This document shows positions 1 to 32,901 of a stretch of DNA of 32,901 bases, piece by piece. Location: positions 1 through 32,901 of IMG/VR virus record IMGVR_UViG_3300048550_000213. One strand, written 5' to 3'. Each line of letters starts with the position of its first letter. Position 1 is the stretch's first letter. Below the pieces are notes generated by a model. That model was not told the DNA's origin and searched no databases. It saw nothing but the letters and a program-made list of their open reading frames with translations. A program made the translations under genes and the position numbers. This DNA is from a virus.

Positions 1-480
1 ACGACCGAATGACATCATGTCAAGTGCTGCCTGTTTGCCCATACGAGCGATCCAATATTTCTTCTCTTCTTCCTCATCATCATTCCAATAGCGCAGAAGA
101 TCTTCTTCTGTCTCACATGAATCTTGGACCATCTTGATAAAATGATCAGATTCTTTTACCTGGCGCTTATACTTACGCTCTGCGATCTCAATATCGATGA
201 CCTTATCTTTGTGATCGATCTGTAGCAACTCACGCTCATAGTCATCTTCGCACTCTTCAAGACGCCTCTCGATATGCTTCTGATGAACTTTCTCACGTTC
301 AATTTCAAATTCAATTTTCTTCAGTGAATGGGTTCTGTTCTCAAGTTCAAGCAATGCTTGTCTTACTTGACGATATTTTGTGACATGCGACTTACCAACA
401 AAAGTTTCATTTTGATACTTTGTTTGACCGCTTGCATATTTCACAGAATAGTCAATAATCTGATCAGCGGATAATGACAT
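1..480 (-). CDS. Hypothetical coiled-coil protein, 3' end outside window
   Basis: The first 160 codons are visible, starting at the ATG at 480-478; the frame is open to the left edge, so the C-terminus is missing. I do not recognise a family. The visible part is very rich in Glu, Lys, Asp and Arg with heptad-like spacing from about residue 40 to 125 (for example LLELENR, EIEREKVH), which suggests a long coiled coil. A run of acidic residues (DDEEEEKK) follows near residue 140. It lies directly after the unassigned gene ending at 508 and on the same strand, so it probably belongs to the same transcript as the fibre region. A role in assembly or as a fibre-associated factor is only a guess from position. 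Confidence 0.75.
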   Translation of the reverse strand, partial: MSLSADQIIDYSVKYASGQTKYQNETFVGKSHVTKYRQVRQALLELENRTHSLKKIEFEIEREKVHQKHIERRLEECEDDYERELLQIDHKDKVIDIEIAERKYKRQVKESDHFIKMVQDSCETEEDLLRYWNDDEEEEKKYWIARMGKQAALDMMSFGR

Positions 481-507
481 AATGATTAGTTACCTAAATT
501 ATATAGT

Positions 508-1416
508 TCAGAAAGCGAAACCGATTCCTAACTCCTTAGTTCGGGTCTCTTTACCAGTTTCTTCATCGATGACAAGTCTGCCCATCTCAACTGCCTGTGT
601 TTGTGGCATTTCAATGTTGAAGTAGTCTTCATAAAAAATGTTCATCTCTTTGATTGTAGCGCAGTTCTTGTATGCCTGCTTTACTTGTGCCATCTTCTGA
701 AGCAGAGTAGTTACTCTAGTCCTGTGATTGACCCTTGCAGTGTTGACTTTAGCAACGATCTCCTCAACTGTCAAGCCCCTAGCAGTAGCAAGTGCTGTCA
801 AGATGGGTACATCAGCAGTATTATCTGCTGCCCATGCTTGTGCTTCTTCCCATTGATACTCAAATGTTACTTGTTCTAACGTATTGTTCAGATCAAGTTT
901 TGCAAGACGCTTATCCATTTCTTCTTCAACAACTGCCTTAGCGACTGCTTTCATTGCCAGAACAGTTGCATCCTTTCGTTGCTGATCAAAGGGAAGTGTG
1001 ACCTTCTCACCAGGATTTTGAGTTGGTTGAGTAACAGTAAGGAATTTTAGTTGTGGATCAAATGCAAATGTTGTGGGTTCCCAAGAGTTATTCACAGAAC
1101 TCACGTTATCTTCATCAGTATCAACACCACCAGCAGCAGTGTTATCAATGATCTCACCACCTTCAAGATCAGTTCTGATTACTTTGATATTATCTCTAAC
1201 CTCAGCAAAGGATCTAAATCCTTTACTTGCTACCATTTCATTCAGAATGTAGAATCTATTCTGAGGATTAGACATCTGATAGGTATCTTCAAAGATGGTC
1301 TTGTTATCTGTTGCGACAGAGAACGAGATCCAATCTAAGACAGAATAATAGTTGACGAACTCATCTGGCATCGAGTTCATCCATTTGCCTGCTTTTGCGA
1401 GATAGTATGTACGCAT
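508..1416 (-). CDS. Hypothetical protein, possible fibre-assembly-type C-terminal region
   Basis: This is a 302-residue protein with an ATG start preceded by an AGGAAAT ribosome-binding site. I do not recognise residues 1-140, which begin MRTYYLAKAGKWM. The C-terminal half contains a Glu/Ala-rich helical region followed by EEAQAW, a stretch around TALATARGLTVEEIVAKV, and more predicted helix. That pattern is reminiscent of the DUF4376-type domain seen in proteins encoded next to phage tail fibres, and the gene does lie immediately after five fibre genes. The match is from memory of a motif, not an alignment. It could equally be a minor structural protein. It is probably read from the late promoter near 2950, together with the preceding fibre gene. 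Confidence 0.8.
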   Translation of the reverse strand: MRTYYLAKAGKWMNSMPDEFVNYYSVLDWISFSVATDNKTIFEDTYQMSNPQNRFYILNEMVASKGFRSFAEVRDNIKVIRTDLEGGEIIDNTAAGGVDTDEDNVSSVNNSWEPTTFAFDPQLKFLTVTQPTQNPGEKVTLPFDQQRKDATVLAMKAVAKAVVEEEMDKRLAKLDLNNTLEQVTFEYQWEEAQAWAADNTADVPILTALATARGLTVEEIVAKVNTARVNHRTRVTTLLQKMAQVKQAYKNCATIKEMNIFYEDYFNIEMPQTQAVEMGRLVIDEETGKETRTKELGIGFAF

Positions 1417-1428
1417 TGTTATTTCCTA

Positions 1429-2922
1429 TTAGTAAGAACCGAAACCACCATATGCACCAGTGCCATCAGCAAGTGGTTCACCGCCGATTGCCTGATAACC
1501 AGAACCTGTATAAGTCATGTAGGAACGTGGAACAATACCAGCACCAATCATGTCTCCTGCCTCACGTCCTACACCAGAGGATGATCCAGGAATACCTTTT
1601 CTGTATGTGATAGTTGAGTCAGCGAAGAGGATAGTATCAACGTAATAGTAATAGATCCAAGAGTTGTTGTTCTGTGCTCCGTTATAGTTAGAGATACAGT
1701 AACCTTTGTTCATGCCAGTGTGCTGGTTCTCTTCACCACCAGATTCTGGTTTTGTGATACCAGAACGTAGAATGACAGCATCAGAGTCACGACGCTTCGT
1801 GATCGCTCTGTTTCTGTTTCTACCCTCAGAGCAATAGAAGAAACCAATTCTAGTCCTAAGGTGCTTATTCAGACCACCAGTGTTAGGTGTTGGTGCATAG
1901 TTAGACCAGGCAGTATATGATTCACTAGAGAATTCAAATCTATAGTGACCTTCAGACACCCAGGAGTAATACTCACCTTCAGCGTGTGCAACACGGTTGA
2001 TAGATCCACTGATATCGCTCAGCATCACCTCAGTATTGAGATCGTGACGATCAGTGTTACCATTACCTGAAGTAATATATGCTCTGTTTCTACCGTTGTT
2101 TGTATACCATTGGTTGCCAAGGAAGTCAGTCCATGCACCAGAGTAAGATCTGTTTCTCAGTGTATTCCAGTTGCTATTCTGACCACGGTTTGTTTCCGTA
2201 ATCATTGAATATGAACAGGTGTTTGCAACAGCAGGCAACCAAGAGTTAGCACAGTTATAAACAAAGAGGTTGACACCGTTTGCTGATCCGCCAATGTATG
2301 CAGCAGATCTATCAATAACATCACCTAGTGACAGTGTAACGTCAGCAGAGTGAGTAGTACGGTTACCATTACGATAAGGAGCAGCGTTCTTATATCCACC
2401 GATCGTATATCCACGGTTGATAATAAATCTGAAGGGCCACTGTGTGAGGTTTTCTAGTCTATAGTTTGCGTCTAGATCGTGTGTCCAATATGCTTCGTAA
2501 GTATCATTATTTCTAGTAGTATCATCGTCATATGCATTACCATTAGCACGACGACAACGTAGGACTGATCCTGAAGTATCATCATTCATCTCAGGAATGC
2601 CACCACCCACATCTGCCCAGGTGTTGGATGCGTCGTAGACCTCAACCTTGCCTGACGTAGTGTTATACCTCAGCATACCTGTTGCGGGTGATCCAGGTCT
2701 CTGAGCGTCTGTGCCCTTAGGGAGAACCATGCCATCAGTAGCACCACCCATGTCCATAGACACGCTTGGAGTCTGAGTACCAACACCCACTCGATTATTC
2801 ACCGAGTCAACATACAGAGTACCGCTATCGAAATTGAAACGACCACTACTGTCAATCTCTAGTTCGGGAGCACCCGTTCCAGCAGTTAGACCTGAGATTC
2901 TATCAACATTTAGTCTAGACAT
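1429..2922 (-). CDS. Tail fibre-like adhesin, large C-terminal head
   Basis: This is a 497-residue virion protein that probably contacts the host surface. The N-terminal peptide MSRLNVDRISGL resembles those of two other fibre genes nearby. Residues about 66-108 hold the module shared by all five fibre genes: LPKGT, AQRPGSP, G.LRYNT, VEVY, then W...GGG. The head (residues about 110-497) is aromatic- and Asn-rich, with stretches such as GGYKNAAPYRNGNRTTHS, a pattern I associate with cyanophage tail-fibre heads of unknown fold. The end is rich in Gly and Tyr (GAYGGFGSY). It has its own late promoter at 2953-2947 and an AGAGGT ribosome-binding site, so it can be expressed separately from the other four fibres. 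Its receptor is unknown. Confidence 0.85.
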   Translation of the reverse strand: MSRLNVDRISGLTAGTGAPELEIDSSGRFNFDSGTLYVDSVNNRVGVGTQTPSVSMDMGGATDGMVLPKGTDAQRPGSPATGMLRYNTTSGKVEVYDASNTWADVGGGIPEMNDDTSGSVLRCRRANGNAYDDDTTRNNDTYEAYWTHDLDANYRLENLTQWPFRFIINRGYTIGGYKNAAPYRNGNRTTHSADVTLSLGDVIDRSAAYIGGSANGVNLFVYNCANSWLPAVANTCSYSMITETNRGQNSNWNTLRNRSYSGAWTDFLGNQWYTNNGRNRAYITSGNGNTDRHDLNTEVMLSDISGSINRVAHAEGEYYSWVSEGHYRFEFSSESYTAWSNYAPTPNTGGLNKHLRTRIGFFYCSEGRNRNRAITKRRDSDAVILRSGITKPESGGEENQHTGMNKGYCISNYNGAQNNNSWIYYYYVDTILFADSTITYRKGIPGSSSGVGREAGDMIGAGIVPRSYMTYTGSGYQAIGGEPLADGTGAYGGFGSY

Positions 2923-2946
2923 TTCGTATAGTTACCTCTTCTTGTT

Positions 2947-2953
2947 TATTTAT
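2947..2953 (-). promoter_or_regulatory. T4-type late promoter (ATAAATA) for the 497-residue fibre gene
   Basis: ATAAATA on the minus strand, 25 bases before the ATG at 2922. This matches the T4 late consensus TATAAATA in seven of eight positions. The TAA stop codon of the preceding fibre gene (2952-2950) lies inside the motif. The spacing agrees with the other late promoters in the window. Confidence 0.75.
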
Positions 2954-4026
2954 GAGAATCCAGGTTCTTCCTCTCGGAAATAGAACTCCATATCCTGTAC
3001 TGAATTATCAGGACCACGAGATGCTGCTAAATGCATTGGATCAGCGTGGAACCACTGGTTTGCCTGATATCCATTTTCCTGTGTCTCCCAGTACAAAATA
3101 GAGCGACGTACTAAGAATTGCTCAAAATTACCACTGTTATCATTATTAGCATTGAAACTAGAGTTCCATGCAATACCAGGATACGATGGTCCGTTTTCAT
3201 AACGTACGCGATCTGCTTCACCTGCAATGTAATCCCTAGAGACCAGACCCATAGGTCCTTTATTGCTCATTCTGCATTTACGAATAACAGTACCAATATT
3301 GTTAGAAGGAAATGTCCAGTTTACATTCGCCGTCGTGTCAAATCTATTCAGTTCAGTTACTTCCCAAATAAAGATTTTACTCTGACATTCAGTACGGCGT
3401 GCCATCAACTGACTCGTATCACCTGCACCTTCAATTGCTTTTGCAAAGTCCATGCGTGAAAACGCAGTTCTATTAGTTTTTGCAGTAGAAGATAACGTAC
3501 CATATGTATTGAATAATGGTAGATAGTTACTGCCAACAGTGTTTGTTTTGTTGGTGTTGATATTACCTGCATATGCGACCATCATCCAACCACCACCATC
3601 GGTAGTCATGTCACAATATACTTGAGTAGGACCAAAGGCATCACCACCAGTTCCAGATGGATCGATCCAATAGACACCATCAGGTGCATTAGGATACTGT
3701 CTCTTGATAGCAAGTGCAGATGAGGCAGGATTTCCCTGTGTTCCTAAATCTACATAACTACCTGATGCTGTAGTCTCTCCAAAATTGATCCAGTTAGCAC
3801 CTGTATAGACCTCAATAAATCCTACATCAGTATTGAATCTAATCATGCCTGTTTGTAATGCCTGACCAGTAGGTCTTTGTGCAGTAGTACCTACAGGAAT
3901 TGATAAAGTTGCATCACCACCAAACTCTAGTCCACCACCAATAATTAGGTTGCCATCACTAGGTACGACAACGACAAAATCGTTATCAGATGTTCCTTCA
4001 ATACTCGCTGTTTTTACTGTACTCAT
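2950..4026 (-). CDS. Tail fibre-like adhesin with fibrinogen-like head
   Basis: This is a 358-residue protein. Residues about 41-83 carry the shared fibre module (LSIPVGTTAQRP, G.IRFNT, IEVYTGANW). Residues about 97-150 match the opening of a fibrinogen C-terminal-like (FReD) domain: NPASSALAIK, DGVYWIDP, QVYCDMTTDGGGW. In animals and bacteria such domains bind sugars or acetylated groups, so a role in binding host surface glycans is likely but inferred. The rest of the head keeps aromatic-rich strands, ending in FYFREEEPGFS. The start codon overlaps the stop of the preceding glycine-rich gene as TAATG, which points to translational coupling in a four-gene fibre operon. Confidence 0.88.
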   Translation of the reverse strand: MSTVKTASIEGTSDNDFVVVVPSDGNLIIGGGLEFGGDATLSIPVGTTAQRPTGQALQTGMIRFNTDVGFIEVYTGANWINFGETTASGSYVDLGTQGNPASSALAIKRQYPNAPDGVYWIDPSGTGGDAFGPTQVYCDMTTDGGGWMMVAYAGNINTNKTNTVGSNYLPLFNTYGTLSSTAKTNRTAFSRMDFAKAIEGAGDTSQLMARRTECQSKIFIWEVTELNRFDTTANVNWTFPSNNIGTVIRKCRMSNKGPMGLVSRDYIAGEADRVRYENGPSYPGIAWNSSFNANNDNSGNFEQFLVRRSILYWETQENGYQANQWFHADPMHLAASRGPDNSVQDMEFYFREEEPGFS

Positions 4027-5168
4027 TAGATTCTATACCTGATAATTACTACACCAGTACCGCCTGCGCCGCCACCGCCACCGTTGCCAGAGTTGGTTGA
4101 ACCTCCTCCACCACCACCGCCAGTGTTATCGACACCACCTATACCCCCGTTGTTTCCTCCAGGAGCACCGCCATTTCCCCCGCCACCAGGACCACCAAAA
4201 CCTCCAGTATGAGCGGGGTCGTGTGATCCTCCACCACCGCCTCCTGCATAATACTTATTAGCACCAGAAATTTTATACTGAAGACCAATACCACCATCAC
4301 CACATTCACCAGAGACGGAGTTGTTACCACCAGTAGATGGTCCCCAACCTCTGTTACCAGGCATCAAAGCACCACCGCCTCCACCTGCATTCCAGGTGTT
4401 CGATGTACCATATCCACCATTAGTGCCAAAACCACCAGTAACGAACGTAGGTTGCTGTCCAGTACCACCGTTTGCATCATATCTACCACCGCCACCAGAT
4501 CCACCATTAGACCCGTTGTTCTGCCCGTCAGCACCGCCTCCACCACCGCCAATAGCAGTGATATTTACAAATGATCCAGGACCACTGATAGTAGTGTCAC
4601 CACCATTATTACCAGGGACGCCAGTACCACCTCCACCACCACCAATAATTCCTACAGTAACAGTGTGATTACCAGTAGTAGGAAAATGCTTTTCTGTACC
4701 AATTCTAGGTTGTTCGGCACCATAATAGACGAGACCACCGCCTCCTCCACCACCGCCAGAGCGACCTCCGCCGCCTCCGCCGCCACCAACCATCAATACC
4801 TCAGCATATCCTGCGGCAGTAACGTTGAATGTACCGTTGCTAGTAAATGTATGAATGCGCCAACCATCATAGTCGTAAGTAAAGTTACCACCAGTAGCAC
4901 TCATACCAGCAGAAAGTTCAGTCGATACACTAACAGCAACCCAAGTGGCACCATTGTATATCTCAGCCCTGTTTTGTTCACTATTATAACATAACTGACC
5001 TGCAACAGGATTAGAAGGTCTCTGACTATTAGTAATAGCAGGAAGTTTCAGGGCACCATTACCACATTGAGCATCTAACTCAATGTTGATCTTCATGGTG
5101 GTTCCTGCTTGAGTTCTTACAACACCAAGAATAGGACCTGCTATATCTCCAACGTATAACTTACTCAT
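4026..5168 (-). CDS. Glycine-rich tail fibre adhesin
   Basis: This is a 380-residue protein. It begins MSKLYVGDIAGP, has the shared fibre module at residues about 39-80 (KLPAITNSQRP, YNSEQNRAEIYNGATW), and then an extended glycine-rich head (residues about 128-370) with many runs of five to eight glycines and a final VVIIRYRI. Glycine-rich phage adhesins can fold as stacked polyglycine II helices with variable loops that select the receptor; that applies here only by analogy. The underlying DNA is a run of imperfect CCA/CCG/CCT triplets on the plus strand, so slippage could change the length of the head. It is the third gene in the fibre operon, one base from the next gene upstream and overlapping the next downstream. 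Confidence 0.88.
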   Translation of the reverse strand: MSKLYVGDIAGPILGVVRTQAGTTMKINIELDAQCGNGALKLPAITNSQRPSNPVAGQLCYNSEQNRAEIYNGATWVAVSVSTELSAGMSATGGNFTYDYDGWRIHTFTSNGTFNVTAAGYAEVLMVGGGGGGGGRSGGGGGGGGLVYYGAEQPRIGTEKHFPTTGNHTVTVGIIGGGGGGTGVPGNNGGDTTISGPGSFVNITAIGGGGGGADGQNNGSNGGSGGGGRYDANGGTGQQPTFVTGGFGTNGGYGTSNTWNAGGGGGALMPGNRGWGPSTGGNNSVSGECGDGGIGLQYKISGANKYYAGGGGGGSHDPAHTGGFGGPGGGGNGGAPGGNNGGIGGVDNTGGGGGGGSTNSGNGGGGGAGGTGVVIIRYRI

Positions 5169-5169
5169 G

Positions 5170-6096
5170 TTATTTTACCCAGAACCATCCGTTTGCTTCA
5201 CCTAAACTATCCTGTCTGAATCCACATTGGTTCCCTTGCTCAGGATGCCTGCCGTAAGCGAAATAAGTAGTCCCACCTGTATGGTGATCTCCCATACCGC
5301 GAGTACCCGTGTTTGGGTTTCTATCATTGAATTGTCCTTCATATTGCAAGGCAATGTTTGTACGAGCATTTTGACCACTTGCACTACTGAGTAGATCAAT
5401 AGTCATAGCAAATGGAAAGAACTGATTGATAGGACCATAGTTACTAGTCCAATGACCAGACTCTAACCAATATGGTGTCTGCCCTCTATATAGACTACTA
5501 TTCCTCAGGTTTTGAATAAAAGTATCTGCCATCTTGATAGTAACCTGAGCATCATAGATTGGACCCTGTAGATAACCATCAGTTCTAGTAAATGTACCGT
5601 ACTGACCGTTAGTTACATGAGATTGACAATCTTCTCTTCTAACAACAACAGCACAAGTCCAACCACCAGCATATCTACGATTGTCAACATACATTCTGTA
5701 TGCTAAACTTTCGTTATTAGGTTGAATATAGTAATATCCCGTCTCAAATCCAGCATAATTTAGATGCTGTCCGCTAGGAGCAGGATTAGAGGGAAGTCCT
5801 AATGTTGTTGCAGCAGTAGCACCAGTTCCAGATGCTACCCAATTAGTGCCATCCCATGCTTCAACTCTGTTCTCAGTTTCATTATAAAATAAAGAACCAA
5901 CTCTTTTACCTTTGACTGGTCTTTGATTTACAGGTGCGTTAGGAATACTTAGAGTCTTCGCTCCAGATTCCATTTGTAATGTTCCATCAACACGTAATGG
6001 ATCATTCACATGCACATTGAACTGAGGTATAGTTACACCTTCAACTGTTGCAGAAGTATCTAGTCCCGCTATGTTTGTTACATTTAGGCGACTCAT
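5170..6096 (-). CDS. Tail fibre-like adhesin, divergent fibrinogen-like head
   Basis: This is a 308-residue protein. The N-terminal peptide MSRLNVTNIAGL is nearly the same as in the 497-residue fibre. Residues about 49-90 carry the shared module (LSIPNAPVNQRP, YNETENRVEAWDGTNW). From about residue 96 the order PSNPAPSG, TGYYYIQP, MYVDN, GGWTCAVV resembles the opening of the fibrinogen-like head of its neighbour at 2950-4026, but the Cys-Asp-Met motif is replaced by MYVDN. I read this as a diverged relative with different binding specificity; without alignment this is moderate evidence. The start overlaps the preceding stop as TAATG. Confidence 0.85.
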   Translation of the reverse strand: MSRLNVTNIAGLDTSATVEGVTIPQFNVHVNDPLRVDGTLQMESGAKTLSIPNAPVNQRPVKGKRVGSLFYNETENRVEAWDGTNWVASGTGATAATTLGLPSNPAPSGQHLNYAGFETGYYYIQPNNESLAYRMYVDNRRYAGGWTCAVVVRREDCQSHVTNGQYGTFTRTDGYLQGPIYDAQVTIKMADTFIQNLRNSSLYRGQTPYWLESGHWTSNYGPINQFFPFAMTIDLLSSASGQNARTNIALQYEGQFNDRNPNTGTRGMGDHHTGGTTYFAYGRHPEQGNQCGFRQDSLGEANGWFWVK

Positions 6097-6530
6097 TATC
6101 TAACGCTCCACGCTGCTCCTGACTGAACCGTAACTGTGAAACCTTGTGAAATTGTAATTGGTCCTGCACTCAAACCATTGGCAAATTCAGGTCCATTGTT
6201 AGTACCTGTCGTTCCAACAGTCAAGTTTTCATCAATTGTAGCAGCATTAGTTCTGATAACACTTTTCTCACCAATGGAAGGACCACCACCAGCAAGAGGG
6301 AACCAACCCCTAGCACCAGATCCAGGTGCAGTTTCTCTATAAATCTCTGCCCCGAGTTCTGTAGTATTGAAACGCAAAGTACCATCGTCAGGTGATCCTG
6401 GTCTTTGCGCCGAAGTTCCAATAGGTAACGTCAGAATTGCGTCACCATTAGTGTTCAGGAACCGTAAGGCAGAAATCGTGGCATCAGTTGCCTGAGATAT
6501 ATTATTGCCATTGATTTGAGTAAGTGCCAT
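6096..6530 (-). CDS. Short tail fibre-like protein
   Basis: At 144 residues this is the smallest member of the fibre array. Residues about 33-81 carry the shared module (LTLPIGTSAQRPGSP, G.LRFNT, AEIYRE, W.PLAGGG). The C-terminus (TISQGFTVTVQSGAAWSVR) is a short beta-rich end of a type I associate with the tips of cyanophage fibres, and there is no large receptor-binding head. It could be a fibre base, a chaperone-like piece or a minimal adhesin. It is the first gene of a four-gene fibre operon driven by the late promoter at 6561-6555. Confidence 0.85.
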   Translation of the reverse strand: MALTQINGNNISQATDATISALRFLNTNGDAILTLPIGTSAQRPGSPDDGTLRFNTTELGAEIYRETAPGSGARGWFPLAGGGPSIGEKSVIRTNAATIDENLTVGTTGTNNGPEFANGLSAGPITISQGFTVTVQSGAAWSVR

Positions 6531-6554
6531 TTCTCGTTCTTATACCCTGTGTAC

Positions 6555-6561
6555 TATTTAG
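6555..6561 (-). promoter_or_regulatory. Late promoter (CTAAATA) for the four-gene fibre operon
   Basis: CTAAATA on the minus strand, 25 bases before the ATG at 6530. The TAA stop codon of the upstream 1271-residue gene (6560-6558) is embedded in the motif, as in the promoters near 2950 and 13250. Confidence 0.7.
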
Positions 6562-9500
6562 ATAGGCAGCTCAATAATGTGAACTGTATCACCTGCCTGT
6601 GGAATTGTGCCTGTATCAAACACAACGTTGGTGCCATTACTATCAACGTTGAAGTTGACACCACCAATTTGTGCAACACCATTGATGTACACAAGCACTG
6701 AACTTGCAGTATGAGTAAGACTGCTATAACCAGTAATTGCAAATGTACTCTGTGCTACCGTTAGAACTGTAGATCTTGTAATATACTTAGCAGGAGAAAC
6801 TGCGCCGCGGCCAGTAACAGTAAGATCACCATCGATGTAGGTGTTACCCTGCACCTCAAGTCTGTTATTAGCATCGTTAGATGCTGCAGTTCTGCCGAGA
6901 CCAACGTTACCACCAGCAGTCAGATCGATTGCACCAGTATTAGTTAGTCCAAACTCATACCAGTTTTGCTGCCAACGAATCCAACCAAGTGAATCGCCAA
7001 GTTCCCAGTTTTCATTATAAATGATATCACCATCATCAGGTGTATCATATGTTCCAGTAGTAAATGCCGAGAAGTCAGGTAAACCATTAGAATCTTTTGG
7101 TGCTAACAGCGTCTGCTTCAGGATTGTACCATCCTGGTTGTTGTATGTCAGTTTACGTGCAAGTATATTACCCGTAGATGACAAAGTATTCTGGAATGTG
7201 ACTGGACCAGAGAATACTGATTCCAGTGCGTTGGAACCACCACCGATAACAGTTAGTTTATCAGTCAGCACCAACTCAGAGAACGTTTGAATGGTTGTGT
7301 TCTCTTCACCAACAACATTCAACTGTGCAATATCTTCGTTAGTGATCTGACCAGTAACTGGGTTGATAACCTGGTTACCAATGAATAGGTCACCGTTAGA
7401 GTTTAGACCTGAGTAGAATGCAACACCTGCATCTTCCTTGATTGACTGGGAGAACTTGATCTGATCATCAGTAAGTGTCTCAACCTGTGTCTGTGGGAAT
7501 GCTGTAGAATAGTTACCAGGACCGAAACCAGTATATTCAAAGGTGTGGTTACCAGAACGTAGAATAGAGTGTCTTCTCAGTTCTACAGGAATTGGTGCAA
7601 GGTTGCCCTCGCCATCAACACGAATAGGAATCTTACGAGTTTCAGCATCACCTAAGCGTGCGGTCAGTGGAATACCAGACAACTGAATGTTTGCTGCATC
7701 CCAGTTAGGCGTAGTACCAGGTTGTGACCAACCACTATCAGCAACCAGTTTCAGAACCGATTCTTTAGTGATAGAACGCTGAGGATCTTTGTTATTGATA
7801 GCAGGTGTAGCACCGTTGGTAGAATATACCAAACCGATAATTCTCTTATCAGCAACAGATACTGCTGCCTCAGGATCTGCTACAGGGTTGTCTCTGTCAA
7901 ACGATGGATATACCTCATTGACGTTCTGAGAGAATCTCTTATCATCATAGTTACCAACAGGAGATCCTGCTTCACCAGGAATAACAGATGCCCAAAGCAG
8001 TGTCAGATAGTAAACACCATCGCTCTCACCTCTAACAAACTTAGTAACAGTTTCAATATCATAAAGATAGAATGTCTGAGTAAGTTCGTATCTAGTAGTA
8101 TCTGTATTCAGTGGTTGTAGAACAAAACCTGAGATAGGTGAACGTGGCAATGGCAACTGCTGATCTTGTGGGATCACCATTCGTACACGATAAGTTCTGT
8201 CAACCAGGTTTCTTGCGTCAGGAACACGAGAGATGAACGTAGTTGGTGTGAAGTTTACACTATCGTACTTAGTTCTACCCGTCTGGATAGAAGCATAGAT
8301 CTGGTTATCAGTTGGACTTGTAGCAATATACCAACCAGCAGGATTGTAGATTGGGTTACCGTTAGCATCAGTACCAGTTTGACCAAATGCACCACCATAA
8401 GTGCCTTCATCATATTGGAATGGGGATCCTGCTTCACCAGCAGTAGAAGTAGAAACAGTAGGACCGAATGGTGAAATTGCTGCACTTCTTACTGATGCAG
8501 TGGTTGCACTGTTATCAGCAAACAAGAGACATTTTACTTTATCTGCAACTGCTGAACCACCAGTACCATCTTGTCTAGCACCTACTGCATAACCCTGAAT
8601 ACGAGTTGGAGGAGTAGAATCTGATGCAGTATAACCATAAAGATATAATCTACTACCAGCAGTCTGACCAATGTTATTCAACTGTCCATTCACTTGTCTA
8701 GTACGAGTGATGTCAATGTTTACCCAGTTGACTGATACTTCTTCCACGTCTGCAAGAGACTTAGGTGGAACAATATGCGTAAGTTGTCCAGACTTATCTT
8801 TAGTAAATGATTTTAGTTTGAAACCTTTAGATCTAAGAGCTGTTGAACCAAAGTTAGAGTTTGAGTTCGTGATTGACATGTCAGCGCCACGGAAACCAGC
8901 AAAGTGGTCGGCGTAACCCACAGCAAACACAGAAACGACCTGAATAAACGAGTCGTTAGAACACATAACGTGGGTGTGTTCCCATCCCTTTCTATAACGT
9001 GCGAAACCGTCTAAGTGAGCACCATCTCCAGATGTTGCTGCAAGATAGTTACCTGTAGATTCATCATATCGTACGAATGCTCTATCATCTTTTTGAAGAC
9101 TCAATCCCGTGAATTGAGCCACAACCATTGATTTGAAACCAGTTGCTTTGGAACCATCAGCGTGCATTCCATTCATGCCCCAAACCGATCTCAAGGATAG
9201 GTTGAACATGTATGGTGATGCAGAGTCAACTGTATCAATCTCAACTTTGACAACAATGTTTGAACCAATTGCAGTACCAGTTGGTTCCTGAATCATCTGG
9301 TAAGTAAAGACATTACCTGATGCAGATGTAACTTGGAACGAACCATTATACAATGATGCATCCACTTCACCAGATGTACCAGTAGATGATGTAACACCAC
9401 TGATGTTGACGTTCACACCAACAGAGAAACCATGGTTTCGTGGGTTACCAAACTCGTCAACAGTAACTGCTGTAGCAGTTTGACCGTTACGAGTGATTTG

Positions 9501-10373
9501 TGAAATACGATATTCGTCGGAAATAGGACCCACAATCCTGTTTTCCTCAACCCTTGCCTGAATCTGGTCGGTATCAGGATCTCCAGAAGTATCAGGAATT
9601 GTAGCAAATGCCTTCGATACTTTCTGATAGTAGATATCGAGGTCAGTTCTGTCAAGGATATTAGCAACAGCAGAGTAATCACTATTAGGAACTCTGCCGT
9701 CTTCAATCAACTTGGAAAGACTGTTTACACCGTCAGCAAAACCAAATGCTGTTACTTTATGGTGTGAATACGATGGAGGAATAGTTTCAGTAGAGTCTGG
9801 TCTAAAATATACACCAGTGTCATCACCATCGAAGAATGAGAACTGCCAGAAATAGCAACCACCAGTTACGCTAAAGATATTTACAGGAGCAGGAACCTGG
9901 TCCTCAGTATTGATATTCTTTGCAGCGTAGATAGTAGGATAAGGAATGTACTTAGGAATAATCTTAGTACGACGGAGGTCAGAACCAACAATGGAACAAC
10001 CTCTAGGAACAATAACACCACCCTCAATAGAATTGTACTTATACAGTACATTATTAGGTGAGGTAACATCAAAGTTAGAGTTAGCGTCAAGTGGCGCTAC
10101 ATTAGTATAGAGAACGTCACCAGGTCTGTTATCGATAACATACTCAGAAGGATAGAGATAGATCGAAAATGCGTCAAATTCGTCGTTCGATAGACCAACA
10201 CGATACGAGAACCTTGCCACCTCAAGAAATGCACGCTGCAGACTCTTGAAAGGTCTCAATGAAGAGTTGCCTCTGTTGTCAATCGCATCCGAAGCATCGA
10301 AATCATCGGGGTTGACGTAGATAATACGTCCCGTACGGGACGTGATAATATTCTTGAGTCTTGTTAGTGACAT
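6558..10373 (-). CDS. Large virion structural protein, fibre or tailspike type
   Basis: This 1271-residue protein is the largest single chain in the window. The N-terminus (MSLTRLKNIITSRTGRIIYV, then NRGNSSLRPFKSLQRAFLEVARFS) has the form of the lead-in to right-handed beta-helix tailspikes and pectate-lyase-like folds, followed by about 450 residues with regular beta and Asn/Gly-rich turns. The C-terminus (VLVYINGV, then FDTGTIPQAGDTVHIIELPI) looks like the small beta domain that ends several phage tail-fibre proteins. I recognise it as the kind of long structural protein conserved in T4-like cyanophages, but I cannot assign a T4 number. It has its own late promoter at 10404-10398. A role as long tail fibre or baseplate-attached fibre is inferred. 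Confidence 0.85.
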   Translation of the reverse strand: MSLTRLKNIITSRTGRIIYVNPDDFDASDAIDNRGNSSLRPFKSLQRAFLEVARFSYRVGLSNDEFDAFSIYLYPSEYVIDNRPGDVLYTNVAPLDANSNFDVTSPNNVLYKYNSIEGGVIVPRGCSIVGSDLRRTKIIPKYIPYPTIYAAKNINTEDQVPAPVNIFSVTGGCYFWQFSFFDGDDTGVYFRPDSTETIPPSYSHHKVTAFGFADGVNSLSKLIEDGRVPNSDYSAVANILDRTDLDIYYQKVSKAFATIPDTSGDPDTDQIQARVEENRIVGPISDEYRISQITRNGQTATAVTVDEFGNPRNHGFSVGVNVNISGVTSSTGTSGEVDASLYNGSFQVTSASGNVFTYQMIQEPTGTAIGSNIVVKVEIDTVDSASPYMFNLSLRSVWGMNGMHADGSKATGFKSMVVAQFTGLSLQKDDRAFVRYDESTGNYLAATSGDGAHLDGFARYRKGWEHTHVMCSNDSFIQVVSVFAVGYADHFAGFRGADMSITNSNSNFGSTALRSKGFKLKSFTKDKSGQLTHIVPPKSLADVEEVSVNWVNIDITRTRQVNGQLNNIGQTAGSRLYLYGYTASDSTPPTRIQGYAVGARQDGTGGSAVADKVKCLLFADNSATTASVRSAAISPFGPTVSTSTAGEAGSPFQYDEGTYGGAFGQTGTDANGNPIYNPAGWYIATSPTDNQIYASIQTGRTKYDSVNFTPTTFISRVPDARNLVDRTYRVRMVIPQDQQLPLPRSPISGFVLQPLNTDTTRYELTQTFYLYDIETVTKFVRGESDGVYYLTLLWASVIPGEAGSPVGNYDDKRFSQNVNEVYPSFDRDNPVADPEAAVSVADKRIIGLVYSTNGATPAINNKDPQRSITKESVLKLVADSGWSQPGTTPNWDAANIQLSGIPLTARLGDAETRKIPIRVDGEGNLAPIPVELRRHSILRSGNHTFEYTGFGPGNYSTAFPQTQVETLTDDQIKFSQSIKEDAGVAFYSGLNSNGDLFIGNQVINPVTGQITNEDIAQLNVVGEENTTIQTFSELVLTDKLTVIGGGSNALESVFSGPVTFQNTLSSTGNILARKLTYNNQDGTILKQTLLAPKDSNGLPDFSAFTTGTYDTPDDGDIIYNENWELGDSLGWIRWQQNWYEFGLTNTGAIDLTAGGNVGLGRTAASNDANNRLEVQGNTYIDGDLTVTGRGAVSPAKYITRSTVLTVAQSTFAITGYSSLTHTASSVLVYINGVAQIGGVNFNVDSNGTNVVFDTGTIPQAGDTVHIIELPI

Positions 10374-10397
10374 TTGCTATCTACTATCCTTCTTTGT

Positions 10398-10404
10398 TAT
10401 TTAT
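10398..10404 (-). promoter_or_regulatory. Late promoter (ATAAATA) for the 1271-residue structural gene
   Basis: ATAAATA on the minus strand, 25 bases before the ATG at 10373, in the 40-base gap after the stop of the gene ending at 10414. A purine-rich AGAAGGAT stretch follows, more distant from the start than usual for a ribosome-binding site. Confidence 0.75.
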
Positions 10405-10413
10405 GAGCGACGA

Positions 10414-11892
10414 TCAACCGCCACCTGACGCACCATCAGCAGCGATAATAGCATTGACATCAAAGGATCGTACAGAGAAGTCTGAAGAACTATCTTGAAA
10501 TCCACTATAGTCAAAACTGATATTTTGCGTTGCGGCATATACCATCAGGACTTGACCAGGACCAATGATCAGTGAGGTCAGTCTTTCTGCAGCATCAACT
10601 TCGTTATCATGCATAATTTGATCTACAGAATCAATAGCATTTGCTGCTGTATCAATGCTACTAATTGTTGCAAGAGACCTAGATGCAGTACCAATTTTAG
10701 GTACATCATAGAATGTGTCAGCACCTGCAAAGTCTGCAGATCCAAGACCAGTTACAATATTTACTGATGTTCCAGAAACTTCTTGAACATAACCCCATTT
10801 AGATCCTGCATTAGAGGTTAGAGTAAATGTAGTTTGACCCAAAGTAATAGCATCACTTGCATTAGTCAGAGTACCTTGAAGGTCATAGATGTAGATGGTG
10901 TCATAAGAATAATCAACTGACAATTGCAGTGATTGATCACTACCACCTAGGGTGCCATCGGCAGTGTCAAAGTAATAGTAAGTAGCATCGCCACCACCAT
11001 TAGCACTCATATCATACTGAACATATGCTCCACTAGCACCAGCAGTGCCGCTACTTGTCTTGCCACTTACATACTCAGTTCCATCATCAGATGTTCCTGC
11101 AGTTTGGTCAATACCAAATGTACCGTTGATGGTTGTAGATAATGCAAAACCTACTCCAGACATTGAAGCATCTTGTACAAAGAACTTATAAGTTCTATCC
11201 AAGAACAATGTCACACTTGCCGATCTTTGCAGACTATAAGTACCGCCAGCACCATTACTAGAGAATACGAATTCATCACGGGAAACACCAACACCACCAG
11301 CAGCGATATCGCCAGTTGCAGAAGATGTACCACCAGTTAGAGTTTCGCCCTCAACAAAAGTGGTTCCAGTTACAGGACCGAGATAGAGAGTAGAACCACC
11401 GAGAGAACCGTCAATAATATCATAGATAACTGCTGTACCATTTCCAGTACCACCAGTTAGTGTTTCACCAACGGAGAAACTACCAGTTTGGTTCTCAATA
11501 CTATATGTAAGAATACCAACCTTCTTTACATAAAAGTCAGTTGAGGGTGGAACATAATACGATTCCCATTTGAATGTGGTTTCGCCATCATTCATTGTTA
11601 TCAACTGACCAGGAGTAAATGTATCCTGCTGATCAGTAATGATAGGAATTGAAGTATCGAATGTTAGAGTTTTATTTGTAACCACATCTCCAGGGTGGAG
11701 AAGATAAGTAGATGCATCCAGCGTTGCTGCGATGTCATACTTTTTCACACCAACACGAACATTAGCAGCAGTACCGTCGCTGACCATGTTTAGAACGCCA
11801 CTCGCAGAAGAGTCGATAGGCGCTCTATACAGGGCAGTCCATGTAGTTGCAGCTGGTTTCGCTGATGCTAGTTTTCCTGTTTGCGTTGCCAT
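10414..11892 (-). CDS. Virion structural protein with repeated GETLTGGT motif
   Basis: This is a 492-residue protein, mostly beta in character and rich in Thr, Ser, Gly and Asp, with no signal peptide or membrane segment. Two copies of a motif (SVGETLTGGTGNGTA and VEGETLTGGTSSATG) about 45 residues apart near residue 150-190 indicate an internal duplication, a common way of building fibre shafts. The region after residue 215 (DRTYKFFVQDASMSG) looks like another beta sandwich. I do not recognise a T4 counterpart. It lies six bases downstream of the 439-residue gene, so the two form an operon from the promoter at 13254-13247. Position within the fibre block suggests a fibre, collar or baseplate-attached protein. 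Confidence 0.82.
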   Translation of the reverse strand: MATQTGKLASAKPAATTWTALYRAPIDSSASGVLNMVSDGTAANVRVGVKKYDIAATLDASTYLLHPGDVVTNKTLTFDTSIPIITDQQDTFTPGQLITMNDGETTFKWESYYVPPSTDFYVKKVGILTYSIENQTGSFSVGETLTGGTGNGTAVIYDIIDGSLGGSTLYLGPVTGTTFVEGETLTGGTSSATGDIAAGGVGVSRDEFVFSSNGAGGTYSLQRSASVTLFLDRTYKFFVQDASMSGVGFALSTTINGTFGIDQTAGTSDDGTEYVSGKTSSGTAGASGAYVQYDMSANGGGDATYYYFDTADGTLGGSDQSLQLSVDYSYDTIYIYDLQGTLTNASDAITLGQTTFTLTSNAGSKWGYVQEVSGTSVNIVTGLGSADFAGADTFYDVPKIGTASRSLATISSIDTAANAIDSVDQIMHDNEVDAAERLTSLIIGPGQVLMVYAATQNISFDYSGFQDSSSDFSVRSFDVNAIIAADGASGGG

Positions 11893-11898
11893 TTTTTA

Positions 11899-13218
11899 TT
11901 AGAATCCAGCGTAGAAGAATTGTTGTTGTCTTGTTCTACCCGTCAGGGTAGCAGCACCGATACCAGCACCGAAGGTAACGTCATCTAGCGTAACGTTATC
12001 TGTAGAAAGCAGAGTTGCATCTGCATCAGGGAACGAGATTGTTCTGGTTGCCTGTAGATTATCTAGGTTGAAGATAACCGCGCCTGCTCCACCAAATGCA
12101 GGTCTAACAACGGGAGATAGTAGAGTTTTGTTTCTAAGATCCTGTGCTGCTCTTTCGGTAACAAGAATGTTATTACCACCTGCATTATTTAGTATTCCAT
12201 TAGATGGGAACTGATACGTCTCGTTTGTATTCTCAAGCAGATTGTCAAGGTCAAAGTTGATCTTCTTAGAGATCGTTGTACCAGATGCAAAAATAGCATC
12301 GGAGTATACTTTGTTAGTAATAGTTTGAGTTGTATCTCTTCCCAACAATGTCAGACTCAGATCAGGAACCGTAATAATACGATTAGCAGTCAATTCTGAT
12401 GTATTGATATTAGCACTAAACTCAGAGTCAAATGTCTGTTGGAACTTGACTGAAACAAAAGTCTTATTGAGAGAAATTTGTTCTGTCTTAGTATCTAACA
12501 GTGTAGAGTGGTTAGCATTTGCTTCTGCTGTAGTGGTAATTGCACCAGCATCAGGTAAGAAGTAAGAACGTCTAGCAGCAGCAGTTTCATCCCAGTTGAT
12601 CTGGAATACTGCTTCTTCATCACCATCAACCAAAACAAAGTTGTCTTCATCAACCAAGATAGTTTTGTTTCTCAGTGTTTGCTGAGAGTCATCACCTACA
12701 AGAACTGTACCATTTCCAGCAGTAACTGGTGGGAGGTTGAAGATTCTGATAGCAGTACCACTGCCAATACCAGAAATCTCAAATCGTGCTTTTTGACCTT
12801 GAGAATCCTCAAGAATCATTGCAGTATCGTCAATCCTAAACTGACCTGTAACTCGTACAGATCCAGTACCTTTGGGTGCAAGAACAAGGTCGGAGTTATC
12901 TACTAAATCATCTAGTGCAGTCAAATAGTTTGATGTACTGCCATCAGAGTTCAAGAGACGTGTGAAATACACTCCTCCAGCACCCCATGATAGACCAAGT
13001 TGGTCATATGCATTCTGGTACACTCCAGAATTACGGTCCAAATCAAAGGCAATACCAGGTTCTGCTTTAGACCCCGCACCCACGCCTTTGAATAACTGGT
13101 TGATCCTCGCTTTCCTGTTAGGAATAAGCGGGTCAGATACTACGACAGGCAGAATTGCTTCACCCGATAAGGCAGCATCTGCAATGTCCTCTAATTGCGA
13201 AATCTTTTTGGTTCCCAC
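11899..13218 (-). CDS. Virion structural protein, fibre type (GTG start)
   Basis: This is a 439-residue protein. The start is GTG at 13218-13216, the only plausible start in frame, 29 bases after a perfect late promoter. The N-terminus (KKISQLEDIADAALSGEAILPVV) matches a lead-in seen in many cyanophage fibre and structural proteins. The middle contains repeated phrases of the form TLRNKTI, TITNKVY and DLRNKTLLSP that recur roughly every 85-110 residues, each near a predicted beta segment ending in a proline turn (RIFNLPPV, RSYFLPDAG, TISFPDADA). These look like tandem structural repeats of a fibre shaft. It probably forms a transcription unit with the 492-residue gene downstream. Confidence 0.85.
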   Translation of the reverse strand: MGTKKISQLEDIADAALSGEAILPVVVSDPLIPNRKARINQLFKGVGAGSKAEPGIAFDLDRNSGVYQNAYDQLGLSWGAGGVYFTRLLNSDGSTSNYLTALDDLVDNSDLVLAPKGTGSVRVTGQFRIDDTAMILEDSQGQKARFEISGIGSGTAIRIFNLPPVTAGNGTVLVGDDSQQTLRNKTILVDEDNFVLVDGDEEAVFQINWDETAAARRSYFLPDAGAITTTAEANANHSTLLDTKTEQISLNKTFVSVKFQQTFDSEFSANINTSELTANRIITVPDLSLTLLGRDTTQTITNKVYSDAIFASGTTISKKINFDLDNLLENTNETYQFPSNGILNNAGGNNILVTERAAQDLRNKTLLSPVVRPAFGGAGAVIFNLDNLQATRTISFPDADATLLSTDNVTLDDVTFGAGIGAATLTGRTRQQQFFYAGF

Positions 13219-13246
13219 GGACTGACGATATAGTTCTTACAAAAGT

Positions 13247-13254
13247 TATTTATA
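13247..13254 (-). promoter_or_regulatory. Perfect T4 late promoter (TATAAATA)
   Basis: The full octamer TATAAATA on the minus strand, 29 bases before the GTG at 13218. The TAA stop codon of the halogenase homologue (13252-13250) is inside it. This marks the change from the metabolic cassette to the late structural block. Confidence 0.85.
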
Positions 13255-14329
13255 CTGGTTTGTAGATGCGTCCTAGATTATCATACATGTTCATTACCGA
13301 CTGAGATGTATGGAAACCATAAGTAACCATATTTGTACGGATGTCGCCATCAATTATGTTCTGAATAAATGAGTCGCTGAGTTCTAAACTCTTTGCATAA
13401 TCCCAAAATGGCGTATCATACTTAGATCCAAACTTATAATGATACAGGATAAAGTTAGCATTCTCTTTGATCGAGCGTTGCATGTCATACTCAATTTTCT
13501 GTATTGGTCTTTCTCCCCATACTGCTTCCATCGTAAGTTCAATCCACTTCATATATCCAGCAACAGATGTTGCTTCCATAGGTTCGATAAAGAAGTATCT
13601 GTTACCGTTTAGGAATACTCGGTTATCAATAATAGGACTTTTGGCATAATAGTTCCTGAACGGGAATGTTGCAGTAATATTATCTACACCAAATTGTTCT
13701 TTGAAATTTACCTCTGCTTCAGTGTCACTAGTAATATCACCATTATATAAGTATCCATATTGCACACGATCTTGCAAATGGATTACAAATGTCCATCCAT
13801 CTGGTGTTGTAACAGTTCTAGTCCATGGAACATTATCTGGATTGGGCATGTTAGATAACATTACCCGATTCAAAGGGTTAGTAATTATATTATAGTCTGT
13901 ATAATCTGTAGGAAATCCTCTACAGTCATACACATAGTCTGCGTCACATTCATCATAGGTCTCAATATGCTTCTGAGTTACCTTGAAGATGCCTGTATCG
14001 CATATAAAATCTTGAAATAGATGAGGATCTAGGTGCATACCTACCTCATCAAAGTTGAATGGGTGGAACCATTCAGGTTTATCTCCCCACCCCTCATATT
14101 TGATACCAAACTTGGGAGTTGCTTTCCAAGGATTATCGTGCCAGTTTAGACTCCACCCAAATGTATCTGCCAGAAAACCTGTCAGACCAGGAAAGGATCC
14201 CGACCCAACAGGTTCTGTATCAATCTCTTCATCATAATACAGTTCGACTTCAGTCTTAGGTGAGTAATGTCGCCAATATAATGCTGTAAGGACTCCCGCT
14301 AGACCTTTGCCAAGAACTGCAACTTTCAT
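13250..14329 (-). CDS. prnA: Short flavin-dependent tryptophan-halogenase homologue
   Basis: This is a 359-residue protein. Its N-terminus VAVLGKGLAGV has the GxGxxG dinucleotide-binding loop at residues 7-12. K73 (in TPKFGIKY) aligns with the catalytic lysine of PrnA-type halogenases, and FIEPMEATSVAG (about 247-258) matches their conserved Glu-containing motif. The WxWxIP signature is changed to WTFVIH at 179-184. At 359 residues it is much shorter than PrnA (about 540). It may therefore be a flavin oxidoreductase of the family and not an active halogenase. I chose the ATG at 14329, which overlaps the talC stop as ATGA; the frame extends to a TTG at 14353 but that lies inside talC and has no support. 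Homologues annotated prnA occur in cyanophages; the biological role is unknown. Confidence 0.8.
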   Translation of the reverse strand: MKVAVLGKGLAGVLTALYWRHYSPKTEVELYYDEEIDTEPVGSGSFPGLTGFLADTFGWSLNWHDNPWKATPKFGIKYEGWGDKPEWFHPFNFDEVGMHLDPHLFQDFICDTGIFKVTQKHIETYDECDADYVYDCRGFPTDYTDYNIITNPLNRVMLSNMPNPDNVPWTRTVTTPDGWTFVIHLQDRVQYGYLYNGDITSDTEAEVNFKEQFGVDNITATFPFRNYYAKSPIIDNRVFLNGNRYFFIEPMEATSVAGYMKWIELTMEAVWGERPIQKIEYDMQRSIKENANFILYHYKFGSKYDTPFWDYAKSLELSDSFIQNIIDGDIRTNMVTYGFHTSQSVMNMYDNLGRIYKPV

Positions 14330-14988
14330 AGTTTTTCTTTGAGTGATTTCCAATCTTCTTTGAACTTTTCAAGACCAGCGTCTGTCAGTGCATGTTTATA
14401 CATTTTCCAGAATAGTGCTGGTGGCATAGTAACCACATCAGCACCATATAAGAATGCTTTCTCGATATGCTCTACAGATCTGGTCGATGCTGCTAGCACC
14501 TCAGTATCGTGAACTGCATGAGTTTCAAACGTTCCCACAATACCCTTGATAAGACCTAAAGCATCAAATCTTTGATCTTCTACTCTACCAATAAATGGAG
14601 ATACAAAAGAAGCACCTGCTTTTGCTGCTAGAATTGCTTGTGAGATTGAGAATACTAGAGTTACGTTTACTCCAACTCCGAAGTCGGATAGATTCTTACA
14701 TGCCAAAAGACCATCATAGTTACATGGCACTTTGATGGTAATATTTTGTGAAATATGATAGAAAGGTTCTGCTTCTATAAGCATATCTTCTGCATTCTCT
14801 GAATTTACTTCTGCGCTAATACTAGCGTATTGTCCTTCAAAGATATCTGCAATTTCTTTGATTACTTCTTTAGGTTCTTTACCTTGAGCAAGCATCAAAG
14901 ATGGATTTGTGGTTACACCGTCAATCAATCCTGTTTTATATGCTGACCTGATAAGATCGGGATCAGATGTATCTAAAAAGATTTTCAT
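14326..14988 (-). CDS. talC: Transaldolase, TalC type
   Basis: This 220-residue enzyme belongs to the short TalC / fructose-6-phosphate aldolase subfamily. The sequence starts MKIFLDTSDPDLIRSA, followed by GVTTNPSL at 24-31. The Schiff-base lysine is K86 in NITIKVP, and later blocks GVNVTLVFS, SPFIGR and GADVVTMPP are typical. It would transfer a dihydroxyacetone unit between sugar phosphates in the non-oxidative pentose phosphate pathway in the cytoplasm. Phage talC is well known in cyanophages and is thought to support NADPH and ribose supply for phage DNA synthesis, together with CP12. The start is preceded by GAGGG at a good distance. The stop overlaps the start of the halogenase homologue, so the two are coupled. 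A possible sigma70-type promoter lies in the 153-base gap upstream. Confidence 0.95.
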   Translation of the reverse strand: MKIFLDTSDPDLIRSAYKTGLIDGVTTNPSLMLAQGKEPKEVIKEIADIFEGQYASISAEVNSENAEDMLIEAEPFYHISQNITIKVPCNYDGLLACKNLSDFGVGVNVTLVFSISQAILAAKAGASFVSPFIGRVEDQRFDALGLIKGIVGTFETHAVHDTEVLAASTRSVEHIEKAFLYGADVVTMPPALFWKMYKHALTDAGLEKFKEDWKSLKEKL

Positions 14989-15022
14989 GGCATACCCTCA
15001 TATTTTTTCTATGTATCTCACT

Positions 15023-15052
15023 ATCATAAGACCTAATGTCAACAAAGGTCAG
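15023..15052 (-). promoter_or_regulatory. Possible sigma70-type promoter upstream of talC
   Basis: This is a TATGAT -10 box (15028-15023) with CTGACC 18 bases upstream (15052-15047) on the minus strand; a perfect TTGACA (15042-15037) is also present but has no good -10 at 16-18 bases. The start of transcription would fall near 15016, about 28 bases before the talC ATG. The rest of the 14989-15141 gap shows no gene, terminator or late-promoter motif that I can support. Confidence 0.4.
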
Positions 15053-15141
15053 GGTTTGGATATAAGGTATTGTATTTTGCAAACCTGTTGACATTTGGTG
15101 TTACATCTAGAGACTCACAGGCAAACCTATAACTCATCCAC

Positions 15142-15402
15142 TCAGTCAAGAAAGTCGAGATTTGAGAGTGATTCTCCACGGTTTGGGTGGATGAGATCGA
15201 GGAATTGTTGTGCTTTTGTGAGTTGCTTTTGGTGGTAGTCTCTCCAGTCGATCGCTTCCGAGAGCATTTCCTCGTATGCTTGCCTCGCTTCCACTTTATC
15301 ATCACTTAGATAGTCTCCAATAGCGTCACCCATTCGATCTTTGCGCTGACAGGCATATGCAGTTTGCCAATGTTCCATTTCAGGGCGTCCTTCAATTGTC
15401 AT
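15142..15402 (-). CDS. Small hypothetical protein, acidic helical
   Basis: This is an 86-residue protein. I do not recognise a family. It is mostly helical and acidic (EARQAYEEMLSEAIDWRDYHQKQL), with no membrane segment. Its ATG overlaps the stop of the upstream gene as ATGA, so it is translated as part of the small-gene cluster that begins at 16728. It is the last gene of that run before talC. A competing frame at 15039-15305 is out of phase and lacks the overlap. Confidence 0.78.
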   Translation of the reverse strand: MTIEGRPEMEHWQTAYACQRKDRMGDAIGDYLSDDKVEARQAYEEMLSEAIDWRDYHQKQLTKAQQFLDLIHPNRGESLSNLDFLD

Positions 15403-15695
15403 AGAAGTAGTTTACCTGCTCTACGAGTGGGTTTGATAATTGTACTAAAAGTAGTAGTATAATAATCGTAAATATCTTCGTTGACTTCTCCTCGGAAGAC
15501 AACAAATTTCTTAGATACCTCTAGTTTCTTAGTAGACTCGTCCGCCAAGAAGGGTGCCCAAGATACAAAACCGATTTTGTTACCTTCACCAGGAACGGCA
15601 ACAATCGGGTTTGATACAGTGATAGTGTCATCAGTTTCGTCGAGGATTTCAGTAATAACCTCCTCACCCGACGCCATTCGCATTAGTTGGATCAT
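15399..15695 (-). CDS. Small conserved cyanophage protein, Sm/Hfq-like fold possible
   Basis: This is a 98-residue protein. The pattern MIQLMRMASGEEVITEI, then DTITVSNPIVAV, then FVSWAPFL and an alternating beta pattern VSKKFVVFRGEV resembles the five-stranded Sm/LSm core, where a short helix is followed by strands with GEE and a proline-containing turn. I know similar small proteins from T4-like cyanophages. RNA binding is inference from the fold only, and no Hfq YKH-type motif is visible. The last residues (KPTRRAGKLLL) are basic. It overlaps the next gene as ATGA. Confidence 0.8.
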   Translation of the reverse strand: MIQLMRMASGEEVITEILDETDDTITVSNPIVAVPGEGNKIGFVSWAPFLADESTKKLEVSKKFVVFRGEVNEDIYDYYTTTFSTIIKPTRRAGKLLL

Positions 15696-15730
15696 GATAA
15701 TAAGTCAAGTTTTCAAAAGGGGCGCTCTTT

Positions 15731-15952
15731 CTATTCAGAGTTCTTTTGTACTCCCCTTTGTTTTTCTTCTTTTAGAAGTTTGAAGTACAGTTTGTAATAC
15801 GGTTTTTTCATTTGATCGAGGACTTGCATGTCCTCTTCAAAACCCATATACTTACAGAGTTGATAAGATCCCTCTAATTCACTAAGTAATCTCAGTATAT
15901 TAGCAGGAAGTCTTTCAAGTCCTCCTGGTTGATACTGCTTGGGGATCGTCAT
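15731..15952 (-). CDS. Small hypothetical protein
   Basis: This is a 73-residue protein with an ATG start inside the last 38 bases of the preceding gene. I do not recognise a family. The pattern GGLERLPANILRLLSELEGSYQLCKYMGFEEDMQVLDQM suggests two amphipathic helices and a charged C-terminal tail (KLLKEEKQRG). There is no signal peptide. It is part of the small-gene cluster read from the promoter at 16780-16752. Confidence 0.75.
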   Translation of the reverse strand: MTIPKQYQPGGLERLPANILRLLSELEGSYQLCKYMGFEEDMQVLDQMKKPYYKLYFKLLKEEKQRGVQKNSE

Positions 15953-16103
15953 CGATACTATATGTAGGTGGGTGAAAATTACAGTATTCGTTGAAGGTAA
16001 TTTTCATTTCCTTCTCAGTGAGATTAGCATGTTTTGCTGCTTTTGGCAAGTTCCACTTTGCTGACCACAGCATTTCCATTGATCGACGGGTTTCAGGTCT
16101 CAT
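15915..16103 (-). CDS. Small hypothetical protein with possible helix-turn-helix
   Basis: This is a 62-residue protein. Residues about 12-40 (WSAKWNLPKAAKHANLTEKE, then a short helix MKITFNEY) have the form of a helix-turn-helix: a helix, the turn after AKHANL, and a second helix. A DNA-binding role is only suggested. The C-terminus is acidic then basic (DDDPQAVSTRRT). Its start overlaps the stop of the membrane-protein gene as ATGA, and its 3' end overlaps the next gene by 38 bases. Confidence 0.75.
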   Translation of the reverse strand: MRPETRRSMEMLWSAKWNLPKAAKHANLTEKEMKITFNEYCNFHPPTYSIDDDPQAVSTRRT

Positions 16104-16312
16104 GGATATAATTTAGATAACGAAATGAACAATAGGAATGCTAGCATTATAACTACATCCCACGATTTTGTCTTTATAAAGTATGGAATTGAAATTAGAT
16201 CTGCAACAAAGTGTGCAGTCACACCAACTAATACATTTACATGAAGGACAATAAAGTAGGCAATAATAACAAGAGCACTACCTAAGACCCTTAGACGAAT
16301 TAGATTTGCCAT
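16100..16312 (-). CDS. Small integral membrane protein
   Basis: This is a 70-residue protein with two clear hydrophobic segments, about residues 8-30 (VLGSALVIIAYFIVLHVNV) and 52-67 (VVIMLAFLLFISLS), and a weaker one between them. Positive residues before the first segment (RLRV) and KTK before the last one suggest loop positions. I do not recognise the family. An early phage membrane protein might act at the host membrane, but nothing in the sequence defines how. It directly follows the gene ending at 16313 and overlaps the next as ATGA. Confidence 0.8.
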   Translation of the reverse strand: MANLIRLRVLGSALVIIAYFIVLHVNVLVGVTAHFVADLISIPYFIKTKSWDVVIMLAFLLFISLSKLYP

Positions 16313-16537
16313 TTAGTCACGGGTGTCATTATTTTCGATAAATTGGGATTTGAATTCATTCACCATGTCAAGGATATCAGGTTCGACAGGTGCAGCACGT
16401 TCAGCAACAGGTACGCACATGACATACTTCCCGCTTTCCAAACGTACTTTCCACACAATGTTTTCCCTACCAGTGAGTTCAATGCAGAATTCTAGATTCT
16501 TCTCGAACTCTTCGTAAGAGATTTCGTATTGATTCAT
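16313..16537 (-). CDS. Small hypothetical protein
   Basis: This is a 74-residue protein that I do not recognise. It begins MNQYEISYEEFEKNLEFCIE and has a central beta-like part (IVWKVRLESGKYVMCVPVAE) and an acidic helical end. Composition is that of a soluble protein. The start overlaps the stop of the preceding gene as ATGA and the next gene begins right after its stop, so it is firmly in the operon. Confidence 0.78.
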   Translation of the reverse strand: MNQYEISYEEFEKNLEFCIELTGRENIVWKVRLESGKYVMCVPVAERAAPVEPDILDMVNEFKSQFIENNDTRD

Positions 16538-16728
16538 AGTCTTACAGAATACATTTCATCAGGGACAAATGCTTTGATCATGTTCCAGGTATCAGTGAAT
16601 CCTTCACGTCCTTCCTCATCCCAGAGGAACTGAACTTCTTCGTAGTCACCACGATCAGAAGTCATCTCGATCTTGCGTTGTGCCACGTTTATGACCACAT
16701 GCTCAAGGAACTGGGTGGTTTCTTCCAT
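16534..16728 (-). CDS. Small hypothetical protein, first gene of the early-type cluster
   Basis: This is a 64-residue protein that I do not recognise. The sequence pattern VVINVAQRKIEMTSDRGDYE then VQFLWDEEGREGFTDTWNMI suggests a beta hairpin followed by a helix. It is the first gene after the sigma70-type promoter at 16780-16752. There is no usual ribosome-binding site; the leader is about 17 bases long and forms a hairpin whose 3' arm touches the ATG at 16728. Confidence 0.78.
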   Translation of the reverse strand: MEETTQFLEHVVINVAQRKIEMTSDRGDYEEVQFLWDEEGREGFTDTWNMIKAFVPDEMYSVRL

Positions 16729-16749
16729 GGAGGTGTTTCGCTTACCCCC
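16729..16749 (-). promoter_or_regulatory. Leader hairpin touching the start codon
   Basis: On the minus strand GGGGGT (16749-16744) can pair with ACCTCC (16734-16729) with five Watson-Crick pairs and one G-U pair around a nine-base loop. The second arm ends exactly at the ATG (16728-16726), and the first arm starts near the predicted transcription start. Such a structure could protect the 5' end or limit translation. Confidence 0.5.
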
Positions 16750-16751
16750 TG

Positions 16752-16780
16752 ATCATAGCACACCCAGAGAGCATTGTCAA
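16752..16780 (-). promoter_or_regulatory. Sigma70-type promoter for the small-gene cluster
   Basis: A perfect -35 box TTGACA (16780-16775), a 17-base spacer and a -10 box TATGAT (16757-16752) on the minus strand. The TGA stop codon of gp5 (16779-16777) lies inside the -35 box. There is no late motif here, which suggests early transcription by host RNA polymerase. Confidence 0.8.
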
Positions 16781-19260
16781 TTCAGGTTGATCGCACCACC
16801 CAGGATGTTTACGATTGCACCCTTCATCGTGACGGTTGCACCACCAGTGATATCCACTGCAGCACTTGCTTTTAGTAGGACCGCACCAGCAGCAACACTA
16901 GCAACAAATGCGCCAGCACCAACCTTGAACAAAGCACCACCTGCTTTACAGGTTACCAAGAATGGACCTGGTGTAACAACAGAGAACCTAGGAATAGGAT
17001 CAATTGATGGTGATGGACCTAGGATAATATCATAGGGTCCATTACACTGCCAGAATACACCCGATTTTGCCTTAGGCAATGGTGGTACGTTTACAAAGTG
17101 CCACTGAGCAGATGAATATGTTGTCAATGTATTGTTAGCACTCATAACAATATCACCACCACGAATATTCACTGATGGAGCATTGATCTCAGTATTACCT
17201 GTTGGAGCACCAACAGAGGTGTTCATAGTATTGATTTGACCATCAGTAGCATTCAATTTGAATGTACCACCAGATGAACTGATATCTACATCAGATTCAA
17301 ATTTGATTTGGTGCTTTTGAATCTTATCTGCTTTACCAGGATTTTTACCATTGGCATCTTTCTGCTGTGGAGCACCAACAGCAGTAACCATCATGGCACC
17401 ACCTACCTCAAGATGGAAGTTACCTGTCACTTTTAGGTGATAATCACCATTGATAGTATGAACTTCATCGCCTCGGATGTTATAACAAAGATCTTTAGCA
17501 ACATCAACGGTATATGCGTTTGCATATTGACTATGGTCACCTGCTACTGGTTTCTTCTCGGTTTTACTTTTATCTCTAGAAAGTGCTTTCTTTTCATCTG
17601 CTCCTGCTTCTGTAGAAAGATACTTCTTATATGCATTATCATCGACATAAATTGATGTATGCACAGTACCAGAAGGAGTTCTTTCAGTCTGAGATTGTCT
17701 ACCAGGAACACCAGTGTGTTGTCTCCAACCACCACTCATGAAAGTTTCTGCCTGAGTCAGATAAGGACTAGCATCGTTATAAATTTGTGAGACAAAATCT
17801 GATGCAACATTACGACTACCTTGAGCAAATCCACTTCCTAAGTCACCACATTTACGGTTTCCTAATTTATCTGCAAGTCCTTCTGCATCACAATAAGTAG
17901 TACCTAGGAATGGAATGAATGCCTTTGTTCTATTATCTTGTCTGGTTCTATCACACCCAAAATCAAAGAGGTTGAACAAGAACAAAACAATTTGCAAGAA
18001 CCCTTCAAAACCAACTGACGCAAGATCAAATCCATCAGCAAAAATTGTAGATCCTTCTTTCCAAGTATCAATAATCTTCTTTGCAGCACCAATACCAGAA
18101 AGAATACCTTCAGCAGCAGATACAATATTCTTTACAGCACACAGAAGACTATCCATTGCTGACAAAATGCCTTGCCCAAGTTTATCAATACCCTGATTGA
18201 TAAAATCGCCAGCAAAGTCCAATGCTTTATCGAGAGCAGATTCAATAAATGAACTGAATGGTGACATCACCATGTCAATAAAACTACCGATCTGATCATC
18301 AAGAGTACAGATCTGAGACAAAATCAACTGAATACCAGTTTTCACAATTGCCATTGTTGCAGTTGGAATACCAGTAAATGATGCAATCATAGCACCACCA
18401 GAAGTTAGTTTTCCTGCAAGTTCTGTCAAAAACTCTCGCATAGCAGCAATTGCTTCACCGCCAATCGCCGCAATTGCGTTTTCTACAGATCCAATGATAT
18501 TATCAAGTGCAACTGGAGCACCTGTAGCAACACTGACATATCCATTACCTTGAGACTTGATTCCAGACAGTTCTTTTGCTGCTGTATCAAGAACAGATTC
18601 TAGATGCACCGTAAGGGTCTTAGAAGGTCCACCAACGCCGTCTGCAGCAGCGACTGGGGGTCCAATACTCTTTGCAGCGCCTGCCGTACCAGTTTTGACG
18701 CCAACGCCCTGCGGGTTCGCTGGTGCGCTTTGAGAGTCCTCTTTAGTTCCTGCAGTTTGGACTGAATTATTTCTATTTGCGTTTTGCTCGTCTCCTTCCA
18801 TGGTTGCCGTATTATTGGAACCTGAGGCAGTGGTGTAATTGACCACTTTACGCATTTCGCCGCCAGTTAGGGCAAAAAGTGGTTCCTTACGTGATTCTCC
18901 ACCTTTGATAGTACGAAGAACTCCCATAACACAAGGCATCTGTGCTTCTTCACCGTCTAGGAAGAAACCTAGAACAATAGCACCAGATTGCAATTGACCA
19001 GAAGACTGTCCCTGACCATCATTACCTGGTTGGTTTGTAGGTTGTAAAACTAACGCCCATGGCAAATCATCTGTTGGTAGTGTCTCCATAGAACCACCAT
19101 CAGCATCTGTATACCAACCCAAAATTCTTACTTTGACACGGTTGATCTGCAGGGGATCTTGGTTATCTTCAACCTCACCGATCCACCATTGCATTCCGTC
19201 CTTACCAAAGAAGTCATTCTGACGTTCTTTTACATATCCTTCAACTTGGGACGTTGCCAT
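16777..19260 (-). CDS. 5: Baseplate hub spike protein, gp5-like, without lysozyme domain
   Basis: This is an 827-residue protein at the centre of the baseplate. Residues about 20-125 (MQWWIGEVEDN, INRVKVRILGWYTDADGG, GAIVLGFFLDGEE, MPCVMGVL) match the OB-fold N-domain of T4 gp5. T4 gp5 then has a GH24 lysozyme; here no GH24 or other catalytic motif can be seen. Instead residues about 235-460 are a Gly/Ala/Ile-rich, largely helical, hydrophobic region. Residues about 640-827 have the V-x-G/V-x-I-x-G repeats of the triple-stranded beta-helix spike, ending in VTMKGAIVNILGGAINLN. The lytic functions appear to have moved to the large neighbour proteins. It has its own late promoter at 19289-19283 and is separated from its gp27-like partner by cp12-cpeT. 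Confidence 0.88.
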   Translation of the reverse strand: MATSQVEGYVKERQNDFFGKDGMQWWIGEVEDNQDPLQINRVKVRILGWYTDADGGSMETLPTDDLPWALVLQPTNQPGNDGQGQSSGQLQSGAIVLGFFLDGEEAQMPCVMGVLRTIKGGESRKEPLFALTGGEMRKVVNYTTASGSNNTATMEGDEQNANRNNSVQTAGTKEDSQSAPANPQGVGVKTGTAGAAKSIGPPVAAADGVGGPSKTLTVHLESVLDTAAKELSGIKSQGNGYVSVATGAPVALDNIIGSVENAIAAIGGEAIAAMREFLTELAGKLTSGGAMIASFTGIPTATMAIVKTGIQLILSQICTLDDQIGSFIDMVMSPFSSFIESALDKALDFAGDFINQGIDKLGQGILSAMDSLLCAVKNIVSAAEGILSGIGAAKKIIDTWKEGSTIFADGFDLASVGFEGFLQIVLFLFNLFDFGCDRTRQDNRTKAFIPFLGTTYCDAEGLADKLGNRKCGDLGSGFAQGSRNVASDFVSQIYNDASPYLTQAETFMSGGWRQHTGVPGRQSQTERTPSGTVHTSIYVDDNAYKKYLSTEAGADEKKALSRDKSKTEKKPVAGDHSQYANAYTVDVAKDLCYNIRGDEVHTINGDYHLKVTGNFHLEVGGAMMVTAVGAPQQKDANGKNPGKADKIQKHQIKFESDVDISSSGGTFKLNATDGQINTMNTSVGAPTGNTEINAPSVNIRGGDIVMSANNTLTTYSSAQWHFVNVPPLPKAKSGVFWQCNGPYDIILGPSPSIDPIPRFSVVTPGPFLVTCKAGGALFKVGAGAFVASVAAGAVLLKASAAVDITGGATVTMKGAIVNILGGAINLN

Positions 19261-19282
19261 ATTATGAAATCAAATCGTACAT

Positions 19283-19289
19283 TATTTAT
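19283..19289 (-). promoter_or_regulatory. Late promoter (ATAAATA) for gp5
   Basis: ATAAATA on the minus strand, 23 bases before the gp5 ATG at 19260. It forms the end of a module that starts with the hairpin at 19316-19334; the same module occurs at 29655-29706. Confidence 0.75.
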
Positions 19290-19311
19290 GGAAAAACCTT
19301 ATAGGTCTCAT

Positions 19312-19340
19312 TTTTGGCGGAGTTTTTTTCCGCCCTTTTT
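19312..19340. repeat. Hairpin repeat, copy A (cpeT-gp5 boundary)
   Basis: This 29-base stretch is identical to 29684-29712. It contains GGCGGA (19316-19321), a seven-base loop and TCCGCC (19329-19334), a perfect six-pair GC-rich stem. On the plus strand the stem is followed by CTTTTT, so as an intrinsic terminator it points against plus-strand (antisense) transcription. On the minus strand the hairpin is followed by an A run. It separates cpeT from the gp5 late promoter, and could also act as an mRNA 3'-end or processing signal. Confidence 0.7.
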
Positions 19341-19359
19341 CAGAATCAAAAGTTCGTTT

Positions 19360-19806
19360 TCATTTACGCCTTTTGAATTCATAGAATTGACAACCACCAA
19401 AGACATACTCGCCATATTGATCGGTGCCTCTATCATATACTCTATACAAATCAGGAAGTAATTCCATCTTTGTAGCAATTAGCGTACCATTCTTAGTTTG
19501 GCAATTACCATTATCTTGTCCAAACCACCCATTTCTACGTGGTGTCAAGACAATAGCACAGTTACCTTTTCTTGTCCAATCTGTGTTATAAGTTTCCATA
19601 ACAACAGACCCATCATCATACTCTACGAATTTGTGTAAGGTATGGCGATAGGCATTTTCTTTACCTTCTGGATGTTTCCATTGCCAAGATTCATATCCGT
19701 CTGGGATCTTGATCCATTCAACAATGATTCTAGAAAATTCTGTAGGATACATTGAACATTGCTCAATATTATCCCAAACACCTAGAACATAATCTTCAAT
19801 CTTCAT
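19360..19806 (-). CDS. cpeT: CpeT-like phycobiliprotein lyase
   Basis: This is a 148-residue protein of the CpcT/CpeT family, whose members attach or handle bilins on phycobiliproteins. Matches that I can see are the early GVWDNIEQ, YRHTLHKFVEYDDG near 53-66 (a conserved YR followed by a beta strand), and the C-terminal motif VYDRGTDQYGEYVFGGCQFYEFKR at 124-146, which corresponds to the family's D-G-D....E.vwGs..G.f.F ending. It is shorter than host CpeT (about 200 residues), as is usual for phage versions. It starts 11 bases inside the end of cp12 and ends before the hairpin repeat, so cp12-cpeT is a compact two-gene cassette. A role in keeping phycoerythrin working during infection is inferred. 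Confidence 0.82.
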   Translation of the reverse strand: MKIEDYVLGVWDNIEQCSMYPTEFSRIIVEWIKIPDGYESWQWKHPEGKENAYRHTLHKFVEYDDGSVVMETYNTDWTRKGNCAIVLTPRRNGWFGQDNGNCQTKNGTLIATKMELLPDLYRVYDRGTDQYGEYVFGGCQFYEFKRRK

Positions 19807-20023
19807 ATACTAAACATTCTGGTTCCGAAGGGTTTGCGTCACAGAATAGTTCTAGGTAGGTTGGATCATGATGATCGCCTGCTTCAATCTCTTTCTTGTG
19901 ATGCTCTGCATACTCCTCCAATTCATGCAACTCACCTTCAATGTGGCGACGTTGATTAGGTGAAGTTAGAGGGTTGTCAAGGATCTCCTTGTCCTTTTCA
20001 ATATGCTTTTCAATTGATTCCAT
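19796..20023 (-). CDS. cp12: CP12-like Calvin-cycle regulator
   Basis: This is a 75-residue protein. The C-terminal motif LFCDANPSEPECLVYED matches CP12, in which a cysteine pair (here C61 and C70) in C.xNP..xEC.vY(D/E)D closes a loop that binds GAPDH. The middle RRHIEGELHELEEY is like the helix holding the AWD_VEEL motif of CP12, but that motif is not intact, and the N-terminal cysteine pair is absent, as in phage forms. CP12 joins GAPDH and phosphoribulokinase into an inactive complex; phage CP12 is thought to block the Calvin cycle and send carbon through the pentose phosphate pathway, in partnership with TalC. The gene has both a sigma70-type and a late promoter. Confidence 0.9.
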   Translation of the reverse strand: MESIEKHIEKDKEILDNPLTSPNQRRHIEGELHELEEYAEHHKKEIEAGDHHDPTYLELFCDANPSEPECLVYED

Positions 20024-20048
20024 AGAAATACGTCTGAGGGAATGTACT

Positions 20049-20055
20049 TATTTAG
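20049..20055 (-). promoter_or_regulatory. Late promoter (CTAAATA) before cp12
   Basis: CTAAATA on the minus strand, 26 bases before the cp12 ATG. It overlaps the last two bases of the sigma70-type -10 box, so early and late start signals are stacked at one place. Confidence 0.65.
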
Positions 20056-20082
20056 TATAATATTGATACCCTCTAGTGTCAA
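20054..20082 (-). promoter_or_regulatory. Sigma70-type promoter for cp12-cpeT
   Basis: A perfect TTGACA (20082-20077), a 17-base spacer and TATACT (20059-20054) on the minus strand. The TGA stop codon of the gp27-like gene (20081-20079) lies within the -35 box, the same layout as at 16780-16775. The cassette can therefore be read before late transcription begins. Confidence 0.8.
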
Positions 20083-21869
20083 CGGTTTTTGTTCTTACGC
20101 CGACGATTGCGTCTCTTGTTCTTCTTATTGTTCCGTTTCTTAGTACGAGTTCCTCCAGAACCCTTGCGGCCACCGCGATTCTTTCTCCGTGCCTTTCTAT
20201 CCTTACGACGGATCGCTCTCCGTCCCGCCGTAGACCTCTTCTTGTTACGCCGCTTTCTTCTTTCGAGATTGCTGACATTCTTACCACGTTTTTTAGATCT
20301 CCGCCGTCTCTTCTTCCTGCTACCCAGTCCACGTCCAACGGCAGGTCTTGCACCACGGCGTCTAAGTCCTCTACGCTTCTTACGAACACGTCCCTTACGT
20401 TTCCGTCTACCACTAGAATTACCAGCAATAGTTGCGGTACTCTCATTATTTTTAGAACTTGCACCACCAGAATCAGGTGTAGAATCTCTAGTCAATAGAA
20501 GAATCGTTATCATTCTTCCATCATGATACTTATGCTCAGCACTAGCAATGATCCAAAGACCACTCCAACGTTGATCTGTGGGAATATTTGTACTGTTTGG
20601 TTTGTCTGGTAGTGCCTTCGGGATCGTGATATGAATACCATGACCTGCCATCAAATCTAAGTTACCTGGTACAGTAACTTGAAGTTGTTGATATAAAAGA
20701 CTCTTCAGTCTTAGGAAATTGTATGATCCTGCTTCAACAATAGACTTCACACTCTGTCCACCAATTGGAGCAGACTGTTTAGATTCTTTCTTCTCCATGT
20801 TGCCATAACCACGAGTCATGACTGGTTTCAGTCTTACTCGTCTAGGAGTATCAACCATCGATGGTTCACCCTGAGGTGCCAACTTACTCATATCAAATGG
20901 TGGTTTTCCTTTTGGATTGACATGTGACATGTCTTTCCAGTTTCTTCTAATAGCATACTCATCCAATGCTAATGGTAGATCGCCTGATTGATCTCCACTA
21001 GAACTCTTAGCAAGATCAACAGGATCAAATCCTTGTGTATATCCTGCCCATGTACCATGCCTGAGATTTTCTAGCAGGTTATAAGACTTAGGAAATGAAA
21101 TCGTTTGGATAATAAAGTCTTTAGTTTCTTCTGCCATACTTGGCAGGTTTGCTTGACCATATCCATAGTAATACAGTTGTGGTAGTGGTCTCTTACCAGC
21201 ACCTTTCGATTCGCCTTTCGGTTTCTGCTTATTTGCATCTTCAATCATCGCATCGATTGTGATGTAATGATATCCAGATGTATTCTCGTAGAAAATATAT
21301 CCACTCTGACGTAGTTTACCTGTCTGTTTCTTGCGAAGAGACTTCTCTGCTAGGTAATTGATAGCATTGAATGGTCTCCAGTTTGGACAAACATAAGAAA
21401 ACTTCTCATCAGTTGGTTCTGAATACAACTCTTTGTCGGTGTTGATATAGTCTGAACCTAGATACTCACCAACATAATCATCAGTCTTTTTACCTTGGAA
21501 TGAACCAAATACATTGACAAGTTCATTCCTCAGAAACTCTTCTGAACAGAGGTGTAAATTATATACGTTACGTTTTTCAAATCTAACACGATCAGTGATC
21601 TTATAAAGTTGAAGATTATACTCAACTTTCTTTCCACTAACATCGTTTTCTAATGTAAGGAAGAATGTTTCACCACCTGCTAATCTACTGATGACATCAC
21701 CAGAGTCATCAAATGCTATAATTGCTCTGATAGAAGGGGAATCAATCCCCTCCATGATTCTAACTTCGTTTACATACTCATCAAACTTATTAGTTTTGTT
21801 ATCTGGTCCTGCAACGCCTTCAATCTCAAGACTAAAACCCGTTGTGCCCTGTCCTCCTTTTACGTCCAT
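20079..21869 (-). CDS. 27: Baseplate hub protein, gp27-like, with 109-residue polybasic tail
   Basis: This is a 596-residue protein. The first 475 residues look like a hub protein of the gp27 / phage tail-protein D type. They include strand-rich FSLEIEGVAG, VRIMEGIDSP, GGETFFLTLEND and YNLQLYKITD, then the second-domain strand VYNLHLCSEEFLRNELV and the later WRPFNAINYLAEKS, typical of hub proteins where the chain enters the second tube domain. The last 109 residues (about 488-596) have about 63 Arg or Lys and only two acidic residues. T4 gp27 has no such tail. The gene starts one base inside the end of the 1204-residue gene (TGATG). In T4, gp27 binds gp5; here a cp12-cpeT cassette lies between them. 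The gp27 assignment rests on position and strand pattern, not on close sequence identity. Confidence 0.78.
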   Translation of the reverse strand: MDVKGGQGTTGFSLEIEGVAGPDNKTNKFDEYVNEVRIMEGIDSPSIRAIIAFDDSGDVISRLAGGETFFLTLENDVSGKKVEYNLQLYKITDRVRFEKRNVYNLHLCSEEFLRNELVNVFGSFQGKKTDDYVGEYLGSDYINTDKELYSEPTDEKFSYVCPNWRPFNAINYLAEKSLRKKQTGKLRQSGYIFYENTSGYHYITIDAMIEDANKQKPKGESKGAGKRPLPQLYYYGYGQANLPSMAEETKDFIIQTISFPKSYNLLENLRHGTWAGYTQGFDPVDLAKSSSGDQSGDLPLALDEYAIRRNWKDMSHVNPKGKPPFDMSKLAPQGEPSMVDTPRRVRLKPVMTRGYGNMEKKESKQSAPIGGQSVKSIVEAGSYNFLRLKSLLYQQLQVTVPGNLDLMAGHGIHITIPKALPDKPNSTNIPTDQRWSGLWIIASAEHKYHDGRMITILLLTRDSTPDSGGASSKNNESTATIAGNSSGRRKRKGRVRKKRRGLRRRGARPAVGRGLGSRKKRRRRSKKRGKNVSNLERRKRRNKKRSTAGRRAIRRKDRKARRKNRGGRKGSGGTRTKKRNNKKNKRRNRRRKNKNR

Positions 21870-24800
21870 CAGAAACCTCCAGCAAACAGACCAAATCCAG
21901 GACGATAATTGTATATATCATCACTAGATAACCGACCACCGTCGCCACCTTTCGGGATAGGAACTTTGACTGGTTTATCTGGTATTGGTTTAGACATTGC
22001 TTGTACTTGTTTTTGTGCTGCTTGATTCTGCTGTGATGTTTGTGCAATTGCGGCAGCTGCTCCTGTTTTCTGTTTTGTTTTTACCGCACTCTTTGCTGTA
22101 GCAACATTATTAGTTTGAAGTTGTACTTGCCGTGGTTGTACAGTAGGAGGTTTGATATTTGCAGGTACTACCTCCCCTTTCGGTTCAGGACTGCCACCTT
22201 TTACCAAACGTTCCAGAGAACGTTCCTTCTGCTTGTACGCTCTATATTGATTTTCTAAATTTGCTGCACTGACTAGACCACCAGTACGAGGATCTTTGAA
22301 CATCCCGAGTGATTTTGGTCCTACTGGTGAGCTCATCGCTGCCCTAATGTAATCTCTTTGATGCTTGAGTTGCATCATCTGTTGTTGGAATTGTTTTTTG
22401 AATGCTGGACTCTGCTGAGTACCACCAGCAGAGAGACTTTTGACTAACTTGATAGGTCCACCGTGTGATGCAAAAGAAATACCAGCACGCTTACTAGTTC
22501 CAGTTTCCATCACACCTGCTTCATCATTACGACGCCAGTTATTGATACCACCGTTATGACTTGCTAATCTAGTACGATATGCATCAATAACTGGGGCATA
22601 ATTACCACTGCTCAGTGACTGTTTCACAGTATCTTTTATACCAGCACCAGACAAAGATCCATAGTTGAAGACTACAGACTCTAGTCCTGCCTTTACTCTA
22701 TTCGGTGCCTTATTATAGTCACTGCCAACCTCATCGGTGAGACGCTTGCGGTGCTCAATAATATGCTTAGACTTGATCCAATATGCTTCATCGTCAGTAA
22801 TCGTGTCACCCTTCTGAACCTTACCAGACTTACGGAATCCCTCTGGATAGTAAGTTGCACCAATACCAATCGTAGGAATCTCCCACCCATAATTAGCATC
22901 AGCATATGCCTTTAGTCTTAGACCTTCATAATTACCTAGCAGTGCTGCAAACTTCTTATCAAATCCACCACTGACTGATGTTGAACCACCTGCTAGTTCT
23001 CCCGTTGCAGAGTCTCTGGTTCCAGCTTCAGTACCAGGACCTGCAGTAGATCCATCTTCTGTACCCCCGAATGTAGCTGCACTGAGTTTTCCACCTGTAT
23101 ACTTTTTATTACCATCAACTGCATGAGCACCCTTTAGTAAGAGGTTACCCAGGTTAGCAAGCAATGACTCGACAGACTCTTTTGGTTTTACATCAGCACC
23201 AGTAGAGTTTGTGCCACCATCCTGTGATGTTTCGCTTGTAGTTTGTACATCACTATTGATTGATCCACCAGGAGCAACACCACCTTTACCAGGTACAACA
23301 ATCCTACCAGTCCCAGGACCACGGTCAACCCAGATGCCATCCATCAATGACTTAGGATATACAACACCCTTACCTTTAGTATCTGATGCACTAGTGAGAT
23401 TACTTTGTGCCCATCCACCCTTGGGAGTTGGGTTCAGTTTTCCATAGGGATCGTTTACAACGATGTCATTACCTCGGTAACCAATACCAGCAACCATGTG
23501 ACCACTGCCACTGTTATGTTGCAGACCTAGGACAACAGGTTTACCTGCATTGATTGCTGATTTATATGCCTTATATGATCCAAAATCACCACCAGATGCA
23601 GGAACACCAAACTTTTTCATTGCTGGTGGGTGTGCTCCCATACTAGTGGACTTACCATGCTGCGAACGAACCTTATTATATTCGTCAGGCATGACATTCT
23701 TTCCTAAGATTGCCGAGACAACCATTGCAGCAGAAGTGGAGAAACATTGTGAGTCTCCACCAGTACCTAGAGCATCAGTTTTGTTTGATCTCTGGTTGAA
23801 ATATGGTACGCTTAGGATTTTACCACCGCCAGCAGGAGGTGCTTTTTCTTCAGTATTCTTCGATTGACCTTCTGCAATCTTTTCTGCTGGAATCTCTGCA
23901 CCCCCAGATGCCTTCAGTGTTCTACCTAAAGGACCACCATTAGAAAAGAAACCTGCATGTTGTGCTTCAGAATTACGACGTGCTGTTAGACCTTTATTAC
24001 CTCTAGTAGCAGGAGTGTCATAAGGAACAACGAATGCAGACCCACCTGGTTTTGAGTACACCATTTCGGTGCCATGACCGATGAATGATGTTGACTGTCC
24101 ACCATCTAGTGATACAGGATACCCTGTCTGTGGTCCTTGAATGATACCACCGTTAGCAAACCCACGAAGAGATCCACCTGTTGCCATCTTAGGCATAGCA
24201 GTAGCTTGCTCTCCCTGATCAAAGAAAGATCTACCACCAAGAATATTTCCAAACCCTGCCTGAGCAGAATTGAAAGCACTAATAGCACCTTCTTTCAGAT
24301 TTGTTGCTGCTTGCCTAGGATCTTTTATAGCCTCTTGAACGCCGCGGCCAATATTACCTACCTGTTGACCTGCATATTCTTGTAGATTTTTAGGTGGTTC
24401 TGGAGCAGGTTGAGGACTTCCTGCATTCTGTCCTGTTGGTGCAGTTGGTTCTTGTGTAGTGCCAACACTTTCTGCTGGTCCACCCGCTCGCGTATCTCCT
24501 GCTGCAGCAGTTGTGGCAAGTCCAAACGCTGATGTTAGTTGATCTAATTTTGATTGTATCTCAGGACTAAGACCTGCAATCTCACTTTCCTGCTCATCTT
24601 CCTGATCAGTTAGATCTTCTTCTGCCTGTTGCAGATCCTTACCAGTGACACCATCATTATTCATGGCATCTAATGCCATACCAGTGCCAACGATAGCACC
24701 ACTGAATAGCAATGCCTTACCAGCTTTACTACCAAATAGTTTACCTAATCCTCTTCTCAGTCCTTTAGAAGTAGCAAGTTTTAGTAACTTCTTACTAAAC

Positions 24801-25483
24801 CACACCAAAGATTTGAAGAAACCTTTGAATACTTTGAAGACCATCTTGACGACGAACTTGATCGCCTTGCCGCCAAATAGTTTCTTGAATGCTAAGAATC
24901 CTGTTCCTAATGCAATCAAGAACAATCCACCCTTCAGGATCTCCTTCCAGAAAGGCATCTCAGTAAACTTAGCAATCAAATCTAGGGTAGTCATTACGAT
25001 ACCCGTAGTCACATTGAATAGGAACTTACCTACACCAATGATACCTGCAATAATTTTTTGTAACTTCTCACGATTCTCTTCCTTGCTCATCCACTTCATC
25101 AGTGGAACTAGAACAAATAATTTGAACAACCCACCGAGTAGATCTAGGATACTACCAGCACCCTTTGCTACTAGTGCTGCAATACCACCGAGAACCATAC
25201 CACCGAATGGATCTCTTTTCTTTTTCTGTACTCCAGGTTTATCTCTTCTCTGATTATCCTTTTCAATTTTCTGCTGTCGTATAAAGTTCTGTGCAGATAT
25301 ATTTTTGAACTTTTCAAACTCAGAAGCAATAGCATTGACAGAAGTGCCTAAGTTATTGAGACCTTCAACAACTTTATCATTACCTACCGAAACTATTCCA
25401 GGTTGACTTTCAACCCTTCCTACAAATTTGTAGAAATTGATCTTTTGCTTACGCTTTTCCTTATTGACTTTTTGATCTGCCAT
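21869..25483 (-). CDS. Large tape-measure/hub protein with cysteine peptidase and GH24 lysozyme domains
   Basis: This is a 1204-residue protein starting at the ATG at 25483 (TGATG overlap with the upstream gene; the frame opens at a TTG one codon earlier, which I discount). Residues about 90-270 are hydrophobic helices including LMKWMSKEENREKLQK, which matches the neighbour protein. Residues about 560-700 form a C39/papain-like peptidase: C580 in DSQCFSTSAAM, H662 in GHMVAGIGY, D678 in NDPYG. Residues about 845-1000 are a GH24 (T4-type) lysozyme: E853 in YEGLRLKAYAD, D862, and T871 in PTIGIG. Between these are Gly-rich linkers such as ATGGSLRGFANGG. It probably sits in or next to the tail tube and cuts the host wall after contraction. 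T4 has GH24 on gp5; here it is on this protein. Confidence 0.85.
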   Translation of the reverse strand: MADQKVNKEKRKQKINFYKFVGRVESQPGIVSVGNDKVVEGLNNLGTSVNAIASEFEKFKNISAQNFIRQQKIEKDNQRRDKPGVQKKKRDPFGGMVLGGIAALVAKGAGSILDLLGGLFKLFVLVPLMKWMSKEENREKLQKIIAGIIGVGKFLFNVTTGIVMTTLDLIAKFTEMPFWKEILKGGLFLIALGTGFLAFKKLFGGKAIKFVVKMVFKVFKGFFKSLVWFSKKLLKLATSKGLRRGLGKLFGSKAGKALLFSGAIVGTGMALDAMNNDGVTGKDLQQAEEDLTDQEDEQESEIAGLSPEIQSKLDQLTSAFGLATTAAAGDTRAGGPAESVGTTQEPTAPTGQNAGSPQPAPEPPKNLQEYAGQQVGNIGRGVQEAIKDPRQAATNLKEGAISAFNSAQAGFGNILGGRSFFDQGEQATAMPKMATGGSLRGFANGGIIQGPQTGYPVSLDGGQSTSFIGHGTEMVYSKPGGSAFVVPYDTPATRGNKGLTARRNSEAQHAGFFSNGGPLGRTLKASGGAEIPAEKIAEGQSKNTEEKAPPAGGGKILSVPYFNQRSNKTDALGTGGDSQCFSTSAAMVVSAILGKNVMPDEYNKVRSQHGKSTSMGAHPPAMKKFGVPASGGDFGSYKAYKSAINAGKPVVLGLQHNSGSGHMVAGIGYRGNDIVVNDPYGKLNPTPKGGWAQSNLTSASDTKGKGVVYPKSLMDGIWVDRGPGTGRIVVPGKGGVAPGGSINSDVQTTSETSQDGGTNSTGADVKPKESVESLLANLGNLLLKGAHAVDGNKKYTGGKLSAATFGGTEDGSTAGPGTEAGTRDSATGELAGGSTSVSGGFDKKFAALLGNYEGLRLKAYADANYGWEIPTIGIGATYYPEGFRKSGKVQKGDTITDDEAYWIKSKHIIEHRKRLTDEVGSDYNKAPNRVKAGLESVVFNYGSLSGAGIKDTVKQSLSSGNYAPVIDAYRTRLASHNGGINNWRRNDEAGVMETGTSKRAGISFASHGGPIKLVKSLSAGGTQQSPAFKKQFQQQMMQLKHQRDYIRAAMSSPVGPKSLGMFKDPRTGGLVSAANLENQYRAYKQKERSLERLVKGGSPEPKGEVVPANIKPPTVQPRQVQLQTNNVATAKSAVKTKQKTGAAAAIAQTSQQNQAAQKQVQAMSKPIPDKPVKVPIPKGGDGGRLSSDDIYNYRPGFGLFAGGF

Positions 25484-28400
25484 CAATAATTCTCAAACCT
25501 GATTGAGTGATCGGCCTTTCCAGTAACTGTAGCAATTACTCTGGTGCCCCGTGTTCTATTTATTGGCATTGGAATGACCTTTGGTATTGGAATGACTACC
25601 AAATCTTCCTCTTCCTTCTCATGAATAGCAGCAACAGACTGAGATGCTTTAGCAATACTATTTACTCTACCACCACCAGACATTTTTGCTAAGAAACTCT
25701 TAGCATATTTTATTCTAGGTCCATCATGTGCTACACCTGCACGTTCCCAGGTTTTACGGAAATCTACTGTAGCATTTGCAACGTCAGTCTTTTTCTTGAA
25801 CTCTCCCCAAGATCCAGATGTGCCAGTACCTTTCTTGATAAATCCACCGTTACCTGCCATCAACTCAGACATCAGGAACTTGTAGTTGTCTGCATTACTT
25901 GGGATCTTATTATAGTCACCACCATAAGAAGCGATGAACTTATCATATCTATCACCAGGTGCAGAGTTAGTCCACTGTGCCCATCCATATCCCTTTCTAA
26001 CTGTACCTTGAGGCCATGGTTTACTGTTCTTACCAAAAGGTCCACCTTCTCTGATACCAGGTATAAATCCAGCAGATTCATGTGCCATGTTACCAGAGAT
26101 CGCAGCTGCTGCTTGTTTAGTAGCACCAGTGTCACTCATAATCTTTTTAGAAATGTCAACACCTTTTGCAGTGACACTACCATTGACTGCTAATGTTCCA
26201 GGATCACCTGTATATCCACCTCCACTACTAATACTATTACCTGAATCACTGTCAGTGGTAGAAGCGGCTGATTTATCTGGTGGTGTAGGAGGTGTTAGAG
26301 CATTAGGGAACAATGATTTCATTACTCCCAGTAATATAGTTGCAGCACCACCAGTAGGATCTGCTGCTTTCAATACCTTCATACCAATTTCAGTTGGAGG
26401 TGGAGGACTTGCTTTTTTATCTAAGTCCTTCTGCTTCTCAACTGTCTCGGATGTTCTTTTATGAACAGGTTGCTGCTTTAGGAGTGCTGCTTCAGATGCA
26501 GCAACAACTCGTTTTTCAACTTCTGCATGGGAAAGACCTTCTGCCCTTGCTTCTGTCCTTGCTTTCTGTGCTGCTTGCCATACTACCAAGTTAGAAGAAC
26601 CAGTCTTGGTAGGATCAAGTACAGATCCACCCATAGACATCTTCACATTACGAACTAAACCACCTGCAGATCTCTCTGGTACATCATCCTCTGGAGTTGC
26701 AGCATTTAGTTTTTTCTCATCCACATTGAATGCATCCATAAATGATACATCTTGTTTGGGAATGCCAATAACATCAGCAAGTTTATCTGCTAACCATTCT
26801 CCACCCCATTGTGTAGCACCAGTGACAACACCAGCAAGGATAGCAGCACCAATACCACCAGTACCAGCACCAATAGCACCCAAGATAGCAGTACCAGCAA
26901 CCAAACCTGCAATAGAACCAGCAAGTTTTAGTGCAACACGACGAGGATCTTGACCCGCCTTCAATTCCATTGCAGCAAACAATGTCTCGACAATAATGTC
27001 TAGAGGACCAATTTTGAATGGCGCTGCATCAAGAGCGTTCTTTGTACCTTGGACTGCAGGTTTTGCTATATTTACAAACTTCTTGAAGAGACCTTCTCCA
27101 CCTTCTTTTCCTGCCTTACCTTTGAATTTATCAATAAAGAACTTGGTAACAGGGTTCCCTTCAATTAGATCTTTTGCAGTAGCCTTCAGTGGTGCTAGAA
27201 ATTTATCAACAACAAACTCTTTTCCTTTTGCAGCAAGGTTTGTAATATTATCACTTAGTTTATTCCAGTTAGTAGAAACTGTTTGTGGGAATTCTTGTAT
27301 TCCCTTCAGGAAACTCTCTAGACCCTCCTTATAACTTTTGTATTTGTCAATGGCGAATTCACTAGTGATGTCCCATGCACCCTTAGCAACATCAATTCCC
27401 TGCCCAACTTTCTGACCGAACTTGGTATTAGAAAACCACTTTAGGAGATCACTACCACCTTGGGCAACAGGATCAATAAATCTTTTCCTTGCCGCGTCTC
27501 TAGTTTCTGATAATGCTTGCCTAGGATCTGCTCTAAATCCTTCTACTATATCAAATGCCTTTTTACCAGCATTTTGTAGTGGTTTTGTGAGTTCATCAGC
27601 ACGGGTGAGTAATCCTTCACCACCCTTTTTGATGACATCTAATCCATCTGTCAATCGTTTTAGTACACTAGGCGGCAAACTGTTCTTGAATGCCTCAACT
27701 GCAGCTGCAACTGCCTTTGCAATCTTAGGTTTGACTACATTTTTGAAAAAGTTTGCACCCCATCTAGCAATCTTTGCTGCAAGATCACTAATGAATGTGC
27801 CAACAATACTGAATACAAGTAAAACTTTCTTCAACCAACGTCCTTTCAGACGTTTGAACATGATCCTAACTCTTTGTCTTAGTTTTCCTAACCAAGTCTT
27901 ATTTTTTAGTTTGTTGCCAGGTTTGTTTGGTCCATCTGCATCAGGTTTACTACGATCTAAACCACCACCATCATCTGATGACATCATTCCTAGAAGATCT
28001 AGGATACCACCCATCAAACTGAATGGGTTCAGGAACATCGCTAAACCCTTGAGAGCAAGGAATCCTACCAGAAGTTGACCGAATCCCATTATGGATTCCC
28101 AGACCCCTCCCAGGTCCCCCTTCATGATCTTACTAATACCACCGAACAGTCCTGCTAGACCGTCCATAAGATTAGTTACACCAAATGTACCCCATTTCCA
28201 TAGGAAATCAAAGATTACTTTGGTAAACTCTACAAGTTTCTTTACTTTTTCTTGATTTTTTTCATCTGAAAACCATTTCATGATGCCAATAATGGCAGCA
28301 AACTTGATGAATGGTGATATCAGATTCCAGATAGGTGTCAGCAATTGCTGCAAAAAACTACCTTTCTTCTTTAGTTTCTTATCCTTCTTCCCTACTTCCT

Positions 28401-28728
28401 TACCAACTTTCTTTTCATCTATAGGTTTGACTGCAGCACCACGCTCTTGACTTGCTTCTTTTTGGTCAAGTTGTCTGTCTCTATCTGCTCTACGTTCTTC
28501 AACCTCTTTACTTCTTAGAGATATTGCACGAACTTCCTCAATAGATGTCAGTCCTCGGATTGAATTGTAAATACTATCCGTTGCTGCACCAAGTCTATTG
28601 ATGCCAAGAACAATCTTACCGCTAGGCAGTTTTTTGGCGTTCGGCGTTTTCACGCCACTAGACTTCAAGGTCTCCTTATCCTTGGAAGTAAGACTTGGGT
28701 TTACAAATTTGTAACCTAGCTTTGCCAT
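25483..28728 (-). CDS. Large tape-measure-like hub protein with tail lysozyme domain
   Basis: This is a 1081-residue protein in the place of T4 gp29 (tape measure). Residues 1-130 are charged, with KKVGKEVGKKDKKLKKK. Residues about 135-260 are hydrophobic helices containing GIMKWFSDEKNQEKVKK, clearly related to the block in the next gene. Long amphipathic helices follow (about 330-600), then a small-residue hydrophobic segment near 625-660 (VAGTAILGAIGAGTGGIGAA). Residues about 860-1020 match the phage tail lysozyme (Phage_lysozyme2) type: AAAAISGNMAHESAGF with E884 as the likely acid, then GYGWAQWT. The start overlaps the stop of the frameshift frame by one base, as is usual for a chaperone followed by a tape measure. 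Which of the two paralogues sets tail length is unclear. Confidence 0.85.
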   Translation of the reverse strand: MAKLGYKFVNPSLTSKDKETLKSSGVKTPNAKKLPSGKIVLGINRLGAATDSIYNSIRGLTSIEEVRAISLRSKEVEERRADRDRQLDQKEASQERGAAVKPIDEKKVGKEVGKKDKKLKKKGSFLQQLLTPIWNLISPFIKFAAIIGIMKWFSDEKNQEKVKKLVEFTKVIFDFLWKWGTFGVTNLMDGLAGLFGGISKIMKGDLGGVWESIMGFGQLLVGFLALKGLAMFLNPFSLMGGILDLLGMMSSDDGGGLDRSKPDADGPNKPGNKLKNKTWLGKLRQRVRIMFKRLKGRWLKKVLLVFSIVGTFISDLAAKIARWGANFFKNVVKPKIAKAVAAAVEAFKNSLPPSVLKRLTDGLDVIKKGGEGLLTRADELTKPLQNAGKKAFDIVEGFRADPRQALSETRDAARKRFIDPVAQGGSDLLKWFSNTKFGQKVGQGIDVAKGAWDITSEFAIDKYKSYKEGLESFLKGIQEFPQTVSTNWNKLSDNITNLAAKGKEFVVDKFLAPLKATAKDLIEGNPVTKFFIDKFKGKAGKEGGEGLFKKFVNIAKPAVQGTKNALDAAPFKIGPLDIIVETLFAAMELKAGQDPRRVALKLAGSIAGLVAGTAILGAIGAGTGGIGAAILAGVVTGATQWGGEWLADKLADVIGIPKQDVSFMDAFNVDEKKLNAATPEDDVPERSAGGLVRNVKMSMGGSVLDPTKTGSSNLVVWQAAQKARTEARAEGLSHAEVEKRVVAASEAALLKQQPVHKRTSETVEKQKDLDKKASPPPPTEIGMKVLKAADPTGGAATILLGVMKSLFPNALTPPTPPDKSAASTTDSDSGNSISSGGGYTGDPGTLAVNGSVTAKGVDISKKIMSDTGATKQAAAAISGNMAHESAGFIPGIREGGPFGKNSKPWPQGTVRKGYGWAQWTNSAPGDRYDKFIASYGGDYNKIPSNADNYKFLMSELMAGNGGFIKKGTGTSGSWGEFKKKTDVANATVDFRKTWERAGVAHDGPRIKYAKSFLAKMSGGGRVNSIAKASQSVAAIHEKEEEDLVVIPIPKVIPMPINRTRGTRVIATVTGKADHSIRFENY

Positions 28729-28919
28729 TATCGTCCGCGTGATTGTTCCTTATAACGACGTTCTTCCTCCTTCAAATATTCCATGAGCATCTGGATATAA
28801 ATATCACGTTCCCAAGGAATCATATTTTCTATACAGTCAAGAGACCATTTATGATATTGTACTAGCGCGAAGTTAGTTTCATAATAGTTTTTTAGACTAT
28901 TATGTAACAACGCTACCCG
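28728..28919 (-). CDS. -1 frame extension of the tail chaperone (GT-type), likely made by frameshifting
   Basis: This 63-codon stretch lies in the -1 frame relative to the gp26/gp51-like gene. It has no ATG, only a TTG at 28910 without a ribosome-binding site. The frame is open backwards through the slippery site. The peptide (residues like HKWSLDCIENMIPWERDIYIQMLMEYLKEEE) resembles the T part of tail chaperone fusions such as lambda gpGT. The predicted product is 238 residues of the upstream protein plus 63 residues, 301 in all, formed by reading base 28919 twice. It ends one base inside the tape-measure-like gene. It is possible that it is instead started at the TTG as a separate 60-residue protein. 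Confidence 0.78.
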   Translation of the reverse strand, partial: RVALLHNSLKNYYETNFALVQYHKWSLDCIENMIPWERDIYIQMLMEYLKEEERRYKEQSRGR

Positions 28920-28925
28920 AAAAAA
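28880..28925 (-). promoter_or_regulatory. -1 programmed frameshift signal: slippery heptamer and hairpin
   Basis: On the minus strand T TTT TTC (28925-28919) is a perfect slippery heptamer in the correct phase (zero-frame codons TCT TTT TTC). The zero-frame stop TAG comes two codons later (28915-28913). Fourteen bases after the heptamer there is a perfect nine-base inverted repeat (28904-28896 and 28888-28880) with a seven-base loop. The spacer is longer than the usual 5-9 bases, so the stem may be only part of the signal. Confidence 0.78.
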
Positions 28926-29632
28926 GACGCTAGTCCCTCCAGGGTCACCGTAGAAGTCACATTAGTATTGGGGTTGACAACTTCAACGTCATGCATCAGT
29001 TTAGGCATGGTTTCAAAGAACTTTTGTACCTTCTGAAACTGTTCAGAAGTCAGTTGCTCAAGAAACTCAATCTTTTCTTGCTTGGTAGAATCAGAACCAG
29101 GATAGACTTGATTCTCATCATAAATGTTATCAATACAATCAGATGCAAGGTCAAAGACTTGAGTGATCTCGTCTCGCTCATCATCACCAGTAATATTCAT
29201 CTTGACAAAGGTGTCCAAGGAAGGATACCTCATAACCATACCCATAGTATCAGATAGTTTGATAGTCTTATCGTGCTCATCATCTTCTGAGATTTCAATT
29301 GCAGCAAGATTGATCTCAACTTGCACTTCAGTTTCACCATCGTCGGGTGCAGTCAGAAGAACCTTAGATGATTCACCAACAGACTTAGAACGAATCTTCA
29401 AGAAGATGTATTCAATGTCAAACGTTGGCAAAGAATCAATAGGAACTGTAATATTAGTACAGTCTTTGATGATCTGTTTGATAGTTTCAATCGTACTATT
29501 TTCATCTGATGTTTCCATCGCCATCAGTAAGAGTTTCTCTTCTTTCACAAGAAATGGTCTAAACTTTATGTTTTTACCAGTCGAAGGAAGTTTCAAAGTA
29601 TACTGTGGAGTAGCAATCTTTGGTAATGCCAT
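28913..29632 (-). CDS. 26: Baseplate/tail assembly chaperone, gp26/gp51-like
   Basis: This is a 239-residue protein. The N-terminal part (TLKLPSTGKNIKFRPFLVKEEKLLLMAMET) is the signature of the T4 gp26/gp51 baseplate family, followed by IIKDC, FDIEYIFLKIRSKSVGE and an acidic beta-helix region. In T4 these proteins help assemble the hub. Here the gene sits just before the tape-measure-like genes, and its last codons carry a -1 frameshift signal, so it behaves as a tail-assembly chaperone of the lambda G/GT kind. The late promoter at 29661-29655 lies 23 bases upstream. There is no strong ribosome-binding site. Cyanophage versions are usually named gp26; gp51 would be equally possible. Confidence 0.88.
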   Translation of the reverse strand: MALPKIATPQYTLKLPSTGKNIKFRPFLVKEEKLLLMAMETSDENSTIETIKQIIKDCTNITVPIDSLPTFDIEYIFLKIRSKSVGESSKVLLTAPDDGETEVQVEINLAAIEISEDDEHDKTIKLSDTMGMVMRYPSLDTFVKMNITGDDERDEITQVFDLASDCIDNIYDENQVYPGSDSTKQEKIEFLEQLTSEQFQKVQKFFETMPKLMHDVEVVNPNTNVTSTVTLEGLASFFG

Positions 29633-29654
29633 AGTGTAATCAATTCAGTAATTG

Positions 29655-29661
29655 TATTTAG
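29655..29661 (-). promoter_or_regulatory. Late promoter (CTAAATA) for the chaperone and tape-measure operon
   Basis: CTAAATA on the minus strand, 23 bases before the ATG at 29632. Directly upstream lies the second copy of the hairpin repeat, with an intervening GACC..TATA.G.TTTTT stretch like that of the gp5 promoter. Confidence 0.75.
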
Positions 29662-29683
29662 TAAAAATCTATAGGGGTCAAAA

Positions 29684-29712
29684 TTTTGGCGGAGTTTTTT
29701 TCCGCCCTTTTT
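29684..29712. repeat. Hairpin repeat, copy B (gp54-like/gp26-like boundary)
   Basis: Identical over 29 bases to 19312-19340. The stem is GGCGGA (29688-29693) with TCCGCC (29701-29706) and a seven-base loop, followed on the plus strand by CTTTTTT. It comes 13 bases after the stop codon of the gp54-like gene and before the late promoter at 29661-29655. Confidence 0.7.
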
Positions 29713-29725
29713 TGGAATAAAAAAG

Positions 29726-30589
29726 TCAATTTCGATCTCGGTTTCGTTTCCTTCTCTCCCTCCTATTTCTCTTAGACTTATTAGATCTAGGTCCTTTGTT
29801 TTTATTGTTTGACTTACGCTGACTACGTGTTCGGTCCTTTATTTTCTTATTCTTTTTGGTCTTCCCACCAAATTTAGGATCAGCATAGAATCTATAGCGT
29901 TCATATGCAAAGGTAACATCCAATGTTACTAGTTCACCAGGGTTATTAGTGAACTGTAAGGTGCCAACAGATTTAGGGAACACATTATACATGTGCCACA
30001 TACCTACAACTTTGTTGTACTTAGGCCATGACCTTTCATCACCACCTGCACGCTCATATACTTTCCTGTCTGCAGGAATTATATCTCTTTGACTTCCACG
30101 TTCAAACTTATAGATGAAGAATAATGGAGCAACATACTCATTATAGTAATCAACATACTGGTTGGCATCGTTTGCCATGATGGACATCCATCTTTCAAAC
30201 ACCAATAGGTTGACGTATGATCTAGGAATCAAAAACTGTACACTGATCTCAGAGAATGTACTACCAGTTGCATAACTAATCTCAGATCCGACTGCTCGGT
30301 ATGAACCAGTCGTAACTTGTTTTGTTGGTGTATTGACCTCGTTTGCATACAGAGAAAAGATTCTCATGTGATCAATATACTTATCCTTGAACAAACCCCC
30401 ATGCAATCCACCTTGACCAAGACCACCCGATAGTGCTCTAGGATAGGTCATTTGAAAATGCCAGAGTTGTGAAGTAGATACTCCATACTTCTCAGGTCCC
30501 ATGACATGGGACATAAAGTTCTGTAGAGATCCACCAAGTGTAGACTCTGCTGCTTCAGCTGATGATCTAAATCGATTTATCTGTGGCAT
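29726..30589 (-). CDS. 54: Tail-tube initiator-like protein (gp54/gp19 fold) with polybasic tail
   Basis: This is a 287-residue protein. Residues about 40-240 have the pattern of the T4 tube-type fold: TPTKQVTTG, ISVQFLIPRSYVNLLVFERW, a helical part, then GTLQFTNNPGELVTLDVTFAYERYRF, whose last block is like the DVTFAYR end of T4 gp54. T4 gp54 caps the baseplate and starts tube growth. The last 45 residues (about 243-287) hold about 24 Arg or Lys with only three acidic residues and have no T4 counterpart. The start overlaps the gp4-like stop as TAATG. The gp54 name is my best guess; it could be another tube-like baseplate protein. Confidence 0.75.
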   Translation of the reverse strand: MPQINRFRSSAEAAESTLGGSLQNFMSHVMGPEKYGVSTSQLWHFQMTYPRALSGGLGQGGLHGGLFKDKYIDHMRIFSLYANEVNTPTKQVTTGSYRAVGSEISYATGSTFSEISVQFLIPRSYVNLLVFERWMSIMANDANQYVDYYNEYVAPLFFIYKFERGSQRDIIPADRKVYERAGGDERSWPKYNKVVGMWHMYNVFPKSVGTLQFTNNPGELVTLDVTFAYERYRFYADPKFGGKTKKNKKIKDRTRSQRKSNNKNKGPRSNKSKRNRRERRKRNRDRN

Positions 30590-31011
30590 TAGACTTTGAG
30601 CTCCTTCTCAGTTATCAACATAAACTCCATGGAATTATCATTACAAAATTCTCGTGCTGCTTTCCACTTTGCTTGATTGACAGCGTAAGTTACAACTTCA
30701 TTGATATATCTTTTGGTATGTCTTTTTTGTGTCTTAGGTTCTTGCGTTTGATAAAACGGTTTTACCTCAACCACATACTTACCACGTCCTTTTATTTTCA
30801 CATAAAAATCTGGAAAATATCTGTGCTTCCTTCCATCAGCAGGTGATGTGTATGGAATAAAAAACTCTTCACTGCCCCATTCTAGGACTGACGGTGTAAT
30901 ATCACACCATTTCATAAACTTATATTCCCAAGATGATCTATAAACAATGTTTGTTGTATCACCTTTATACTTCATCGGAAAAGACGGTCGGTACTTTCCC
31001 TGGTATCTCAT
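30589..31011 (-). CDS. 4: Head completion protein, gp4-like nuclease fold
   Basis: This is a 140-residue protein closely following T4 gp4: RYQGKYRPSFPMKYKGD, TNIVYRSSWEYKFMKWCD, VLEWGSEEFFIPYTSPADG, RYFPDFYVK, VVEVKPFYQTQEP, RYINEVVTYAVNQAKWKAA. The spaced PDF and EVKP residues are the PD-(D/E)xK / TnsA-like nuclease motif. T4 gp4 acts on DNA-filled heads before tail joining. I chose the ATG at 31011: it gives an N-terminus like T4 gp4, and it is 26 bases after the late promoter. The frame also opens at an ATG at 31026, but that would leave almost no leader. Confidence 0.9.
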   Translation of the reverse strand: MRYQGKYRPSFPMKYKGDTTNIVYRSSWEYKFMKWCDITPSVLEWGSEEFFIPYTSPADGRKHRYFPDFYVKIKGRGKYVVEVKPFYQTQEPKTQKRHTKRYINEVVTYAVNQAKWKAAREFCNDNSMEFMLITEKELKV

Positions 31012-31013
31012 CA

Positions 31014-31020
31014 CTAAATA
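31014..31020 (+). promoter_or_regulatory. Late promoter (CTAAATA), plus strand, for gp48-gp53
   Basis: CTAAATA on the plus strand, 32 bases before the ATG at 31052. It faces the minus-strand promoter at 31043-31037, so the two late transcripts would start in overlapping DNA. Confidence 0.65.
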
Positions 31021-31036
31021 GTACATAGACTGAAAG

Positions 31037-31043
31037 TATTTAG
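31037..31043 (-). promoter_or_regulatory. Late promoter (CTAAATA), minus strand, for gp4 and gp54-like
   Basis: CTAAATA on the minus strand, 26 bases before the ATG at 31011. The fixed 23-29 base spacing of the other minus-strand late promoters supports this ATG over the one at 31026. Confidence 0.65.
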
Positions 31044-31051
31044 GTTCTCAC

Positions 31052-32011
31052 ATGGCTAATCTAATATATCCTGTTGGCGTGCCTGTGCCTGGTGACTTTG
31101 ATGATTATAATGAGGACTCGCCTACTGGTGCAGTCGATTACTTGAGGATTCGTAGATTTCGTGATAAGAAAGCAACCAATGCTAAGAACAAAGGTTTCTT
31201 TTATAACAGGGCAGGTGGTTATCAAGGAGGAAGGAAACAAAATGGTACTATTTGCTTCTTAGCATGTCCTCCTGACATCAAAACAAATTATGTAAGTAAA
31301 TATAGTGAGGTCAAGTTTGGTGCTGTAGGTATGGCTGCTGCTGGAATGTTAGCAGAAGGTTCTAATTTGACTACCGAGAGTGCTACAGCATCTTTGCAGA
31401 AGTTGGCAGGAGATCAACTACCTCAGACTGTCCTGGATACCATCTCAAAAGGAACCCAGGCCGTTGGTAATGCACTTGGATCACAATTTAGTGGCGGAGC
31501 TAACGACTTACTTGCAGTCTCTCAAGGTAAAATCTTCAACCCATATGAAGAGAATATATTTCAAGGTATGTCATTTAGATCGCATACATTCTCATTCAAA
31601 ATGGTAGCACGAAGTGAGGCAGAGTCTGCCATCATCGGTCAGATTATTTCATACCTAAAGGCAGGCTCATTAGCATCATTCAATCCACAAGATGAGACAT
31701 CTGGTGGTGGTTCTGCAATGCTCGGTGAAACTGATATCGCTGGACGTTATCTACATGTCCCTGATAAATTTGAACTTTCATTCAGAAGATTGCTATCAAA
31801 TGGTTCGGAACTATCTGAGATACCTCACTATAAATTTGCACCATGCGTTTTAGAAAGTGTGGCAGTTAGTTATACACCTGATGGTCAGTATGTAGCATTC
31901 AAAAATGCTGATGGTGAAGTAAATAAATTGCACGTACCTGCAGTCGCAATCAGTCTGAACTTCAAAGAAGTTCAATACATCACAAAAGAAATGGCACTTC
32001 AAGGATTCTGA
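31052..32011 (+). CDS. 48: Tail tube cap-like protein, gp48-like
   Basis: This is a 319-residue plus-strand protein. It begins MANLIYPVGVPVPGDFDD, has a Gly/Ala/Ser-rich middle (about 95-160), and then strand-rich blocks FSFKMVARSEAE, KFELSFRRL, YKFAPCVLESVAVSYTPDG and AVAISLNFKEVQYITKEM. The end is like the last strands of the T4 tube-fold proteins gp48/gp54/gp19. In T4-like cyanophages a gene of this kind is found just before gp53 and is named gp48 (baseplate tail-tube cap); position and pattern agree here. The ribosome-binding site AGGT is a good distance from the ATG. The gene is followed after one base by gp53. Confidence 0.75.
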   Translation: MANLIYPVGVPVPGDFDDYNEDSPTGAVDYLRIRRFRDKKATNAKNKGFFYNRAGGYQGGRKQNGTICFLACPPDIKTNYVSKYSEVKFGAVGMAAAGMLAEGSNLTTESATASLQKLAGDQLPQTVLDTISKGTQAVGNALGSQFSGGANDLLAVSQGKIFNPYEENIFQGMSFRSHTFSFKMVARSEAESAIIGQIISYLKAGSLASFNPQDETSGGGSAMLGETDIAGRYLHVPDKFELSFRRLLSNGSELSEIPHYKFAPCVLESVAVSYTPDGQYVAFKNADGEVNKLHVPAVAISLNFKEVQYITKEMALQGF

Positions 32012-32012
32012 T

Positions 32013-32901
32013 ATGGCAAACTTCTTCGACTACATACCAGACGTTTACTATGGTGTAGAAGTATCCAAGAACTACTTGGAAGAATCTTCTATGGAATATG
32101 TACTAGGGAAGAACTTCTTCCGTAGTGCAAGAATACGTGATGACTTTGAGCAGTATGCAACTCTATTCAAACCATACTATATTCAACCAGGTATGAGACC
32201 AGACATGGTTTCTTATGAAGTGTATGGTGATCCAGAACTAGACTGGATACTTCTAATCATCAATGATATCTTTGATGCCTATACAATGTGGCCTAAGGAA
32301 CCTGTAGAACTATCAAATTATGTCACTGAGATATATGGTGAAGGAAATGAGGTTGCTACCCATCACTGGGAGACCAGAGAAGTAAAAAATGGAGATGAGA
32401 TCATCCAACGTGGTGGTTTGACAGTAATGCCTAATTATACTGCAATCAATTACGTGACTGGTGAAGCAATCACAACACCAGCATATGAAATTACAAACTA
32501 TGAGTATGAAGAAGACATAAACGAAAAGAAAAGATTCATCTACATCATGGATCCAAACGTCATTAGTCAATTTGTTTCCGAATTTGAATCACTATGTGAC
32601 TACGATGATAATGAAGACATTGAAGATGATGGAGCACCACTTACCGAGATCCTTGAGGTAGGTAAGTATCTGTCATCACAAAGTGGTGTTGCAATCTATC
32701 CAGTCTTTGGTAAGTATAAAAACTTTGTTGCTGCTGCACAATCCATTAGAGCATCACTAGAACCTCAAGAGGTTACTACTTCTTCTGGTGGTATAGCAGC
32801 TCAAAGTAGTGTCACAGGTAGGTCTACAGGTTATACAACCACGACTACTACGACTACCACCACGTCTACTACAAGCAGCAGTAGCAGTAGTAGTAGTTCT
32901 T
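32013..32901 (+). CDS. 53: Baseplate wedge protein gp53, C-terminal part beyond window
   Basis: The first 296 residues are visible. The start MANFFDYIPDVYYG, then FFRSARIRDDF, YEVYGDPELDWILLIIND and MWPKEPVE match gp53, which joins baseplate wedges. The block NEKKRFIYIMDPNVISQFVSEFE near residues 173-195 is where gp53 of T4 (196 residues) ends. Here the chain continues for at least 100 more residues: an acidic part, then LEVGKYLSSQSGVAIYPVFG, and a low-complexity tract of about ten Thr followed by Ser-Thr-Thr and at least nine Ser. It has AAGGA before the ATG at 32013. The extension may be a wedge-specific addition or a fusion whose other domain is out of view. Confidence 0.85.
   Translation, partial: MANFFDYIPDVYYGVEVSKNYLEESSMEYVLGKNFFRSARIRDDFEQYATLFKPYYIQPGMRPDMVSYEVYGDPELDWILLIINDIFDAYTMWPKEPVELSNYVTEIYGEGNEVATHHWETREVKNGDEIIQRGGLTVMPNYTAINYVTGEAITTPAYEITNYEYEEDINEKKRFIYIMDPNVISQFVSEFESLCDYDDNEDIEDDGAPLTEILEVGKYLSSQSGVAIYPVFGKYKNFVAAAQSIRASLEPQEVTTSSGGIAAQSSVTGRSTGYTTTTTTTTTTSTTSSSSSSSSS

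Follow-up and report, generated by a model that had tools for sequence, protein, structure and literature searches.

The slippery sequence of phage lambda is GGGAAAG. In this phage the chaperone gene lies upstream of the tape-measure gene, and a -1 frameshift near its end gives a rare long form, gpGT, in addition to gpG, according to one account (PMC5009743). A frameshift in the tail chaperone, at a GTTTTT motif, has also been reported for Vandenendeviridae and Andersonviridae in a further paper (PMC12846349). For T4-like phages, frameshifting of tail assembly chaperone (TAC) genes is credited, in passages of the papers that cite the work, to Vladimirov, Gautam and Davidson (2022, Virology 566:9-15). 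Those citing passages mention a poly-T slippery site and short and long TAC forms. The T4 genes concerned are reportedly 26 and 51. In E. coli dnaX, a homopolymeric slippery heptamer is combined with a 5' Shine-Dalgarno-like site, spaced by about 10 nt, and a 3' stem.

The locus described here lies on the minus strand of the window, that is, the whole 32,901-nucleotide stretch of DNA analysed, from a virus of marine cyanobacteria (IMG/VR record IMGVR_UViG_3300048550_000213). As judged from sequence comparisons, a programmed -1 frameshift in its gp26-like chaperone gene very probably yields short and long TAC forms. This corresponds to the short/long TAC scheme, a kind of frameshift already known in T4 relatives, and the poly-T site and two forms mentioned for T4-like phages are alike here. 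As in lambda, a -1 shift would take place near the chaperone 3' end, and the gene downstream is probably that of the tape measure. With Vandenendeviridae and Andersonviridae, the locus shares a poly-T -1 site at the end of TAC-N and a -1 frame without stops, but the phage families and the GTTTTT motif differ. All three elements of the dnaX signal have counterparts at this locus; unlike dnaX, however, it involves another gene and a run of U instead of A, and the frameshift lengthens the product, whereas that in dnaX shortens it. In T4 itself, gp26 matches the short form, and gp51 has a PF12322 domain followed by a C-terminal extension; genes 26 and 51 are separate, and therefore the long form needs no frameshift there.

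An earlier note on this DNA had compared the -1 frame with the T segment of lambda gpGT and knew of no such frameshift in T4-like cyanophages. The likeness to lambda is one of organisation; a profile-to-single-sequence comparison with lambda G and T gave no match for the two parts (P 0.67 and 0.26, respectively), whereas the -1 peptide matched T4 gp51. The statement on novelty has to be narrowed, since the kind of frameshift is credited for T4-like TAC genes, whereas a report specific to cyanophages was not found: our literature search met no paper naming this frameshift in cyanophages within the texts it reached, a weak negative, with subscription papers mostly outside its reach.

The short tail chaperone gene

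The short form (TAC-N, 239 aa; 28913..29632, minus strand) terminates at the zero-frame stop TAG (28913..28915, minus strand). It matches PF12322 (E 6.8e-73), phrog_150 (E 8.7e-83) and, in a profile comparison, T4 gp26 (E 8.9e-17), matches that assign it by sequence to the gp26/gp51 family. The gene upstream encodes a tail tube protein (phrog_45, E 3.4e-52). The next gene downstream (25483..28728, minus strand; 1081 aa) probably encodes a tape-measure/tail-lysozyme protein, as suggested by its position and by profile matches to Phage_lysozyme2 (PF18013, E 6.5e-19) and, weakly, to a tape measure family (phrog_9570, E 9.1e-4).

The AlphaFold model of the short form has a pLDDT of 86. Foldseek found nothing for this model in the PDB at E <0.001, and the sequence search for solved relatives of the short form and of the extension described below gave best E values of 0.9 and 0.53. 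In a second-look alignment, distinct from the first-pass Foldseek search, residues 1-87 were best re-aligned with the HK97 tail assembly chaperone 2ob9 (Z 7.4, rmsd 4.2, 84 residues aligned), followed by 3klu (Z 7.2), both with Z <8; the modelled structure is thus suggestive of a TAC fold. A T4 review describes genetic support for gp26 as a part of the hub, not as a chaperone alone (PMC3004832); this report counts against a pure chaperone reading in T4.

Conservation of the slippery heptamer

The gp26-like gene ends in TCT TTT TTC GGG TAG, placing the slippery heptamer T_TTT_TTC (28919..28925, minus strand) in phase two codons before the stop, exactly where the earlier note had located it. Among 28 open reading frames of the window (ATG-started, at least 100 aa, both strands, real or not), this is the only one whose last 12 codons include an in-phase X3(A/T)3Z heptamer.

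Either TTTTTTC or TTTTTTT occurs in 52/52 of the readable relatives that the gp26-like protein retrieved, a set from which one locus with a 74-residue match (L054) was left out and in which another (L026) has no stop. The heptamer is likewise present in 77 of 78 junctions of a separate set found with the -1 peptide, where two loci (L085, L129) lie at contig ends. Many loci in both sets are near-copies, and some contigs are common to both (L001/L062, L002/L064, L004/L063). After removal of near-copies regardless of the heptamer, 59 of 60 sequences keep it; the miss in both counts, L122, differs from L114 by one base that creates a zero-frame stop eight codons early, and the heptamer is still present after that stop. 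The -1 frame of L041 is unreadable because the sequence ends just past the stop. The heptamer is retained though protein identity drops to 35%. Among annotated phages, it was found in 13 of 24, and the remaining 11 are all of the Ackermannviridae type (see below).

Extension in the -1 frame

The -1 frame stays open from the heptamer to position 28731, adding 63 residues to Phe-Phe. Its stop, TAA (28730-28728), overlaps by one base the start codon (ATG, 28728) of the gene that follows, so that the coordinates of the 63-codon continuation claimed earlier stand. The C-terminal extension (TAC-C; 28728..28919, minus strand) would bring the long product, TAC-NC, to 238 + 63 = 301 aa. The junction tryptic peptide of this form is predicted to end ...TVTLEGLASFFR, and the C-terminal peptide of the short form ...TVTLEGLASFFG.

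The extension matches phrog_634 (E 1.5e-28) and the C-terminal residues 200-243 of T4 gp51 (hhalign probability 59%, P 9.3e-5), to which it is homologous; therefore, T4 encodes the long form as a gene of its own. T4 gp26, used as a negative control, gave no match to the extension, as expected. The third position of -1 codons holds 57% of pairwise differences, which is a coding-frame pattern (L057 and L059 were omitted from this count), and the zero frame past the junction runs into a stop in 51/51 segments. We found no second copy of the extension in the window record; because this record is a 32.9-kb fragment, a copy may lie elsewhere in the genome.

RNA signals flanking the heptamer

Start codons and RNA signals were analysed in a set of 84 junctions that had been selected for TTTTTT(C/T) and was therefore not used for heptamer conservation. 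In the window, a Shine-Dalgarno-like GGAGG (28936..28940, minus strand) lies 10 nt 5' of the heptamer and is a probable 5' stimulator. GAGG-type motifs were observed in 26 of 53 junctions versus 12.2 expected when codons were resampled; under a loose definition, any 4-nt Shine-Dalgarno motif, the excess is nearly gone (47/53 versus 43.7). Pairing with the anti-Shine-Dalgarno sequence exceeds the codon-preserving expectation at spacings of 5-10 nt (37 spacings tested, uncorrected), and at a conserved Glu-Gly site the codon GAG is used in 25 of 40 cases compared with 521 of 2078 Glu codons in the same genes (p 8e-7).

On the 3' side, a candidate stimulatory stem is predicted at 28863..28915 (minus strand), with basal (28915-28910/28868-28863), middle (28908-28905/28875-28872) and hairpin (28904-28896/28888-28880) arms. 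The hairpin is the perfect nine-base inverted repeat, CATAATAGT/ACTATTATG, that had been noticed previously, and it starts 14 nt past the heptamer. The earlier note had taken this long spacer as a reason for caution, which is true of the inner hairpin only; the enclosing predicted basal stem, UAGCGU/GCGCUA, starts at 3 nt and is accompanied by the 4-bp middle stem. The z-scores of the predicted fold against dinucleotide shuffles are -2.8 and -2.9. Across 53 sequences, the folding z for the stretch downstream reaches -1.18 at the junction, as against values from -0.21 to -0.62 for nine windows farther upstream (p 0.005, Wilcoxon test). All p-values given in this section are optimistic because the sequences are related. 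The 3' structure is not universal, as z < -2 is reached by 22 of 53 junctions, and some junctions (such as L022, z +1.5, and L098, z +1.3) fold worse than the null. Ten hand-picked junctions gave z from -5.28 to +0.01. A single conserved secondary structure cannot be claimed, as both the alignment of 10 relatives and the 10 folds give differing stems at the same place.

At the group level, and not in every member, the 5' and 3' signals exceed codon-preserving nulls, and the junctions carry a dnaX-like Shine-Dalgarno-like element and 3' stem beyond coding constraint. Junctions without the Glu-Gly Shine-Dalgarno site have a median z of -2.35 (n=13) versus -0.95 (n=40; p 0.08), which is suggestive of a trade-off with stronger 3' stems where this site is missing.

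Proposed mechanism and rival explanations

From these features, we infer slippage, its efficiency and the roles of the flanking signals as follows. Most ribosomes would end at the TAG (28915-28913) and release the 239-aa short chaperone. In a minority, the tRNA-Phe that occupies both the P and the A site at T_TTT_TTC would shift by one base in the 5' direction and pair anew with TTT_TTT, and the slipped ribosomes would read the 63-codon -1 frame to give the 301-aa long chaperone. The GGAGG 10 nt 5' and the stem 3 nt 3' probably hold the ribosome at the heptamer, in the manner of E. coli dnaX. If lambda gpG/gpGT is a guide, the tape-measure protein would be bound by the two forms jointly, tail-tube subunits would be brought in by the less abundant C-terminal domain, and both forms would be absent from the finished virion.

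The -1 frame could instead be a separate small gene whose translation begins past the TAG, through re-initiation or coupling, at a TTG (28908..28910, minus strand), with ATG in its place in relatives. Public annotation takes this form: in 24 phage records besides T4 and lambda, including those of cyanophages, the extension, where annotated, is a CDS of its own, either named gp51 / baseplate hub assembly catalyst or left as hypothetical, and none of their rows carries a joined-CDS flag. An ATG lies within the first 14 codons of the -1 frame in 23 of 84 junctions, some relatives have TAATG or TGATG overlaps, and those from Vibrio, Delftia, Stenotrophomonas and Sinorhizobium combine an ATG overlapping the stop with the heptamer. 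However, 48 of the 84 junctions have no ATG, GTG or TTG within these 14 codons, the TTG, which is not conserved, being the sole start-like codon there in the window, in line with the lack of a good start codon remarked on before; start positions shift among relatives, whereas the heptamer and its phase are fixed. Moreover, the TTG is 25 nt away from GGAGG, which lies closer, at 10 nt, to the heptamer, and T4 gp51 carries the C-domain as an in-frame fusion. Independent initiation was rejected for the clade by this test of start-codon conservation, and we regard a separate gene as very improbable. The same cross-phage comparison, which finds the heptamer, the phase and the open -1 frame conserved and the start codon not conserved, supports the frameshift that the earlier note had proposed for this chaperone.

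Slippage of RNA polymerase on a run of T6-T8, producing mRNAs for the long form, might gain some credit from the 7 or 8 T's seen in 21 of 130 junctions, but exactly six T's followed by C occur in 108 of the 130, the codon phase is fixed, and six T's are a short run for polymerase slippage. The Shine-Dalgarno-like and 3' RNA signals affect ribosomes, not polymerase. We regard this explanation as very improbable. Finally, the heptamer could simply follow from a C-terminal Phe-Phe that is conserved in a T-rich gene, with nothing made from the -1 frame. Phe-Phe is indeed invariant in 48 aligned short forms, and TTT is the common Phe codon in these genes (701/985); yet Phe-Phe elsewhere within them is seldom encoded by a slippery sequence (T TTT TTY in 8 of 94), the extension is conserved in 46 aligned sequences, and the -1 frame evolves as a coding sequence far beyond the stop, which leaves this possibility with hardly any credence. 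The programmed ribosomal frameshift remains by far the best reading.

Relatives lacking the heptamer and implications

In the Ackermannviridae-type junctions the heptamer is missing and the -1 ORF is kept in 11/11 sampled; therefore, another route to the C-domain must exist there. The codon overlapping the stop is ATG in 4 of the 11 and ATT, ATA or ATC in the other 7, with ATA in Nezavisimistyvirus. We tentatively consider it possible, though rather less than even, that the C-domain of the gp26 family is made by at least three interchangeable strategies: a dnaX-like cassette, in which the 5' Shine-Dalgarno-like site and the 3' stem would be interchangeable between lineages; a separate fused gene, as in T4 26/51; and the Ackermannviridae -1 ORF without a heptamer, which would rely on stop-start coupling or on an undescribed non-canonical slip.

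For annotation, the frameshift reading would make the extension a part of the frameshifted chaperone instead of a separate gene. The analysis also describes, for cyanophages, a slippery site that is deeply conserved and whose 5' and 3' signals have been quantified, and links gp26 and gp51 of T4 with the tail-chaperone scheme. A natural experiment on ways of making the long form is offered by the Ackermannviridae, whose route, if the proposed set of strategies is true, would be the new part.

Conservation of the gp26-like junction

The gp26-like ORF (29632-28913, minus strand), which encodes the short form of the tail assembly chaperone (TAC), has a 3' end reading GCG TCT TTT TTC GGG TAG. The slippery heptamer T_TTT_TTC (28925-28919, minus strand) lies just 5' of the stop in the phase correct for tandem -1 slippage, and is followed by 63 open codons in the -1 frame, whose TAA shares one base with the ATG of the next gene. 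The heptamer position, the phase, the open -1 frame and the one-base overlap were thus all found in the window sequence as the earlier note had described them. Among the 28 window ORFs that start with ATG and encode at least 100 aa, this is the only one whose last 12 codons include an X3(A/T)3Z heptamer. The window itself is a 32,901-base virus record from IMG/VR. Protein similarity places the window with the T4-like cyanophages, since the closest named relatives at the locus are Synechococcus phages S-ShM2, S-SSM2 and S-RIM14 (96–97% identity); S-ShM2 is classified as Kyanoviridae in its record.

We searched viral contigs with two separate queries, the gp26-like protein and the -1 frame peptide alone. 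The protein query yielded 54 loci, and all 52 with a readable gene end carry TTTTTTC or TTTTTTT in the identical phase. Among the best 80 loci of the larger peptide listing, 78 were readable and 77 possess the heptamer where the upstream zero-frame ORF ends. The sole miss is locus L122, where a one-base difference creates an earlier zero-frame stop and the heptamer comes after it. In this locus (L122:1944-1990), the zero-frame TAG lies eight codons early with heptamer and extension retained, representing either a real variant or an assembly error. Many loci of both searches are near-copies; after thinning to <80% identity, blind to the heptamer, it was present in 59 of 60 junctions, the miss again being L122. 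The T run comprises six T's and a C in 108 of all 130 junctions, seven in 14, eight in 7 and none in one, with protein identity to the window down to 35% within these locus sets. As a control, other Phe-Phe sites of the same genes read T TTT TTY in 8 of 94 cases.

When 51 non-redundant junctions are compared pairwise, 27, 15 and 57% of the differences lie at the first, second and third -1 codon positions, and the zero frame is interrupted by a stop in every segment. Since differences concentrate at the third position and the zero frame has stops, this substitution pattern indicates that protein-level constraint acts on the -1 frame (extension consensus NFALMQHHKYSLTELENMIPWERDIY, 46 aligned sequences). 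In the records examined, the extension, where annotated, is a separate gene labelled 'baseplate hub assembly catalyst', gp51 or hypothetical. The start codon that such a gene could use is not conserved: no ATG, GTG or TTG occurs in the first 14 codons of the -1 frame in 48 of 84 junctions, whereas 23 have ATG and 13 GTG or TTG only, at varying positions. The alignment across relatives proposed in the earlier note therefore recovers the heptamer, its phase and a constrained -1 frame, but no conserved start. The frameshift interpretation of the junction is well supported and very probably correct, confirming the earlier observation; we infer slippage itself, its efficiency and the roles of the stimulators.

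RNA signals flanking the heptamer

In the window, GGAGG (28940-28936, minus strand) is located 10 nt 5' of the heptamer. A predicted stem begins 3 nt 3' of it with a basal part (28915-28910/28868-28863, minus strand), followed by a middle part and then the perfect 9-bp hairpin (fold z = -2.8 and -2.9 against dinucleotide shuffles). The earlier note was right about this repeat, while its worry over the 14-base spacer is relieved by the predicted enclosing stem.

Both signals were tested across relatives against nulls preserving protein and codon usage. In 53 sequences less than 80% alike, the folding excess peaks directly after the heptamer (mean z -1.18; -1.00 at 30 nt further), compared with -0.21 to -0.62 in nine upstream windows, and with -0.31 at 60 nt and -0.30 at 90 nt downstream; the paired Wilcoxon p of 0.005 for junction versus upstream windows is optimistic because the sequences share ancestry, as are the other p-values for these signals. 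In a wider set (n=84), mean z was -1.23 at the junction, and two control windows gave -0.47 and -0.50. Anti-Shine-Dalgarno (SD) pairing exceeds expectation at spacings of 5-10 nt (37 spacings tried, p uncorrected), for example -4.97 versus an expected -4.11 kcal/mol at 5 nt (p 4e-7, uncorrected, related sequences). GAGG-type motifs were observed in 26 of the 53 sequences versus 12.2 expected, but any 4-nt SD motif in 47 versus 43.7. Within the conserved Glu-Gly pair, Glu is encoded by GAG in 25/40 cases versus 521/2078 in these genes (Fisher p 8e-7, related sequences).

The stems vary by lineage. Of ten junctions picked by hand, three (L014, L023 and L070) form a 9- to 10-bp stem some 5-7 nt past the heptamer, and L038 has another 9-bp stem unlike these. 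Several junctions have no stem, L022 and L098 being less well folded than the null, and a z below -2 is reached by 22 of 53. Seven or eight T's occur in 21 of the 130 junctions (L038, L039, L044, L048 and similar); among these, L038 and L039 lack an SD-like site, and in L038 its place is taken by a strong 3' stem (z -4.6). A trade-off between 5' and 3' stimulators is suggestive only (p 0.08).

Relationship to T4 gp26, gp51 and other tail chaperones

The extension is similar to T4 gp51 over residues 200-243 (hhalign P 9.3e-5, probability 59%, 30% identity) and gave no match to T4 gp26 in the same type of comparison. Its family, phrog_634, is also matched by T4 gp51 (E 1.2e-23), and both T4 proteins belong to PF12322. 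T4 thus has a gene for each form: gene 26 encodes the short one, and gene 51 the one that carries the extension. The extension also matches PHROG family 150 at its far end (positions 239-281 of 282, E 8.8e-5), which suggests that this family contains fused forms. T4 gene 51 (L055:6480-7229) encodes a gp26-type domain fused in frame to the cyanophage -1 extension, and therefore the public cyanophage label 'gp51' for the small ORF is correct for the C-terminus only. In T4 the long form is a separate fused gene, whereas in the window the extension sits in the -1 frame of the gp26-like gene.

The short form was predicted by AlphaFold2 with pLDDT 86 (48 aligned short forms), and Foldseek found no match to solved structures at E <0.001. 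When the candidates were re-aligned over residues 1-87, the best was 2ob9, a tail assembly chaperone of HK97 (Z 7.4, rmsd 4.2, 84 aligned), followed by 3klu (YqbN, Z 7.2), a phage tail chaperone as well. With Z under 8, this structural match is suggestive, not proof. The best named matches of the short form among predicted viral structures are baseplate hub proteins. The extension is predicted to be helical with moderate confidence (pLDDT 79.6). It had been likened to the T part of lambda gpGT; in profile comparisons neither the short form nor the extension showed sequence similarity to lambda G or T. The tape-measure label given to the next gene holds as a weak match only, and its product has a lysozyme domain. 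Both large genes following the chaperone (21869-28728) encode cell-wall-lytic domains: the 1081-aa protein has PF18013 Phage_lysozyme2, the 1205-aa protein Peptidase_C39_2 and Phage_lysozyme. The two proteins may divide the tape-measure function between them.

By analogy with the lambda model, binding of the tape measure would fall to the short form, and recruitment of tube subunits to the less abundant long form. For lambda, PMC5009743 gives a gpG to gpGT ratio of ~30:1, with G binding the tape measure, T binding the tail protein gpV and both departing from the tail. The review PMC3004832 lists T4 gp26 and gp51 as hub assembly chaperones and describes gp51 as required yet absent from the particle, which fits a lambda-like scheme; against it, this review also reports genetic support for T4 gp26 in the hub.

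Known system and its exceptions

In their 2022 abstract, Vladimirov, Gautam and Davidson reportedly describe the frameshift as apparently conserved across several groups of T4-like phages, with genes 26 and 51 used in T4. The PRFect article (PMC10885494) cites these authors for T4-like phages that, in place of frameshifting, have two TAC genes, one short and one long and fused, and PMC12846349 cites them for poly-T -1 frameshift signals in the short-form genes of T4-like phages. The frameshift is thus known in kind, because T4-like TAC frameshifting is already credited to that work; the earlier note knew of no such case in T4-like cyanophages.

Among 24 annotated phages besides T4 and lambda, the heptamer is present in 13 and absent in 11 (L060:4780-4900, L147, L148, L149, L150, L151, L153, L158, L159, L160 and L161), ten of them Ackermannviridae according to their records and one, Vibrio phage D494, unclassified. 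In all 11, the -1 frame still holds the extension ORF, and their genes end with NTT TTY, one codon and a stop, with no X_XXY_YYZ site at the gene end. The -1 frame codon overlapping the stop is ATG in four (Ag3, 1.255.O, D494 and SD25), ATT in four Kuttervirus and Taipeivirus members, ATA in two (Nezavisimistyvirus) and ATC in one (3M). In these phages the C-domain could arise by stop-start coupling or by slippage of an unusual kind. The stimulator data and the lineages lacking the heptamer are useful additions to the known system, and the heptamer-less Ackermannviridae-type lineages are an exception worth following.
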